This document shows, one piece after another, positions 1 to 64,000 of a stretch of 64,000 nucleotides of DNA; the stretch's first letter is position 1, and each line of letters opens with the position of its first letter. The position numbers and the translations under genes are program-made. The notes under the pieces are model-generated. The model saw only the letters and a program-made list of their open reading frames with translations, had not been told where the DNA came from and ran no database searches. Source of the stretch: Rhodococcus aetherivorans (lineage in GTDB: Bacteria > Actinomycetota > Actinomycetes > Mycobacteriales > Mycobacteriaceae); the NCBI RefSeq assembly GCF_011058165.1, contig NZ_JAALEG010000002.1, forward strand, positions 62,001-126,000, given 5' to 3'.

Positions 1-1256
1 GCGGCCCACCGCCAGTCCCGCCGCACCAGCAGCTGCCACCCACCCCACGCGAGCATCGGCAGCGCCAGCCACCACATCGCCGGGGTGCCCACCAGCATGA
101 CCGCCTTGACGCACTGCTCGCCGCCGCACCCACGGATCTGCTCGCCGTCGGCGAAGTAGTACAGCATCGGGCGCAACCCCATCGGCCACGTCCACGGCTT
201 GGACTCCCAGGGATGCAGGTTGCCGGCCGAGTTCGTCAGCCCCGAGTGGAACTCGAGCACGGAGGCGCTGTAATACCACAGCGACCGCAGGGCGTCCGGC
301 ACGAATGCGAACGCCCCGTCCGTGCCGATCTGACGACCCACCGCGTGCCGGTACACCCCGGTCTCGCCGGCGAACCACGCCCAGAACGTCGCCAGGTACA
401 CCCCGAGCGGCACCACCACCAGCGCGTACAGCGCCGGACCGACGTCGCGCAGCCCGGTGCCGAGCCACGGCCGTTGCACGCCGTAGGCCCGGCGGGCGGC
501 GACGTCGAACGCCACCGACATCAGCCCGAAGAAGGCGATCAGATACAGCCCCGACCACTTGGTGCCCACCGCCAGACCCAGCAGCACGCCGGCTCCGAAC
601 CGCCACCACCGCACGCCCAGCCGGGGACCCCACACCGTGTCGGCGATGCGTCCCTCGGCGTGCACGCGCGCCATGCGTTCCCGCATCTCGTCCCGGTCGA
701 CGATCAGGCACCCGAACGCGGCGACCGCGAACAGCGCCAGGAAGATGTCCAGCATCCCGAGGCGCGACGAGACGAACGTGACGCCGTCGGCGATCAGCAG
801 GATCCCCGCCAGGCCGCCGAGCAGGGTCGAGCGGGTCAGCCGCCGCACGATCCGCACCACCAGCAGGACCAGCAGCGTCCCGGCGACGGCGGCGGAGAAC
901 CGCCACCCCCACCCGTTGTAACCGAACAGCGCCTCGCCGAGCGCGATGAGCTGCTTGCCCACGGGCGGGTGCACGACGAGGCCGTACCCGGGGTTGTCCT
1001 CGATCCCGCCGCCGGTGAGCACCTGCCAGCCCTGCGGGGCGTAGTGCTTCTCGTCGAACACCGGCGTCTTCGCGTCGGTGGGGTAGTGCAGCATCGTGAA
1101 CCGGGTGATCGCCGCGATCGCGGTGACGAACAGCGTCACCACCCAGCCCCGGCCGCGGTCGACCGGACCGAAATCCGGTGCGGGCACCGTCGGGCCCGGG
1201 CTGTTCATCCGGCGGCGGTCCGATGCCACGGCAGGGCGCTCGTCCGTCACGGTCAC
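1..1256 (-). CDS. pmt: Protein O-mannosyltransferase, N-terminal part (cut by window edge)
   Basis: Polytopic membrane glycosyltransferase (GT39/PMT family) that moves mannose from polyprenyl-phosphate-mannose to secreted proteins. About 418 N-terminal residues are visible and the C-terminus lies outside the window. After a short cytoplasmic tail and a first membrane segment comes FDEKHYAPQGWQ; the Asp-Glu pair in the first extracytoplasmic loop is the catalytic hallmark of the family. SRLGMLDIFLALF and several hydrophobic helices follow, as expected for PMT. The start is GTG at 1256, with a second GTG at 1250 also possible. It is divergent from rsmI with only 23 bp between the start codons. 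This pmt/rsmI pairing is the mycobacterial Rv1002c/Rv1003 arrangement. Confidence 0.9.
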   Translation of the reverse strand, partial: MTVTDERPAVASDRRRMNSPGPTVPAPDFGPVDRGRGWVVTLFVTAIAAITRFTMLHYPTDAKTPVFDEKHYAPQGWQVLTGGGIEDNPGYGLVVHPPVGKQLIALGEALFGYNGWGWRFSAAVAGTLLVLLVVRIVRRLTRSTLLGGLAGILLIADGVTFVSSRLGMLDIFLALFAVAAFGCLIVDRDEMRERMARVHAEGRIADTVWGPRLGVRWWRFGAGVLLGLAVGTKWSGLYLIAFFGLMSVAFDVAARRAYGVQRPWLGTGLRDVGPALYALVVVPLGVYLATFWAWFAGETGVYRHAVGRQIGTDGAFAFVPDALRSLWYYSASVLEFHSGLTNSAGNLHPWESKPWTWPMGLRPMLYYFADGEQIRGCGGEQCVKAVMLVGTPAMWWLALPMLAWGGWQLLVRRDWRWA

Positions 1257-1266
1257 GCCCCGATCG

Positions 1267-1272
1267 TAGGCT
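1267..1272 (+). promoter_or_regulatory. Putative -10 (TAGGCT) for leaderless rsmI
   Basis: TAGGCT fits the actinobacterial TANNNT -10 and lies 7 nt before the rsmI ATG. No Shine-Dalgarno sequence precedes that ATG, so transcription probably starts at or next to it. Confidence 0.5.
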
Positions 1273-1279
1273 GAGACGC

Positions 1280-2140
1280 ATGCAGGCAGACAATCCGGGA
1301 CAGGGCCGGCTCGTGCTCGCCGCCACCCCCATGGGCGACATCGGCGACGCCTCGAAACGGCTCCGCGACGCGCTCGGCAGCGCCGACGTCGTCGCGGCCG
1401 AGGACACCCGTCGTACCAGGGCGCTCGCCGCCGCGCTGGGGGTCACCGTCACCGGACGGGTGGTCAGCTTCTACGACCAGGTGGAGGCCGCCCGGACGCC
1501 GGCGTTGGTCGCCGACGTCGAGGCCGGCAAGACGGTGCTGCTGGTCACCGACGCCGGCATGCCGTCCGTCAGCGACCCCGGCTACCGCCTGGTGTCGGCG
1601 TGCGTCGCGGCCGGGCTGCCCGTCACGTGCCTGCCCGGCCCGTCCGCGGTGACCACCGCACTCGCGCTGTCCGCGCTGCCGGTCGAGCGGTTCTGCTTCG
1701 AAGGCTTCCCACCGCGCAAGGCCGGCGCCCGTCGCGCCTGGCTGCAGACCCTCGCCGCCGAGCCGCGCGCGGTGGTGTTCTTCGAGGCCCCGCATCGCCT
1801 CGCCGCGTGCCTCGCCGACGCCGTCGACGTGCTCGGCGGGCAGCGGCGCGCCGCGGTGTGCCGGGAGCTGACCAAGACCTACGAGGAGGTGCGTCGCGGC
1901 ACGCTCGCCGAGCTGGCGCGGTGGGCGGCCGACGGGGCGCGCGGCGAGATCACCGTCGTGCTCGAGGGCGCGTCGGCGCAGATCGCGGAGCCGGCCGAGC
2001 TGGTCGACGAGGTGGAACGGCTGGTGTCGGACGGGGTGCGGCTGAAGGACGCGTGCGCGCAGGTGGCGACGTCCGGGGTGTCCAAACGCGAGCTGTACGA
2101 CGCGGTACTGGCCGCGCGGCAGGACGAGCCGTCGTCGTAG
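1280..2140 (+). CDS. rsmI: 16S rRNA 2'-O-ribose C1402 methyltransferase RsmI
   Basis: SAM-dependent tetrapyrrole-methylase-fold enzyme that methylates the ribose of C1402 in the 16S rRNA decoding centre. The 286-residue product shows the family signatures in order: LVLAATPMGDIGDAS near the N-terminus, AAEDTRRTRALAAALGV, DAGMPSVSDPG, and FCFEGFPPRKAGARRAWL. Length is normal. The ATG at 1280 is chosen because the signature begins about ten residues later. The in-frame upstream extension from 1178 would overlap pmt and has no family similarity. The upstream TAGGCT suggests a leaderless mRNA. The symporter gene follows 33 nt downstream on the same strand. Confidence 0.93.
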   Translation: MQADNPGQGRLVLAATPMGDIGDASKRLRDALGSADVVAAEDTRRTRALAAALGVTVTGRVVSFYDQVEAARTPALVADVEAGKTVLLVTDAGMPSVSDPGYRLVSACVAAGLPVTCLPGPSAVTTALALSALPVERFCFEGFPPRKAGARRAWLQTLAAEPRAVVFFEAPHRLAACLADAVDVLGGQRRAAVCRELTKTYEEVRRGTLAELARWAADGARGEITVVLEGASAQIAEPAELVDEVERLVSDGVRLKDACAQVATSGVSKRELYDAVLAARQDEPSS

Positions 2141-2173
2141 ACTCTGCCCCTTACCGCGCAGCAGGAGGTACGG

Positions 2174-3568
2174 ATGGAGTCGGTGAACGAATTCCTCGTC
2201 GAGGTCGCGTCGGTGGTGTGGGGGCCGTACTTGCTCATACCGCTGCTGCTGGGCACCGGCGTGATCCTGACGGTGCGGCTGCGGGGCGTGCAGTTCCGCA
2301 AGCTGTGGCCGGCCCTGCGGCTCGGGCTGATCATCCGCAAGGACCCGGACGCCACCGAGGGTGACATCTCCCAGTACCAGGCGCTGACGACCGCGCTGGC
2401 CGCCACCGTGGGCGTCGGCAACATCGCCGGTGTCGCCACTGCCATCTACTTCGGCGGCCCGGGCGCCCTGTTCTGGATGTGGGTCACCGGTCTCGTCGGC
2501 ATGGCCAGCAAGTATTCGGAGGCGTTCCTCGGCGTCAAGTACCGCGTCACCGACGCCAAGGGCGAGCAGTCCGGCGGCCCGCAGTACTACCTGGCCCGCG
2601 CCATCCCCAACAAGTTCGGCCTGGCGCTGAGCCTGATGTTCGCGGTGTTCGCCGTGCTCGCCAGCTTCGGCATCGGCAACATGACGCAGGCCAACACCGT
2701 CGCCACCCAGATGGACTCCACCTTCGGGGTGCCCACCTGGTTGTCCGGCATAGTCATGACGGTGCTCGCCGCCGCGGTGCTGCTCGGCGGCATCAAGTCC
2801 ATCGGCAAGGTCACCGCCGGGTTCGTGCCCGCGATGATCCTGCTGTACGTCGGCGCCGGGATCATCGTCCTCGCGGTCAACATCACCGATATCCCGCAGG
2901 CGTTCGCCCTGGTGTTCTCCGACGCATTCACCGGAACCGCCGCGACCGGCGGCTTCATCGGCTCGGTGTTCATGATCGCCCTGCGCTACGGCGTGGCCCG
3001 CGGCATCTTCTCCAACGAGTCCGGCATGGGCAGCGCCGCAATCGCCGCCGCCGCGGCGCAGACCACCCATCCGGTGCGGCAGGGCCTCGTGTCGATGACC
3101 CAAACGTTCATCGACACGATCATCGTCGTGACCTTCACGGGCATGGTCATCATCACCACCGGCGCCTGGAAGTCCGGCGAGCAGGGCGCGGCAATGACCT
3201 CGCTCGCCTTCTCGGACGGCCTCGGCGGCGACTGGGGCAGCTGGATCGTCACGATCTCCGTGGTGTTCTTCGCCTTCTCGACGATCCTCGGGTGGTCGTA
3301 CTACGGCGACCGCTGCGTCGAACGCCTCGTCGGCCGGGGCGGCGTCCTCCCGTACCGGGCGATCTTCGTGCTCGTCGTCTACGTCGGCGCCACCACCGAG
3401 CTCGAGGTGGTGTGGAACTTCTCCGATGTGATGAACGGGCTGATGGCACTGCCCAACCTGGTGGGCCTGCTCGTCCTCTCGGGTCTCATCGCCCGCGAGA
3501 CGAAGGAGTACCTCGCCCGCGATCCGTACCTGCTCGGCGAGAAGGGCAGCAGCACGCCGGCCCGGTAG
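2174..3568 (+). CDS. Sodium:alanine/glycine symporter (AGCS family)
   Basis: Integral membrane transporter of 464 residues, expected to import small neutral amino acids with Na+. About ten hydrophobic segments are present. The AGCS signatures GVGNIAGVATAIYFGGPGA (about residues 80-100) and FSNESGMGSAAIAAAAA (about 278-295) are clear. The start ATG at 2174 has AGCAGGAGG about 6-8 nt upstream. It follows rsmI by 33 nt, so co-transcription is possible though the functions are unrelated. Substrate (alanine or glycine) is inferred from the family only. Confidence 0.88.
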   Translation: MESVNEFLVEVASVVWGPYLLIPLLLGTGVILTVRLRGVQFRKLWPALRLGLIIRKDPDATEGDISQYQALTTALAATVGVGNIAGVATAIYFGGPGALFWMWVTGLVGMASKYSEAFLGVKYRVTDAKGEQSGGPQYYLARAIPNKFGLALSLMFAVFAVLASFGIGNMTQANTVATQMDSTFGVPTWLSGIVMTVLAAAVLLGGIKSIGKVTAGFVPAMILLYVGAGIIVLAVNITDIPQAFALVFSDAFTGTAATGGFIGSVFMIALRYGVARGIFSNESGMGSAAIAAAAAQTTHPVRQGLVSMTQTFIDTIIVVTFTGMVIITTGAWKSGEQGAAMTSLAFSDGLGGDWGSWIVTISVVFFAFSTILGWSYYGDRCVERLVGRGGVLPYRAIFVLVVYVGATTELEVVWNFSDVMNGLMALPNLVGLLVLSGLIARETKEYLARDPYLLGEKGSSTPAR

Positions 3569-3584
3569 GCGCGGCCGGCCGTCG

Positions 3585-3698
3585 CTACGGCGCGGCCGAG
3601 GAGAGCGCGACGATCAGCAACACGGCGACGGCCACGATCAGGGCCGCGACCAACGTGGGCGGAACGCCGTTGACGATCCGGTCGACGAGCTTGTACAC
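3585..3698 (-). CDS. Small single-span membrane protein (37 aa), hypothetical
   Basis: A short reading frame starts at GTG 3698 with GAGGG a few bases upstream. It encodes VYKLVDRIVNG, a proline pair, a hydrophobic helix (LVAALIVAVAVLLIVAL) and SSAAP. The topology is a positively charged amphipathic N-terminus followed by one membrane helix. A longer frame opens at 3872, but the extra N-terminal part is Arg/Gly-rich and looks non-coding. It is convergent with the symporter. No family was recognised; it could be a real microprotein or a chance ORF. Confidence 0.4.
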   Translation of the reverse strand: MYKLVDRIVNGVPPTLVAALIVAVAVLLIVALSSAAP

Positions 3699-3954
3699 GA
3701 TCCCTCGGTTCGGGTCGCGCGCTGCATTCCCTCCGCCTCGGGCGGAACCACCCCTCGTCGGGTTCCGGCCGGTGCGGAGGTGCAGCGCGTCGCGGGGTCT
3801 TCCCGCTCGGGAACAACTCTGTCGGGTATATCCGGGGCGACCAACCGGTTCGCGTGCCGCTCGCGATATCATCCCAGGTCAGGGCTGGTGAGGAGTTTTT
3901 CCGCAGCGGACGATCCGGGCTCTCGAGGGGTGCGGAGCAGGGAGGATGCGGGAG

Positions 3955-6900
3955 ATGGAACCGGCGGACGAGCGAACCGAGGCTGAGCCGCGGCAGGTGT
4001 TCGCCGACCAGCTCCGGATTCTGTTCGCGGCGGCGGGGCGTCCCGCACTCAAGAAGGTCTCCTCCGAGGCGGCGGCCGTCGCCCGCGCCGTGGGCAGCGA
4101 TCGCACCGTGTCGGTGCAGCGGCTCAGCGACTGGCGATCCGGCGCCCGGGTGCCCGCCACCTTCGAGGCGATCCGTCCGGTCCTGGTCGTCCTGATCCGC
4201 GCCGCCCGGGCCCTGCACGCCCAGCCGCCGGCACCCGGCCTCTACTCGATAAAGCGGTGGGAACGGTGGTGGGAACTCGCCCGGGGACCAGCCGGGCGGG
4301 CCCGGGCGGAGACGTCCGAGGCGCCCGCCGCGACGCCGCCCACCGGTGTGCGGCCCTACCGGGGACTCGAGGCGTACCGCGAGCGCGACGCGCAGCTGTT
4401 CTTCGGCCGGAGCCGGAGTGTGCGCGAGCTCGTCGAGACCGTCGTCGCCGCCCACGGGCACGGCATCGTCGTGGTGACCGGCGCCTCCGGCGTCGGCAAG
4501 TCCTCGCTCGTGCAGGCCGGCCTCATCCCGGAACTGTGCCGCGACGGCCGCTGGCGGCCGGTGGTCCTGACTCCGGGGCGGCACCCCGTGGCGCAGCTCG
4601 TCGAGTGCATACCCGAACTCGCCGACATCTCGGACGCGGACGAGCCCTCCGCCGTCGCGCGGCTGCGCGCCGCCGCCGGCCGTCAGGGCAGCTCGGGCCT
4701 GCTGATCGTCGTCGACCAGATCGAGGAGCTGTTCACCCACTGCGAGGACCCGGCCGAACGCTCGGCGTTCCTGGCGCTCCTCGAGCGGGCCGCGACCGTG
4801 GGCGACGGCGACACCCCGATCGCGGTGGTGGCCACGCTGCGGTCGGACTTCTACGACCGGGCCGTGACGTATCCCGTGCTGGCGCGGGCGCTGGAGCGGC
4901 ACAGCAAGACGGTCCAGCCCCTGACCCGCGACGATCTGGTGGAGGTGATCTCCGCACCGGCGCGGCTGCTCGGCCTGCGGTTCGAGCCGGGGCTGGTGGA
5001 GCTGATCCTGCACGACCTCGGCGTGCTGACCGCCGACGACGTCGGCGGGGCGGAGCTGCCGCTGCTGTCCCACCTGCTCGACGCCCTGTGGGAACGCCGG
5101 CGTGGCGGCCACCTGACCGTGGCCGGCTACGGTGCCACCGGCGGGGTGCGCGGATCGATCGCCGCCAGCGCGGAACGCGCGTGGGAGGAGCTCGACGCCC
5201 GTGGCCGCCGCCTCGCTCGCGCGATGCTCGTGCACCTGGTCTACGTGACCGACACCGGCACCGACGTGAAGATCCGGCGTCCGCTGGACCGGCTGCTCGC
5301 CGTCGCCGGAGACGACGTCGACGCGGGGCGCCGGGTGGTCGACCACTTCGTCACCGCTCGCGTCCTCGTCGTCGACGCCGGCAGCGTCGAGCTGCTGCAC
5401 GACGCCGTGATCGACGCCTGGCCGCGCTTGAAGTCCTGGATCCAGGCGGACCGCTCGTACGCGGCGCTGTGCCAGCAGATCGAGGCGGACGCCGCCGGGT
5501 GGGTCGAGGGACGCCGGCACGCGGACCTGCTCTACCAGCGCGGCCGGATGGACCTCGTCGCCGAGCACGAGGCCGGGGACCTCGCGGGGCGGACGCGGCC
5601 CGTCGGCGTCGAGGCCGCGCTGAGCCCGACCGCGGTGGACTTCCTCCGGGAATCGCGGCGGCAGATCCGCCGGCGGACCCGCATCCGCAACGGCGCGATC
5701 GCCGCCCTCGTGCTGTCCACGATCGTCGCGGTGGTGATGGGGACGCTGGCCTGGGCCGGCAAGAACCGCGCGGAGGCCGAGCGCAGTGCCGCCCAGTTCC
5801 AGCAGGTCGTCGCGCTCGCCGACTCCATGCGCGAGAAGGACCCGTCGACCGCGGCCCAGCTGGCGCTCGCGGCGTGGCAGCTGAAGCCGGACAGCGAGGT
5901 CGCGTACTCGCGGCTCGTCGCGACCGAGCAGATGCCGCTGGCGCTGCCTCTCGAAGGCCACAGCGGTCCCGTCTACGGGGTGGCGATCGCGCCGGACGGC
6001 ACGACCCTCGCCTCGGCCAGCGACGACGGCAGCGTTCGCTTGTGGGACCTGTCGGACCGGACCGCCCCGCGGCCGCTCGGAGCGCTGGTGTCGGGCGAGC
6101 CCGAGTATCTGGCATCGGTTTCGTTCAGCCCGGACGGCACCCTGCTCGCGGCGGGTGGGGCGACGGGCGCGGTGTGGATCTGGGACGTCACGGATCGCGA
6201 CCGGCCGGTCGCCCTGCTCACCGCCGAGGTGCTCGTGCCGGAGGTCATCCACAACGTGCGGTTCAGCCCGGACGGCCGGTTGCTCGCCGTGCCGTACGAC
6301 AACGGGTCGGTGGTGCTCGTCGACACGAGCGAACCCCGGACGCGGGGATTTCCCCGCACCGTCCTGCCCGCGCACGGGGCGGCCGTGCGGACCGTGGCGT
6401 TCCACCCCGGCGGCACCGTGCTGGCCACGTCGAGCGACGATCGCTCGGTGCGGTTGTGGGACCTGACCGACCAGGCCGCCGCGCCGCTCGGCGAGCCGCT
6501 GACCGGTTTCCGCGACGTGGCGCATTCCGTCGCGTTCGCCCCCGACGGCCGGACCCTCGCGGTCAGCAGCGACGACGGCGTCCTCACGCTGTTCGACACC
6601 GCCGAGCCCGGGGCGGTACGGCCGGCCGGCCCGCCCGTGCAGGCGCACACCGGTGGGGTGTGGACCGTGGCGTTCGCGCCCGACGGCCGCACCCTGGCGA
6701 GCGCGTCGTGGGACGGGACCGCGAAGCTGTGGTCGATCGACCCGGCGACGCGAGCGGTCGACGAGATGCGGCCGGCCCTCGCCGGCAACGGCGGCGGCGT
6801 CCCGGCGCTCGCGTTCACCCCCGACGGTGCCGCGCTGGTCACCGGCGGTCACGACGGCACCATCCGGGTCTGGACGCTGCCGCGCGGACGCGTCCCGGTC

Positions 6901-7935
6901 GCGGATTCCGCCCTGACCCTCCCGGCGATCGACCGCACCGGCTCGCTCGTCGCGACCGGGGGCTACAACGCCACCGTGCCGCTGTGGCGGATCGGCTCCG
7001 ACGGGCGCTGGTCACCGCTCGGTGCCGTGAACCGCCCGCGACCGCTGGGGGGTGCGGTGACGACCGCCCTGTCTCCCTCCGCCAGCACACTGGCCACGGC
7101 CTCGACGACGGACGGCGAGATCCACCTGTGGGACGTCCGGGACCCCACCGTTCCGCGGCTCTGGGCGAACCCGATCGTCACCGAGACCCGGTTCACGTCC
7201 GAACTCGCATTCGGTCCCGACGGCACCACCCTCGTCACGGGAGACGACGACCACTCCCTCGTGCTGTGGGACGTGTCGGATCCGGCGCGGCCGGCGCCGT
7301 GGGGCGCCCCGCTCGGGGGCCCCACCAACCTGATCCGGGCGGCGGCGTTCGCACCGGACGGCCGGCACCTGGTGGTGGCGAGCGCGGACGGCTCGCTCTA
7401 CGCCTGGAACGTCGCCGATCCCGCGGCCCCGGTCCCGGTGCCGGTGTCGGACGGCCATGCCACCGGCGTCAACGCCCTCGCGTTCAGCGCCGACGGCAAC
7501 GTCCTCGCCACCGGCGGCGACGACCACACGGTCCGCGTGTGGGACCGCGGACCCGACGGGTCGTTCACCGTCCGTCCCGAGGCGCTGCGCGGGCACACCG
7601 GCACCGTCTATTCGGTGTCGGTGACGCCGAACGGCCACGAGGTGGTCAGCGGCAGCGACGACGGCACGGTGCGGTTGTGGCACGTCGGCGACCCGGAGGA
7701 CATGCACCCGGTGGGCGGCCCGATCACCGACGTCGGCGTCGGCCGGTGGCAGGTGGGCTTCCTGCCGGGCAGCAACGCCGTGATCGCGGCGGGTGGCGAC
7801 GGGATGGTGCGCACGTGGGGCCTGGACGTCGAGTCGATCATCGCGCGGATCTGCGCGGCGACGACGGGCCGGATCACCGCATCGCTGCCGCAGTCCGATC
7901 TGCCGGTGGCCGGCCGGACGGTGTGCGGGGGCTGA
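3955..7935 (+). CDS. HTH-nSTAND1 NTPase with C-terminal WD40 propellers
   Basis: Large signalling-type protein (1326 aa). Residues 10-80 form an actinobacterial helix-turn-helix-like region (QRLSDWRSGARVPATFEAI). A nSTAND1-type P-loop NTPase follows: GVRPYRGLEAY, the Walker A GASGVGKS (176-183), and a Walker B-like IVVDQIEELF (251-260). One transmembrane helix lies near 578-598. From about 664 to the end I count about 14 WD40-like repeats, most ending in RLWDL-type blades, enough for two seven-bladed propellers. The NTPase would be cytoplasmic and the propellers on the other side of the membrane if the helix spans it. The start at 3955 is preferred over the ATG at 3946 because GGAGG (3941-3945) is 9 nt upstream of it. 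The last 62 nt overlap the 3' end of pabB on the opposite strand. The ligand and output are unknown. Confidence 0.85.
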   Translation: MEPADERTEAEPRQVFADQLRILFAAAGRPALKKVSSEAAAVARAVGSDRTVSVQRLSDWRSGARVPATFEAIRPVLVVLIRAARALHAQPPAPGLYSIKRWERWWELARGPAGRARAETSEAPAATPPTGVRPYRGLEAYRERDAQLFFGRSRSVRELVETVVAAHGHGIVVVTGASGVGKSSLVQAGLIPELCRDGRWRPVVLTPGRHPVAQLVECIPELADISDADEPSAVARLRAAAGRQGSSGLLIVVDQIEELFTHCEDPAERSAFLALLERAATVGDGDTPIAVVATLRSDFYDRAVTYPVLARALERHSKTVQPLTRDDLVEVISAPARLLGLRFEPGLVELILHDLGVLTADDVGGAELPLLSHLLDALWERRRGGHLTVAGYGATGGVRGSIAASAERAWEELDARGRRLARAMLVHLVYVTDTGTDVKIRRPLDRLLAVAGDDVDAGRRVVDHFVTARVLVVDAGSVELLHDAVIDAWPRLKSWIQADRSYAALCQQIEADAAGWVEGRRHADLLYQRGRMDLVAEHEAGDLAGRTRPVGVEAALSPTAVDFLRESRRQIRRRTRIRNGAIAALVLSTIVAVVMGTLAWAGKNRAEAERSAAQFQQVVALADSMREKDPSTAAQLALAAWQLKPDSEVAYSRLVATEQMPLALPLEGHSGPVYGVAIAPDGTTLASASDDGSVRLWDLSDRTAPRPLGALVSGEPEYLASVSFSPDGTLLAAGGATGAVWIWDVTDRDRPVALLTAEVLVPEVIHNVRFSPDGRLLAVPYDNGSVVLVDTSEPRTRGFPRTVLPAHGAAVRTVAFHPGGTVLATSSDDRSVRLWDLTDQAAAPLGEPLTGFRDVAHSVAFAPDGRTLAVSSDDGVLTLFDTAEPGAVRPAGPPVQAHTGGVWTVAFAPDGRTLASASWDGTAKLWSIDPATRAVDEMRPALAGNGGGVPALAFTPDGAALVTGGHDGTIRVWTLPRGRVPVADSALTLPAIDRTGSLVATGGYNATVPLWRIGSDGRWSPLGAVNRPRPLGGAVTTALSPSASTLATASTTDGEIHLWDVRDPTVPRLWANPIVTETRFTSELAFGPDGTTLVTGDDDHSLVLWDVSDPARPAPWGAPLGGPTNLIRAAAFAPDGRHLVVASADGSLYAWNVADPAAPVPVPVSDGHATGVNALAFSADGNVLATGGDDHTVRVWDRGPDGSFTVRPEALRGHTGTVYSVSVTPNGHEVVSGSDDGTVRLWHVGDPEDMHPVGGPITDVGVGRWQVGFLPGSNAVIAAGGDGMVRTWGLDVESIIARICAATTGRITASLPQSDLPVAGRTVCGG

Positions 7936-9178
7936 GCGCCAGGATGCTGGCAGCCTTGTCGAGGCACTCCTGCCATTCGGCGTCCGGATCGGAATCGATG
8001 GTGATGCCACCGCCGACGCCGAGACCACACGACCCCGGCGTGCCCGCGTCCCCGCCGCCGAACTCGACGGTGCGGATCGCCACGTTGAGCTCCAGCCCGG
8101 CGAGCGGGCTGGCCATGCCCACGGTGCCGCAGTACACGCCCCGCGGCTGCGGCTCCCAGACCCGCAGGAACTCCCGCGCCCGGAGCTTGGGACAGCCGGT
8201 CACCGAGGCCGGCGGGAACGCGGCCCCGAGCAACCGCGCGGTGTCCACACCGGCCCGCAGCGTGGCCGCGACGGTGGACACCAGGTGCCAGACTCCGGGG
8301 GCCGGATGCACCCCGAGCAGATCCGGCACGGTGACGGTTCCGGTCTCGGCCACGCGTCCGAGGTCGTTGCGCACGAGGTCCACGATCATCACGTTCTCCG
8401 CGACGTCCTTGACGGACGCGCGCAGCCGGGCCGGATCCGCGCCGATCGGGAGCGTGCCCTTGATCGGGCTCGACGTCACCCGGTCGTCGTGGCGGGCGAG
8501 GAACAACTCCGGCGACAGCGACGCGACCGCCCCCCACCCGCCTGCGACGTAGGCGGCCCGGGCCGGCGCGGTGCGCTCGATCCCGTCGGCGAAGAAGTGC
8601 AGCGGGCTGCCCGACCAGGCGCCGGTGAAGCGAGTGCACACGCACGCCTGATAGACCTCGCCGGCCCGGATCGCGTCGAGGCACTGCCGCACGCCGCGGC
8701 GATGGGCGCCGCGGTCCGGCGCGGTCCAGTCGATACGCCACGGCGCCCGACCGGAGGCCTCGGGCACCTCGCGGACGGCGGCGGCGAGCCCGGCCGGGCA
8801 CGGCGCGTCGGTGAGGCTCTCGTACCACCAGCAGCCGTCGTGGTCGAGCCGCAGCACGGTGTCCGCCCACCCCCCGGCCGCCCGAGGCAACGCCGGGTGG
8901 GCGGGGGCTCGGTCCGGGTACGCCAGGTAGCCGATCCACCCCCCGCCGACGACCGGCCCGTCGTCGCGGGTGCGCAGGGACGGGCCCTCGCGCAGGACGA
9001 ACGCGTCGGAAGGCGGGGTGGCGACGGCCTCGACGTGGGGCGCGAGGACCGCCGCCGCGCCGAACCACGTGCCGGTCAGTGCGGCCGGCGGGGGCGCTCC
9101 CGCCGCCTCGGCGCGGGCGCCCAGCACCCGCAGCACCTGCGCCGGGCCACCCCCGGCGCCGAGCCGTTCCATCCGCAT
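7874..9178 (-). CDS. pabB: Aminodeoxychorismate synthase component I (chorismate-binding)
   Basis: Converts chorismate plus ammonia to 4-amino-4-deoxychorismate for folate synthesis, normally with the glutaminase PabA. The 434-residue protein has the anthranilate synthase I/PabB C-terminal domain: GEVYQACVCTRF, SSPIKGTLPIG (PIKG motif), NVMIVDLVRNDLGRV, PASVTGCPKLRA and GIGGGI-like GLGVGGGITIDSD. The N-terminal part is shorter and more diverged, as in PabB. The start ATG at 9178 has GGGAGG 8 nt upstream. No pabA or pabC lies nearby. It sits 50 nt downstream of the ECF41 sigma gene on the same strand, and its 3' end overlaps the STAND gene antisense. Anthranilate synthase is the less likely alternative. 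Confidence 0.85.
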   Translation of the reverse strand: MRMERLGAGGGPAQVLRVLGARAEAAGAPPPAALTGTWFGAAAVLAPHVEAVATPPSDAFVLREGPSLRTRDDGPVVGGGWIGYLAYPDRAPAHPALPRAAGGWADTVLRLDHDGCWWYESLTDAPCPAGLAAAVREVPEASGRAPWRIDWTAPDRGAHRRGVRQCLDAIRAGEVYQACVCTRFTGAWSGSPLHFFADGIERTAPARAAYVAGGWGAVASLSPELFLARHDDRVTSSPIKGTLPIGADPARLRASVKDVAENVMIVDLVRNDLGRVAETGTVTVPDLLGVHPAPGVWHLVSTVAATLRAGVDTARLLGAAFPPASVTGCPKLRAREFLRVWEPQPRGVYCGTVGMASPLAGLELNVAIRTVEFGGGDAGTPGSCGLGVGGGITIDSDPDAEWQECLDKAASILALSPRTPSGRPPADRTAAAMR

Positions 9179-9228
9179 GAGCACAGCCTCCCACGGGATG
9201 CCGGGACGGGCCGAATCACACCGGGCGT

Positions 9229-10104
9229 TCAGTGGACCGGCGGCATCACCCTGTCCGCCGCGCCGAGCTTGTCCGGGTTCCGCACCACATACAGGCCCGT
9301 GACCAGGCCCGCGTCCGTCTCGATCATCATCACGAGGTCGAGCCGCTCGGCCGAGTACACCGCCAGCGCGGGCAGACCGTTGAACGACGCGAACTCGAAG
9401 CGCATGTCGGGCAGGGGCCTGCGCCCCAGGTTCCGCAACAGCCGCGCGACCTTCTTCGCCCCGGACACCGGAACCCGTGCGGCCGTCGCCTTGCCCCCGC
9501 CGTCGGCGACGTAGACCACCTCCGGGGACAGCACCTTCATCAGCGCCTCCACGTCGCCGGTGCCGGCGGCGGCGAGCAGTTCCTCGACCACCCGGCGGGT
9601 CTCCGCGCCGGACGCGGTGTACCGCTTGCGCCGCGCGTGCACGTGGCTTCGGGCGCGGTGGGCGATCTGCCGCACCGTCGCCTCCGGCCTGCCGACCGCC
9701 GCCGCGATCTGGGCGTGGTCGAATCCGAACACCTCGCGCAGCACGAACACCGCCCGTTCGAGCGGGCCGAGTGTCTCGAGCACCAGCATCATCGCCATCG
9801 ACACCGACTCCGCGAGCAGGACGTCCTCGGCGGCATCCGGCGCCGTGCGTACCGGCTCGGGCAGCCACGGCCCGACGTAGTCCTCCCGGCGACGCTGCGC
9901 GGTGCGCAGCGCGTTCAGTGCCTGCCGGGTGACCACGCGGCTCAGATACGCCCGGGGGTTGGCGACCTCGTCGAGGTCCACCTCGGCCCAGCGCAGGTAG
10001 CTGTCCTGCAGGATGTCCTCGCTGTCGGCGACGCTGCCGGTGATCTCGTACGCGATGCCGAACAGCAGGCCGCGGTGCCGGGTGAACAGCTCGTCGTGCG
10101 TCAT
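9229..10104 (-). CDS. sigJ: ECF41-group sigma factor with fused SnoaL-like domain (SigJ-like)
   Basis: Extracytoplasmic-function sigma factor of 291 residues. Sigma-2 is near the N-terminus (DSEDILQDSYLRW), and sigma-4 (HAQIAAAVGRPEATVRQIAHRARSH) is around 129-154. A C-terminal SnoaL/NTF2-like domain replaces an anti-sigma partner. The three short motifs known for the ECF41 group are all present: WLPEP in the linker (80-84), DGGGK (201-205) and NPDKL (276-280). Its ATG overlaps the stop of the upstream oxidoreductase (ATGA, 10101-10104), so translation is coupled. That is the conserved ECF41 context, a COE-type gene next to the sigma gene. A predicted ECF41 promoter lies in front of the operon, implying autoregulation. 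Confidence 0.92.
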   Translation of the reverse strand: MTHDELFTRHRGLLFGIAYEITGSVADSEDILQDSYLRWAEVDLDEVANPRAYLSRVVTRQALNALRTAQRRREDYVGPWLPEPVRTAPDAAEDVLLAESVSMAMMLVLETLGPLERAVFVLREVFGFDHAQIAAAVGRPEATVRQIAHRARSHVHARRKRYTASGAETRRVVEELLAAAGTGDVEALMKVLSPEVVYVADGGGKATAARVPVSGAKKVARLLRNLGRRPLPDMRFEFASFNGLPALAVYSAERLDLVMMIETDAGLVTGLYVVRNPDKLGAADRVMPPVH

Positions 10105-11246
10105 CGCGGCGCCGCGATCGGATCGTGCGCAGCGGCCGGTCCCTTCGGGAAGGGATAGCCGTGCCCCCGTGCCTGCCGGCGCAGTGTCCACACCGTTCCG
10201 CGCACCACCATCTCCTTGCCGAATGCGCCCAACGTACCGCGCAGGGCGCCGCCGCGGGCCGTGTCGTCCGGGCGGGTGCGCTGCACGACGCCGGAGGCCC
10301 GGCCCAGCGAGATGCACTGCGCCACGAACCCGAGCGACAGCGGCTGCGGCTCCAGGCCCGCCAGCAGCGCCCATGCCGTGTCGGCGCCGTGCGCGCCGAG
10401 CGGCAGCGCCGCCTGGCAGCTCATCCGGATGTGATCCTGGCCGTCGACGGTCACGGCGTCGCCCACCCCCACGACGTTGGCTGCGCCCGTGCTCCGCAGG
10501 GTGGCGTCGACGCGGAGCCGACCGGTCCCGTCGACCGGCAACCCGCTCCGCCGGGCCAGGTCGGGCACCGTGAAGCCGCCCGCCCAGATCGTGAGTTCCG
10601 CGGGCACCGCTTCGCCGTCGGCGAGCAGCACCTCCCGCCCGGTGACCGCGACGACCCGGCCCGGCCGCACCCGGACACCGAGCCGTCGCAGCCGTGCGGC
10701 GACGAACCGCCGGGTGGCGCCGGGCAGGTGCGCGACGGGGTCCCCGACGAGGGTGCAGGTCAGGTGGGGATGCGCCTCGGCGATCTCGGCGGCCGATTCG
10801 ACGCCGGTGAGCCCGCCTCCGACGACCACCACGCCGGCACCGTCGCCGAGCCTGTCGAGCGCGGCGGCCGTGTCCATGGCGCGTTCGAACTCGGCCGGCG
10901 AGTGCAGCCGGTCGGCGCCCGGGATCGCGGGCACGCCGGCGCCGCTGCCGACGGCGTAGATCGCCACGTCGAACGGCAGCGCCGTCCCGTCGGCGAGCAG
11001 CACCCGATCCGCACCGATCTGCACCGCGGTGCCGAGGTGCACGACCGCCGCCGGGTGCAGCACCTCGGCGAGGTCGTGCGCGGCCGCACCGGATCCGGCC
11101 GCGAGCTGGTGCAGCCGCACCCTCTCGACGAACACCGGTCGCGGGTTGACGACCGTCACCGATACCTCCGGATGCGCGGCGAGCATGCGGTTCGCTGCCA
11201 TCACGCCCGCGTACCCGGCCCCGAGCACCACCACGTCGGTTGCCAT
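10101..11246 (-). CDS. FAD/NAD(P)-dependent oxidoreductase (ECF41 partner)
   Basis: Pyridine nucleotide-disulphide/NDH-2-like flavoprotein of 381 residues. The FAD-binding motif VVVLGAGYAGVMAANRM is at the N-terminus, the NAD(P)-binding GVVVVGGGLTGVESAAEIAE is in the middle, and NVVGVGDAV is near the C-terminal FAD contact. It overlaps the ECF41 sigma gene by 4 nt. The oxidoreductase is one of the three COE classes reported next to ECF41 sigma factors, so it is the likely main target of that sigma. The ATG at 11246 (AGAAGGAG 8 nt upstream) is preferred over one at 11288, which would lie at or before the predicted transcription start. The substrate is unknown. Confidence 0.88.
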   Translation of the reverse strand: MATDVVVLGAGYAGVMAANRMLAAHPEVSVTVVNPRPVFVERVRLHQLAAGSGAAAHDLAEVLHPAAVVHLGTAVQIGADRVLLADGTALPFDVAIYAVGSGAGVPAIPGADRLHSPAEFERAMDTAAALDRLGDGAGVVVVGGGLTGVESAAEIAEAHPHLTCTLVGDPVAHLPGATRRFVAARLRRLGVRVRPGRVVAVTGREVLLADGEAVPAELTIWAGGFTVPDLARRSGLPVDGTGRLRVDATLRSTGAANVVGVGDAVTVDGQDHIRMSCQAALPLGAHGADTAWALLAGLEPQPLSLGFVAQCISLGRASGVVQRTRPDDTARGGALRGTLGAFGKEMVVRGTVWTLRRQARGHGYPFPKGPAAAHDPIAAPR

Positions 11247-11290
11247 CCTGACCACTCCTTCTGCTGTCGACGATTCGCGGTCGTGCATGG

Positions 11291-11317
11291 GACACCGGCC
11301 GGCCCGCGAATGTGACA
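11291..11317 (-). promoter_or_regulatory. Predicted ECF41-type promoter (TGTCACA-N16-TGTC)
   Basis: On the minus strand, TGTCACA (11317-11311) is followed after 16 nt by TGTC (11294-11291). The published ECF41 consensus is TGTCACA with a CGTC -10 element at this spacing, so one base differs. It ends 45 nt before the oxidoreductase start codon. Confidence 0.65.
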
Positions 11318-11352
11318 GGGTGCGGCGTGGCAGTGCTCACACGGCCGGCCCG

Positions 11353-12531
11353 CTACGGGGAACCGGGGGTGAGGAAGGCCGACTCGGCCGCGTCCCGGCC
11401 CGCGAACCACCCCTCGGCGTCGACGCTGCGTGTGCGCGTCGACCGGGTCGTCGGGAACAACCGGCGGAACTCCGAGTCCACGGCCTCGGAGCGACGGGCC
11501 AGCAACGGGGCGAGCTGCGTGACGGCCATGCTCGCGTCGGCCGCGGCGGCCGCGGTGGCGCGCACGTCGGCCTGCCGCAGCCGTTCGCCGATCCGGTATG
11601 CGAACCCCGCCAGGAAGGCGCGACGGAACGCCGTCGCCGCGCCGCCGGTGCGGCCCCCGGTCCCGGCCGCGCGCACGGCCCGGCTCGCCTGCACCGACAG
11701 GGACGTGAACAGCACCTCGACCTGCTGCAGGTCGACGTCGGCGCCGACGATCGTGGCGATCCCGACCTTGGTGAACCACACCGTGCGGGTGCGGTTCGCG
11801 TTCCCGATCGCGGTAAGCAGCAGCACCTTCTCCTTCGCGTACGGGTTGTCGACGTGCACCCGGCGCCCCCGCGCGGCGCCCGTCTCGGCGCCGGTGAGCA
11901 GGGCCGCGCCGATCGCGTACCGGGTCATCAGTTCCTGCGCCTTGGCGGTGAGGGTCTCGGCCTCCTCCGGATAGTCCGTGGACTCGGCCTTCGCCAGGAG
12001 GCCGCGGATCCGTGCGAGCACCCTCGGGTCCGGGCACAGGGATTCGCCGGTCGCGGGGACCGGGCGCAACGGCGGCCACTGCGACGGCGGCGGCAGGAGA
12101 GGGGCGAACCGCGGCAGGTACTTCCAGGCGAACGCCAGCCCCATCACCTGGAAGCGGGACAGGCCGGGCAGCTCGCGCAGCAGTTCGACGCCGAGGTGGC
12201 GCACCGGTGCGTCGGGCGGAACCCGTTCGGCGATCCGCGCGGCACCGGGACAGCGCTCCGCGATCACACCGAGCTGCTGCACCCAGTCCATGGGCGCCCG
12301 GTCGGCCGCGTGGCTGCGCCGGGCGTCGTACAGCACCGCGGCGGCCGCCAGTGGGACGTCCGTGGCGTCGCCGGACCGGGCCGTCACGTGCAGCACGTCG
12401 GCGGGCTGCCAGCCGCGTTCGTAGGCGGCGCACAGTTCGTCGAGAAGTGGCCGGGTGCCGAGGTGGAAGACCTCGTCGGATGCCCCGGACCCCGCCGGCG
12501 CCTGTCGAAAGTATGTTCTATCTCGCCCCAT
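11353..12531 (-). CDS. DUF2786 domain protein
   Basis: Cytoplasmic protein of 392 residues. DUF2786 is recognisable around residues 160-205 (RVLARIRGLLAKAEST, PEEAETLTAKAQELMTRYAIG). The sequence after it (RRVHVDNPYAKEKVLLLTAIG, GADVDLQQVEVLFTSLSVQASRA) matches the usual downstream part of these actinobacterial proteins. The start is ATG 12531 (MGRDRTYF); an ATG at 12555 is also in frame. It lies 42 nt downstream of metG on the same strand, so read-through from metG is possible. No biochemical function is established for the family. Confidence 0.75.
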   Translation of the reverse strand: MGRDRTYFRQAPAGSGASDEVFHLGTRPLLDELCAAYERGWQPADVLHVTARSGDATDVPLAAAAVLYDARRSHAADRAPMDWVQQLGVIAERCPGAARIAERVPPDAPVRHLGVELLRELPGLSRFQVMGLAFAWKYLPRFAPLLPPPSQWPPLRPVPATGESLCPDPRVLARIRGLLAKAESTDYPEEAETLTAKAQELMTRYAIGAALLTGAETGAARGRRVHVDNPYAKEKVLLLTAIGNANRTRTVWFTKVGIATIVGADVDLQQVEVLFTSLSVQASRAVRAAGTGGRTGGAATAFRRAFLAGFAYRIGERLRQADVRATAAAAADASMAVTQLAPLLARRSEAVDSEFRRLFPTTRSTRTRSVDAEGWFAGRDAAESAFLTPGSP

Positions 12532-12573
12532 GCGCGGGAGTGTGCACGAGGCCACCGACAGGCGGCGGGATGC

Positions 12574-14121
12574 CTATTCGTACCGCGGGAACACCGGGGC
12601 CGGGGCCGGCAGCGGGGTGCCCGGGGCGAGGCGTGTGGCGATGTCCGCGAACTGCCGCGCCTGCGGGTCCTGGCCCACCAGGTCGAGGATCTTCGCGGCC
12701 GAATCGGGCATCACCGGCTGCACGAGCAGGCCGACGATCCGCACGACCTCGAGCGTCACGTACAGCACCGTCGCCATCCGGGCCGGGTCCGTCTTGCGCA
12801 GCACCCACGGTGCCTGCGCGGAGAAGTACCGGTTCGTCTCGCCGAGCACGTGCCAGATCGTCTCCAGTGCGAGGTGCAGTGCCTGCACGTCGAACTCGGC
12901 CCGGACCTTCTCGAGCAGGGCGTCGGCCTGCGCGAGCAGCGCGCGGTCGTCCTCGGTGAAGTCGCCGGGGGTCGGCACCACGCCGTCGAGGTTCTTGGCG
13001 ACCATCGTCAGCGAGCGCTGCGCCAGGTTGCCGAGTTCGTTCGCCAGGTCCGCGTTGACGCGGGTCACGATCGCCTCGTGGCTGTAGCTGCCGTCCTGGC
13101 CGTAGGAGATCTCCCGCAGCAGGAAGAAGCGCAGCGGATCGAGACCGTACTGTTCGACCATCTCGAGCGGGTCGACGACGTTGCCGACCGACTTGGACAT
13201 CTTCTCGCCCTTGTTGAACAGGAAGCCGTGCACGAACACCCGCTCGGGCAGCTCGATTCCGGCCGACATCAGGAACGCCGGCCAGTACACGGTGTGGAAC
13301 CGGGTGATGTCCTTGCCGATGATGTGCAGGTTCGCGGGCCAGTAGCGGCGGAACGACTCCGCCTCGGTGTCGGGGAAGCCCGCGCCCGTCAGGTAGTTGG
13401 TGAGCGCGTCCACCCACACGTACATCACGTGCTCGGGGTGGTCCGGCACCGGCACGCCCCAGTCGAAGGTGGTGCGGGAGATCGACAGATCCTTCAGCCC
13501 GCCGGAGACGAAGCTGACGATCTCGTTGCGCCGGGTGGCGGGGGCGATGAAGTCCGGTCGCTCCTCGTACAGCTTCAGCAGCTTGTCCTGATACGCCGAG
13601 AGCCGGAAGAAGTACGTCGACTCCTCCGTCCACTCCACCGGGGTGCCCGACTCGGTGGCGATGCGCGAACCGTCCTCGAGCACCGTCGTCTCGGCTTCGG
13701 CGTAGAACGCCTCGTCGCGCACCGAGTACCAGCCCGAGTAGGTGTCGAGGTAGATGTCGCCGTTGTCGGCCATGCGCTGCCAGATGGCCTTGCTCGCCTC
13801 GCGGTGATCGGCGTCCGTGGTACGGATGAACCGGTCGAAGGAGATGTTCAGCGACTTGTCCATGGCCTCGAACACCCCGGAGTTGCGGGCCGCGAGGTCC
13901 CGCACGTCCAGGCCTTCCTTCGCCGCCGTCTGCTGCATCTTCAGGCCGTGCTCGTCGGTGCCGGTCAGGAAGAACACGTCGAAGCCGTCGAGGCGCTTGA
14001 ACCGGGCGATCGCGTCCGAGGAGATGTACTCGTAGGCGTGGCCGATGTGCGGGGCGCCGTTCGGGTAAGCGATCGCGGTCGTCAGGTAGAACGGCGGGCG
14101 GGAGGCGGCAGGAACAGTCAT
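12574..14121 (-). CDS. metG: Methionyl-tRNA synthetase
   Basis: Class I aminoacyl-tRNA synthetase of 515 residues that charges initiator and elongator tRNA-Met. The HIGH motif is in [14 protein letters not shown] (about 18-31), and KMSKS is exact in [14 protein letters not shown] (about 305). The alpha-helical anticodon-binding domain fills the C-terminus. The protein lacks the C-terminal tRNA-binding extension, as in the short mycobacterial MetS. It is divergent from tatD with 36 bp between start codons, the same arrangement as Rv1007c/Rv1008. Confidence 0.96.
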
Positions 14122-14144
14122 GGTGCGTCCACTTTATAGGTAGA

Positions 14145-14150
14145 TAGTGT
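14145..14150 (+). promoter_or_regulatory. Putative -10 (TAGTGT) for leaderless tatD
   Basis: TAGTGT (TANNNT) sits 7 nt before the tatD GTG in the 36-bp metG/tatD intergenic space. No ribosome binding site is visible. Confidence 0.4.
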
Positions 14151-14157
14151 ATGGGCC

Positions 14158-14988
14158 GTGAGCCGAACCCGCCCCGCGCCCGAGCCTCCGCAGCCGCTCT
14201 CGCCTCTCGTCGATGCCCACACGCACCTCGACGCGTGCGGCGCGCACGACGCCGAGTCGGTGGCGGCGATCCTCGACCGGGCGGCCGCGGTCGGGGTCGG
14301 ACGGGTCGTCACCGTCGCCGACGACATCGTCGCCGCCCGCTTCGCCGTGGACGCCGCGCACTGGGACGAGCGGGTCTACGCCGCCGTGGCGATCCACCCC
14401 ACCCGGGCGAACGCGCTCGACGACGCCACCCGGGCCGAGATCGAGAAGCTCGCCGCCGACCCGCGCGTGGTCGCGGTGGGGGAGACCGGCCTGGACCTGT
14501 ACTGGCCCGGCAAGCTCGACGGCTGCGCCGACCCGATCGAGCAGGAGGACGCCTTCCGCTGGCACATCGACCTGGCCAAACGGCTCGGCAAGACCCTCAT
14601 GGTCCACAACCGCGACGCCGACGCCGAGTTGCTGCGCGTGCTGCACGACGAGGGTGCGCCGGAGACGGTGATCTTCCACTGCTTCTCGTCGGACGCGGAC
14701 ATGGCGCGGGCCTGCGTCGACGCCGGTTACCTGCTCAGCTTCTCCGGGACGGTGAGTTTCAAGAACGCCGCGGCGCTGCGTGCCGCGGCCCCGCTGGTGC
14801 CGCTCGAGCAGGTGCTGGTGGAGACGGACGCTCCGTTCCTGACGCCCCATCCGTTCCGCGGCGCGCCCAACGAGTCGTACTGCCTGCCGTACACGGTGCG
14901 GGCGCTGGCGGAGGTGCGCGGCGCGGACCCGGCCGAGCTGGCCGCCGCGACCACCGCGAACGCCGAACGGGTGTACGGACTTTCGTAA
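14158..14988 (+). CDS. tatD: TatD-family metal-dependent deoxyribonuclease
   Basis: TIM-barrel hydrolase of 276 residues with the metal ligands in order: LVDAHTHLD (about 17-25), VGETGLDLYW (about 107-116), MVHNRDADAE, IFHCFSSD and VETDAPFLTPHPFRG. TatD enzymes are Mg-dependent 3'-5' exonucleases, active on DNA and linked to repair and DNA turnover. The start is GTG at 14158. It is divergent from metG. In mycobacteria rpfB follows directly; here 5.8 kb of extra genes separate them. Confidence 0.93.
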   Translation: MSRTRPAPEPPQPLSPLVDAHTHLDACGAHDAESVAAILDRAAAVGVGRVVTVADDIVAARFAVDAAHWDERVYAAVAIHPTRANALDDATRAEIEKLAADPRVVAVGETGLDLYWPGKLDGCADPIEQEDAFRWHIDLAKRLGKTLMVHNRDADAELLRVLHDEGAPETVIFHCFSSDADMARACVDAGYLLSFSGTVSFKNAAALRAAAPLVPLEQVLVETDAPFLTPHPFRGAPNESYCLPYTVRALAEVRGADPAELAAATTANAERVYGLS

Positions 14989-15031
14989 CGGTGTCGCCGT
15001 TCCGAGGCGGCCGGCCCGTGCGGCCGGGACA

Positions 15032-16099
15032 ATGGACGGCATGCACAGCTTCGTCTACAACGCTCAGCCGTCACGGGTGGTGTTCGGGCCGGGAACCGCG
15101 GCGCGGGTCGCCGACGAGGTGCGCCGCCTCGACCGCTCCCGGGTTCTCCTGCTCGGTGGTGAGCACGTCCGTCCGCAGGTGGAACTCGTCGAGAAGGCCC
15201 TCGGTGGGCTGCAGGTCGCCCGGTTCGACGGCGCCGTCATGCACACGCCGGTGGCGGTCACCGAGAAGGTGCTGGGCCTGGTCTCCGAACACGACATCGA
15301 TGCCGTCGTCGCCGTGGGCGGGGGGTCGACGACGGGACTGTCGAAGGCGATCGCGGTGCGCACCGGCGTGGACCAGGTGATCCTGCCGACCACCTACGCC
15401 GGATCCGAGGTCACTCCCGTCCTCGGGGAAACCGCGGACGGTGTGAAGACCACGCACTCGTCGCCGGCCATCCTGCCCGAGACCGTCATCTACGACGTCG
15501 AGTTCACCCTGTCGATGCCGATCCCGATGGCGGTGACCAGTGCGATCAACGCGATGGCGCATGCCGTGGAGGCGTTGTACGCCGAGCATGCCAACCCGAT
15601 CGTCGACACGCTGGCGCTCGAGGCCATCCGCGCGATCGCCCGGGGCGTGCCGGTCCTCGGCGCCGACGCCGCGGACCGGGAGGGCCGCTCGGATCTGCTG
15701 CTCGCGGCGTGGCTGGCCGGCACGTGCCTGAGCGCGGTGGGAATGGGCTTGCACCACAAGCTGTGTCATGTCCTGGGCGGCAGTTTCGACCTGCCGCACG
15801 CGCCGACGCACACCGTGGTGCTACCGCATGTGATGGCGTTCAACGCGCCGTCGGTGCCGACCGTGATGAGCCGCATTGCCGACGCCCTCGGCACCCCCAC
15901 GGCCCCGGCCGGGGTCTTCGACCTGGTGGCGGCGGCGGGCGGCCCGACGACGCTCGCCGAACTGGGGATGTCCGAGGGCGACCTCGACGAGGCGGCGCAC
16001 CTGGCCACCGAGCGGCAGTACCCCAACCCGCGGGAGGTGACCCGGGTCGGGGTGCGGCGCCTGCTCGGGGACGCCTATGCCGGAGTCCGCCCCGAGTGA
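15032..16099 (+). CDS. Maleylacetate reductase (iron-type alcohol dehydrogenase family)
   Basis: NAD(P)H-dependent reduction of maleylacetate to 3-oxoadipate, the last step of hydroxyquinol and chlorocatechol routes. The 355-residue protein matches the family throughout: FVYNAQPSRVVFGPG at the N-terminus, VGGGSTTGLSKAIA (about 97-110), LPTTYAGSEVTPVLGET (about 118-134), NAMAHAVEALYA and GLHHKLCHVLGGSFDLPHAPTH. It is compact relative to other Fe-ADHs, as expected. Start is ATG 15032 or ATG 15041. No ring-cleavage dioxygenase or hydroxylase of such a pathway is adjacent, so its upstream enzymes must be elsewhere. Confidence 0.88.
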   Translation: MDGMHSFVYNAQPSRVVFGPGTAARVADEVRRLDRSRVLLLGGEHVRPQVELVEKALGGLQVARFDGAVMHTPVAVTEKVLGLVSEHDIDAVVAVGGGSTTGLSKAIAVRTGVDQVILPTTYAGSEVTPVLGETADGVKTTHSSPAILPETVIYDVEFTLSMPIPMAVTSAINAMAHAVEALYAEHANPIVDTLALEAIRAIARGVPVLGADAADREGRSDLLLAAWLAGTCLSAVGMGLHHKLCHVLGGSFDLPHAPTHTVVLPHVMAFNAPSVPTVMSRIADALGTPTAPAGVFDLVAAAGGPTTLAELGMSEGDLDEAAHLATERQYPNPREVTRVGVRRLLGDAYAGVRPE

Positions 16100-16108
16100 C
16101 GGTGCGCG

Positions 16109-16166
16109 CTCGGTGTGTGCCCTCGGTGTGTGCTCACTCGGTGTGTGCGCACTCGGTGCGTGCTCA
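16109..16166. repeat. 15-bp tandem repeat, about four copies
   Basis: Units read CTCGGTGTGTGCC (16109-16121, short), CTCGGTGTGTGCTCA (16122-16136), CTCGGTGTGTGCGCA (16137-16151) and CTCGGTGCGTGCTCA (16152-16166). The array lies between the converging maleylacetate reductase and pirin genes and ends 2 nt from the pirin stop. Confidence 0.85.
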
Positions 16167-16167
16167 C

Positions 16168-17148
16168 TCAGGGGGCGGTCGGGGGGTTGCGGCGCGGCCG
16201 GATCTGCGCGTTCGGCAGCGTCGGCGCGGGTAGCCGTGTCACCTTCCCGGTGTAGCCCTCGACCCGCCCGAAGCGTTCCCCCTCGCGCTGCCACTCGTCC
16301 CGGAACGCGACGATCTCGTCGTGGCTACGGCCCACGAAGTTCCACCACATGACGATCTCCTCGCCGAACGGCGTACCGCCGAGCAGGACGGCCCGCGCGG
16401 GTTCGTCGGTGAGATTGGTCAGGGGGAGCGTGGGGACTCCGGTGCCGACGTAGCCGAGCGCGGAGCGGGCGAGGACGGTGCCGGCGAGGCGGACGCTGCC
16501 GGTGTCGACGAGCAGACCGTGCTCGAACTCGGGATCGACGGCCAGTTCGACGGTCGCGCCCGGGTCGAGGGTGATCTCGGCGCCGAGCAGCGGGGTGAAG
16601 GTGTGCACGGGCGACGCGGACCCGGCGAGGGAGCCGAGGAACACGCTCACGGTCGCGCCCTCGATCCGGACGGGTTCGGGGGCATAGTGCTGGAAGTCGC
16701 GGGGTGCGCCGCGGTGCGCGTCGGGCAGGGCCACCCACAATTGGACGCCGTGCAGGACCGTCGTGGCCGGCGTGGAGACCTCCGAGTGGGCGATGCCGTG
16801 GCCGCCGGTCATGAGGTTCAGTTCGCCGGGGCGGACGAACGCGTGCTTGCCGAGGCTGTCGCGGTGCTCGATCTCGCCGGCGAACAGCCAGCTCACCGTC
16901 TGCAGGCCGGTGTGCGGGTGCGGCGCGACGTCCATTCCGCCGGTGGCGGCGACGTCGTCGGGCCCGTAGTGGTCGGCGAAGCACCAGGCCCCGATGAGGG
17001 ACCGGGCGCGCTGCGGCAGGGTGCGGCGGACCGGCATCGCGCGCGGGCCGCCGAGCGGCACCTCGCGGGAGGTGATGATCTGCACACGGGTGGGGGCGGG
17101 CTCGGTTTCGCAGCGGATCTCGGTGGGCTCGGCGTCGACGTTGCTCAT
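16168..17148 (-). CDS. Pirin family protein
   Basis: Bicupin of 326 residues. The N-terminal pirin domain carries the metal-ligand region: FADHYGP, DVAPHPHTGLQTVSWLFAGEIEHRDSLG (two His) and MTGGHGIAHSE. A C-terminal pirin domain includes AVLLGGTPFGEEIVMWWNFVGRSHDEI. Bacterial pirins bind iron, and some have quercetin dioxygenase activity. Its ATG immediately follows the VOC stop codon (TAGATG), so the two are translationally coupled and share the operator-bearing promoter upstream of VOC. A role in aromatic or quinone handling is inferred from that pairing. Confidence 0.9.
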   Translation of the reverse strand: MSNVDAEPTEIRCETEPAPTRVQIITSREVPLGGPRAMPVRRTLPQRARSLIGAWCFADHYGPDDVAATGGMDVAPHPHTGLQTVSWLFAGEIEHRDSLGKHAFVRPGELNLMTGGHGIAHSEVSTPATTVLHGVQLWVALPDAHRGAPRDFQHYAPEPVRIEGATVSVFLGSLAGSASPVHTFTPLLGAEITLDPGATVELAVDPEFEHGLLVDTGSVRLAGTVLARSALGYVGTGVPTLPLTNLTDEPARAVLLGGTPFGEEIVMWWNFVGRSHDEIVAFRDEWQREGERFGRVEGYTGKVTRLPAPTLPNAQIRPRRNPPTAP

Positions 17149-17658
17149 CTAGAGGACCTTGTTTCCGTACATCTCGCCGAGGGGGTCGGCGATGAGTTCG
17201 ATGCGGGCGCCGTCGGGGTCGCGGAAGTACAGCGAGACCTCGCTGTGCTCGACGAGCTCGACGCCGGCGTCGGTCAGCTTGGTGCGCAGGCGTTCCCACC
17301 TGCCGGGCTCGACGCTGATCGCGATGTGGTGCAGGCCGCCGAGGACCTCCCGGTAGGGCCCGACGTCGAGTCCGGGGAAGTCGAAGAACGCCAGCAGGTT
17401 TCCGTTGCCGATGTCGAAGAAGAAGTGCGAGGAACCGGGGTAGTCACGGTTCTCGATCAGTTCGGTGAGAGGGAATTCGAGCACGTCCTGGTAGAAGCGC
17501 ACGGTGCGTTCGACGTCGCTGCTGACGAGCGCGGTGTGGTGCAGCCCGCGGGCCGACGACGCGGGTCGCTCGTCGACCGGCCGGAGGTAACGGCTGCGCA
17601 GTTCCTCCCGCAGCGTCGCGGATCGGCGGCTGCGCTCCTCTTCCACGCTGATTGCCAC
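17149..17658 (-). CDS. VOC-family (glyoxalase/extradiol dioxygenase fold) protein
   Basis: Metal-binding protein of 169 residues. After a basic helical leader (EEERSRRSATLREELRSRYL), the two halves of one VOC domain follow: GLHHTALVSSDVERTVRFYQDVLEFPL and GGLHHIAISVEP...VSLYFRDPDGARIELIAD. Likely ligands are His in LHHTAL, His in LHHIAI and the Glu in RIELIAD. Start GTG 17658 has AAGGAG 7 nt upstream; the frame opens earlier at 17712 but overlaps the promoter. It is divergent from the DoxX gene, and pirin follows with no gap. The layout resembles CatE (dioxygenase)/CatD (DoxX) of Bacillus; substrate unknown. Confidence 0.82.
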   Translation of the reverse strand: MAISVEEERSRRSATLREELRSRYLRPVDERPASSARGLHHTALVSSDVERTVRFYQDVLEFPLTELIENRDYPGSSHFFFDIGNGNLLAFFDFPGLDVGPYREVLGGLHHIAISVEPGRWERLRTKLTDAGVELVEHSEVSLYFRDPDGARIELIADPLGEMYGNKVL

Positions 17659-17713
17659 GATAGTGCTCCTTCGGCCGGTGAATGCCCCTTCGACGAGGAG
17701 CATACTCCACATT

Positions 17714-17727
17714 GTTGATTAATCAAC
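17714..17727. promoter_or_regulatory. Palindromic operator overlapping the VOC promoter
   Basis: GTTGATTAATCAAC is a perfect 14-bp palindrome. On the minus strand it contains the -35 TTGATT, followed after 16 nt by TATGCT (17704-17699), so a bound protein would block the VOC-pirin promoter. It has the same GTTGA-N4-TCAAC pattern as the site at 17779. MarR-type regulators use such sites. Confidence 0.7.
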
Positions 17728-17774
17728 TACTTTTCGGCCCCCGACCTTCCGGCAGCCGGGGCGCTCGGGCACCC

Positions 17775-17796
17775 CAAGGTTGAACCTTCAACCTTG
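17775..17796. promoter_or_regulatory. Palindromic operator overlapping the doxX promoter
   Basis: Arms CAAGGTTGAA and TTCAACCTTG flank a central CC. The core 17779-17792 fits GTTGA-N4-TCAAC, like the VOC-side site 65 bp away (centre to centre). It covers the -35 TTGAAC (17780-17785) of a promoter with -10 TACCGT (17803-17808, 17-nt spacer) that reads into doxX. Confidence 0.7.
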
Positions 17797-17866
17797 CGCA
17801 GCTACCGTGGACGCGGCTTCGATCGAAGGACGAGCCCCCCACCGCCCGCACCGAAAGGTCATCTCC

Positions 17867-18292
17867 ATGAACAACCCCGTCCTGCGCAACGTCGGGCTGC
17901 TCGTCGCCCGAGTGGTCATCGGCATCGTCTTCCTGGCCCACGGCCTGCAGAAGATCAACCAGGGATACTCCGCCACCAAGGCCGGATTCGAGGGCATGGA
18001 CGTGCCCGTGCCCGCGCTGTCCGCCTTCTACGCCACCTGGGTGGAAACGCTCGGTGGCATCGCTCTCATCATCGGCCTGCTCGTGCCGATCTTCGGCGTC
18101 CTGCTGCTGATCAACATGCTCGGCGCGTTCTTCGTCGTCCACATCGGCAACGGCATCTACGTCACCGACGGCGGATGGGAACTCGTCGGGGCCCTCGGCG
18201 CGGGTGCGCTGGTGCTCGCCGTCGTCGGCGCCGGCGCCTACAGCGTCGACGCCCTGCTCGCCCGCCGGGTGCGGTTCCTGCAGACCGCGTAG
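17867..18292 (+). CDS. DoxX-family membrane protein
   Basis: Four-helix membrane protein of 141 residues (LLVARVVIGIVFLAHGLQKI; VETLGGIALIIGLLVPIFGVLLLINMLGAF; GWELVGALGAGALVLAVVGAGAY). The HGLQK and ETLGG motifs are typical of DoxX/DUF417-like proteins. Relatives include CatD and MhqP of Bacillus, induced by catechols and quinones, and the mycobacterial DoxX that works with superoxide dismutase. The ATG at 17867 has AAAGG about 8 nt upstream. It is divergent from the VOC-pirin pair and shares its operator pattern. An inverted repeat right after the stop terminates it. Confidence 0.85.
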   Translation: MNNPVLRNVGLLVARVVIGIVFLAHGLQKINQGYSATKAGFEGMDVPVPALSAFYATWVETLGGIALIIGLLVPIFGVLLLINMLGAFFVVHIGNGIYVTDGGWELVGALGAGALVLAVVGAGAYSVDALLARRVRFLQTA

Positions 18293-18300
18293 CCGTGGGT

Positions 18301-18333
18301 GAGGCCGGCGCCCGGGAACCGGGCGCCGGCCTC
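18301..18333. terminator. Bidirectional terminator hairpin
   Basis: Perfect 15-bp stem (18301-18315 with 18319-18333) and a GAA loop, between the converging doxX and ABC ATPase genes. The 3' arm touches the ATPase stop codon. No U-tract, as is common in actinobacteria. Confidence 0.75.
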
Positions 18334-19102
18334 AGAGCACCTTCGCGAGGAAGTCGCGGGTCCGTTCCTGGCGGGGGCTCCCGAACAGTTCCTTCGGCGT
18401 GCCCTCCTCGAGGACGTACCCGTCGGCCATGAACAGCACCCGGTCGGCGACCTCCCGGGCGAAGCCCATCTCGTGCGTGACCACGACCATGGTCATGCCC
18501 TCGGCCGCCAGGTCGCGCAGCACCTGCAGCACCTCGCCCACCATCTCCGGGTCGAGGGCGCTGGTCGCCTCGTCGAACAGCATGATGTCCGGATTCATGG
18601 CCAGCGCCCGTGCGATCGCGACGCGCTGCTTCTGCCCGCCGGACAGGTTGGCCGGCTTCGCGTCGGCCTTCTCGCTCAGCCCCACCCGGTCGAGCAGGGC
18701 GAGCCCCCGCGTCCGTGCCTCCTCCTTGGTCGCCCGCTTCGTCAGCACCGGCGCGAGCACGATGTTCTCGAGGGCCGTCATGTGCGGGAAGAGATTGAAG
18801 TGCTGGAACACCATCCCGATGTGGCGGCGCACCCGGTCGATGTCGATCTTCCGGTCGGCGAGGTCGAACCCGTGCACCACCACCGAACCGGCGCTGATGT
18901 CCTCGAGCCGGTTCAAGCATCGCAGGAACGTCGACTTGCCCGAACCGGAGGGGCCGATCACGCACACCACCTCGCCGGCGAGGATGTCCACATCGATGCC
19001 CTTGAGCACCTCGTTCTCGCCGAACGACTTCTTCAGGCCGCGCACGCGGATCTTCACCTCGCGACCGTCCTCGAGCGGCTGGGCCGCGGCTGCCTCGGTC
19101 AA
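18332..19102 (-). CDS. Polar amino acid ABC transporter ATP-binding protein (GlnQ-like)
   Basis: ATPase subunit of 256 residues. Walker A is GPSGSGKST (about 47-55), then the Q-loop [17 protein letters not shown], the signature [15 protein letters not shown], Walker [15 protein letters not shown] and the switch His in VVVTHEMGF. These are typical of the polar amino acid uptake (PAAT) family. The best start is TTG at 19102, whose TTGA overlaps the stop of the permease gene; AAGAGGA lies about 7 nt upstream. A GTG at 19057 closer to the conserved [12 protein letters not shown] is the alternative. It pairs with the fused binding protein/permease to make a complete importer. Confidence 0.9.
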
Positions 19103-20562
19103 CGGTTGATCCTCTTCTCGAGTCGGTCCGACAATTTGGTCAGCGCCATGATGACGACGAAGTAGATCACCCCGATGATCAGCCACATCTGGAACGACTG
19201 GAAGTTGCGGGCGATGATGATCCGCCCGGTCTGGGTGAGCTCGGCGATGCCGATCACCGACAGGATCGAGGTGTCCTTCAGCGTGATCACGAACTGATTG
19301 ATGTACGACGGGATCATGGTGCGCACCGCCTGGGGCATGACCACCTTGCGCATCGCGGGCAGGTAGCCGATGCCGAGGCTGCGGGCGGCCTCCATCTGCC
19401 CCTTGTCGACGGACAGGATGCCGCCACGCACGATCTCGGCCATGTACGCGCCCGCGTTGAGCGAGAGCGTGATGATGCCCGCGGTGAACGCCGACATCTG
19501 GAATCCGGCCGCGGCCGGGATGCCGAAGTAGATGAAGAAGGCCTGCACCAGCAGCGGGGTGCCGCGGAAGACGTCGACGTAGGCGGTGCCGATCCCGCGC
19601 AGGACGATGTTGCGTGAGACCCGCATGAGGCCGAACAGCGCACCGAGCACCAGCGCGATCGCGATCGAGACGACCGACAGCACGAGGGTCAGCCACAGCC
19701 CCTCGAGCAGCAGTTGCCAGGTGCTGCGGAGCAGGCCGGGGATGGAGTTGTCGGCCTGCACGGCGCCCTCGCCGAGGTAACTCTCCACGATCTCGTCGTA
19801 GCGGCCGTTGTCCCGCAAATTCTGCAGGCCCGCGTTGAACGCGGTGAGCAGCTCGGGATTGCGGCCCTTGTTCACCGCGAACCCGTAGTTCGCACCGGCC
19901 TCCTTCTCCGTGACCGTCTTCAGCCCGTTGCCCTGGGCGATGCCGTACGCCAGCACCGGGTAGTCGTCGAAGACCGCGACCGAGTTCCCGGTGCGGACCT
20001 CGTCGTACATGCTCGCCGAGTCGGCGAAGTAGACCGTGGTGAACCCGTACTCGCCCTTGATGGACTCGGCGAACGCGGCGCCCTCGGTGCCGTTCTTGAC
20101 CGCGACGCGCTTGCCTGCCAGATCGGCGTACGACGCGACCTCGTCGTTGCCGGCGAGGACCGCCATCTGCACGCCGGACTCGAAGTAGGGATCCGAGAAG
20201 TCGAAGACCTGCTTGCGCTCCTCCGTGATCGACATGCCCGCGATCACGCCGTCGGCCTGGTCCGCCTGCACCGCCTGCAGGGCGGCATCGAAGCCCAGCG
20301 GACGAACCTCCACGGTGAAGCCCTGGTCCTCCGCGATCTCCCGGATCAGGTCCATGTCGATGCCGACGAAGTCGCCCTGCTCGTTCTGGAATTCGAAGGG
20401 TGCAAAGGTCACGTCGGTGGCGATGACGTAGGTGCGGCCGGCGGCGGGGGACTGCGCCAGGGCCGCCGGGGTGGCAGCGAGCAGCAGCGCGCCGAGCATG
20501 CCGAGCAGAGTCAGCAGCGCCGCACTCCGCCGCGCCGGAGGACGGTGAATTCGGTCACCCAA
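19099..20562 (-). CDS. Fused substrate-binding protein and permease of an amino acid ABC importer
   Basis: Protein of 487 residues. A signal-like N-terminus ([22 protein letters not shown]) leads into a solute-binding domain (about 45-275; [50 protein letters not shown]). This is joined directly to a PAAT permease domain (about 290-487) with the EAA-type loop [28 protein letters not shown]. The binding domain would be tethered outside the membrane, as in GlnPQ-type systems, and no separate binding protein gene is present. The ligand is probably a polar amino acid such as glutamine or glutamate, not determined from sequence. Divergent from rpfB. Confidence 0.9.
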
Positions 20563-23053
<2,491 letters not shown>

Positions 23054-23062
23054 GTTCGGCAC

Positions 23063-24031
23063 GTGCCAGACCACTCACCCGGCGACCCCGGCTCGACCCC
23101 CCGCGACGGTTCCGACGTGACCGCCCGCGACGGTTCCGACGTGACCGCCCGCGACGGTTCCGACGTGACCGCTCGCGGTCGTGCCGCCCTGCTCGGTCCC
23201 GCCGAGGTGCGCGCCCTCGCGGAGGAGTTCGGGGTCCGGCCGACCAAACAACTCGGCCAGAACTTCGTGCACGACGCCAACACGGTGCGCCGCATCGTCT
23301 CGGTCGCCGGCGTGGGCCGCGACGACGTGGTGCTCGAGGTCGGCCCGGGCCTCGGCTCGCTGACGCTCGCCCTGCTCGACGTCGTCGACCGCGTCGTCGC
23401 CGTGGAGATCGATCCCAGGCTCGCCGAGCGCCTGCCCGCGACGGTCGCCGACCGCGCGCCCGACCTCGCCGGGCGGCTCGACGTCGTCCTGAAGGACGCC
23501 ATGCGGGTGTATCCGGCCGACCTGCCGGCCACCCCGACGGCGCTCGTCGCGAACCTGCCCTACAACGTCGCGGTGCCCGTGCTGCTGCACTTGTTCGCCG
23601 AATTCGACTCGCTGCGCACGGCTCTGGTGATGGTGCAGGCCGAGGTGGCCGATCGGCTCGCCGCCGAACCCGGGAGCCGCGTGTACGGCGTGCCCAGTGT
23701 CAAGGCCGGCTTCTTCGGCCACGTCCGTCGCGCCGGGTCGGTGGGCCGGGCCGTCTTCTGGCCGGTGCCCCAGGTGGAATCCGGGCTGGTGCGCATCGAC
23801 CGCTACGCCGAGCCGCCGTGGCCCACGGACGAGGGGCACCGCCGCAGGGTATTCGCCGTCGTCGATGCCGCATTCGCGCAGCGCCGCAAGACGCTGCGGG
23901 CAGCGCTGAGCGGCTGGGCCGGTTCGGCCGCGGAGGCCGAGCGACGCCTGCTCGCCGCCGGGATCGATCCGTCGACGCGGGGGGAGAAGCTGGACGCCGC
24001 TGCCTTCGTGCGGATCGCCGCCGCGCAGTGA
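23063..24031 (+). CDS. rsmA: 16S rRNA dimethyladenosine transferase RsmA/KsgA
   Basis: SAM-dependent dimethylation of A1518/A1519 in 16S rRNA, a late step of 30S assembly. The 322-residue protein shows [18 protein letters not shown], motif [15 protein letters not shown], motif [15 protein letters not shown] and the catalytic [14 protein letters not shown] non-conserved N-terminal extension of about 40 residues contains RDGSDVTA three times, encoded by a 24-bp tandem repeat. Each repeat supplies an in-frame GTG, so the true start could be GTG 23063 or any of these later GTGs. It lies in the conserved rpfB-rsmA-ispE order, though csp and WYL genes are inserted before ispE. Confidence 0.93.
23102..23173 (+). 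repeat. 24-bp in-frame tandem repeat, three copies, in 5' end of rsmA
   Basis: Units 23102-23125, 23126-23149 and 23150-23173 are identical except for the last base of the third. Each encodes RDGSDVTA, and copy number can change without a frameshift. Confidence 0.95.
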
Positions 24032-24074
24032 CGGCGCCGGGCAGGGCCGGCACACGGTGACGGCGCCGGGCAGG
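24028..24074. repeat. 18-bp direct repeat after rsmA
   Basis: GTGACGGCGCCGGGCAGG occurs at 24028-24045 and again at 24057-24074. The first copy includes the rsmA stop codon. Confidence 0.8.
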
Positions 24075-24110
24075 TCGGTTCCGTCGCAGCGCTTGGCAGG
24101 CGGGCGGATC

Positions 24111-24298
24111 TGTGCTCTACTGGTACACGGTCGTTAGGTAGTGTGTTCGTGGTTTACCCCTCGCACATTTCTAGTTGCGAGCGGATGCGAAATTCCCACG
24201 GAATCCTTCTCAGCCGTCGAGTGACAGGCCCGGACGACGTCGTGTCGTTCGACGAAAGATGAAGGCCGCACGGCTTTCCGAGATGTATGAGGTTGAAA
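24111..24298 (+). promoter_or_regulatory. Structured 5' leader of cold-shock gene 1
   Basis: A promoter-like TGTGCTCTACT is followed by CGGTCGTTAGGTAGTG and a leader shared with the second csp gene. Predicted stems are: CTCGCA/TGCGAG (24160-24165 with 24176-24181, 10-nt loop); a 12-bp stem at 24215-24226 with 24243-24254 (two G-U pairs, 16-nt loop); and GAAGGCCG/CGGCTTTC (24261-24278) just before the GAGG ribosome binding site. The copy at 24762 keeps these stems with compensatory changes. Long structured leaders control csp mRNAs by temperature in E. coli; the same role here is inferred. Confidence 0.7.
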
Positions 24299-24505
24299 AT
24301 GGTTGAAGGTACCGTGAAGTGGTTCAACGGCGAAAAGGGCTTCGGCTTCATTGCCCCCGCCGACGGCTCCGCGGACGTCTTCGTGCACTTCTCCGAGATC
24401 CAGGGTCGCGGCTTCCGCACCCTCGAGGAGAACCAGCGCGTGAGCTTCGAGGTCGGCCAGGGTCAGAAGGGCCCGCAGGCCACCGGCGTCACCGTCATCG
24501 GCTGA
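24299..24505 (+). CDS. cspA: Cold-shock protein, first copy
   Basis: Single-strand nucleic-acid-binding OB-fold protein of 68 residues, an RNA chaperone. RNP1 KGFGFIAP and RNP2 VFVHFSEI are intact. The ATG at 24299 ([11 protein letters not shown]) is the standard Csp start; GAGG lies about 7 nt upstream. The coding sequence is identical to the second copy except for two bases, which change IQGRGF to IQGGGF. It has its own leader and a strong terminator, so it is monocistronic. Confidence 0.97.
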
Positions 24506-24761
24506 CGTAGGTCGAACGCTCGCTGCGCGTTCCCCGGGCAGGTGCCTTCTCCGACGGCCTCGTGAGGTCGTCGTGGAAGTGCCGCCGTGAGAGGTGCATC
24601 CGAGCAGTGAAGAGGGGCCGGTCCGCAGGGACCGGCCCCTCTTCGTGTCGGTGGGCCGGCGTCGTCGTATCCGGGCGTCGGCGTCGTGTCCTGCGAAAAC
24701 GTTTCGGCACAACGCTGTTTCGTGGCAGTTCCGGCTATATCACTGGCGGTGCGGGCGCCGA
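24506..24761. other. Spacer between the csp genes
   Basis: Apart from the terminator at 24609-24644, I see no gene here. The part from about 24700 probably holds upstream elements of the second csp promoter. Confidence 0.5.
24609..24644 (+). terminator. Terminator of cold-shock gene 1
   Basis: A perfect 16-bp stem (24609-24624 with 24629-24644) with a GCAG loop, about 100 nt after the csp stop. It lacks a long U-tract. Confidence 0.8.
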
Positions 24762-24947
24762 TGTGATCTACTTGCACTCGGTCGTTAGGTAGTGTTCGTG
24801 GTTCACCCCTCGCGCATTTCTGGTCGCGAGCGGATGCGATAGCCCACACGGAATCGTTTTCTACCGTCGAGTGACAGACCCGAGCGGCGATGTGTCGCTC
24901 GACGAGTGGGGAAGCCTGGTGCTTCCCGAATCTTCTTAGGAATGAAC
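24762..24947 (+). promoter_or_regulatory. Structured 5' leader of cold-shock gene 2
   Basis: Second copy of the csp leader. Stem 1 is CTCGCG/CGCGAG (24809-24814 with 24825-24830): the last pair is G-C where copy 1 has A-U, and the loop is again 10 nt. Stem 2 (24865-24876 with 24893-24904, 16-nt loop) has one G-U pair where copy 1 has two. Stem 3 is GGGAAGC/GCTTCCC (24909-24915 with 24921-24927), different in sequence but in the same place. Confidence 0.7.
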
Positions 24948-25154
24948 ATGGTTGAAGGTACCGTGAAGTGGTTCAACGGCGAAAAGGGCTTCGGCTTCAT
25001 TGCCCCCGCCGACGGCTCCGCGGACGTCTTCGTGCACTTCTCCGAGATCCAGGGCGGCGGCTTCCGCACCCTCGAGGAGAACCAGCGCGTGAGCTTCGAG
25101 GTCGGCCAGGGTCAGAAGGGCCCGCAGGCCACCGGCGTCACCGTCATCGGCTGA
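24948..25154 (+). CDS. cspA: Cold-shock protein, second copy
   Basis: 68-residue OB-fold cold-shock protein with RNP1 KGFGFIAP and RNP2 VFVHFSEI. It differs from the first copy only by Gly for Arg in IQGGGF. The ATG at 24948 has AGGA 6 nt upstream; the ATG at 24942 is too close to that site. Leaders have diverged more than coding regions, which fits conversion or strong selection on the coding part. Convergent with the WYL regulator. Confidence 0.97.
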
Positions 25155-25171
25155 CACACCCGCCTCACCGG

Positions 25172-25218
25172 CCGGATGTCACACGAGTTCGGTTCGATCG
25201 AATACGTGTGACATCCGG
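25172..25218. terminator. Bidirectional terminator between csp 2 and the WYL regulator
   Basis: A perfect 14-bp stem (25172-25185 with 25205-25218) encloses a 19-nt loop that holds a TTCGATCGAA palindrome. It lies between converging genes. Confidence 0.75.
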
Positions 25219-25235
25219 TCATCGCACGCGCCGGC

Positions 25236-26225
25236 TCAGTCGCTCACAGCGACGGAGCCGGCGCGTTCGTATCGCCGGGCCAGCAGCTCGTGGCGCCGTC
25301 CCGCGTGCAGGCACGCGTCCCGCAGTTCCGGCGGATCCAGCACGGTGAAGTCGACGTCGAACGCCGCGAGCCAGCCCGCGATCGACCCGAGCGACGTGCC
25401 GCCGAGCGCCACCGCGCAATGGTCGTCGTCGACCGGTTCGAGGGTGCCCCACTGCTCGTCGACCATGGGCACGATCGACTCGAACGGCGCGTGCAGCAGC
25501 ACCCGGGCCCGGACCCGGACCGACCCGCGCGCGATGCCCCGGGCCACGAACTCCGCGGCCCCGCCGGGCGGCAGCCCGCGTGTGGTGAACCGCGGACCGG
25601 TGGGGATCTTCGGTTCCATCCGGTCGACGCGGAACGACCGCCAGTCCTGCCGGTGCAGATCCCACGCCACCAGATACCACCGTGCCCCGGAGCGCACCAG
25701 CCGGTACGGCTCCACCTCCCGCCGCGAGAATCCGCCGTCGTGCGTGCGGTAGTCGAAGCGCAGCCGCTCGTGTGCGTGGCACACCGAGGCGACGGCGGAC
25801 AGCAGGCCCGCGTCGACCGCGGACGCGGCCGGAGCCTGCTCGACCACGTCCACCCGCAGCGCCTCGAGCCGGTGCCGCAACCGCGACGGCATCACCTGCC
25901 GCAGCTTGGCCAGGGCGCGGCCCGAGGCCTCCCCGATGCCCGTCACCGAGCCGGTCGCGCCGGACTGCAGCGCGACCGCCACCGCGACGACCTCCTCGTC
26001 GTCGAGCAGCAGCGGCGGCATCTCCGCACCCGCGCCGAGGCGGTACCCGCCGCCGACCCCGACGGTCGCGTCCACCGGGTAGCCGAGGTCGCGAAGCCTG
26101 TCGACGTCGCGGCGCACCGTGCGGGTGGTGATCTGCAGGCGCTCGGCGAGCTCGGTGCCGGACCAGTCCCGCCGGGTCTGGAGCAGCGACAGCAGGCGCA
26201 GCAGGCGAGCGGACGTTTCGCGCAT
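25236..26225 (-). CDS. WYL-domain transcriptional regulator (YafY/DeoR-type HTH)
   Basis: 329-residue regulator. The N-terminal winged HTH (about 1-60) reads [24 protein letters not shown] and [22 protein letters not shown]. The WYL domain (about 140-210) includes [42 protein letters not shown], followed by the C-terminal WCX region. WYL domains are thought to sense small ligands or nucleic acids. The start ATG 26225 begins [11 protein letters not shown]. It is divergent from ispE with 75 bp between starts. Targets unknown. Confidence 0.9.
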
Positions 26226-26286
26226 GGCCCGAGCATGCCAGTGAACGAGGACAGCCGTCGTCCGCAATCGGTTCCGCGCGGGTGCG

Positions 26287-26292
26287 TAAGCT
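26287..26292 (+). promoter_or_regulatory. Putative -10 (TAAGCT) just upstream of ispE
   Basis: TAAGCT (TANNNT) ends 8 nt before the ispE GTG and no ribosome binding site is visible, so the mRNA is probably leaderless or nearly so. Confidence 0.45.
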
Positions 26293-26300
26293 GTATATCC

Positions 26301-27227
26301 GTGCTGTCCGTCGTTCCGAGCCCCGTCACCGTGCGGGCGCCGTCCAAGGTGAATCTGCACCTCGCCGTCGGTGACCTGCGCGACGACGGATACCACGAGC
26401 TGCGCACGGTCTTCCACGCGCTGTCGCTGAGCGACGAGGTGTCCGTCGCCCGCGCCGACACGCTGAGCCTGCGGGTACGCGGTGCCGACGCCGCGGCCGT
26501 CCCCACCGACGCCGGCAACCTCGCGTGGCGGGCGGCGGCCCTGCTCGCCGAGCGCGCCGGACGCGCACCCGAGGTCGCCATCACGATCGACAAGGGCATT
26601 CCCGTCGCGGGTGGCATGGCCGGCGGCAGCACCGATGCCGCCGCCACGCTCGTCGCCCTCGACGCCCTGTGGGGGCTCGGTCTCACCCGCGACGACCTCG
26701 ACGAGTTCGCCGCCGAACTGGGCAGCGACGTCCCGTTCTGCCTGCACGGCGGCACCGCCATCGGCACCGGGCGCGGCGAGCGCCTGGTGCCCGTGCTCTC
26801 CCGCGGCACGTTCCACTGGGTGCTGGCCCTCGCCAAGGGCGGCCTGTCCACCCCGGTGGTGTTCCGCGAGCTGGACCGGCTCCGGGCCGAGGGCTCCCCG
26901 CCCCGGGTCGGCGGACTCGACAGTCTGCTGCAGGCGCTTGCCGCCGGCGATCCACACGCGCTGGCGCCGCTGCTGGGCAACGACCTGCAGGCCGCTGCCC
27001 TGTCGCTCGAGCCCGCGCTGCGGCGCACCCTGCGCGCGGGCGTGGAGGCCGGGGCCCTGGCGGGCATCGTCTCCGGGTCCGGACCCACATGCGCGTTCCT
27101 GTGCGCCGACGCCGCCGCGGCGGTGACGGTGAGCGCCGAGCTGGCCGGTGCCGGCGTGTGTCGGACGGTGCGCGTGGCCTCCGGGCCGGTCCCGGGCGCG
27201 CGCGTCGTCGACAACTCCCACCACTGA
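26301..27227 (+). CDS. ispE: 4-diphosphocytidyl-2-C-methyl-D-erythritol kinase
   Basis: GHMP-family kinase that phosphorylates CDP-ME, the fourth step of the MEP isoprenoid pathway. The 308-residue protein has the N-terminal [12 protein letters not shown] with the catalytic Lys/Asn region, the glycine-rich ATP loop [15 protein letters not shown] (about 99-113), and a C-terminal [13 protein letters not shown]. The start is GTG 26301 ([16 protein letters not shown]). The ABC-F gene follows 23 nt downstream and is likely co-transcribed. Confidence 0.95.
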
Positions 27228-27250
27228 TCTCTCGGAAGGCATTGCTCCGC

Positions 27251-29050
<1,800 letters not shown>

Positions 29051-29057
29051 GGATCGG

Positions 29058-30239
29058 TTACCGGACTGTCTCCGGGACGCGATAGTCGTAGATCCAGCGC
29101 TGGTTGTCCCGACGGGACGCAGCGCGCAGGATCACCGGCAGGGCCGCGTCGCGCAGCATCCGGCGGACCGGGCCCACGGACTTGTAGCTGCCGTTGCGCC
29201 TGCCCTGCTCCACGATTCGCTCGACCCGGCCGCGGCGCAGGCGCTCGTAGGCCGCGAGCGCGTCGGCGGTGCCGGGGACGTCGCGCAGGCACCGGGCGAG
29301 CACGAGGGCGTCCTCGACGGCCATGGATGCACCCTGTCCCGACGACGGCGAGGCGGCGTGCGCCGCGTCGCCGACGAGCACCATACGGTCGGTGCGCCAG
29401 GTGGGGACGGTGGGCAGGTCGTAGGTGCTCCATCCGCGGACGATCTCCTCGGTGGCATCGACGATCCGCAGCGCGGGACCGGCGTCGGCGGCGAAGCGGG
29501 TGCGCAGTTCGTCGCGCCACCGATCCGGGGTGAGCGCGGCGAGGTCCCCGGGGGCCGGTTCGGTGCGCCGGCCCGGGTTGGCGAACCACCACACGTCACC
29601 GTCGGGGTGGGCGAGGTACCCGAAGAAGCACCGCGCGCCGAAGACGAAGTGCGCCGTGCCCGGCTCCACGTCGAGCCGCAGGCCCTTCGCGAACCCGCCG
29701 GTGTTGAGGAGGCCGAGGTAGCGGGGCTCGGGGGCGTGGGGGTCGAGGACCGCGCGCGTGCGGGAGTGCAGCCCGTCCGCCCCGATCAGCAGGTGCGCTT
29801 CGGCCGACGTGCCGTCGGTGAAGTCGGCCCGCACACCGTCGCCGCAGGGGCGGGCGTCGGCCAGGCGTTTGCCGTATTCGATTCGCACGCCACGACGCAG
29901 AGCCTCGTCGCGGAGCACTCGATAGAGGTCGGCGCGCCGGAGGGTGCGGCTTGCCGCGCCGAACGAGGTCACGCCGCCGTTGTCGAACTCGGCCAGCAGT
30001 TTCCCGGTGCCACTGCAGATGCGCATCCGGCGGGTCTCCATGCCGACGCCGGCAAGGTCGAGGTCGAGCAGGTGCAGCGCCTCGAGGCCGTTGGTGGCGA
30101 CGGTGAGGAACGCGCCCACGCCGTCCGCCATCCGGTCGTGCCCTTCGTAGACGACGGGGTGGAGTCCCGCCTGTTGTAGCGCCATTGCCGTGACCGGTCC
30201 GGCGATGCCCGCTCCGATGATCGCTACGGTGTTAGTCAT
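29058..30239 (-). CDS. FAD-dependent monooxygenase (PHBH fold)
   Basis: Group A flavoprotein hydroxylase of 393 residues. FAD motif VAIIGAGIAGPVTAMALQQAG is at the N-terminus, the DG motif LIGADGLHSRTRAVLD is around 155-170, and the GD motif RMVLVGDAAHAASPSSGQGASMAVEDA is around 290. The family includes aromatic hydroxylases and antibiotic-modifying enzymes; the substrate here is unknown. The ATG at 30239 has no clear ribosome binding site; an ATG five codons upstream is possible. It is divergent from a PadR regulator, a common pairing in which PadR represses the enzyme gene. Convergent with the ABC-F gene, 7 nt apart. Confidence 0.88.
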   Translation of the reverse strand: MTNTVAIIGAGIAGPVTAMALQQAGLHPVVYEGHDRMADGVGAFLTVATNGLEALHLLDLDLAGVGMETRRMRICSGTGKLLAEFDNGGVTSFGAASRTLRRADLYRVLRDEALRRGVRIEYGKRLADARPCGDGVRADFTDGTSAEAHLLIGADGLHSRTRAVLDPHAPEPRYLGLLNTGGFAKGLRLDVEPGTAHFVFGARCFFGYLAHPDGDVWWFANPGRRTEPAPGDLAALTPDRWRDELRTRFAADAGPALRIVDATEEIVRGWSTYDLPTVPTWRTDRMVLVGDAAHAASPSSGQGASMAVEDALVLARCLRDVPGTADALAAYERLRRGRVERIVEQGRRNGSYKSVGPVRRMLRDAALPVILRAASRRDNQRWIYDYRVPETVR

Positions 30240-30249
30240 ACTTACACTA
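30233..30249. promoter_or_regulatory. Imperfect dyad in the monooxygenase/PadR intergenic region
   Basis: TAGTCATACTTACACTA has TAGT/ACTA arms with partial inner symmetry, in the unusually AT-rich 52-bp gap. It is a possible PadR operator overlapping the monooxygenase start. Confidence 0.35.
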
Positions 30250-30279
30250 TACATAAAATGACCATGACGGACGGGTGGA

Positions 30280-30285
30280 TATGCT
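30280..30285 (+). promoter_or_regulatory. Putative -10 (TATGCT) for leaderless padR gene
   Basis: TATGCT lies exactly 6 nt before the ATG of the PadR regulator, and no Shine-Dalgarno sequence is present. Confidence 0.5.
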
Positions 30286-30291
30286 CGACCG

Positions 30292-30852
30292 ATGGCCACA
30301 CCGCGCAGATCGGTCCTCGCCATGGCGTTGTTGTCGATGCTCTCCGAGGAACCCATGCACGCCTACCGGATCCAGCAGCTGATCAAGGAGCGGCACAAGG
30401 ACGACGTCGTCAACGTCGCGCAGCGCAACAGCGTCTATCAGACACTGGACAGGCTGCTGCGCGACGGCCTGATCGAAGTGCAGGCCACCGAGCGGGCCGA
30501 GAACCGCCCCGAGCGCACCACCTACCGGCTCACCGAGCCCGGGCGCATGATCCTGCGGCAATGGCTGACGACGATGCTCGCCGAACCGGCACGCGAATTC
30601 CCGGAATTCCCGGCCGCTCTGGCATTTCTGCCCAGTCTCACCCCCGACGAGGCGGCCGCAGCATTGCGGGCGCGCGTCGCGGCGCTCGAGCGGAACCTGG
30701 AGGCGCTGGCCGCCGGCCTGGCGGGCGCGGCCGCGTTCCTGCCGCGGTTGTTCGTCGTCGAGGACGAGTACCGGCGGGCCGTGCTGGCAGCCGAGCTCGG
30801 CTACGTGCGCGCGCTCACCGACGACATCGCCGCGGGCCGCCTGCGCTGGTGA
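30292..30852 (+). CDS. PadR-family transcriptional regulator
   Basis: 186-residue regulator. The N-terminal winged HTH reads SVLAMALLSMLSEEPMHAYRIQQLIKER, VYQTLDRLLRDGLIEVQATERAENRPERTTYRLTEPG (about 7-80). A C-terminal helical dimerisation region (AALRARVAALERNLEALAAGL) is of the longer PadR/Vir_act_alpha_C type. It probably controls the divergent monooxygenase and itself. Convergent with the acyl-CoA dehydrogenase gene. Confidence 0.9.
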   Translation: MATPRRSVLAMALLSMLSEEPMHAYRIQQLIKERHKDDVVNVAQRNSVYQTLDRLLRDGLIEVQATERAENRPERTTYRLTEPGRMILRQWLTTMLAEPAREFPEFPAALAFLPSLTPDEAAAALRARVAALERNLEALAAGLAGAAAFLPRLFVVEDEYRRAVLAAELGYVRALTDDIAAGRLRW

Positions 30853-30879
30853 GCGCGCGGGCGACCCGCCCCGAGCCGC

Positions 30880-32037
30880 CTACAATCCCAGCAGCTTGCT
30901 GATGATCTCGTTCATGATCTCGGTGGTGCCGCCGCCGATGCCGAGAACGCGGGCATCGCGGAAGTGGCGTTCGACCTCGCTCTCGCGCATGCAGCCGAGG
31001 CCGCCGAAGAGCTGCACCGACTCCATCACCGCGTGGTCGCACACCCGGACGGCGAAGTTCTTCGCCATCGACGTCTCGAGCAGCATCGCCTCGCCGTTCA
31101 CCCAGCGTTCGGCGACGGAGCGGCAAAAGGTGTGGGCCGCAGCGATCTCGGTTGCCGTCTCCGCGAGCCGGTGGCGCACCACCTGACGGCTCGACAGGGG
31201 CCGGCCGAACGTCTCGCGCGAACGGACCCACTCCACCGCCAGGTCGTAGCAACGCCGCGCGGTGGCGACGGCCTGGAACGCGAGCGAGAGCCGCTCGCCC
31301 TGGAACTGCTGCGCGATCTGTGCGAACCCGCTGTTCTCCTCGCCGATCAGGTTCGCGACGGGCACCCGCACGTCGTCGTAGAACAGCTCGGCGGTGTCCG
31401 AGCACAGCCAGCCCATCTTGTCGAGCTTGCGCGAGACCGTGAATCCCGGTGTGCCGGTGGGCACGACGATCAGCGAGATGCCCCCGGCTCCCGCCGCACC
31501 CGTGCGGACGGCGGTGGTGACGAAATCGGCGCGCGTGCCGGAGGTGATGTACAGCTTGGCGCCGTTGATCACGTACTCGTCGCCGTCGCGGCGGGCGGTG
31601 GTCCGGATGCCCGCGACGTCGGAACCCCCGCCCGGCTCGGTGATACCCAGCGAGCCGATCATCCGGCCCTCGAGGGCGGGCCGGGCGAACCGCTCGATCA
31701 GGTCCCGGTTCCCGGACGCGACGATGTGCGGGGTGGCGATGCCGTGGCTGAACAACGCGGAGATCAGGCCGGACGAGCCGCCCGCGAGGATGATCTCCTC
31801 GAGGATCGCGAGCATGTCGAGCGGGTTGCCGCCGGAACCGCCGTGCTCCTCGGCGACCGAGGCGCCGAGCAGCCCGGCGTCGGCCGCCGTGCGGTGCAGC
31901 TCGGGCGGGACGGCGCCCTCGCGCTCCCAGGTGTCGAGGTGCGGGAGGATCTCCTTGCGGGTGAAGTCGGCGGCGAGCCGGCGCAGCGCGGCCCGCTCGG
32001 GGGTGTCCCAGGTTTCCCTGTTCAACGTCGTGGTCAT
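30880..32037 (-). CDS. Acyl-CoA dehydrogenase
   Basis: FAD-dependent acyl-CoA dehydrogenase of 385 residues, introducing a 2,3 double bond in an acyl-CoA. GSLGITEPGGGSDVAGIRTTA and YVINGAKLYITSGTRAD are the central signatures. RLSLAFQAVATARRCYDLAVEWVRSRETFGRPLSSRQVVRHRLAE is the C-terminal helical part, and FGGLGCMRESEVERHFRDARVLGIGGGTTEIM lies around the flavin. The usual base Glu fits the TTEI context. Its ATG overlaps the stop of the enoyl-CoA hydratase gene (ATGA), making it the last gene of a thiolase-hydratase-dehydrogenase operon. Chain-length specificity cannot be read from the sequence. Confidence 0.92.
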   Translation of the reverse strand: MTTTLNRETWDTPERAALRRLAADFTRKEILPHLDTWEREGAVPPELHRTAADAGLLGASVAEEHGGSGGNPLDMLAILEEIILAGGSSGLISALFSHGIATPHIVASGNRDLIERFARPALEGRMIGSLGITEPGGGSDVAGIRTTARRDGDEYVINGAKLYITSGTRADFVTTAVRTGAAGAGGISLIVVPTGTPGFTVSRKLDKMGWLCSDTAELFYDDVRVPVANLIGEENSGFAQIAQQFQGERLSLAFQAVATARRCYDLAVEWVRSRETFGRPLSSRQVVRHRLAETATEIAAAHTFCRSVAERWVNGEAMLLETSMAKNFAVRVCDHAVMESVQLFGGLGCMRESEVERHFRDARVLGIGGGTTEIMNEIISKLLGL

Positions 32038-32828
32038 CGTCCGCTCCAGATGGGTGTGCGCTTCTCCATGAAGGCCATGACGCCCTCGAGGGTGTCGGCG
32101 CTGGTGGTCAGTCGGGCCAGGGCGGCGTCGGTCGCGGCCCACGCCTGTTCCTCGGACGGGACGATGCCGTCGACGATCCCGCGCGCGATCGTCTTGCTCG
32201 CCTGCACGGCCAGGGGTGCGCCGGCGGCGACGAGGTCGGCGAGTTCGAGCGCGGTGGTGAGGAGGTCGGTCCGCGGAACGACGCGGTTGACCAGACCCCA
32301 GCGCAGCGCGTCGGCCGCGGCCATCGGCTTGCCGGTGAGCACGAGCTCCATCGCGACGGCCCGCGGGAGGGCTTCGACGATCCGGAACACGCCGCCGGCG
32401 CCGGCGATGAGGCCGCGGTGGACCTCGGGCAGCCCGAATTCGGCGGTGTCGGCGGCGACGACGAGGTCGCTCGCGAGGGCGAGCTCGGTACCGCCGCCGA
32501 GGGCGGTGCCGTTGACCGCCGCGACGATCGGCTTGGTGATGTGGTGCCTGACCACGCCGGCGAAGCCCCAGTGCGCGGTCTCGGGCGGGGTCACCCCACC
32601 CGGGCCGGCGGTGCCGAGCGCCTTGAGATCGGCGCCGCCGCAGAACACGCTGTCCCCGGCGCCGGTGAGGACGACGACGCGCACGTCCGGATCCTTGTCG
32701 GCGCGTTCCCACGCCTCGCCGAGGCCGGTGTGCACGTCGGCGTCGATGCTGTTGGCGGCCTTGGGCCGGTTGATGGTGACGAGCAACGTGTGGCCGCGCT
32801 GCTCGACCAGGACGACGGGCTCGGTCAT
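32034..32828 (-). CDS. Enoyl-CoA hydratase/isomerase family protein
   Basis: Crotonase-fold protein of 264 residues. LVTINRPKAANSIDADVHTGLGEAW is at the N-terminus, the oxyanion-hole FCGGADLKAL is around 63, and AAVNGTALGGGTELALASDLVVAADTAEFGLPEVHRGLIAGAGG is around 105-148, with the catalytic Glu in GGGTE and the Glu in LPEV. This fits a true hydratase. It overlaps the thiolase-like gene (ATGA at 32825-32828) and the dehydrogenase gene (32034-32037), so the three are tightly coupled. Confidence 0.92.
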   Translation of the reverse strand: MTEPVVLVEQRGHTLLVTINRPKAANSIDADVHTGLGEAWERADKDPDVRVVVLTGAGDSVFCGGADLKALGTAGPGGVTPPETAHWGFAGVVRHHITKPIVAAVNGTALGGGTELALASDLVVAADTAEFGLPEVHRGLIAGAGGVFRIVEALPRAVAMELVLTGKPMAAADALRWGLVNRVVPRTDLLTTALELADLVAAGAPLAVQASKTIARGIVDGIVPSEEQAWAATDAALARLTTSADTLEGVMAFMEKRTPIWSGR

Positions 32829-34339
32829 GCGGGGGTCTCCTCGGGGACGGGGTCGGTCAGGGTGACGGTGAGGGCGCCACCGCGGTCGACGACGTGGACG
32901 GTGCGGCCGGCGAGGTCGGGACCGCCGGCGAGCACCGCCGCGCCCGCCGCATCGGTGTAGCCGGAGACCCGGCGGCCGTCGGGGGTGGTGCCCACCAGGA
33001 ACCCGATCGCCGGGTGGCCGTCGCGCCCGTATTCTGCGGTGGCCGTGTGGATCTCGACCTCTCCGGTGTAGTCGGCGGCGAACTCGGGTGCGGTGGCGGT
33101 CAGCACGCGGGGCTCGGGGTCGCCGACGTACCCGCGGGTGTGCGGGGCGGCGGCGAGCACGACGGTGTGCTGGTAGGTCAGGTAGCCGCCGTTGCCGTGG
33201 ACGAGGGCGATCTCGGCGTCGGTGCGCAGCCGGCGCGTGACGGCGACGAACGAGTGCAGCGTGTAGCTGTTGAGCGGTCCGCCGAAGAACGAGTGGCCGC
33301 CGGTGACGCTCGGGACGGTCTCGCGGGGCAGGCCGAGGTGCTCGATGAGCAACTTCGGCACCACGGGGAAGCAGCTGTAGGCGTCCACGATGTCGAGGTC
33401 GGCCGGCCGGAGATCGGTGCGTTCGAGGGTGCGGGCGAGGGCGTCGGCCAGCGCCGCGGACCGGCCGAAGTCGGCGCGGGCGAGGATGTCGGCCGGCTCG
33501 GTCGCGCCTGCACCGCCCCACACGTACACGATCCGGTCCTCGGCGACGCCGAGCTCGCGGGCGGTCGCGAGGGAGGTGACGACGACGGCGGCCGCCTGGT
33601 CGACGAACGGCATCGCGTTGAGCAGCAGCGGGTACGGGGCGGTGACCATCCGGTTGCGGGGGCCGACGGCGGTGATGTCCTCGGCGGTGCGCAGGTCCGG
33701 GTTCCAGGCGGCGGGGTTGCGGCCGGCGATCTCCGAGAACGCGGCGTACAGCTGGGCGGACCAGGCCAGCGACTCGTCGCGGGAGTGACCGAGTTCGTGG
33801 CTGAGCCGGGTCTCGAACAGCGGGTAGACGCGCGTGGGTGCGATCATCCCGGCGCGCTGCATGGCGGGGCTGCCGAGGTCGTCGGGGTCGAACGCCGGCG
33901 GCCCGCCGGGGTCGGTGGTCCAGCCGAGCGTGGCCGGGTCGGTGCCGGTCTTCGTCGCGGCGGTGACCGAGGCCTGGGACTCGCCGCCGACGAGCAGCGC
34001 GACACCCGCGGCGCCGGTGGCGATCTCGTGGGCGATCCGGTCGAGCAGGGCGGCCGGCCAGTGCCCGCCGATGGGGCTGGTGTGGGTGCGGACCGCTGCG
34101 GCGCCGAGACGCGCGGCGAGCAGGGCGGGCAGGTCGTCGTACGCCCAGCTCGCGGTCTTGACGGCGTACACGGAGTCGATGCGCTGGGCGAGTCCGTCGG
34201 CACCGGAGTCGGCGAGGGCGGCCACGGCGGCCTCGTGGATCAGGTCGAGCGGTTCGCGGGGGTCGGCGGGGGCGCCGGCGCGTCCGGAGCGCAGGTCGCC
34301 GACGCCGACGACGACGGGTACCCGGACAGGGTCGGTCAT
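32825..34339 (-). CDS. Thiolase-like (SCP2-type) acetyl-CoA acetyltransferase homologue
   Basis: 504-residue thiolase-superfamily protein with an additional C-terminal OB-like domain (from about 415). Recognisable parts are ALLVGGESQAS, DQAAAVVVTSLATARELG, IVDAYSCFPVVPKLLIEHLGL, VTGGHSFFGGPLNSYTLHSF and ALVHGNGGYLTYQHTVVL. The usual N-terminal thiolase nucleophile region (YAVKTASWAYDDLP) has no Cys, so standard thiolysis is doubtful. Such proteins often act in unusual acyl-CoA, steroid or terpenoid catabolism. It is first in the operon and divergent from a TetR regulator across a clear palindrome. Confidence 0.82.
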   Translation of the reverse strand: MTDPVRVPVVVGVGDLRSGRAGAPADPREPLDLIHEAAVAALADSGADGLAQRIDSVYAVKTASWAYDDLPALLAARLGAAAVRTHTSPIGGHWPAALLDRIAHEIATGAAGVALLVGGESQASVTAATKTGTDPATLGWTTDPGGPPAFDPDDLGSPAMQRAGMIAPTRVYPLFETRLSHELGHSRDESLAWSAQLYAAFSEIAGRNPAAWNPDLRTAEDITAVGPRNRMVTAPYPLLLNAMPFVDQAAAVVVTSLATARELGVAEDRIVYVWGGAGATEPADILARADFGRSAALADALARTLERTDLRPADLDIVDAYSCFPVVPKLLIEHLGLPRETVPSVTGGHSFFGGPLNSYTLHSFVAVTRRLRTDAEIALVHGNGGYLTYQHTVVLAAAPHTRGYVGDPEPRVLTATAPEFAADYTGEVEIHTATAEYGRDGHPAIGFLVGTTPDGRRVSGYTDAAGAAVLAGGPDLAGRTVHVVDRGGALTVTLTDPVPEETPA

Positions 34340-34387
34340 GGCGGTCCTCCGGGGGAGTTGTCCTGGGATCGGTCACCCGCACACTAA

Positions 34388-34408
34388 TACGGACTGATTC
34401 AGTCTGTA
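34388..34408. promoter_or_regulatory. Palindromic TetR-type operator
   Basis: Arms TACGGACTGA and TCAGTCTGTA flank a central T, with a single mismatch. The site lies between the TetR gene and the thiolase operon and could repress both. Confidence 0.75.
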
Positions 34409-34440
34409 AATGGGGTGGGGTGTCTGGCACACTGCAGACC

Positions 34441-35070
34441 GTGACCGAGCCGACCGTCCGTCGCCGGGGCCGACCCCGCGACGCCGACCTCGAGGACCGC
34501 GTCTACGACGCGGTGATCGAGGTCTACTCCGAGACCAGCTGGCGCGGCTTCACCATCGACGCGGTCGGCAGGCGCGCCCGGGTGGGCCGGGCGGCGCTGT
34601 ACCGGCGCTGGGCCACCAAGGACGAGTTGCTCGTGCAGGCCCTCGAGGCGCGCAGCCCGCTGCCGGTGCCGATCGACACCGGATCGTTGCGCTCGGACCT
34701 GGTCGAGCTCGTCACCCAGCTGCTGCGCGGCTACCGCACCACGCCCGGGCTGGTGAGCCTGCGCGTCGCGCTCGACGCCCGCGTGCACCCGGACCTGCTG
34801 GCCAACCTGACCACCACGCTCAACCGGAGCCGCCTCGTCGCGGCCCGCACCATCGTGCTGCGGGCGGTCGAGCGGGGCGAGCTGCCCCCGGCGGTCTCGG
34901 TGACCCTGCTGCTCGAGATGGTCACCGGCGCGGCGCTCAGTCACGTGCTGTTCTCCCTCGCCGACCCGGGATCGGCGGCGGACGACGACGCCTATGCCCG
35001 CACGCTCGTCGACGCCGCGATCCGGGCGCTGGTCGCGGAACGGGAACACGATCCAGGTGCCGTGACCTAA
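34441..35070 (+). CDS. TetR-family transcriptional regulator
   Basis: 209 residues from the GTG at 34441 (the frame opens at 34420). N-terminal HTH: RRRGRPRDADLEDRVYDAVIEVYSETSWRGFTIDAVGRRARVGRAALYRRWATKDELLVQALEAR, with the GRAALYRRW recognition helix. The C-terminal ligand domain includes LLRGYRTTPGLVSLRVALDARVHPDL. It is divergent from the thiolase-hydratase-dehydrogenase operon and almost certainly controls it through the palindrome at 34388-34408. The inducer is probably an acyl-CoA of the pathway (inference). Confidence 0.9.
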   Translation: MTEPTVRRRGRPRDADLEDRVYDAVIEVYSETSWRGFTIDAVGRRARVGRAALYRRWATKDELLVQALEARSPLPVPIDTGSLRSDLVELVTQLLRGYRTTPGLVSLRVALDARVHPDLLANLTTTLNRSRLVAARTIVLRAVERGELPPAVSVTLLLEMVTGAALSHVLFSLADPGSAADDDAYARTLVDAAIRALVAEREHDPGAVT

Positions 35071-35171
35071 CTGCAATCGAATTGCCCGGCGAGCCGCCGA
35101 AATCGATACCCTCCGAGGGTGATCCCGGCTAGCCTGGCTGACAGGTCTTACCTGTGGTGGGAGGCGCGAGA

Positions 35172-35651
35172 ATGGATCTGCAGGCGATAGGTGAGATCGA
35201 GCGGCTGAAGTACCGCTACGCGCGGGCGCTCGACACGAAGTCGTGGATCGAACTGGCCGACACCATGGTTCCCGAGGCCACCGCCGTCTACGGCGAGCAC
35301 CTGAGTTTCGAGTCGCGCGACGCGTTCCTGAACTTCCTCGAGAACACCCTCGGATCCCACGTCATCACCGAACATCACTGTGGCCATCCCGAGATCGACG
35401 TCGAGGGCGACACGGCCACGGGCATCTGGTTCCTGGCCGACACGGTGGTGGTGCCCGAGGACGGGCTGGTGATGCGCGGGTCCGCCTACTACCACGACCG
35501 CTATGTGCGTTGCTCCGACGGGAGCTGGCGCATCTCCCATACCGGATACGAAAGAAACTGGGAGACAGTCACATCCGTGTCCGACATGCCCAGCTTCCGG
35601 CTCACGTCGAACCGGTGGTCGCTGCTGCAGCAGCCGCCCCGCGCATCCTGA
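35172..35651 (+). CDS. SnoaL/NTF2-like protein
   Basis: 159-residue alpha+beta-barrel protein. It starts IGEIERLKYRYARALDTKSWIELADTMVPEATAVYGEHLSFESRDAF and contains TEHHCGHPEIDVEGDTATGIWFLADTVV and SAYYHDRYVRCSDGSWRISHTGYERNW. This is the usual SnoaL-like 4 arrangement, with Tyr/Asp/His lining the cavity. The ATG at 35172 has GGGAGG 7 nt upstream. Members include isomerases, dehydratases and non-enzymes, so function is unassigned. A VOC protein follows 28 nt downstream. Confidence 0.85.
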   Translation: MDLQAIGEIERLKYRYARALDTKSWIELADTMVPEATAVYGEHLSFESRDAFLNFLENTLGSHVITEHHCGHPEIDVEGDTATGIWFLADTVVVPEDGLVMRGSAYYHDRYVRCSDGSWRISHTGYERNWETVTSVSDMPSFRLTSNRWSLLQQPPRAS

Positions 35652-35679
35652 ACCACCCGAGAGGAGGGGACCCCGCCCG

Positions 35680-36126
35680 ATGACCGCGACCGACACCGAA
35701 GTCTTCCCCCGGGCCGGTGCGCTCCCGTACCTCATCGTGGCGCGCGCCCGCAGCGCCATCGACTGGTACCGGCAGGTGTTCGGCGCGACACTGGCCGCGG
35801 ACCCCGTGGTGCTGGAGGACGGCCGGATCGGGCACGCCGAGCTGGTCTTTCCGACCGGAATGGTCTACCTCGCGGAGGAGTTCCCCGAGATGGGCCTGGC
35901 CGCGCCCGAGGCCGGCGCGACGTCGGTGAGCCTGATGCTGCCGGTCGCCGACACCGACGCCGTTCTCGCGAAGGCCCACGACGCCGGCGGCACCGTCGAG
36001 CGCTGGATCGCCGAGAGCCACGGTCACCGCAACGCCACGCTGCTCGATCCGTTCGGGCACCGCTGGCTGCTCATCGGCCCCCCGACCGGTCGCCGGCAGG
36101 ACGGCACCGCCGGTACCGGACAGTAG
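35680..36126 (+). CDS. VOC-family protein (PhnB/YdhR-like glyoxalase fold)
   Basis: 148-residue VOC protein. The first half reads LPYLIVARARSAIDWYRQVFGATLAADPVVLEDGRIGHAELVF; the second reads VSLMLPVADTDAVLAKAHDAGGTVERWIAESHGHRNATLLDPFGHRWLL. These PhnB-like proteins often lack strong metal sites; Glu in HAELVF and His in FGHRWLL are candidate ligands. The ATG at 35680 is preceded by GAGGAGGGGA, a strong site. Likely co-transcribed with the SnoaL-like gene. Confidence 0.85.
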   Translation: MTATDTEVFPRAGALPYLIVARARSAIDWYRQVFGATLAADPVVLEDGRIGHAELVFPTGMVYLAEEFPEMGLAAPEAGATSVSLMLPVADTDAVLAKAHDAGGTVERWIAESHGHRNATLLDPFGHRWLLIGPPTGRRQDGTAGTGQ

Positions 36127-36196
36127 GCCGCGGTGCGCCGAGTTCGACACGCGCGCCGCCGGGCTCACACGATCGGCCGTCGGGGGAGCGGCCCGG

Positions 36197-36202
36197 TAGG
36201 CT
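36197..36202 (+). promoter_or_regulatory. Putative -10 (TAGGCT) for a leaderless gene at 36210
   Basis: TAGGCT lies 7 nt before the GTG start. This is the same hexamer and spacing as at rsmI, and no ribosome binding site is seen. Confidence 0.5.
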
Positions 36203-36209
36203 CCGCCCC

Positions 36210-37247
36210 GTGACCGACACCTTCATCCGCACCCGCGTCGCCAACGGCATCGGCGAGGTGGTGCTCGACCGGCCGGTGGCGCTCAACGCCCTCGACTCGT
36301 CGATGATCCGCGACATGTACGAGGCCCTGCTGGCATGGCGCGACGACCCCGAGATCACCGCGGTGCTGGTCACCAGCGCATCCGACCGGGCGTTCTGCGC
36401 GGGCGGCGACATCAAGCCGGTCCGGGACGCCGCCGTGGCCGGCGACACCGCCACGGTGCGGGACTACTTCGCGAACGAGTACCGGCTCGACGAACTGGTC
36501 GCCACCTACCCCAAGCCGTATCTCGCGCTCCTCGACGGCGTCACGATGGGCGGCGGGCTGGGCATCTCGGTACACGGCGCGGTGCGCGTCGTGACGGAGA
36601 AGGCGATGCTGGCGATGCCGGAGACGGCGATCGGCTTCATCCCCGACGTCGGCGCCAGCCACTTCCTGCCGCGGCTGCGCGGCACCACCGCCCGCTGCGA
36701 CGCGGTCGGCCTGTATCTGGCGCTGACCGGCGCCCGCGCCGACGCGGGCGACGCCATCGCCGTCGGCCTGGCCACCCACTTCGTTCCCAGTCACCGGATC
36801 GAAGCCCTCGCCGACCGGATCCGCGAGGGACACTGGCAGCTGGCGCTCGACGAGTTCGCCGAGGCGGCCCCCGCATCGGCGATCGCCGACCGCTACGCCG
36901 ACATCGACGCGGTGTTCGGCGACGGCACCGTCGCCGACGCCGTCGAACGGCTCTCCGGCGACCACGACCTCGACGAGCAGTGGGCCGTCACCACCCGCGC
37001 GGCGCTGTGCGCGGCGTCCCCGACGAGCCTCTGGGCCACCGCGGAGCTGCTGCGTCGCGGCGCCGAGAGCACCCTGGGCGAGTGCTTCGCGCGGGAACTC
37101 GAGGTCGCGGTGCGGATCACCGCCGAGCCCGACTTCGCCGAGGGGGTGCGCGCGGTGCTCGTCGACAAGGACCGCAACCCGTCGTGGTCGCCGCGGGGGA
37201 TCGGCGAGGTGGACCCGGCCGTCGTCGCGGGGCTGTTCCGGGAGTAG
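36210..37247 (+). CDS. 3-hydroxyisobutyryl-CoA hydrolase-type crotonase
   Basis: 345-residue crotonase-superfamily protein of the long HIBCH type. GEVVLDRPVALNALDSSMI, FCAGGDIKPVRDAAVAGD (oxyanion hole), YLALLDGVTMGGGLGISVHGAVRVVTEKAMLAMPETAIGFIPDVGASHFLPRL, and a C-terminal REGHWQ, LGECFARELEVAVRITAEPDFAEGVRAVLVDKDRNPSWSP. The C-terminal FxEGVRAxLxDKDxxPxW signature is typical of HIBYL-CoA hydrolases of valine catabolism. Such annotations can also cover enoyl-CoA hydratases. The GTG at 36210 is chosen with the upstream TAGGCT. Confidence 0.88.
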   Translation: MTDTFIRTRVANGIGEVVLDRPVALNALDSSMIRDMYEALLAWRDDPEITAVLVTSASDRAFCAGGDIKPVRDAAVAGDTATVRDYFANEYRLDELVATYPKPYLALLDGVTMGGGLGISVHGAVRVVTEKAMLAMPETAIGFIPDVGASHFLPRLRGTTARCDAVGLYLALTGARADAGDAIAVGLATHFVPSHRIEALADRIREGHWQLALDEFAEAAPASAIADRYADIDAVFGDGTVADAVERLSGDHDLDEQWAVTTRAALCAASPTSLWATAELLRRGAESTLGECFARELEVAVRITAEPDFAEGVRAVLVDKDRNPSWSPRGIGEVDPAVVAGLFRE

Positions 37248-37297
37248 ACGCTCGGCCGGCCGCAGTCCCGCGCGGGGAGTGGGGCACGACGAGACGA

Positions 37298-37369
37298 CGC
37301 ATCCGCGCACGAAATCCTCAGCAGTGCAGTTTGTTTCGTGCGTTGCCGACCGGCGGGGGCGCGGATGCG
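37298..37369. terminator. Inverted repeat between converging genes, probable terminator
   Basis: CGCATCCGCG (37298-37307) pairs with CGCGGATGCG (37360-37369). Inside it CACGAAA (37308-37314) pairs with TTTCGTG (37334-37340), giving a long interrupted hairpin. Confidence 0.6.
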
Positions 37370-37373
37370 GGCG

Positions 37374-37907
37374 TCAGCGTGCGGTGCGCTGCGGCGCGAG
37401 CAGGTCGACGACGATCTCCTGGCCGCCCAGCACGGCGCGGATCTCCGGGTTCTCGAACCCGCCCGCGACGAGGTACTCGCCGAGCAGGGTGAGCAGTTCG
37501 TCGGTGCCGATCGTCGGGTCGGAGGCGGGGGGCCGCTGCGCGCGGGCGGCGAGTTCGGTGTGCGCCAGTCGCGCCGCGATCCGCACGGATGCCACTCCCA
37601 TCGAGTTGCGGCGCGACGCGGCGGTCGGCGTGCTGTCCGCGGCGACGCCGTTCGTGCCGGCGACGATCTCGTCGAAGCTCGGCAGCGAGAGCGGATCGGT
37701 GCCGTTGCCACCGGCCTCGTCGGCGACGTCGTGGTCCGCCGCGTGGCTTCCCACCGAGTGCGGGGCGGACGCGCCGTTACCGGTCAGGGTTCCCGGCAGG
37801 GGATAGACGAAGGTGCCCGCCCGCTTGGGCCCCGGCGACTCGTCCGCAGGGTCGGAACGGCCGCGCAGCGGCGTGCCGTCGGTCGGTGCGGCCGAGTCGT
37901 CGTCCAT
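37374..37907 (-). CDS. Hypothetical protein (177 aa), disordered N-terminus
   Basis: No family recognised. The first 115 residues are rich in Asp, Pro, Ser and Gly and probably disordered. The C-terminal 70 residues (SMGVASVRIAARLAHTELAARAQR, IGTDELLTLLGEYLVAGGFENPEIRAVLGGQEIVVDLL) look like a compact alpha/beta domain. The ATG at 37907 has AGGAG 7 nt upstream. Upstream on the same strand lies prfC (stop 37993), 85 nt away. Confidence 0.65.
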   Translation of the reverse strand: MDDDSAAPTDGTPLRGRSDPADESPGPKRAGTFVYPLPGTLTGNGASAPHSVGSHAADHDVADEAGGNGTDPLSLPSFDEIVAGTNGVAADSTPTAASRRNSMGVASVRIAARLAHTELAARAQRPPASDPTIGTDELLTLLGEYLVAGGFENPEIRAVLGGQEIVVDLLAPQRTAR

Positions 37908-37992
37908 GAACGCTCCTGACATCCGCGAGCTCGGTCGGCTCGACGGCACAGCAAACTACCAGTAACACCAGCCCCACGCACCACGGGCGTCC

Positions 37993-39660
37993 CTAATCGG
38001 CGGTGGCCACCAGCGGCTCGAGGGTGAGCTCGGGAAGTTCCTTCTGGATGTACTGCAGCCGCCACTTGTCGCTCACCAGCGCCAGCAGCACCCCGTCCGA
38101 GCGGGTGAAGACCTCGACGCCGCGCTGCCGGTTCAGCTCGTCCGCCGAGGCCGCGTCGGTGCGGCGGGCCAGCGCGTAGCCGAGCGGTTCCATCCGCGGC
38201 TCGACGTTGTACTCGGCCTTCATCCGGGCCGCCACCACCTCGAACTGCATGGGACCGACGGCTGCCATCACCGGGGACGCGTCGCCGCGGATGTCGTTGC
38301 GCAGGATCTGCACCACGCCTTCGGAGTCGAGTTGATCGACGGCCTTGCGGAACTGCTTGTACTTCGAGGCGCTCTCGGCGCGCAGGATCGAGAAGTGCTC
38401 GGGCGCGAACGACGGGATCGGCGGGAACTCCACCTTCCTGTCCACGTACAGGGTGTGCCCGGGCGCGAGAGCCGTGGCGTTGACCAGGCCGACCACGTCG
38501 CCGGGGTAGGCGTTCTCGACCGTGGACCGTTCCCGGCCGAACACCGTCAGCGCGTACTTGGTGGCGAACGGCTTGCCCGTCTGCGCGTGCGTGACGACCA
38601 TGCCGCGCTCGAACACCCCGGACACCACCCGCATGAACGCCAGGCGGTCGCGGTGCGCGGTGTCCATGCCCGCCTGCACCTTGAACACCACGGCGCTGAA
38701 CGGGTCGTCCACGTTGCGGGAGTTGCCGTTCACGTCGAGCCGGGCGCGCGGCGGCGGCGCCAGCGCGACGAGGGTGTCGAGGATCTGCCGGACACCGAAG
38801 TTGAGCATCGCCGACGCGAAGATCACCGGCGAGGTCTGCCCGGCCAGGAACAGCTCCTGGTCGTGGTCCTGCCCGCTGGCCGACAGCAGCTCCGACTCCT
38901 CGGCCGCCTCGATCCACGTCTCGCCCTCGCGGTCCTCGGCCTCGCCGGGGGAGAGCCGGTCCTCGGGGGCGATCTTCGCGCCGCCGGCGGTGCGGGTGAA
39001 CTTGACGTACTCGACCGGTGCGCCGTCCTCGCCGCGGCGCAGCAGGCCGCGGAAGTCGCCGGCGATGCCGACGGGCCAGAACAGGGGGGTGGGGGTCAGG
39101 CCGATGCGCTCGTCGATCTCGTCGAGCAGTTCCAGCGGGGTGCGGCCGGGCCGGTCCCACTTGTTGATCACGGTGATGACGGGGATGCCCCGGTGCCGGC
39201 ACACCTGGAACAGCTTGAGCGTCTGCGGCTCGAGGCCCTTGGCGGCGTCGATGAGCATCACCGCCGCATCCACGGCGGTGAGCACCCGGTAGGTGTCCTC
39301 GGAGAAGTCGGAGTGGCCGGGGGTGTCGACGAGGTTGATCACGTTGACGACGTCGTCGCCGGACTCCTCGGAGCGATAGTTGAACTGCAGCGCCGTGGAG
39401 CTGACGGAGATGCCGCGGGCCTTCTCCATCTCCATCCAGTCGGACACGGTGGACTTGCGCCCGGCCTTGCCGTGCACCGCACCGGCCTCCGCGATGACCT
39501 TCGCATGCAGGGCCAGCGCCTCGGTCAGCGTGGACTTGCCGGCGTCCGGGTGGGAGATCACTGCGAAGGTGCGGCGGCGACCCGCTTCCGCGAGCACTTC
39601 CTTCGACGACACGGCGGTGGTGCCGGCGTCGTTGCCGGTGGAAACGGGCGGGGTAGTCAA
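37993..39660 (-). CDS. prfC: Peptide chain release factor 3
   Basis: Translational GTPase of 555 residues that recycles RF1/RF2 from the ribosome. G1 is [12 protein letters not shown]; the switch region [18 protein letters not shown] is followed by G3 [14 protein letters not shown] and G4 NKWDR. Domains II-III follow ([51 protein letters not shown]). Length is normal. The best start is TTG at 39660 ([11 protein letters not shown]) with GAGAGG about 10 nt upstream. The longer open frame upstream is unrelated. Divergent from the fatty-acyl ligase gene, about 200 bp apart. Confidence 0.93.
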
Positions 39661-39859
39661 CGCAGGAGAACCTCTCGAAGCGGATGTGCGGCTCGTGGAT
39701 GCGCGCGGGCGGCTCGCGCATCGCAGACAACTCGTCCATGTTACTCGGCGATTGAATGTCGATTTCCGCCAGATTCGGTCACATTCGCCGAAGAGACTCC
39801 CCCTCGGCGCGGATCGGGGGCACCCTGGGCGTGGTCGTATCCGGCGTGAGGAGTGGTTC

Positions 39860-41494
39860 GTGAGCAGATTCACCGACGAGATGTACGAGACCGCGGCTCG
39901 CTCGCCGCATGCTCTGGTCACCGGCGAGCCGGACGCCCCGCGGCGGCAGACGTGGGGGCAGATCCACGAGCAGGCCCGGCGCATGGCCGGTGCCCTCGCC
40001 GCGGCCGGCATCGGCCACGGCGACGCCGTCGGCATCCTCGCCGGGAATCCGGTGGACATCGCCCCCGCCTGCCAGGCCGTGTGGATGCGCGGTGCCTCGG
40101 TGACGATGCTGCACCAGCCCACCCCGCGCACCGACCTGGCCCTGTGGGCCCGCGACACCGAGGTCGTCATCGGCATGATCGGCGCCCGCACCGTGGTGCT
40201 CGGCGCCCCCTTCGAGATCGCCGCGCCGCTGCTCGCCGAGCGGGGCATCCCCGTCGTCACGATCGCCGAGATGGACGCCGGCACGCCCGTCGACCCGCTG
40301 CCCACCGACGAACAGGACATCGCGCTGCAGCAGCTGACCTCCGGGTCCACGGGATCCCCGAAGGCCGTGCAGATCACGCACGAGAACTTCTACGTCAACG
40401 CGTACGCGATGATCGAGCGGATCAAGTTCTCCCTCGACGACGACGTGATGGTCAGCTGGCTGCCGCTGTTCCACGACATGGGGATGGTCGGGTTCCTCAG
40501 CGTGCCCATGCAGGTCGGCGCCGAGGTCGTCTCCGTGACCCCGCTCGACTTCCTGCGGTCCCCGCTGCTGTGGGCCGAGCTGATGAGCAAGTACCGCGGA
40601 ACCGTAACGGCCGCACCGAACTTCGCGTACTCGCTGCTGGCGCGCAAGCTTGCGCAGGCGCCCGACGGCGCGGTCGACCTGTCGTCGGTGCGGTGGATGT
40701 GGAACGGTGCCGAGCCGGTCGACCCGGACACCATGGAGGCCCTCGCCGCCGCCGGCGCCCGGTTCGGCCTCGACCCCGCCGCGCTCGCGCCGGTCTACGG
40801 CATGGCCGAGACCACCCTCGCGGTCTCGGTGCCGGACCCCGGACGCGGGCAGATCCTCGATCTCGTCGACCCCGACCTGCTCGAGGCCGGCGGGATGGCG
40901 GTGCCGTCGAGCCGGTCCAACGCCCGTCGCCTGCCCACTCTCGGCCACCTCGTGCCCGGCCTCGAGGGCCGCGTCGTCGGCCAGGACGGGGAGCTGCTGC
41001 CGCCCCGCGGCGTCGGCATCATCCAGTTGCGCGGCAAGGCGGTCACCCACGGCTACCTCACCGTCGACGGTCCGGTGCCCGCGCAGGACTCGCAGGGCTG
41101 GTTCGACACCGGCGACGTGGGCTACTTCACCGAGGACGGCCTGGTCGTGGTGTGCGGACGCGTCAAGGACGTCATCATCATGGGCGGGCGCAACGTCTAT
41201 CCCACCGACATCGAACGGGCCGCGTGCAGCGTCGACGGCGTGCGCCCCGGCAACGCCGTCGCGATCCGCCTCGACGCCGGCGACAAACGCGAGTCGTTCG
41301 CGGTCGCCGTCGAGACCAACCGGATCGACGATCCGGAGGAGGTGCGCCGCATCGAACACGACGTCGTGCACGCGGTCGTCGCGGAGGTCGGGGTGCGGCC
41401 GCGCACCGTCGCGGTGCTCGGGCCGGGCAGCATCCCGAAGACGTCGTCGGGCAAGCTGCGCCGTGGCAGCTCCGTCCACCTGCTGGGCGGCTGA
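39860..41494 (+). CDS. Fatty-acyl-AMP/CoA ligase, Pks16-like
   Basis: ANL-superfamily adenylating enzyme of 544 residues. P-loop-like [20 protein letters not shown] (about 156-175), [15 protein letters not shown], and a core [21 protein letters not shown]. The hinge region [42 protein letters not shown] and the C-terminal [11 protein letters not shown] with the catalytic Lys complete it. The HDMGMVGF and [10 protein letters not shown] motifs are shared with FAALs. Position next to pth and the 544-residue length match mycobacterial Rv1013 (Pks16), a ligase despite its name. GTG 39860 follows GAGGAG. Whether CoA is used is uncertain. Confidence 0.88.
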
Positions 41495-41502
41495 CGCCGC
41501 GC

Positions 41503-42075
41503 TCAGTGCAGCCTGTTCTGCGCCTCTTCCAGGCCGACCCGCAGCAACAGCTCCACCGCGTCGGCGGCCTGCTCGCGGATCAGGTCGAGGTCCTTGCGTT
41601 CGGTCGAGGAGAACGGCTTGAGCACGTAGTCGGCCGGGTCCATGCGGCCGGGCGGGCGGCCGATCCCGATGCGGGTGCGCAGGTAGTGCTTGGTGCCGAG
41701 GGCACTCGAGATCGACCGCAGCCCGTTGTGGCCGTTCTCGCCGCCGCCGAGCTTGAGCCGGATCGTGCCGAAGTCCAGGTCCAGCTCGTCGTGGAGGACG
41801 ACGACGTCGGCGGGCTCGACGGAGAAGAACCGCGCGAGTCCGGCGACCGGCCCGCCCGAGAGGTTCATGTAGGTGCGTGGCTTGGCGAGGATCACCTGCC
41901 GGCCGTCGAGGCGGGCCTGCACGATGTCGGCGTTGCTGCGCTTGTGCGCGCTGAACTTTCCGCCGACGCGGGCGGCGAGCGTGTCGGCCACCATGCAGCC
42001 GACGTTGTGGCGGGTCTTCTCGTACTGCGGGCCGGGATTGCCCAGCCCGACGACGAGGGCGGTGCCGTCGCTCAC
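41503..42075 (-). CDS. pth: Peptidyl-tRNA hydrolase
   Basis: 190-residue esterase that rescues tRNA from peptidyl-tRNA dropped by the ribosome. [24 protein letters not shown] carries the catalytic His in [48 protein letters not shown] and [18 protein letters not shown] follow. GTG 42075 has AAGGA about 9 nt upstream; an ATG at 42111 is in frame but adds unconserved residues. It lies downstream of rplY on the same strand, separated by a hairpin, as in mycobacteria. Convergent with the ligase gene with 8 nt between. Confidence 0.95.
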
Positions 42076-42117
42076 TTGGCGGTGTCCTTCCGTTGCGGCG
42101 GGTGTTGTCACGACGGC

Positions 42118-42145
42118 GGCGCGTCATCCCGTGGGATGACGCGCC
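42118..42145 (-). terminator. Hairpin between rplY and pth
   Basis: A perfect 13-bp stem (42118-42130 with 42133-42145) closes on a 2-nt turn. It lies between the rplY stop and the pth start, so it probably attenuates rather than fully separates transcription. Confidence 0.65.
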
Positions 42146-42176
42146 GCTCGTCACGTCACGCGGAGCCGGTGGGGGC

Positions 42177-42782
42177 TCAGGCCTCCTCGGCCTCGGCAGC
42201 CTCGCCCTCCGCGGTCTCGCCCTCCATCGCGGCGGCGGTCGGTGCGGCGACCACGTTCACCAGCAGCAGCTCCGGGTCGCCCTGCAGGGTCGCACCGGCG
42301 GGCAGCTGCACGTTGTTCGCGAGGATCTGGGTACCGGCCTCGACACCCTCGATGGACACCTCGACCTGCTCGGGCAGGTTCAGGGCGTCGGCCTCGAGCT
42401 GGACGGTGCTGACCTCGTTGACGACCAGGGTGCCGGAGGCGGCCTCGCCGGTGACCACGAGCGGGACCTCGACGGTGACCTTCTCGCCCTTCTTCACGAC
42501 GAGCAGATCGGCATGCTCGATGTAGTTGCGGATCGGGTGCACGACGACCGACTTGGTCAGCGCCAGCTCCTCGCCGCCGTCGACCTCGAGGGTCAGCAGG
42601 GCGTTGGTGCCGTGGGCGCGCAGCACGGCCGCGAATTCACGGGCCGGGAGGGCGAGGTGCTTGGGGTCCGTGCCGTGGCCGTACAGAACGGCGGGGACCT
42701 GACCGTCGCGGCGGGCGCGGCGGGCGGCACCCTTGCCGAACTCGGTACGGACGGCGGCTACGAGACGGTTTTCGTCGGACAT
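42177..42782 (-). CDS. rplY: 50S ribosomal protein L25 (general stress protein Ctc type)
   Basis: 201-residue long-form L25 (TL5/Ctc) that binds 5S rRNA. The N-terminal L25 domain reads [48 protein letters not shown] and [41 protein letters not shown] beta-rich C-terminal TL5 domain is followed by an Ala/Glu-rich tail. AGGAG lies about 9 nt before the ATG. Precedes pth. Confidence 0.95.
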
Positions 42783-42987
42783 GCTGAAAGGCTCCTACGC
42801 ATATGGCTCGAACTGGGGCGGTCTTCCCGGCGAGGGGCGACGCGCGCGGCCAGGAGCGTAGACACGCTCGAGCGGAGCCGCAGCCGCGTCGATCACGGTG
42901 AGCCAGCGATTTCGCGGTTCACCCTCGCCGAGACAACTCGAACGACTCTACCGGATCCGCCCGGGCCAGTCGAACGCCGCCCTGCGC

Positions 42988-44457
42988 TCAGCCGCGCGCG
43001 GCGGCGGTGCCCGCCCGCCGGCCGAAGAAACTGCCGTCGCCGAGGGAGATGCCGCTGCAGTATCCCCACGCCGACAGCCCGGCCGCCGCCCGTCCCGCCG
43101 CGAACAGCCCCGGGATCGGCGCGCCGTCGACGTGCAGCACCTCCGAGTCCAGGCTCGTGCGCAGGCCGCCGAGCGTGAACCCGCCGGTCATGCCGCGCAG
43201 GTCGATCGCCGCGACGGGCGAACCGATCGGCTTCACCCATTCGCGCTTCTTGCCCAGCAGCGGGTCCTCGCCCCGTGCGGCGTGCCGGTTGTACAGCTGC
43301 ACCGTGGACTGCAGCGCCTGCTCGGGCAGACCCATCTCGGCCTCGAGGTCGGCGACGGTCTCGCACACCCACTTCGGCTGATGCCGCAGCTGCTCCGACG
43401 ACGTCGGGGCTGCCATCCCCGCCTCGTACGCCGCCTCGTCGATGACGAGGAACGCCTCGTTGTCGTTCTTCAGCAGGGTCAGCTGACCGATGCGGCCCGG
43501 GTAGGTGTCCTCGGGCACGTATCGCTGGCCGCGCCCGTTGACGAGAATGCCGCGCGCGATCAGCTGAGGATCACAGAAGAACGCCACCTCGGTCGCGTTC
43601 ATGTGCGCGAGGTCGGCGCCGAGGGCTTGCGCCATCCGGATCGCCCGGCCGTCGTGCTCCTCGATCGACGCGGCGGGACGGCCCACCAGATGCGGCGCGT
43701 ACGCCCGCACCATGTCGTCGTTGTGGGCGAAGCTGCCCGTGGCGAGAACGACCCCTCGGCGCGCCCGGATCGCCAGGTCGGTGCCGTACCGCTTGGCCAG
43801 CAGCCCGACCACCCGTCCGGACGCATCGGTGACGAGGGTCTGCACCCGCACGTCGTACTCGGCGCGGACCCCGAGCGCGGCGGCCTTCTCGGCGAGCGGC
43901 TTCATGAGCATGTAGCCGCCGCCCTGCTCGCCGGTGCGCTTGTTGCTCATCTGCGGCACGTGACCGCGCGGCGCGGGCCGGGCGACGGTGCGGAACGGCG
44001 CCGCGTTCTCCCCGCCGGTGTACTGCAGGCCCGCGTCGGTGGGTGGCTCCCACCCGGGCTCGCCCCAGAACTCGTGCTTGAACGGCACCCCGCACCCGAC
44101 GAGCCAGTCGAAGTGCGCGACGGAACCCGCGCAGTACGCGGCGATCTTCTCCTCGTCCACGCCCGGTCCGAGTGCCGCAGTCAGGAACGCGCGCATGTCG
44201 TCCACCGAGTCCTCGAACCCGCAGGCCCGCTGCACGGCCGTGCCGCCGCCGAGGTAGACGAACCCGCCGGCGAGGGCGGCCGCGCCGCCCCACCCGCCGG
44301 TGCGTTCCAGCACCAGCACGTCGGCTCCGGCGTCGGCGGCGCCGATGGCCGCGCAGACACCGGCGATGCCGTATCCGGCGATCACGACGTCGGCCTCGAG
44401 ATCCCAGGCGGGGATCCGGTCGACGGGAACAGGACGGACGGGACTGGTCTCGGTCAT
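42988..44457 (-). CDS. FAD-dependent oxidoreductase (fumarate reductase/ketosteroid dehydrogenase superfamily)
   Basis: 489-residue flavoprotein. FAD-binding DVVIAGYGIAGVCAAIGAADAGADVLVLERTGGWGGAAALAGGFVYLGGGT at the N-terminus, RRGVVLATGSFAHNDDMV in the middle, and a C-terminal IDLRGMTGGFTLGGLRTSLDSEVLHVDGAPIPGLFAAGRAAAGLSAWGYCSGISLGDGSFFGRRAG. This is the layout of the FAD_binding_2 family, which includes 3-ketosteroid dehydrogenases and fumarate reductases. The specific substrate is unknown. The start is ATG 44457. The EgtE-like gene is upstream on the same strand (89-nt gap), but I see no functional link. Confidence 0.87.
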   Translation of the reverse strand: MTETSPVRPVPVDRIPAWDLEADVVIAGYGIAGVCAAIGAADAGADVLVLERTGGWGGAAALAGGFVYLGGGTAVQRACGFEDSVDDMRAFLTAALGPGVDEEKIAAYCAGSVAHFDWLVGCGVPFKHEFWGEPGWEPPTDAGLQYTGGENAAPFRTVARPAPRGHVPQMSNKRTGEQGGGYMLMKPLAEKAAALGVRAEYDVRVQTLVTDASGRVVGLLAKRYGTDLAIRARRGVVLATGSFAHNDDMVRAYAPHLVGRPAASIEEHDGRAIRMAQALGADLAHMNATEVAFFCDPQLIARGILVNGRGQRYVPEDTYPGRIGQLTLLKNDNEAFLVIDEAAYEAGMAAPTSSEQLRHQPKWVCETVADLEAEMGLPEQALQSTVQLYNRHAARGEDPLLGKKREWVKPIGSPVAAIDLRGMTGGFTLGGLRTSLDSEVLHVDGAPIPGLFAAGRAAAGLSAWGYCSGISLGDGSFFGRRAGTAAARG

Positions 44458-44546
44458 CGCGATCCTCTCGAAGTGGTGCGGGGATTCGCACACCTTGACC
44501 ACGCGACCTGGGGGAGCGGTACCGGCTGTCCCGGTTGCCGGGACGG

Positions 44547-45725
44547 TCAGGACCGGGTGAGCGACCGCACGGCCGCCAGGAACCGGTCCACGTCGGCGGG
44601 GGAGACGAAGTAGTGCGGGGAGGCCCGCACCACCGACTCGAGCCGTCGCGCCGACATCTCGAGCAGCGTCGAGCCGCGCCCGCTGACCGTGACCGTGATC
44701 GCCTCGGCGGCCAGCGCCTCGCGCAGGTGCGCCGGATCCCAGCCGTCGACGGTGAACGAGACGATGCCGCTGTGTTCCTTGCCGAGGTCGCGCACGGCCA
44801 CGCCGGGGATCCGGCCCAGCCCGTCGCGCAGGTGCTCGGCCCGGTAGGCGACCGCCTCGGTCACCGCGTCGACACCGAAGTCGAGCAGGTAGTCGACGGC
44901 GGCGCCGAGCCCGAGGCGGGCGGCGACGTTGGTCTCCCACAGCTCGAACCGCGTCGCGTCGTCGGCGACCCGGTACTCGTCCGGGGCCGTCCACTGCGCG
45001 CTGTGCAGGTCGAGCACGGCCGGTTCGAGCTCGGTGATCAGCCGGGGGCGGACGTAGAGGAAGCCGGTGCCGCGGGGTCCGCGCAGCCACTTGCGACCGG
45101 TCGCGGAGAGCGCGTCGACGTCGAACTCGGGCACGCTCACCGGCAGCTGGCCGACGGACTGGCACGCGTCGAGCAGCACCAGCGCACCGACCTCGTGCGC
45201 GGCGTCGGCCACCTCCCGCACCGGGTTGACGAGCCCGCCGTTGGTCGGGGCGTGCACGACGGACACCAGCTTGACCCGCTCGTCGAGGGTGCGGCCGAGG
45301 GCGTCGACGTCGATCCGGCCGAGCGCGTCGGTGGGCATCGTCTCCACCGTCGCGCCGGTCGCGCGGGCGCGCTGCAGCGCGGAGACGGCGTTGCTGGCGT
45401 ATTCGGAGCGGGTGAGCAGGATCCGGTCGCCCTCGCCGAGCGGCACCGAGTAGAAGAAGCTCGCCCACGCCCGGGTGGCGCTCTCGACCAGCGCGATCGA
45501 CGACGCCTCCGCGCCGATCAGCCGCGCGATCGAGGTCTTCACCGCGGCGAGGTCACCGGCGCGTTCCGCGGCCGCGACGTACCCGCCGACCTCGGCCTCG
45601 CGCCGCAGATGCGCGACGGTCGTCTCCAGCACCGGGGTGGGCGGCAGCGACGAGCCCGCGCTGTCGAGGAAGACCCGGTCGAAGCAGCCGGGCGTGTCCC
45701 GACGGGCGCGTTGCAGGTCGAGCAT
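44547..45725 (-). CDS. Class V aminotransferase-fold PLP enzyme, EgtE candidate
   Basis: 392-residue PLP enzyme. FLDSAGSSLPPTPVLETTVAHLRREAEVGGYVAAAERA is close in pattern to the N-terminus of mycobacterial EgtE (HxRxEAEVGGYVAA). The PLP Asp is in LVLLDACQSVGQLPV, and the Lys Schiff base is in LSATGRKWLRGPRGTGFLYVRP. EgtE cleaves the C-S bond of hercynylcysteine sulfoxide to release ergothioneine. In mycobacteria egtE is clustered with egtABCD; here those genes begin 1.4 kb away and egtE is missing after egtD, so this displaced, oppositely oriented gene is the best candidate. Another cysteine lyase/desulfurase-like role is possible. Confidence 0.72.
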   Translation of the reverse strand: MLDLQRARRDTPGCFDRVFLDSAGSSLPPTPVLETTVAHLRREAEVGGYVAAAERAGDLAAVKTSIARLIGAEASSIALVESATRAWASFFYSVPLGEGDRILLTRSEYASNAVSALQRARATGATVETMPTDALGRIDVDALGRTLDERVKLVSVVHAPTNGGLVNPVREVADAAHEVGALVLLDACQSVGQLPVSVPEFDVDALSATGRKWLRGPRGTGFLYVRPRLITELEPAVLDLHSAQWTAPDEYRVADDATRFELWETNVAARLGLGAAVDYLLDFGVDAVTEAVAYRAEHLRDGLGRIPGVAVRDLGKEHSGIVSFTVDGWDPAHLREALAAEAITVTVSGRGSTLLEMSARRLESVVRASPHYFVSPADVDRFLAAVRSLTRS

Positions 45726-45770
45726 CGAGGACGTACCTCCCGTTCATGTCTTCGTGGTTGGAATGTACGC

Positions 45771-47015
45771 GTGAGCGAACCGACACCCCTGCAGCGCCGG
45801 CTCGGCACCGGTGACGCCGTCGCCATCGGGCTCGGTGCGATGATCGGGGCGGGGGTGTTCTCGGCGTTCGCGCCGGCCGCCGCCGCGGCCGGCGCGGGCC
45901 TGCTCGTCGGCCTGGCCGTCGCCGCGGTCGTGGCGTACTGCAACGCCACGTCGTCGGCGCAGCTCGCCGCGCAGTATCCGACGTCCGGCGGCACCTACGT
46001 GTACGGCCGGGAACGGCTCGGGCCGTGGTGGGGCTTCGTGGCGGGCTGGGGCTTCGTGATCGGCAAGACCGCCAGCTGCGCGGCGATGGCCTTGACCTTC
46101 GCCGCCTACGCCGTGCCGGAACCGTGGCGGCGGCCGGTCGCCGTCGCCGCGGTCCTCGCCCTGACCGCCGTGAACTACCGGGGCATCACCCGCACGGCCC
46201 GGCTCGCGCGCATCATCGTGGCGCTGGTGCTCGTCGCCCTCGCCGTGGCGGTGACGGCGAGCTGGGCCGGCCCCGGGGCGCAGCCCGCCGATCCGTTCGG
46301 CCCCGTCGGCGGCGGCGCGTACGGGGTGCTGCAGGCGGCCGGCCTGCTGTTCTTCGCCTTCGCGGGCTACGCGCGGATCGCAACACTCGGTGAGGAGGTG
46401 CGCGAGCCGCGCCGGACCATCCCGCGCGCGATCGTCGGCGCCCTCGGATTCGTGGTGCTGCTCTACGCCGTCGTCGGGGTGACCCTGCTCGCGTGCCTCG
46501 GGCCGGACCGGGTGGCGTCGAGCAGCGCGCCGCTGCTCGACGCGGTCCGCGCGGGCGGCTGGGCGTGGGCGGCGCCCGTCGTGGTGGCCGGGGCCGCGGT
46601 CGCGTCGCTGGGCGCCCTGCTCGCCCTCGTGACGGGCGTCGGCCGCACCGCACTCGCGATGGCGCGGCAGGGCGATCTGCCGCGCCCGCTCGCGGCGGTG
46701 CATCCGCGGTTCGCGGTGCCGCACCGGGCCGAACTCGCCGTCGCCGCGGTGGTGTGCCTGCTCGTCGCGACCGTCGATCTGCGCGGAGTGATCGGATTCT
46801 CATCCTTCGGGGTGCTGGTGTACTACCTCGTCGCGAACCTGTCCGCCTTCACCCAGCGGGACGAGCACCGTCGCTACCCCCGATTCCTGCAGGTGATCGG
46901 GGCCGTCGGGTGCGTCGCGCTGACACTGACACTGCCGCCGGGCGCCGTCGGGGTCGGCGTCGCCGTGCTGGCGGTCGGTGTCCTCGCACGGGCGACGCGC
47001 CGGGCCGTGCCGTGA
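45771..47015 (+). CDS. APC-superfamily amino acid permease
   Basis: 414-residue membrane protein with about 11-12 hydrophobic helices. The APC signature GDAVAIGLGAMIGAGVFSAFAPAAAAAG is in helix 1, SGGTYVYGRERLGPWWGFVAGWGFVIGKT around 62-90, and FFAFAGYARIATLGEEVREPRRTIPRAI around 190-217. GTG 45771 has only a weak upstream GGAA. It sits 45 bp from the divergent EgtE-like gene and directly upstream of egtA. That location suggests a link with ergothioneine metabolism (import of histidine, cysteine or ergothioneine), but this is inference from position. Confidence 0.85.
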   Translation: MSEPTPLQRRLGTGDAVAIGLGAMIGAGVFSAFAPAAAAAGAGLLVGLAVAAVVAYCNATSSAQLAAQYPTSGGTYVYGRERLGPWWGFVAGWGFVIGKTASCAAMALTFAAYAVPEPWRRPVAVAAVLALTAVNYRGITRTARLARIIVALVLVALAVAVTASWAGPGAQPADPFGPVGGGAYGVLQAAGLLFFAFAGYARIATLGEEVREPRRTIPRAIVGALGFVVLLYAVVGVTLLACLGPDRVASSSAPLLDAVRAGGWAWAAPVVVAGAAVASLGALLALVTGVGRTALAMARQGDLPRPLAAVHPRFAVPHRAELAVAAVVCLLVATVDLRGVIGFSSFGVLVYYLVANLSAFTQRDEHRRYPRFLQVIGAVGCVALTLTLPPGAVGVGVAVLAVGVLARATRRAVP

Positions 47016-47047
47016 GCGTTCACCCGCATCCTGTCGCCGGTTGACGT

Positions 47048-47053
47048 TAGGCT
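47048..47053 (+). promoter_or_regulatory. Putative -10 (TAGGCT) upstream of egtA
   Basis: TAGGCT lies 5 nt before an in-frame GTG (47059) and 41 nt before the GTG 47095 that has a ribosome binding site. Either a leaderless or a short-leader egtABCD transcript could arise. Confidence 0.4.
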
Positions 47054-47094
47054 CGTCCGTGAGCTGGCCCACAGGCGAGGGAGGGGCGGACCGA

Positions 47095-48327
47095 GTGGTG
47101 ATCACATTCGACACGGCGGTGCCGCGCGCGGACGCCGGCATCGCCTCGCGAACCGCCGCCGAACTGCACGTGCGAAGGGTGAGCTTCCGCTTCGGGCCGC
47201 CCCGGCTGATCGGGGTGGAACTGGAATGGCTCACGGCCCGGGCCGACGGCACGAGCGCCCGGCCGGAGCTGCAGGCGATCCTCGAGGCCCTCGGCCCGCA
47301 CGCCCCCCGGCAGCTGGCTCCCGGCTCCTCGGCGCGGCCGTTGCCGTCGGGCAGCGCCGTGACCCTCGAGCCCGGCGGGCAGGTCGAACTGTCGAGCGTG
47401 CCGTGTGGCTCGGCGCGGCAGGTCTGCGACCGTCTCACCGCCGATGCCCGCATGCTCCGTGCGTTGCTGGCGCGCCGGTCGGTGGACATGATCGACGCGG
47501 CGGCCGACGAACTGCGCCCCCCGCAGCGGCTCCTGCGCACCCCCCGGTACAGCGCGATGGAGCTCCGGTTCGACCGGATCGGGCCGCTGGGCCGGTTGAT
47601 GATGAACAGCACCGCCGCCACTCAGGTGAGCGTCGACGCCGGCGCCGACGACGGCGAGCTGGCCCGCCGGTGGCGGGTGCTGCACGCCGTCGGACCGGCG
47701 CTCGTGGCCGCGTTCGCGTGTTCCCCCTCGCTGCGCGGCGCCCCGGACGGAACCTGGGCGTCGCAGCGGATGCGGACCTGGCTGGCGCTGGACGCCGACC
47801 GCACCACGCCCGTCCCCGATCCGGCGCACTACCCGGCCTGGGCGCTCGACGCGCCGCTGCTGTGCGTGCGCGCGTCCGACGGGGACTGGCACGCGCCGCC
47901 GGGTGCGTCGTTCGCGGACTGGCTCGGCGGCGGTCTCGACGACGAGATCGGGCGCCGGCCCACCGTCGCCGACCTGGACTACCACCTGACCACCCTGTTC
48001 CCGCCGGTGCGTCCCGCCGGGCATCTCGAGGTCCGGTACATCGACGCCCAGCCGGGTGCCCTCTGGCAGGTCCCGGTCGCCGCGGTCGAGGCGCTGCTCA
48101 CCTCGCCGGCCGTGATGGACGAGGCCCTGGCCGTCGCCGCACCCGTCGTGGACCGCTGGCAGGAGGCTGCCGAGTTCGGTCTCGCGGACCTCGAGCTCCG
48201 GGCCGCGGCGGTCGGACTGCTCGCCCTCGCCGCGGAGGCGTCGCCGGACATGCGGTTCACCACGGCCCTGGACTCGGCGGCGGCGCGGTGCTGCCGCGGT
48301 CGCACCCCGGAGGTCCAGGACCGGTGA
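47095..48327 (+). CDS. egtA: Glutamate-cysteine ligase EgtA
   Basis: 410-residue ATP-dependent ligase making gamma-glutamylcysteine, the sulfur donor for ergothioneine. The GCS2-like fold shows RLIGVELEWLT, LEPGGQVELSS, RYSAMELRFDRIGPLGRLMMNSTAATQVSVD, and LTTLFPPVRPAGHLEVRYIDAQPGALWQVPVAAV. Start: GTG 47095 has GGAGGGG about 8 nt upstream; GTG 47059 is a possible leaderless start adding 12 residues. Its stop overlaps the egtB start (GTGA), and egtC and egtD follow with overlaps, so egtABCD is one operon. Confidence 0.93.
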   Translation: MVITFDTAVPRADAGIASRTAAELHVRRVSFRFGPPRLIGVELEWLTARADGTSARPELQAILEALGPHAPRQLAPGSSARPLPSGSAVTLEPGGQVELSSVPCGSARQVCDRLTADARMLRALLARRSVDMIDAAADELRPPQRLLRTPRYSAMELRFDRIGPLGRLMMNSTAATQVSVDAGADDGELARRWRVLHAVGPALVAAFACSPSLRGAPDGTWASQRMRTWLALDADRTTPVPDPAHYPAWALDAPLLCVRASDGDWHAPPGASFADWLGGGLDDEIGRRPTVADLDYHLTTLFPPVRPAGHLEVRYIDAQPGALWQVPVAAVEALLTSPAVMDEALAVAAPVVDRWQEAAEFGLADLELRAAAVGLLALAAEASPDMRFTTALDSAAARCCRGRTPEVQDR

Positions 48328-49619
48328 GCGGTCTGCACACCCGGCTCGGCCGGGACCTCGCCCGCGCGCGGGCGCGGGTCCTCGCGCTGACCGACATCGA
48401 CGACGCGGAGCTCACGGCCCAGCATTCGCCGCTGATGAGCCCCCTCGTGTGGGATCTCGCGCATATCGCCAACCAGGAGGAACGCTGGCTGCTCCGGGCG
48501 GCCGGCGGTCAGGGCGGTGTGCGCCCGGACGTCGACGACCTCTACGACGCCTTCCGGCATCCCCGCGCGGACCGTCCGGCGCTGCCGTTGCTCGGGCCGG
48601 CGGAGGCCCGCGGCTACGCGGCGGAGGTCCGCGCGCGGGCGGCGGACGTGCTGGCGCAGTGTGCATTCGACACCGACCTCACCCGTGACGGATTCGTCTT
48701 CGCGATGAGTGTCCAGCACGAGGTTCAGCATGCGGAGACGATGCTGGCCACGCACCAGTTGCGGGCGGGATCGCCCGTGCTCGACGCCCCACCGCCGCCG
48801 CGGCGCGCCGAGCCGCCGGCCGCGGAGGAGGTGCTGATCCCGGGCGGCGAGTTCGAGATGGGGACCTCGACCGATCCGTGGGCGCTGGACAACGAGCGGG
48901 CCGCGCACCGCGTGTACGTACCGGCGTTCGCGATCGACACGGTGCCGGTCACCAACGGGCGCTACCTCGAGTTCCTGGCCGACGGCGGCTACGCCCGCCG
49001 GGAGCTGTGGAGCCCGGAGGGATGGGTGCACCGCGAGCAGGCGGGTCTCGAGGCCCCCCAGTTCTGGACCCGCGACGACTCGGGCACGTGGTGGCGCCGC
49101 CGGTTCGGGGCGGTGGTGCCGCTCGATCCCGACGAGCCCGTGGTGCACGTGTGCTTCCACGAGGCCGAGGCGTTCGCGCGCTGGGCCGGGCGCCGGCTGC
49201 CCAGCGAGGCCGAATGGGAGAAGGCCGCCCGCTGGGACCCGCTGACCGGGGCGAGCCGGCGCTACCCGTGGGGCGACGAGGAACCGACCGAGGCCCACGC
49301 CAACCTCGGCCAGCGGCACCTCGAGCCGGCCGTCGTCGGCGCCTATCCGGCGGGTGCGTCGCGCCTCGGCGTGCACCAGCTGATCGGCGACGTGTGGGAA
49401 TGGACGGCCTCGGGGTTCGAGCCGTATCCCGGGTTCACCGCCTTCCCGTACCGGGAGTACTCGGAGGTGTTCTTCGGCGGCGACTTCCGGGTGCTGCGCG
49501 GCGGCTCGTTCGGCACCGACCCCGCGGCCTGCCGCGGCACCTTCCGCAACTGGGACCTGCCGATCCGGCGGCAGATCTTCGCCGGCTTCCGCTGCGCGCG
49601 GGACGTGCCGGATGTGTAG
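48324..49619 (+). CDS. egtB: Hercynylcysteine sulfoxide synthase EgtB
   Basis: 431-residue mononuclear iron sulfoxide synthase. The N-terminal DinB-like domain supplies the three iron-binding histidines: H47 in DLAHIANQEERW, and H132 and H136 in QHEVQHAE. The C-terminal FGE-sulfatase-like domain (EVLIPGGEFEMGTS, TVPVTNGRYLEFLADGGY, RRLPSEAEWEKAARWDP, GDVWEWTASGFEPYPGF, RGGSFGTDP) follows. It joins gamma-glutamylcysteine to hercynine with O2. The start GTG 48324 overlaps the egtA stop. Confidence 0.95.
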   Translation: MSGLHTRLGRDLARARARVLALTDIDDAELTAQHSPLMSPLVWDLAHIANQEERWLLRAAGGQGGVRPDVDDLYDAFRHPRADRPALPLLGPAEARGYAAEVRARAADVLAQCAFDTDLTRDGFVFAMSVQHEVQHAETMLATHQLRAGSPVLDAPPPPRRAEPPAAEEVLIPGGEFEMGTSTDPWALDNERAAHRVYVPAFAIDTVPVTNGRYLEFLADGGYARRELWSPEGWVHREQAGLEAPQFWTRDDSGTWWRRRFGAVVPLDPDEPVVHVCFHEAEAFARWAGRRLPSEAEWEKAARWDPLTGASRRYPWGDEEPTEAHANLGQRHLEPAVVGAYPAGASRLGVHQLIGDVWEWTASGFEPYPGFTAFPYREYSEVFFGGDFRVLRGGSFGTDPAACRGTFRNWDLPIRRQIFAGFRCARDVPDV

Positions 49620-50358
49620 ACACCTGGGATATCTCGGGCCGGTCCGCTCGGTGAGCTCCCTGGTGACCGAGGGACCCCGGTCGCTGTTGCGCCAATCGTG
49701 GGCGCCGAAGGACATGCGCGGCGGCGGCACCATCAACGCCGACGGGTTCGGGGTGGCATGGTGGGGTGCCGACGGCTTCGGCCGCTACCGGAACCCCGCT
49801 CCGATCTGGTCCGACCCCTTTGTCGCCGAAGGCCTTTCGCACATCAGCGCCGGAGCCGTCATGGCGTCGCTGCGCTCGGCGACGGAGGGCATGCCCGTCG
49901 AGCGCTCGGCCTGCGCCCCGTTCACCCGCGACGGCTGGGCGTTCAGCCTCAACGGGCTGGTCCGCGGGTGGCCCGGTTCGCTCGTCTCGCTGGCCCAGCG
50001 CCTGCCGGTGGCCGAACTGCTGCAGCTCGAGTCGCCCACCGACGCGGCCGCGCTGTGGCTGCTGCTGTACTCGCGGCTGCGTTCCTCGCGGCCCGAGCAG
50101 GCGCTGATGCGGCTCGTCCACGACGTGCTCGCGGTCGCGCCGGGTTCGCGGCTGAACCTGTTGCTGGGCAACGGTTCCGGGTTGTGGGCGACGGCCTGGT
50201 ACCACTCGCTGTGGACCCTCGTCGACGAGGACGTCGCCGTGGTGTCCTCGGAACCGTACGACGACGATCCGCGCTGGCGTCAGGTGCCGGACCGGCACCT
50301 GGTCAGCGCCCGACCGGGACACCTCATCGTGTCCCCCATGGAGGTGGCCGTTTCATGA
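49612..50358 (+). CDS. egtC: Ergothioneine pathway glutamine amidotransferase-fold hydrolase EgtC
   Basis: 248-residue Ntn hydrolase that removes the glutamate from gamma-glutamyl-hercynylcysteine sulfoxide. Cys2 (MCRHLGYLGP) becomes the N-terminal nucleophile after Met removal. NADGFGVAWW, GAVMASLRSATEGMPVERSACAPF and GWAFSLNGLVRGW are the class II amidotransferase motifs. It overlaps egtB by 8 nt in another frame and egtD by 4 nt. Confidence 0.95.
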   Translation: MCRHLGYLGPVRSVSSLVTEGPRSLLRQSWAPKDMRGGGTINADGFGVAWWGADGFGRYRNPAPIWSDPFVAEGLSHISAGAVMASLRSATEGMPVERSACAPFTRDGWAFSLNGLVRGWPGSLVSLAQRLPVAELLQLESPTDAAALWLLLYSRLRSSRPEQALMRLVHDVLAVAPGSRLNLLLGNGSGLWATAWYHSLWTLVDEDVAVVSSEPYDDDPRWRQVPDRHLVSARPGHLIVSPMEVAVS

Positions 50359-51311
50359 CGGTGGACGTGTACCTGACCCCGGAGCAGCTCGACGAGTCGC
50401 TGCGGGCCGACGCGCGCCGCGGGCTGACGTCGTCGCCGAAGTGGCTCTCGCCGACCTGGCTCTACGATGCGCGCGGCGGCGAGCTCTTCGACCGGATCAC
50501 CCGCCTGCCGGAGTACTACCCCACCCGCACCGAACGGGCTCTGCTGCAAAAGCATTCACCGGAACTGGCCGACGAGGCCCGCCCCGAGATGCTCGTCGAG
50601 CTCGGGTCGGGCTCCTCCGAGAAGACGGAGATCCTGCTCGACGCGCTGCAACCGTACATCCATACGTACGTACCGCAGGACGTGTCGGAGGCCGCCCTGC
50701 AGCCCGCGGTGACCCGGCTCTCGGCCGAGTACCCGGACCTGACGGTGCGGGGCGTCGTCGGAGACTTCACCGGCTCGCTCGCGCACCTGCCCGGCGGCGG
50801 ACGCCGCATGATCGCGTTCCTCGGCGGCACCATCGGCAACCTGGCGCCCGCCGAGCGCGCCGCGTTCCTCACCGATCTCGCCGCCGTGCTCGAGCCGGGG
50901 GAGTGGCTGCTTCTCGGCATCGGCCTCGTCACCGACCCGGACGTGCTCGTGCCGGCCTACGACGACGCGGCCGGGGTCACCGCGGAATTCGACCGCAACG
51001 TGCTGAACGTGCTCAACAACCGGCTCGGTGCGGACTTCGAACCCGGGAAGTTCCGGCACGTCGCCGTGTGGGACCCGATCAACGAATGGATCGAGATGCG
51101 GCTCGAGGCCACCGAGCCCATGACCGTCCGAATTCCCGGGCTGGATCTCGAGATCTCCTTCGCGGCGGGTGAGCAGCTGCGCACCGAGATCTCCGCCAAG
51201 TTCCGTCTCGACGGGATGGGCCGTGAACTGACCGAGGCCGGGTTCGTCGTCCGGCGCGAGTGGATCGATCCCGACGGGAGGTTCGCGCTGATCGGCGCGA
51301 GCCGCGCCTGA
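50355..51311 (+). CDS. egtD: L-histidine N-alpha-trimethyltransferase EgtD
   Basis: 318-residue SAM methyltransferase converting histidine to hercynine, the first committed step to ergothioneine. SPKWLSPTWLYDARGGELFDRITRLPEYYPTRTERALL at the N-terminus, SAM motif LVELGSGSSEKTEILLDAL, VPQDVSEAALQ, FLGGTIGNLAPAERAAFL and VLNVLNNRLGADF. The terminal EISAKFRLDGMGRELTEAGFVV matches EgtD. The ATG at 50355 overlaps the egtC stop. A hairpin follows the stop codon. Confidence 0.95.
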   Translation: MTVDVYLTPEQLDESLRADARRGLTSSPKWLSPTWLYDARGGELFDRITRLPEYYPTRTERALLQKHSPELADEARPEMLVELGSGSSEKTEILLDALQPYIHTYVPQDVSEAALQPAVTRLSAEYPDLTVRGVVGDFTGSLAHLPGGGRRMIAFLGGTIGNLAPAERAAFLTDLAAVLEPGEWLLLGIGLVTDPDVLVPAYDDAAGVTAEFDRNVLNVLNNRLGADFEPGKFRHVAVWDPINEWIEMRLEATEPMTVRIPGLDLEISFAAGEQLRTEISAKFRLDGMGRELTEAGFVVRREWIDPDGRFALIGASRA

Positions 51312-51317
51312 GCCGCG

Positions 51318-51342
51318 CGTCGGCGGTCCCGGGCCGCCGACG
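51318..51342 (+). terminator. Terminator after egtD
   Basis: A perfect 9-bp stem (51318-51326 with 51334-51342) and a 7-nt loop, directly after the egtD stop. Confidence 0.6.
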
Positions 51343-51392
51343 GCAGGAAGCCGGTTGGACAGCACCGGCCCGGCCGCGCGAGGCTGGCAGAC

Positions 51393-52589
51393 GTGACGTC
51401 GACCCGGCCCGTGCTGACCACCCCCGTGCTGCTGCTGATGGCGGCGGCCACCGGTTTGTGCGTGGGCGGCAACTACTTCAACCAGCCCCTGCTCGACTCG
51501 ATCGCCGCCGCTCTGGGCACCTCCCACTCTGCCGCCGCAGCCACCGTCACCATCGCCCAGGTCTCCTACGGCCTCGGCCTGCTGTTCCTGGTGCCGCTCG
51601 GTGACATGTTCGACAAGCGCCGCCTCACGGTGGGGCTCATGCTCGCCGCCGCGGCCGGCCAGGCAATCAGCGGCTTCGCCCCGGACATCGCGGTGCTGGC
51701 CGTCGGCACGGCGATCGCAGGGCTGTTCTCGGTGGCCGCGCAGGTGCTGGTGCCGTTCGCCGCGACCCTGGCCACACCGGAGCGCAGCGGCCAGGCCGTC
51801 GGGACGGTGATGAGCGGGTTGGTGCTCGGCATCCTGCTCGCCCGAAGCGTCGCCGGGCTCCTCGCCGGCGTCGGCGGCTGGGCCACCGTCTACCGGGTGA
51901 GCGCCGCCGTGATGGTCGTGGTCGCGCTGGCCCTGTGGCGGGTGCTGCCGACGTCGCGACCCGCCGAGCGCATCGGTTACGGGACCACGCTGCGTTCGCT
52001 CGGGACCCTCGTGCGCACCCAGCCGCGGCTGCGCACCCGGTCGCTGCTCGGCGCCCTGTCGTTCGCGTCCGTGAGCGCCCTGTTCTCGACGATGGCGTTC
52101 CTGCTGGCCGGCGAACCCTACGGTTTCGACGAGGTGCAGATCGGACTGGTGGGCCTGGCCGGGGTCGCCGGCGCGGTGATGGCCAACCTCACCGGCCGCC
52201 TCGCCGATCGCGGGCTCGCGCAGCTCACCTCGGGCGCCGGCGCGGCGGTGCTCGTCGCGTCCTGGGCCGCGCTGGGCGCCGGCGCGTACTCGCTGGCGTG
52301 GTTCCTGATCGGGATGGTCGCGATCGACCTGGCGCTGCAGGCCATCCACATCAGCAACCAGAACATCGTCTACGCGCTGGCGCCCGCGGCGCGTTCCCGC
52401 ATCAACGCGGTGTACATGACGACGTACTTCATCGGCGCCGCTGCCGGTTCGGCGCTCGGCGCGGTCGCGTGGACGAGCGCCGGCTGGACCGGGGTGTGCG
52501 TGTTCGGGGTGGCGGCGGCCGTCGTGACCGCCCTGGTGTGGGTCGCGGACCTGCGGGTGGCGCGACGAGCCGTCGCCGTGCCGGCCTGA
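51393..52589 (+). CDS. MFS transporter
   Basis: 398-residue protein with 12 predicted helices. The loop 2-3 motif appears as LGDMFDKRRLTVGL, and GNYFNQPLLDSIAAALG near the N-terminus is typical of the MFS group once called YnfM/AraJ-like. Its substrate is unknown. GTG 51393 has GAGG about 9 nt upstream. It is 81 nt after egtD with a hairpin between, so it is probably a separate unit, though its position would also suit ergothioneine export. Convergent with the next MFS gene with a 4-nt gap. Confidence 0.85.
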   Translation: MTSTRPVLTTPVLLLMAAATGLCVGGNYFNQPLLDSIAAALGTSHSAAAATVTIAQVSYGLGLLFLVPLGDMFDKRRLTVGLMLAAAAGQAISGFAPDIAVLAVGTAIAGLFSVAAQVLVPFAATLATPERSGQAVGTVMSGLVLGILLARSVAGLLAGVGGWATVYRVSAAVMVVVALALWRVLPTSRPAERIGYGTTLRSLGTLVRTQPRLRTRSLLGALSFASVSALFSTMAFLLAGEPYGFDEVQIGLVGLAGVAGAVMANLTGRLADRGLAQLTSGAGAAVLVASWAALGAGAYSLAWFLIGMVAIDLALQAIHISNQNIVYALAPAARSRINAVYMTTYFIGAAAGSALGAVAWTSAGWTGVCVFGVAAAVVTALVWVADLRVARRAVAVPA

Positions 52590-52593
52590 GGTG

Positions 52594-53877
52594 CTAGTGG
52601 ACGGCGGACTGCGCGACGTGTGCGGACCGTCGCGCCAGGACCGGAAGGATCACCAGCGACACCGCCGCACCGGTCAGCGCCAGGGCGGGGAACCCGGCCG
52701 CCGCGACGACGAGCCCGGAACCCAGGCCACCGCCCGCCCCGGCGAGTGCGACGAACAGGTCCGCGGTGCCCTGCGTGGCCGCGCGGGACTCGAGCGGCAC
52801 CGCATCGGTGACGAGCGCGGTGCCGCTCACCAGGCCCAGGCTCCACCCGAAGCCGAGCAGGCCCAGCGCGAACGCGAGCGCCGCCACCGAGTGCGGCGGG
52901 GCCAGCGCCGCGGACACCCCGGAGGCCAGCAGGACGAGTCCCGCGGCGGCCGCGACCCGGTAGGGCCCGACCCGGTCAACGAGCATCCCCGCGATCGGTG
53001 AGGGCAGGAACATCGCCGCAACGTGGATCGCGATGACCACGCCCGTCGCGCCGACGTCGTGCCCGTGGTCGCGCATGTGGATCGGCGTCATCGTCATCAC
53101 CGCCACCATCACGAGCTGCGTCACGATCATGACCACGACCCCGGCGGTCACCGCGGGCGTCCACGGCCGGCCCGGCGCCGGCGGGTCGCCGGCCGGCGCC
53201 GGATCCTCGCCGACGGTGCCGCTCAGGTTTCGCGCGACGGTGCCGCTCAGGGTTTCCGCGGCCGCGCGGCTGCGGGCGAGCAGGAGCGGGTCCGGGCGCA
53301 GCAGCACCCACAGGACGACGGCGGCGAGACCGTAGGCGACGCCGGAGAGCACGAACGGCCCGGACAGCCGGGGAATGCCCCACGATTCGGCGGCGTCACC
53401 CATCACGGTGGTCAGGTTCGGGCCCACCACCGCCCCGAGGGTCGTCGCCACCAGCACCGTGCTCACGGCGCGGCCGCGCCGCGCCGGGGCGGCCAGGTCG
53501 GCGCCCGCGTAGCGCGCCTGCAGGCTCGTCGCCGTGCCCGCGCCGTAGACGAACAGGGCCGCGAACAGCAGCGCCGCGGTGTCGAGCGCCGCCGCGGCCA
53601 CCACGCCCGCGCTGCCGATCGCGCCCGTGGTGTAGCCGAACGTCAGGCCCCCACGGCGCCCGGCGCGCTGCGAGATCCGCCCCACGGCGACGGCCGCGGC
53701 CGCCGACCCGATCGTGAACAGGGCGCTCGGCACCCCGGCGAGACTGGTGCTGCCCAGCATGTCCTGCGCGAGGAGCGCGCCGACGGTCACGCCGGCGGCC
53801 AGGCCCGCGCCGCTGAGGATCTGCGCGGCCACCAGCACGGTCAGTACGCGGCGCTGTTCCGGGATCGGTTCGGTCAC
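52594..53877 (-). CDS. MFS transporter
   Basis: 427-residue MFS protein with 12 helices. Motif A-like VGRISQRAGRRGGLTFGY lies after helix 2, and GMLVDRVGPYRVAAAAGL is the C-half counterpart. A central loop rich in Pro/Ala with a small duplication (SGTVARNLSGTVGEDP) joins the halves. The HMRDHGHDVGATGVVIAIHVAAMFLPSPIAG stretch recalls drug-efflux relatives. Start GTG 53877 (VTEPIPEQRRV). Divergent from the methyltransferase gene, 54 bp apart. Substrate unknown. Confidence 0.83.
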   Translation of the reverse strand: MTEPIPEQRRVLTVLVAAQILSGAGLAAGVTVGALLAQDMLGSTSLAGVPSALFTIGSAAAAVAVGRISQRAGRRGGLTFGYTTGAIGSAGVVAAAALDTAALLFAALFVYGAGTATSLQARYAGADLAAPARRGRAVSTVLVATTLGAVVGPNLTTVMGDAAESWGIPRLSGPFVLSGVAYGLAAVVLWVLLRPDPLLLARSRAAAETLSGTVARNLSGTVGEDPAPAGDPPAPGRPWTPAVTAGVVVMIVTQLVMVAVMTMTPIHMRDHGHDVGATGVVIAIHVAAMFLPSPIAGMLVDRVGPYRVAAAAGLVLLASGVSAALAPPHSVAALAFALGLLGFGWSLGLVSGTALVTDAVPLESRAATQGTADLFVALAGAGGGLGSGLVVAAAGFPALALTGAAVSLVILPVLARRSAHVAQSAVH

Positions 53878-53931
53878 AGCCGGGAGGGTACGCCGGTAAC
53901 GTCGGCGGTGACCCGGCGGTAAGGAGACACG

Positions 53932-54573
53932 GTGACCGATTCGGAGAAGGTCGAGAACGAGAACGCCCGCGTATCGCGGATCTTCGACGAGATGTCGAAG
54001 AACTACGACCGCGGCATGGGCCTGGTCGAGCGGCTGATCCTCGGGCCGGCCCGGCACTGGGCGGCCGCGCAGGCCCGCGGCCGCGTCGTCGAACTCGCCG
54101 TCGGCACCGGGCTCAACCTTCCCCTCTACGGGCCGGAGGTCGAGCACGTCGTCGGCATCGACATCTCACCGAGGATGCTCGAACTCGCCCGGGCGAAGGC
54201 CGCCGCCGATCCGCGCGTCGAACTGCGGGAGGGCGACGTCCAGGCCCTCGATCTGCCCGACGCGAGCGCCGACACCGTGCTCTCGACCTTCACGTTCTGC
54301 ACCGTGCCCGACCCGGCCCGCGCCGCCGCCGAGGCGCACCGCGTGCTCGTCCCCGGCGGCCGCGTCGTCCTCGCCGAGCACGGCCCGTCGACGAACCGGG
54401 CGCTGCGCGCCCTGCAGCGGGGCATCGAGCCGCTCAGCATCCGCTTCGGCGCCGACCACCTGCTCCGCGACCCCGTCCCCTATCTCACCGAGGCCGGCTT
54501 CGTGGTCGACGACGTGCACCGCACCGGGCGGATGGGCATCGTGTTCCGGGTGCGCGCCCACAAACCGGCGTGA
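53932..54573 (+). CDS. Class I SAM-dependent methyltransferase
   Basis: 213-residue methyltransferase of the UbiE/PhpC-like type. SRIFDEMSKNYDRGMGLVERLIL precedes motif I VVELAVGTGLNLPLY, motif II VVGIDISPRMLELARAKA, then EGDVQALDLPDASADTVLSTFTFCTVPDP and VLVPGGRVVLAEHGPSTN. Motif I has AVGTG rather than the usual D/E-x-GxG. The substrate is unknown; lipid or quinone methylation is plausible. GTG 53932 has AAGGAG about 8 nt upstream. Convergent with the LuxR regulator. Confidence 0.85.
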   Translation: MTDSEKVENENARVSRIFDEMSKNYDRGMGLVERLILGPARHWAAAQARGRVVELAVGTGLNLPLYGPEVEHVVGIDISPRMLELARAKAAADPRVELREGDVQALDLPDASADTVLSTFTFCTVPDPARAAAEAHRVLVPGGRVVLAEHGPSTNRALRALQRGIEPLSIRFGADHLLRDPVPYLTEAGFVVDDVHRTGRMGIVFRVRAHKPA

Positions 54574-54579
54574 CCTCCC

Positions 54580-54646
54580 CCCGAGCCGAGCGAACGTGCC
54601 ATCGCGTCGATCTGCGGAGATGAGCGATACATTCGCTCGGTTCGGG
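54580..54646. terminator. Branched terminator hairpin between converging genes
   Basis: A 15-bp stem (54580-54594 with 54632-54646, one G-U pair) encloses an inner ATCGC/GCGAT stem. It lies between the methyltransferase stop and the LuxR stop. Confidence 0.7.
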
Positions 54647-54684
54647 AGGGGACGTCGGCGCCGGAAAGGGCCGCGGAAGCGTGC

Positions 54685-57243
54685 CTAGAGCTCACCGGTC
54701 ACCGGCAGCAGCCGCAGCTCCCGCGCCCGGGTGATGGCCTCGACCCGGGTGTGGACCTCGAGCTTGCGGTAGATGCTGCGCAGCTGCGTCTTGACCGTGT
54801 TCGGGGAGACGAACAGGAGCCGGGCGATCTCGCTCTGCGGTGATCCGTCGGCCAGCAACGCGAGCACCTGCCTCTCCCGCGGGGACAACTCGACCCGCAC
54901 GACCTCGTCCGGGAACACCGCCTCGACGGAACCGCCCGGCACCGCAATACCGCTGCGCTCGACGAGCTCTCGCCGATGCCGGTCCGGCACGGTCGTGAAG
55001 GCGCGCCTATTGCCGAGCGTCCGGGCGAGCGTGCAGGCGCGCTCCCAGCACACGATCGCGGACCGGGGATTGCCGAGATCGAGCTGCGCGGCGGCGTCCA
55101 GCAGCAACGCCTCGAGATGGGCCCGCGGGAATCCGCAGTCCGGCCACGACACCCGCGCGAGCTTCTTGGCGGCCCGGTCGGGACTCCCACCGAGCAGATC
55201 CACCCGCGCGTCGGAGACGACGAGTATCGGATGGTGCCGGGGCTCCTGGTCCGCCACGGCGCGGGCCAGGTTGCCGTTGCCGAGAGCCAGGTGCAGGTCG
55301 ATCTCCGTCGCGGTGAGCAGCGTCCGGGAGAATGCGCCGTCGCCGTGCCGGTGGGCGTGGCCGGCGACGGTGTGGTGCAACCACGTCAGACCCGCGTACG
55401 CCTCGAGGGTGAGCAGGGCGTGCTGGGCGTGGGCGTAGGCGACGAACCCCCACAGCTCCTCCCGATCGCTGGGCGCGCCGAGCAGCTCGATCATCGACTC
55501 GGCCGCGCCCACGTCGAGCGCGTCGAGATGGGTCAGGGCCGCGGCGACCCGGCCGCCGACCTTGACGAGTTCGCCGAAGAGCCCGTCGGACGGTTCCGTC
55601 GTCGCCTCCCGGTCGAGCCACCGGCGGGCGCGCGGGACGTCGCCGACCAGAGCCCAGTTGAGCGCCGAGCTGCCCGCGGCGTTCTGGACGATGTAGGGGG
55701 TGTCCGCGGCGACACCGCCGCGGTAGGCCAGTTCGAACTGCCGGTTGGATTCGGCCAGCTCCGCGACGAGCTGGAAGGTGATCGCCCACTGGACCCGCAG
55801 CAGCGGCAGCTGCGGGGTGATGTTGTCCGGCTGGTGCAGGAGCATGCTCTGTACCAGCGGCTCGAGCCGTCGCGTGCAGTCGGCGCCCTGGACGAAGTCC
55901 CCGGCGACACGCAGCGCGAGCGACTGCACCGTCGCCAGGTGCAGGACGTTCGCGGCGTCCGGCCCGGCGCCGAGCGTGTGCAGCTCGTCGGGTTCGCTCG
56001 GAAGCGACGCCCGCAGGATGGGGTGATCGGCGAGCATCTGCACGAACAGCGCCCGTCCGGCGAGCACCGCCGGGTAGTCCTCCAGGAAGTCCTCCGGGAT
56101 CGTCCGCAACACGAGGATGAGCACCTCCAGGTGCTCGGAGACCATCTCGCCCCAGCTGCGCTCCACGATGCCCGCGGCCATCGTCCAGTTGCGAGCCTCG
56201 GCCGCGTACACCGCGGCCTGCGCCGGCCGGCCCGCATCCCGGTGCAGGCGCGCGAGAAAGGTCATCAGCTCGTCGACCCGTGCGGGCTCCTCCTGCCGGG
56301 CCTGTTCCAGTACCGCCGACCGCAGGGCCGACGGCCACGACCACGTCCGTGTCTCGTCCGCCTCGTCGACGACGAGCAGGCCTCGCGCCTCGAGACGGTC
56401 GAGCAGCGCGGCCGGCTCGGGCCGGCCGGTGAGCTCAGCGGCGAGTTCCGCGTCGAGATCGCGGGCGGCGACGACGCACATCGCGAACGCCCGTTCCTCG
56501 GCGGTGAGCGTGTCGAGCAGACCGGACGCGAACCCGGCGATGGCGACGGCCAGGTCGGGGGAGGGCCGGCCCTCCTCGTCGACCGGTGCGCCCCGGTGCA
56601 GCCGGGCGACGTTCAGGGCGCCCGAGATCAGCTGGGGCAGCCCGCCCAGGGCGCGGCACAGGTCGCCGTACTCGTCGATCCCGAGTTCCACCCCGGCGGC
56701 GCGGAAGAGTTCCGCCGTCTCCCGGGGCGTGAACCGGAGGTCGTGGGCGGAGACGAACGTGCAGTCGAGGCCCGCCGCGGCCACGGTGGCGGACGTGGTG
56801 CTGCCGCGAAGACAGACGGCGACGTCCACGGACGGGCAGCGATCCAGCAGCTGCCGGATCGTCGGCAGCAGGTCGTCGAGGGCGGTGCCGGGGAGCCCGT
56901 CGAGGACGAGCAGGGACGGCGTTCCGCCGAGGGTCGAGGCGAGCCGGTCGACCGGGTCGCCGGCCACGACATGGTCGCCCAGCACCGCGCACGCGTCGGA
57001 CCAGATGCGGTCCGGTGCCCCGTCGTCCGTCGCCGCCGGCACCCACGCGACGTCGCGCCCGGGTACGCCGCCGCCGTGCAGCCACGTGGCGAGCAGCGTG
57101 CTCTTGCCGAACCCGTCCGGTGCGTGGACCACCGTCAGCGCAGACCCGCGGTCGAGCATCTCGAACAGGCGAGGACGGGGCAGCGCGGTGGCCAGCGCCC
57201 GCCACGTCGGTACCCCCGTACGGCCGGCGCCGGGGACACTCAC
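54685..57243 (-). CDS. Large ATPase-LuxR transcriptional regulator (MalT/LAL-like)
   Basis: 852-residue regulator. The N-terminal P-loop ATPase has LFEMLDRGSALTVVHAPDGFGKSTLLATWL (Walker A about residues 45-52) and SLLVLDGLPGTALDD. A winged-helix and helical TPR-like middle follows (about 280-770). The C-terminal LuxR HTH reads LSPRERQVLALLADGSPQSEIARLLFVSPNTVKTQLRSIYRKLEVHTRVEAITRARELRLL. GTG 57243 has GAGAGGAG 6 nt upstream; the open frame continues further upstream but without SD or similarity. The inducer and targets are unknown; no obvious target operon is adjacent. Confidence 0.88.
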   Translation of the reverse strand: MSVPGAGRTGVPTWRALATALPRPRLFEMLDRGSALTVVHAPDGFGKSTLLATWLHGGGVPGRDVAWVPAATDDGAPDRIWSDACAVLGDHVVAGDPVDRLASTLGGTPSLLVLDGLPGTALDDLLPTIRQLLDRCPSVDVAVCLRGSTTSATVAAAGLDCTFVSAHDLRFTPRETAELFRAAGVELGIDEYGDLCRALGGLPQLISGALNVARLHRGAPVDEEGRPSPDLAVAIAGFASGLLDTLTAEERAFAMCVVAARDLDAELAAELTGRPEPAALLDRLEARGLLVVDEADETRTWSWPSALRSAVLEQARQEEPARVDELMTFLARLHRDAGRPAQAAVYAAEARNWTMAAGIVERSWGEMVSEHLEVLILVLRTIPEDFLEDYPAVLAGRALFVQMLADHPILRASLPSEPDELHTLGAGPDAANVLHLATVQSLALRVAGDFVQGADCTRRLEPLVQSMLLHQPDNITPQLPLLRVQWAITFQLVAELAESNRQFELAYRGGVAADTPYIVQNAAGSSALNWALVGDVPRARRWLDREATTEPSDGLFGELVKVGGRVAAALTHLDALDVGAAESMIELLGAPSDREELWGFVAYAHAQHALLTLEAYAGLTWLHHTVAGHAHRHGDGAFSRTLLTATEIDLHLALGNGNLARAVADQEPRHHPILVVSDARVDLLGGSPDRAAKKLARVSWPDCGFPRAHLEALLLDAAAQLDLGNPRSAIVCWERACTLARTLGNRRAFTTVPDRHRRELVERSGIAVPGGSVEAVFPDEVVRVELSPRERQVLALLADGSPQSEIARLLFVSPNTVKTQLRSIYRKLEVHTRVEAITRARELRLLPVTGEL

Positions 57244-57408
57244 GGCAACTCCTCTCGATCGGTCGGTCCACGCAAGCCTGCATGTGCGGTCTCCACCGAT
57301 ACCCCGGTGTCCCCGACAGACCCTTCGGCACGGGCAGACTACCTGGTCTCTTACGGATCGAGGGGAGGGATGTCCGGTATGCGTAGTCCCACCAGGTGAT
57401 ATATGCGA

Positions 57409-57465
57409 CGAGGGGGAGGTTGTCGACTGCGGCACTCGAACGATGCCGCGACAACCTCCCCCTCG
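57409..57465 (-). terminator. Long hairpin after the zinc-ribbon gene
   Basis: A perfect 17-bp stem (57409-57425 with 57449-57465), with CGGCA/TGCCG pairing inside the loop. It starts 15 nt past the stop codon of the minus-strand gene at 57481 and lies upstream of the LuxR regulator. The rest of 57244-57480 shows no gene. Confidence 0.7.
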
Positions 57466-57480
57466 GGGCGAGAAAGTTCC

Positions 57481-58155
57481 CTATCGGGTGGCGCTGAGCC
57501 GGGCCTTCTCCAGGGCAGCCAGGGTGCGCAGGACGGTGGCCTTCTGCTTCTCGAGGTCACCGCGGCGGGCGCGGGCGGCGAGGCCGGACTGCTCGGCGAC
57601 GAGGGCGAGCTGCGCGTCGATCGCGGAGAGCTGGTCGAGCAGCGCGAGGGCGCGGTTCTGGATCTCGTCGACGTCGACGTCGACGGCGCCGGTGCGCACC
57701 GGCGCGGGGGCCGGCTCGGAGGCGGCGCGCTGCGACGGGCGCGACGAGGACGTGCGCGGCGTGGCGGTCCGGCGCGCCGGGGCGGTCTCGGCGACGACGG
57801 CGGCGGCGCGGGGGCGCAGGGCCTTGCGGACGAGGGCGGGGTCGGGCTGTTCGGCGAGCCGGATGTCGTTGAGGACGCGGCGTGAGTCGCGGGCGGCCTT
57901 GCGGTGCTCGTACTCCTCCTCGTCGTCCGACTGCAGGGTGCCGCCGATGGGACGCAGGCCGTACATGCCGACGAACTTGCGCGCCTCGTCGATGATCGAC
58001 TCGTGCGTGCGGCAAGTGGCGCAACGGGGTTCGTTGCGGAACTCCTCGACGGAATCGGTGTCGCCGCACCAGACGCAGGCTCCCGGCCTCCACCGCCGGA
58101 CGGTCTCGAGTTTCGCGTTTTCGGTGGGGGCCTCGAGGGTTTGAGCGTCGATCAC
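57481..58155 (-). CDS. Zinc-ribbon and coiled-coil protein, hypothetical
   Basis: 224-residue protein of unknown function. Near the N-terminus GACVWCGDTDSVEEFRNEPRCATCRTHESII has two CxxC pairs, a likely zinc ribbon. The middle (about 90-160) is basic and Ala/Pro-rich. The C-terminal 65 residues (DVDEIQNRALALLDQLSAIDAQLALVAEQSGLAARARRGDLEKQKATVLRTLAALEKARL) form a predicted coiled coil. GTG 58155 (VIDAQTLEAPTENAKLE) is preceded by AGGTGG. The gene has its own hairpin terminator. 58156-58347 upstream shows no other gene. Confidence 0.7.
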   Translation of the reverse strand: MIDAQTLEAPTENAKLETVRRWRPGACVWCGDTDSVEEFRNEPRCATCRTHESIIDEARKFVGMYGLRPIGGTLQSDDEEEYEHRKAARDSRRVLNDIRLAEQPDPALVRKALRPRAAAVVAETAPARRTATPRTSSSRPSQRAASEPAPAPVRTGAVDVDVDEIQNRALALLDQLSAIDAQLALVAEQSGLAARARRGDLEKQKATVLRTLAALEKARLSATR

Positions 58156-58347
58156 GAGGAGCCACCTTAAGTCAAAGCCGGCCCGGTCGGTCGGGGGGGT
58201 CCTGCACGACCTGCGGCTGAGGGATGTGGGAGTGATGAAGATCATGTTAACCGTCGGCGTCCGGGCGGCAAAGTCTTGTGCCACACGACTTTCCATACCG
58301 ATCGGTTTGCCGAGGGGGCTCGGAATCGACCGCGATGCGAACGCTTT

Positions 58348-58977
58348 TCAGGCGGCGGTGGCGGCGGTCAGCCACTCCACGAGCGGCCGGACGTCGCGCC
58401 ACGCGGTGCGCACCTCGTCGAGGGTGCGCGGCGTGTCGAGCCACTCGGGCGACGGGTGCTCCCGCGCCGCGGTGAGGGACTTGTGCCGCAGCAGGTCGAG
58501 ACGGGGGTGATCCTCCGCGACGCCGCGCGGACGGGTCTTCAGCCGTTCGCCACCGATCTCGTACCCGGCCCGGCGCAGCCGCCGCACGAGCGTCTCGAGC
58601 CGGGGACCGTGGCGCGAATCGTCCACGGTGGCACGGTATGCGGAGACCTGTGCGGACGAGCCCGCGTAGAAGCCGCCGGCGATCCGCAGCCCGGCGGCGT
58701 CGATCTGCACGTAGAACCCGACGCCGGGCCCGGTTTGCACGAATCCGCCCTGATGAGTCTTGTACGGCGACTTGTCCGCGCTGAAGCGGACGTCGCGATG
58801 CGGACGAAACGCCTTGCCCGGGCCGAACTCCGGTTCGAGTTCCGCGAGCAGGGCAAGCATCGGGCCGCGCACGCAGTCGTCATAGACGGCCTTGTGCGCG
58901 GCCCAGAACGGCTTGCTGTTGTCCGCCTCGAGGTCTTCGTAGAAGTCGAGGGCGGCAACGGGGAAGCCGGTGAACAT
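58348..58977 (-). CDS. DUF2461 family protein
   Basis: 209-residue protein matching DUF2461 over its length: FTGFPVAALDFYEDLEADNSKPFWAAHKAVYDDCVRGPM, FRPHRDVRFSADKSPYKTHQGGFV, GVGFYVQIDAAGLRIAGGFY and HKSLTAAREHPSPEWLDT. The role of the family is not established. The ATG at 58977 has AAAGGA about 8 nt upstream. It is 53 nt downstream of prs on the same strand and may share its transcript. Confidence 0.85.
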   Translation of the reverse strand: MFTGFPVAALDFYEDLEADNSKPFWAAHKAVYDDCVRGPMLALLAELEPEFGPGKAFRPHRDVRFSADKSPYKTHQGGFVQTGPGVGFYVQIDAAGLRIAGGFYAGSSAQVSAYRATVDDSRHGPRLETLVRRLRRAGYEIGGERLKTRPRGVAEDHPRLDLLRHKSLTAAREHPSPEWLDTPRTLDEVRTAWRDVRPLVEWLTAATAA

Positions 58978-59030
58978 GCCGGGTGTCCTTTCGGTCCGGT
59001 GACGGTCCGAAAGTACACCGCCTTCCGCGA

Positions 59031-60011
59031 CTACGCGGAACCGTTGAACAGCGACGTCACCGAGCCGTTCTCGAACACCTCCTGGATGGTGCGCGCGAGC
59101 AGCGGCGCGATCGACAGGACGGTGAGCGTCGGGAACCGCTTCTCGTCGTCGATCGGCAGCGTGTTGGTGACGATCACCTCCTCGGCACCGCACGCGGCGA
59201 GGCGCTCGGAGGCGGGGTGCGAGAGCACGCCGTGGGTGGCGGCGATGACGACGTCGCCCGCGCCGGCCTCCTTCAGGATCTTCACGGCCCCGGCGATGGT
59301 GCCGCCGGTGTCGATCATGTCGTCGATGAGGATGCAGGTGCGGCCCTCGACCTCACCGACCACGCGGTTGGACTTGACCTGGTTCGGGACCAGCGGGTCG
59401 CGGGTCTTGTGGATGAACGCCAGCGGGGCGCCCCCGAGGGTGTCGGCCCACTTCTCGGCGACGCGGACGCGGCCGGAGTCGGGGGAGACCACGGCGATGT
59501 TCTCGACGCCGTACCTGTCGCGGATGTACTCGGCGAGCTGGCCCTGGGCGTGCATGTGGTCGACCGGTCCGTCGAAGAAGCCCTGGATCTGGTCGGTGTG
59601 CAGATCGACGGTGATGATGCGGTCCGCGCCGGCGGTCTTGAGCAGATCGGCGATCAGGCGGGCGGAGATGGGCTCACGGCCGCGGTGCTTCTTGTCCTGG
59701 CGGGCGTACGGGTAGAACGGCAGGACGGCGGTGATGCGCTTGGCCGAGCCTCGCTTGAGCGCATCGATCATGATGAGCTGTTCCATCACCCACTGGTTGA
59801 GCGGGAACGGGTGGCTCTGCAGCACGAACGCGTCGGAGCCGCGCACGGACTCCTCGAACCGCACGAAGATCTCGCCGTTGGCGAAGTCACGCGCGGTCTG
59901 CGGGGTGACCTGGACGTCGAGCTCCTTCGCCACCTGCTCGGCCAGCTCGGGGTGGGCCCGGCCGGAGAAGAGCATCAAGTTCTTCTGGTTGTCGATCCAA
60001 TTGGAGGTCAC
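59031..60011 (-). CDS. prs: Ribose-phosphate pyrophosphokinase
   Basis: 326-residue class I PRPP synthase, supplying PRPP for nucleotides, His, Trp and, in mycolata, decaprenyl-phospho-arabinose. [42 protein letters not shown] and [18 protein letters not shown] are present. The divalent-cation site is [18 protein letters not shown], and the PRPP loop is [17 protein letters not shown]. Its ATG overlaps the glmU stop (ATGA, 60008-60011). The glmU-prs order is the mycobacterial one. Confidence 0.97.
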
Positions 60012-61486
60012 TGGTCCTGGCCGTCCTTATGCCGTTCGATCTCTTGCTGCTGCCGTGCTGCAGACGCTGCCTCGGCCGCGGGGGTCCCGGGTCGGTTTCG
60101 CTGGACCCAGCCTTCAATATTGCGCTGTGGCGCACCCGACACCGCAAGCGCCCCCGGCGGAACGTTGCGGCGCAGGACCGTGCCGGCGCCGGTGTAAGCT
60201 CCGTCGCCGACCGTCACGGGGGCCACGAACATGGTGTCCGACCCGGTCCGGACGTGGGATCCGACGACCGTGCGCGACTTGTGCACGCCGTCGTAGTTGA
60301 CGAACACGCTCGAGGCCCCGATGTTCGAGTACTCGCCGATGGTGGCGTCGCCGACGTAGGTCAGATGCGGCACCTTCGAGTGCGGCCCGATCTCGGCGTT
60401 CTTGGTCTCCACGAACGTGCCGATCTTGCCGGACTCGCCGAGGTCGGTGCCCGGCCGCAGGTAGGCGAACGGCCCGACGGTCGCGCCCTCGCCGATCACG
60501 GAGTCCGACCCGTGGGTGCGCACGACCGACGCCCCGGCGCCGATCCGCACGTTCGTCAGCGTGGTGTCCGGGCCGATCACCGCGTCCTCGTCGACCACGG
60601 TCCGGCCGTGCAGCTGCACCCCGGGGTGCAGGGTCACGTCCCGGGCGAGGACGACGTCGACGTCCACCCACGTGCTGGACGGGTCGATCACGGTCACACC
60701 CGCCCGCATCCAGTGCTCGAGGGTGCGCCGGTTCAACTGCGCGGCGAGCGCCGCGAGCTGCACCCGGTCGTTCGCGCCCGCGACCTTCATCGGGTCGGCG
60801 AGCTGGGCGGCGAACACCGGCAGGCCGTCCTCCCGGGCGATCGTGACGACGTCCGTCAGGTACAGCTCGCCCTGCGCATTGTGGGCCCGCAGCCGGGTCA
60901 GCGCGCTGCGGAGGAACTTCGCGTCGAAGGCGTAGATGCCGGCGTTGACCTCGTTGATGGCAGCCTGCTCGGCGTCGGTGTCGGTCTCCTCGACGATCTC
61001 GCGGATCTCGCCGTGGCCGTTCCGGACGATGCGGCCGTACCCGGTGGGATCGTCGGCGAGGAACGTCAGGACGGTCACCGCCGACTGCGCCGGTTCGGCG
61101 AGGTGCTCGGCTTCGAGAGCCTCGAGGGTGTGGCCGTCGAGCAGCGGGACATCGGCGTTGGTGACGACGACCACGCCGGAGAAGTCGCCGGGCAGCGCGT
61201 CGAGCCCGCACTGCACCGCGTGCCCGGTACCGAGCTGCCGGTCCTGGACCGCGATCGACACCTTGCGGTCGAGCGTCTCGGCGATCTCGGCGGTCGCGGC
61301 GGAAACCCGCTCGCGCTCGTGCCCGACGACCACCACCAGGTGGCTCGGGTCCAGCTCTGCGGCCGCGTGCAGCGAATGGGCGAGCATCGTGCGACCCCCG
61401 AGTGTGTGCAGCACCTTCGGGGTCTTGGATCGCATTCGCGTACCCGCTCCGGCCGCCAGAACGACAACTGCGGTCTGCACTTGCAT
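60008..61486 (-). CDS. glmU: Bifunctional N-acetylglucosamine-1-phosphate uridyltransferase/acetyltransferase
   Basis: 492-residue enzyme making UDP-GlcNAc for the cell wall. The N-terminal uridyltransferase has [29 protein letters not shown] and [14 protein letters not shown]. The C-terminal left-handed beta-helix has hexapeptide repeats ([38 protein letters not shown]) and the acetyltransferase His in [23 protein letters not shown] short polar tail follows, as in actinobacteria. ATG 61486 has GAGGGAG upstream. tRNA-Gln lies 71 nt upstream on the same strand. Confidence 0.97.
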
Positions 61487-61557
61487 GAAGCTCCCTCGAC
61501 GTTCGACATGCGCAGGTTCGGCACCGGCAGGGGAGCTCGCCGGCCCCGACTGCCCCG

Positions 61558-61629
61558 CTCCGCCGCCAGGACTCGAACCTGAACTATCTGAACCAAAATC
61601 AGAGGTGCTGCCGATTACACCACGGCGGA
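61558..61629 (-). tRNA. tRNA-Gln (anticodon UUG)
   Basis: A 72-nt cloverleaf on the minus strand. Acceptor TCCGCCG pairs with CGGCGGA, discriminator G. The anticodon stem TCTGA/TCAGA holds the loop TTTTGGT (anticodon TTG, reading CAA), and the T-arm contains GGTTCGAGTCC. CCA is not encoded. It may be co-transcribed with glmU. Confidence 0.93.
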
Positions 61630-61815
61630 CTGCCGCATTCCCGGCGCCGACGCCCCGGTCATGCGTCTGTGATCCTCGCATGCCGCCACACCCGGAGTCG
61701 AACGCGGGGCCGGGCGCGTCGCCGCCACGGATAGGCTGATCGCAACCCGCCGCGCGTCGTCCTCGGTGTTTTCCGGTGGCACAGGGTCCGGCCGGGTGCC
61801 GGAAAGGATGTACAC

Positions 61816-62457
61816 GTGTCGAAACCGTCGCAGAACCACGCCGACCGCAGCCCCCGGGTCCGGATGACCGGGACCCAGCGCCGGGAGCAGCTCATCGAGA
61901 TCGGGCGGGCGATCTTCGCCGAGCGCGGCTACGAGGCGGCGTCGATCGAGGAGATCGCCCAGCGGGCCCAGGTCTCCAAGCCCGTGGTCTACGAGCACTT
62001 CGGCGGCAAGGAAGGCCTGTACGCCGTGGTCGTGGACCGGGAGATGTCGACCCTGATGTCGATGATCAGCGCGAGCCTGACGCAGAACCGCTCGCGCATC
62101 CGGGTCGAGCGGGTGGCGCTCGCCCTGCTCACCTACGTCGAGGAACGCACCGACGGCTTCCGCATCCTCGTGCGGGACTCCCCGGTCGCCGCGGAGGAGG
62201 GCACGTACTCGTCCCTGCTGAACGAGGCGGTGCGGCAGGTGGCGCACATCCTTGCCGGCGACTTCTCCCGCCGGGGCTTCGACCCGGACCTGGCCCCGCT
62301 GTATGCGCAGGCGCTGGTGGGCATGGTCGCGACGGCCGCCACGTGGTGGCTGGACGAGCGCAGCCCGTCGAAGGAGGTCGTGGCCGCCCACCTGGTGAAC
62401 CTGTGCTGGAACGGCCTCACCCATCTGGAGGCGAATCCGCAGCTCGGGACCGACTGA
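61816..62457 (+). CDS. TetR-family regulator (Rv1019-like position)
   Basis: 213-residue regulator. [63 protein letters not shown] (about 18-75). The C-terminal domain includes [34 protein letters not shown] and [42 protein letters not shown] 61816 has AAGGA about 7 nt upstream, and a TAGGCT -10-like element lies at 61733. Divergent from tRNA-Gln/glmU, as Rv1019 is from Rv1018c. Targets unknown. Confidence 0.88.
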
Positions 62458-62617
62458 CCGGGCGATGCGAACTCCCGATCGCGCCCCTACCAGGTGGTAT
62501 CGTTGCCCAGCCGACTCGACGAGTAATTGCGAGGTGATCGTGGTACCCAGCGGAGCGGCGATCGGCGCCGATCGTCCGGGTCGCCGGGCGGCGCCGAGCC
62601 CGCATCGAGGGGGATGA

Positions 62618-63253
62618 ATGGCCCGGCAGGTTCGCGCCGAGGTGACGCGCGACTCCGTGTTGCGCGGCGCCGCGGAAGTGTTCATGAATCTCGGCTACGC
62701 CAACGCCAGCCTCAACGAGATCATCCAGCAGTCCGGTGTCACCAAGGGTGCGCTGTACTTCCACTTCGCCTCCAAGGAGGAGCTGGCCCGCGCGGTCATC
62801 GACGAGGGCTTCGCCCGGCTGGGTTCGGCCGGGCTGAGCGCGATCAGCGACCGGACCCCCGCCCTCGAGACCATGATCGAACTGTCGGTCCTCACGGTCG
62901 ACGTGTCCCGCGCCGACCCGATCGTGCGCGCCATGTTCCGGCTGGTGATCGAGATCGGCGACTACCGCGGGTCCGGGGAAGGGGTCTTCGCGATCTGGCT
63001 CTCGACGGTGCAGGATCTCGCCAAGCGGGCCCTCGCGGAGGGCGACCTGAGCGAGGAGCTCGAACCGGACGCGGTGGGCCTGCTCGTGCTGCAGGCCCTG
63101 ACCGGGGCTCGCGCGGTCGCGGCGGCACTGAATCGTCGGGACGAGCTCGTCGAGCACCTCGAGAACATGTGGCGCCTGCTGGTGCCCGCGCTCGTGCCCG
63201 CCGACAAGGTCGAGTACTTCCGGCAGTTCGTCTCGCGCCGGCTGCGGGTGTAG
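62618..63253 (+). CDS. TetR regulator resembling gamma-butyrolactone receptors
   Basis: 211-residue regulator. The N-terminus MARQVRAEVTRDSVLRGAAEVFMNLGYANASLNEIIQQSGVTKGALYFHFASKEELARAVIDE follows the ScbR/ArpA pattern (GVTKGALYFHFxSKEELAxAV). The ligand domain has LTVDVSRADPIVRAMFRLVIEIG and LLVLQALTGARAVAAALNRRDELVEHLENMWRLLVPALV. ATG 62618 has GAGGGGG upstream. No A-factor-type synthase or antibiotic cluster is visible nearby, so a hormone-sensing role is only suggested. Confidence 0.8.
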   Translation: MARQVRAEVTRDSVLRGAAEVFMNLGYANASLNEIIQQSGVTKGALYFHFASKEELARAVIDEGFARLGSAGLSAISDRTPALETMIELSVLTVDVSRADPIVRAMFRLVIEIGDYRGSGEGVFAIWLSTVQDLAKRALAEGDLSEELEPDAVGLLVLQALTGARAVAAALNRRDELVEHLENMWRLLVPALVPADKVEYFRQFVSRRLRV

Positions 63254-63297
63254 CCGGGCGATTGCGTTCGGTGCCTCCGCCTGACACGATCGCCGCC

Positions 63298-63630
63298 GTG
63301 ACCCTGGGACCGTTCGACGCGGACGCGGCCGGTGCGGCACTTGCCCGCACCCTGGACGAGCTCGGCGCCGCCGCCGCCGTGACCATCACCCCGGTGCCGG
63401 CGATGCTCACCACCGCCCAGGCGGCGGACGTGCTCGGCGTCGGTCGCCGGCATGTGGGCCGCCTCGTCGACGACGGCACCCTGCCGTCCCGGTTTCGCGG
63501 CCTGCACCGCCGCATCCGCCGCGCCGACGTCCTCGCCTACGCCGAGCGGCGCGCCGAGACCCGGACCCGGGCCCTGGACACCGTCGCCGACCTGAGCCGC
63601 CGCGACGGCCTCTACGACGACGACTTCTAG
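63298..63630 (+). CDS. Excisionase/MerR-like HTH protein, probable antitoxin
   Basis: 110-residue protein with a helix-turn-helix of the excisionase type: MLTTAQAADVLGVGRRHVGRLVDDGTLPSRFRGLHRRIRRADVLAYAERR (about 41-90). The preceding 40 residues and the acidic tail (SRRDGLYDDDF) may contact the toxin. GTG 63298 has a CACGAT -10-like element 7 nt upstream and no clear ribosome binding site. A PIN-domain gene starts 11 nt after its stop, the usual order for an antitoxin-toxin pair. Confidence 0.78.
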   Translation: MTLGPFDADAAGAALARTLDELGAAAAVTITPVPAMLTTAQAADVLGVGRRHVGRLVDDGTLPSRFRGLHRRIRRADVLAYAERRAETRTRALDTVADLSRRDGLYDDDF

Positions 63631-63641
63631 GGGGAACGGTC

Positions 63642-64000
63642 GTGCCGATCCGAGCGGTACTCGACGCGCCGGCGCTGACGCCGCCACGCGTGCGCGACGT
63701 GCTGCTCGCCCTGGCCGAAGACACGCTGTTCCAGCCCTATTGGAGCGACGGCATCGTCGCCGAGGTGGAGCGGCGGCTGCCGTCGCACATGTCGCGCCCG
63801 GCGCGGGACTTCCTGTTCGCCGAACTCGAAACCGCCTTCCCCGAGGCCCGGGTGACCTGGCCGGCCACGGTGCTGCGGGAGGTGCCGTACATCAGCGATC
63901 CCCGCGACGCGCACCTGACCGCGGTGGCGCTGTTCGCGCAGGCCGACGTCGTCGTCACCACCGACGCCGGTCTCGCTCGCTCGCTCGAGCGGTCCGGGGT
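63642..64000 (+). CDS. PIN-domain protein, probable toxin (cut by window end)
   Basis: About 119 N-terminal residues are visible. VPIRAVLDAPALTPPRVRDVLLALAEDTLFQPYWSDGIVAEVERRLPS is the PIN_3 pattern, with an Asp in VLDAP, Trp-Ser and a Glu in AEVERRL. SDPRDAHLTAVALFAQADVVVTTDAGL supplies the later acidic ligands. PIN toxins are Mg-dependent ribonucleases that cut tRNA or rRNA. GTG 63642 has GGGGAA about 7 nt upstream. The C-terminus lies outside the window. Confidence 0.78.
   Translation, partial: MPIRAVLDAPALTPPRVRDVLLALAEDTLFQPYWSDGIVAEVERRLPSHMSRPARDFLFAELETAFPEARVTWPATVLREVPYISDPRDAHLTAVALFAQADVVVTTDAGLARSLERSG

Follow-up and report, generated by a model that had tools for sequence, protein, structure and literature searches.

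Introduction

Structured leaders that control csp genes are best known from enterobacteria, where the cspA mRNA carries a conserved box, the cold box, near its 5′ end; the leader is represented in Rfam by the cspA thermoregulator family, RF01766. In other bacteria, Csp protein binds single-stranded pyrimidine-rich RNA, and in Staphylococcus aureus it reportedly acts on the leader of its own cspA mRNA, as Caballero is said to have described in 2018.

Among the actinobacteria, a csp leader has been detected by RNA-seq for cspA (cg0215) of Corynebacterium glutamicum, at 186,328-186,508 (181 positions), and was termed a putative RNA thermometer through a match to RF01766 (PMC3890552, in its accessible part). 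For Mycobacterium tuberculosis, a small RNA, ncRv3648c, is reportedly co-expressed with cspA (PMC8628891), and cspA itself appears with a value of 199 in a table of exponential-phase transcripts (PMC3207917), in the parts of both papers that were available. No description of the leader analyzed here was found in the accessible literature, including the available parts of PMC4046766, PMC11188477, PMC9274095 and PMC3890534, a corpus in which subscription journals are thinly represented.

Results

The tandem csp pair and its two leaders

The window, by which we mean the whole stretch of 64,000 nt from Rhodococcus aetherivorans that was analyzed, belongs to a genome of 6.43 Mb in 216 contigs. On its + strand a ksgA-like gene (23063-24031) is followed by csp copy 1, csp copy 2 and, farther on, by an ispE-like gene (Table 1), the names of both neighbours being those that we take them to bear from recognition of their sequences. 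Of the 207 nt of the csp genes two, which are adjacent, differ between the copies, as against 47 of 174 aligned columns in the leaders; this disparity suggests gene conversion within the coding part, by which the two coding sequences are probably kept alike. In 16 orthologues from the genus, 8 to 16 of 204 bases, third positions mostly, differ from csp copy 1, and four more csp-like matches are found elsewhere in the window's own genome.

The copy 1 leader, used as a DNA query (E <= 0.001), matched 18 of 18 genomes of the same genus, a count that includes its own, and 0 of 43 others. A csp gene lies downstream of the leader in all 16 loci L009-L024, while at locus L008 the contig stops within a few bases of the expected csp start codon, as a collapsed repeated csp gene in the assembly would give. 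In that genome a single leader was matched; it is 96% identical to the copy 1 leader, and the duplication therefore seems, from sequence comparison, older than the split between the two genomes. Of the named relatives in the scan Rhodococcus phenolicus (L026) ranks best, with 97% protein identity; since L026 and L013, the latter from a genome of the same genus, have identical leaders, L026 was left out of the genus counts.

A second tandem duplication adjoins the csp pair at 20829-23052, where two genes, presumably rpfB-like, lie 1140 bp apart and the duplicated blocks are 84%, 79% and 71% identical. Four members of the genus (L177, L183, L185 and L188) have a third csp gene with a match to the leader model described below; about 44-70 kb separate this match from the one at the locus orthologous to that of the window.

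Table 1. Features of the csp pair and its leaders (window positions)
Feature	Position	Strand	Remark
Extended −10-like element, copy 1	24111-24121	+	TGTGCTCTACT; motif TGnTnn[AT]nT
Conserved 5′ box, copy 1	24129-24152	+	Putative RNA 5′ end
Hairpin A, copy 1	24160-24181	+	
Stem 2 of the first-pass annotation, copy 1	24215-24254	+	12 bp; alternative pairing, unconserved in relatives
Conserved linker, copy 1	24220-24230	+	AGUGACAGGCC; ahead of hairpin C
Hairpin C, copy 1	24231-24251	+	Conserved covarying helix; 8 bp, loop 5
Hairpin D, copy 1	24261-24278	+	
csp gene, copy 1	24299-24505	+	68 aa
Inverted repeat 3′ of copy 1	24612-24641	+	Possible terminator, no T run; by eye, without flag in terminator scan
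Extended −10-like element, copy 2	24762-24772	+	TGTGATCTACT; motif TGnTnn[AT]nT
Conserved 5′ box, copy 2	24780-24801	+	2 nt shorter
Hairpin A, copy 2	24809-24830	+	
Stem 2 of the first-pass annotation, copy 2	24865-24904	+	Alternative pairing
Conserved linker, copy 2	24870-24880	+	AGUGACAGACC
Hairpin C, copy 2	24881-24901	+	
Hairpin D, copy 2	24909-24927	+	
csp gene, copy 2	24948-25154	+	68 aa
Long inverted repeat 3′ of copy 2	25172-25218	+	Possible terminator; by eye, without flag in terminator scan

Layout of the leader and its promoter-like element

The first-pass annotation, made from the letters of the window, had described two tandem csp genes with similar leaders of about 185 nt. From the 5′ box to the ATG we count 170 nt for copy 1 (24129-24298) and 168 nt for copy 2 (24780-24947), near 185 with the promoter, in agreement with that description. 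Throughout the family the order is a box, GGYCG..UUYUGUGUUCGUG, then hairpin A (stem 1 of the annotation), GRCC with hairpin C, and the csp gene. Family-wide counts refer to a set of 80 leaders, obtained from 107 by removal of nine that were misaligned or boxless and then of leaders more than 97% identical; two of the 80 (L010 and L019) begin upstream of the true box, owing to a fuzzy search.

A motif TGnTnn[AT]nT, resembling an extended −10 element, ends 4-12 nt 5′ of the box in 47 of the 80 leaders as against 1.9% in shuffles, at a spacing of 6 or 7 nt in 46 of those 47, and is missing in the other 33. Because this element stands just 5′ of the box, transcription would start at, or a few bases from, GGYCG, and a start 3′ of stems 1 and 2, the case named in the annotation as speaking against its own reading, is made unlikely. 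A plain sigma-70 scan, which demands a −35 hexamer, found no site.

The claim that the unpaired parts differ freely fits some regions only. In the 18-leader alignment described below, free variation is indeed seen over the last 26 columns (1 invariant), in the region of hairpin D (0 of 26) and in the loop of hairpin C (0 of 6); in contrast, the stem-1 loop (9 of 10), the 5′ box and following bases (22 of 31) and the linker (11 of 14) are near-invariant. The arms of stem 1 are invariant at 10 of 12 columns and those of hairpin C at 5 of 16. Box, linker and hairpin A loop are thus conserved above the hairpin C arms, as expected of a binding site. An upstream reading frame from a conserved GUG was considered and rejected, as it runs for 16-66 codons in seven leaders with scattered stops and no sign of conservation. 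In nine members of the genus (L014 and L017-L024) a palindrome like GTGATCnnnnTCAC lies upstream of the −10 element; it resembles a CRP/GlxR site, and is absent from both window copies, L009 and L010.

Hairpin C and the alternative stem 2

The whole-leader folding energy is not exceptional relative to shuffles (z = −0.49 for copy 1 and −1.50 for copy 2), so that stability by itself is no evidence for a fold. Alignment A2 covers 17 loci with 18 leaders, the two of the window included; L008, with no csp on its contig, was kept out. The three-stem fold of the first-pass annotation includes a stem 2 of 12 bp, which needs CGUCGAGUGACA to be paired. Hairpin C uses the same 3′ arm as stem 2 and a nearer 5′ arm (CGGACGAC/GUCGUUCG and CGAGCGGC/GUCGCUCG).

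It is hairpin C that the comparison favours. In A2 (columns 106-113/120-127) 95.1% of its 144 cells are paired, and double-sided changes occur at five of the eight pairs, in 17 cells. Its covariation score, 0.423, was reached by none of 500 shuffles, and the helix slid to other registers gave 0.055 to 0.148. The helix sum of 43.3 compares with −0.09 (sd 6.3) under a tree-based null, custom-made with 200 replicates, none of which was as high; placed on the tree, about 4.6 pair-to-pair double changes are counted versus 1.3 single changes that break a pair. Between the two window copies, all four substitutions in the arms keep pairing, and the G-U to G-C change that the annotation had reported in stem 2 becomes, within hairpin C, a fully compensated change from A-U to G-C. 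Stem 2, in contrast, has 65.3% of its A2 cells paired, no double-sided change and a helix sum of 0.0, which 166 of 200 tree-null values equalled or exceeded; the first three pairs of stem 2 are invariant and are therefore uninformative either way. Thus, the equal loops and the G-U to G-C change noted for stem 2 are real, whereas stem 2 as a conserved helix was drawn with the wrong 5′ arm.

The fold with the 12-bp stem 2 lies within the predicted minimum-energy fold of both copies, and in the window's own genome the longer stem is predicted to be more stable than hairpin C (−13.3 vs −11.7 kcal/mol at 37 °C in one comparison, −18.6 vs −14.0 kcal/mol in another); the related leader L008 has all 12 bp as well. 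However, the full 12 bp are found in none of the 16 other A2 leaders, whereas hairpin C is kept in nearly all A2 leaders, both window copies included, and we regard the three-stem fold as very improbable as the working structure here.

A hairpin following the GRCC motif is found in 78 of the 80 leaders of the family-wide set. Setting aside the two leaders without it, six in which it exceeds 34 nt, and identical arm pairs leaves 60 distinct arm pairs, in which 92.7% of the first eight positions pair as against 60.9% with the arms swapped (0 of 2000 swaps as high), although the hairpin and, where there are several, the GRCC site were picked by folding, which favours pairing. The best hairpin at this site has a mean of −14.0 kcal/mol, compared with −5.3 for shuffled tails, a control that covers the choice of hairpin but not that of the GRCC site. 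In the window, hairpin C of 8 bp follows within 0-3 nt of GGCC in copy 1 and of GACC in copy 2. A closing helix between GGYC at the 5′ end and GRCC was also considered. The counts (U-G 43, U-A 24, C-G 6, C-A 3), uncorrected for phylogeny, lend it weak support and it is not claimed; the C-A cases (L127, L128 and L131) use a GACC upstream of the GGCC that precedes the hairpin, and were judged to be mis-registered.

At the level of single pairs, an all-pairs scan of the family-wide alignment of 80 leaders found no column pair at E <= 0.1 against a custom null, and many of its top pairs are non-standard and look like differences between clades. Nor does any single pair pass in the scan of the genus, in which the best, 137-154 (G-C in 12, A-T in 6; E = 0.175), falls in the hairpin D region. 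The covariation check proposed in the annotation therefore comes out in favour of hairpin C as a whole helix, above the tree-based null, and yields no single pair, so that the case rests on that helix as a whole. With this qualification, the claim that the fold of the csp leader RNA is under selection holds up as far as sequence comparison goes, through hairpin C across many genomes and not through stem 2 or the one pair of paralogues that had been cited.

The same results bear on a reading in which conservation acts on the DNA, as a promoter with its initially transcribed region, and the RNA fold is a by-product. The strongest sequence conservation does fall in the first transcribed bases next to the −10 element, and the failure of single pairs in the all-pairs tests is compatible with such a reading. 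Yet hairpin C, some 100 nt downstream, varies in sequence and keeps pairing, which conservation at the DNA level leaves unexplained; we consider this reading hardly credible.

Hairpins A and D

Hairpin A has arms CUCGCA/UGCGAG in copy 1 and CUCGCG/CGCGAG in copy 2, with a loop of 10 nt in both. Stem 1 of the annotation is thus borne out, including its equal loops and an A-U pair that closes the loop in copy 1, with G-C in its place in copy 2. The double change is the single one for this stem in A2, is confined to copy 2 and, by this comparison, represents one event within the genus. In an alignment of 71 distinct rows, which was fitted to the structure and contains three chance rows (L139, L140 and an antisense match in L103), 77.2% of 766 cells are paired (the outer pairs in 60.2% of cells) and the covariation score is 0.199, versus 0.149 for shuffles (0 of 500 as high) and 0.027-0.075 for slid registers. 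Two of five measures, double-change pairs (195/500) and further pair types (79/500), did not exceed the shuffles. On the smaller MAFFT alignment A3 the support is weaker, with 75.3% of cells paired, a value reached by 127 of 500 shuffles, and a covariation score equalled by 18 of 500.

An outer helix, UCGUGG/CCACGA, around hairpin A was dropped because its register, inspected by eye, varies across species. Also by eye, a candidate hairpin B may form between a pyrimidine arm and a purine arm 3′ of hairpin A, and in Mycobacterium CUCGCAGGA may pair either with UUGCGA or with UCCUGCGAG, in candidate hairpins that are mutually exclusive.

Hairpin D, stem 3 of the annotation, lies directly 3′ of hairpin C in 18 of 18 A2 leaders, with very unlike sequences. 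The tails behind hairpin C measure 44-52 nt in the 13 window-locus leaders of the reduced set and all fold at −8 kcal/mol or better; in 59 other leaders they measure 22-35 nt and four reach that value (L100, L101, L103 and L104). The statement that stem 3 differs in sequence but still pairs is accordingly correct for orthologues of the window locus and fails for 55 of the 59 other leaders. As a terminator, hairpin D was flagged in copy 2 only, by a scan that gave two sites where 1.1 were expected, and was rejected in that role.

Hairpins near the 5′ end of an mRNA can protect it, and the leader might mainly set the decay of the mRNA or, through processing or early termination, yield a small RNA of its own. 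The C. glutamicum cspA motif and ncRv3648c, both in small-RNA data of relatives in the accessible parts of the sources, are in keeping with such a role. A U/C-rich sequence after hairpin D, however, is seen by eye in copy 2 only, so that a terminator is not conserved, and we find this alternative rather improbable.

Distribution of the leader in relatives

For wider searches we used a model, R1, of the 5′ part of the leader (box and hairpin A), built from 25 sequences that include both window leaders; their scores of 58.7 and 49.0 bits, relative to a chance level of about 32, are those of training members and hold by construction. The own genome gives nine R1 matches in total. Three are strong, all csp leaders and all training sequences; the next (24.2 and 20.6 bits; L109 and L110) overlap unrelated ORFs, the weak matches L111-L113 are without csp, and all of these were discarded.

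When 80 csp loci of named genomes were scanned, box and hairpin were visible in many, and 52, of which 19 are training sequences, matched R1 at E < 0.0001; six of 53 regex matches were judged false and left out of the counts. The matching genera are Rhodococcus, Nocardia, Mycobacterium, Corynebacterium, Amycolatopsis, Umezawaea, Lentzea, Kibdelosporangium, Actinophytocola and Antrihabitans; Rhodococcus belongs to the Mycobacteriales, Amycolatopsis and Lentzea to the Pseudonocardiales. At csp loci of Gordonia, Williamsia, Tsukamurella and Kocuria, R1 gave 13.7 bits at most or no match. Larger searches matched 28 of 197 genomes of the class (E <= 0.001; own genome and csp-less L139 and L140 included), 81 of 151 of the family (E <= 0.0001; own genome and csp-less L206 included) and 10 of 296 of the phylum (E <= 0.0001; own genome included), of which eight, all in the window's family, are left after csp-less L211 and L212; as these searches use stricter filters, a genome without a match may still carry the leader.

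The link to csp is close. A csp gene follows directly on both window leaders and is present at 94 of 99 loci with an R1 match, namely L114-L141 (class), L142-L170 (family), L211-L212 (phylum) and L171-L210 (40 lower-scoring matches of the family search). The other five are weak, at 25.7-31.5 bits, a range in which other R1 matches do have csp. In the 29 loci L142-L170 the csp start lies within about 200 nt of the match, whereas for L171-L210 csp was scored anywhere in a stretch of some 460-556 nt. We conclude that the window leaders are very probably members of a conserved csp leader RNA. Its presence before many csp genes of the relatives suggests an undescribed RNA control element.

Comparison with RF01766 and the C. 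glutamicum leader

The window leaders resemble RF01766 in being long, structured leaders of csp mRNAs and in having, like the enterobacterial cold box, a conserved box near the putative RNA 5′ end. At the gathering score, a search of the whole window against Rfam found no match except a tRNA, so that the family is not in Rfam at that score, and the copy 1 leader alone gave two matches, with E values of 6 and 9.7, neither to RF01766. Leaders with their genes scored 31.5 and 32.6 bits against RF01766, far below its gathering score of 78, in alignments that start at 24239 and 24878, at hairpin C, and run mostly over the coding part. In 11 relatives' loci there were nine sub-threshold matches, each extending into the gene; the top score among relatives, 64.3 bits, belongs to L028, a boxless csp.

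The leader of C. glutamicum cg0215 is likewise an actinobacterial csp leader, and the Corynebacterium loci L079, L080, L085 and L105 match R1 at 19.4 to 46.6 bits. In the accessible text it is assigned to RF01766, with no box, hairpin C or family described (PMC3890552), our comparison being one of descriptions. The statement in the annotation that no equivalent had been described in actinobacteria stands in that none was found in Rfam or in the accessible literature, and is tempered by this partial precedent.

Discussion

The explanation that we favour as a whole, and on balance consider probable, is that csp mRNAs in Mycobacteriales and Pseudonocardiales begin with a conserved, structured 5′ leader RNA, of which the window carries two copies. 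Comparison between genomes supports a conserved box, a hairpin C kept by compensatory change, a link to csp and a promoter-like element, and we infer that the leader RNA is selected for control of csp expression. Its layout would comprise the near-invariant box at the 5′ end, hairpin A, whose loop is constrained, and GRCC directly before hairpin C, to which orthologues of the window locus would add hairpin D.

By analogy with Csp proteins elsewhere, Csp may bind its own leader, at the box and the open loop, and so tune translation or decay of the csp mRNA, in a negative feedback that would relax once cold-stabilized RNA titrates Csp. Such autoregulation through the box and the hairpin A loop is a possibility that we take seriously without quite expecting it; the likeness of the S. 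aureus cspA leader to this mechanism is by analogy only. More tentatively, the leader could be an undescribed, widespread cis-acting RNA, an independent actinobacterial counterpart of the enterobacterial cspA leader, in which the box and hairpin A loop bind Csp and hairpin C, possibly closed by GGYC/GRCC, gates the ribosome-binding region. If so, it would represent a second, apparently independent solution to the control of csp by a leader, comparable with that of enterobacteria and spanning csp genes of Rhodococcus, Nocardia, Mycobacterium, Corynebacterium and the Pseudonocardiaceae, and the box, hairpin A and hairpin C offer a defined target for tests of autoregulation and of the cold response in a harmless host.

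The first-pass annotation had drawn an analogy with E. coli cspA, according to which the leader would be a thermosensor that refolds on cooling and exposes the ribosome-binding site. The leader is long, structured and heads cold-shock genes, its C. glutamicum relative has been termed a putative RNA thermometer (PMC3890552, accessible part), and in the predicted fold of copy 1 the 5′ arm of hairpin A pairs with the GAGG that precedes the start codon. However, this pairing is missing from the predicted fold of copy 2, and across the 80 leaders the Shine-Dalgarno sequence has a mean predicted openness of 0.49 at 37 °C as against 0.46 at 10 °C, so that equilibrium folding predicts no opening in the cold and the analogy is not upheld at that level. 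A switch between leader and Shine-Dalgarno sequence was also rejected, since the duplex energy is −11.47 for own and −11.10 for swapped partners (p = 0.094, 80 leaders); the selected pairing expected of a thermometer that masks the Shine-Dalgarno sequence was thus not found. Moreover, the exponential-phase value of 199 for M. tuberculosis cspA indicates that a relative is not silent without cold (PMC3207917, available part). We therefore hold a thermosensor of this kind to be unlikely, and favour the conserved leader RNA set out above.

A different csp leader type is seen at the boxless csp loci of Mycobacterium, Mycolicibacterium and Williamsia (L028, L037, L043, L049, L082, L092, L095, L096, L098 and L102), which share GA(G/A)AGAAG directly before the start codon.
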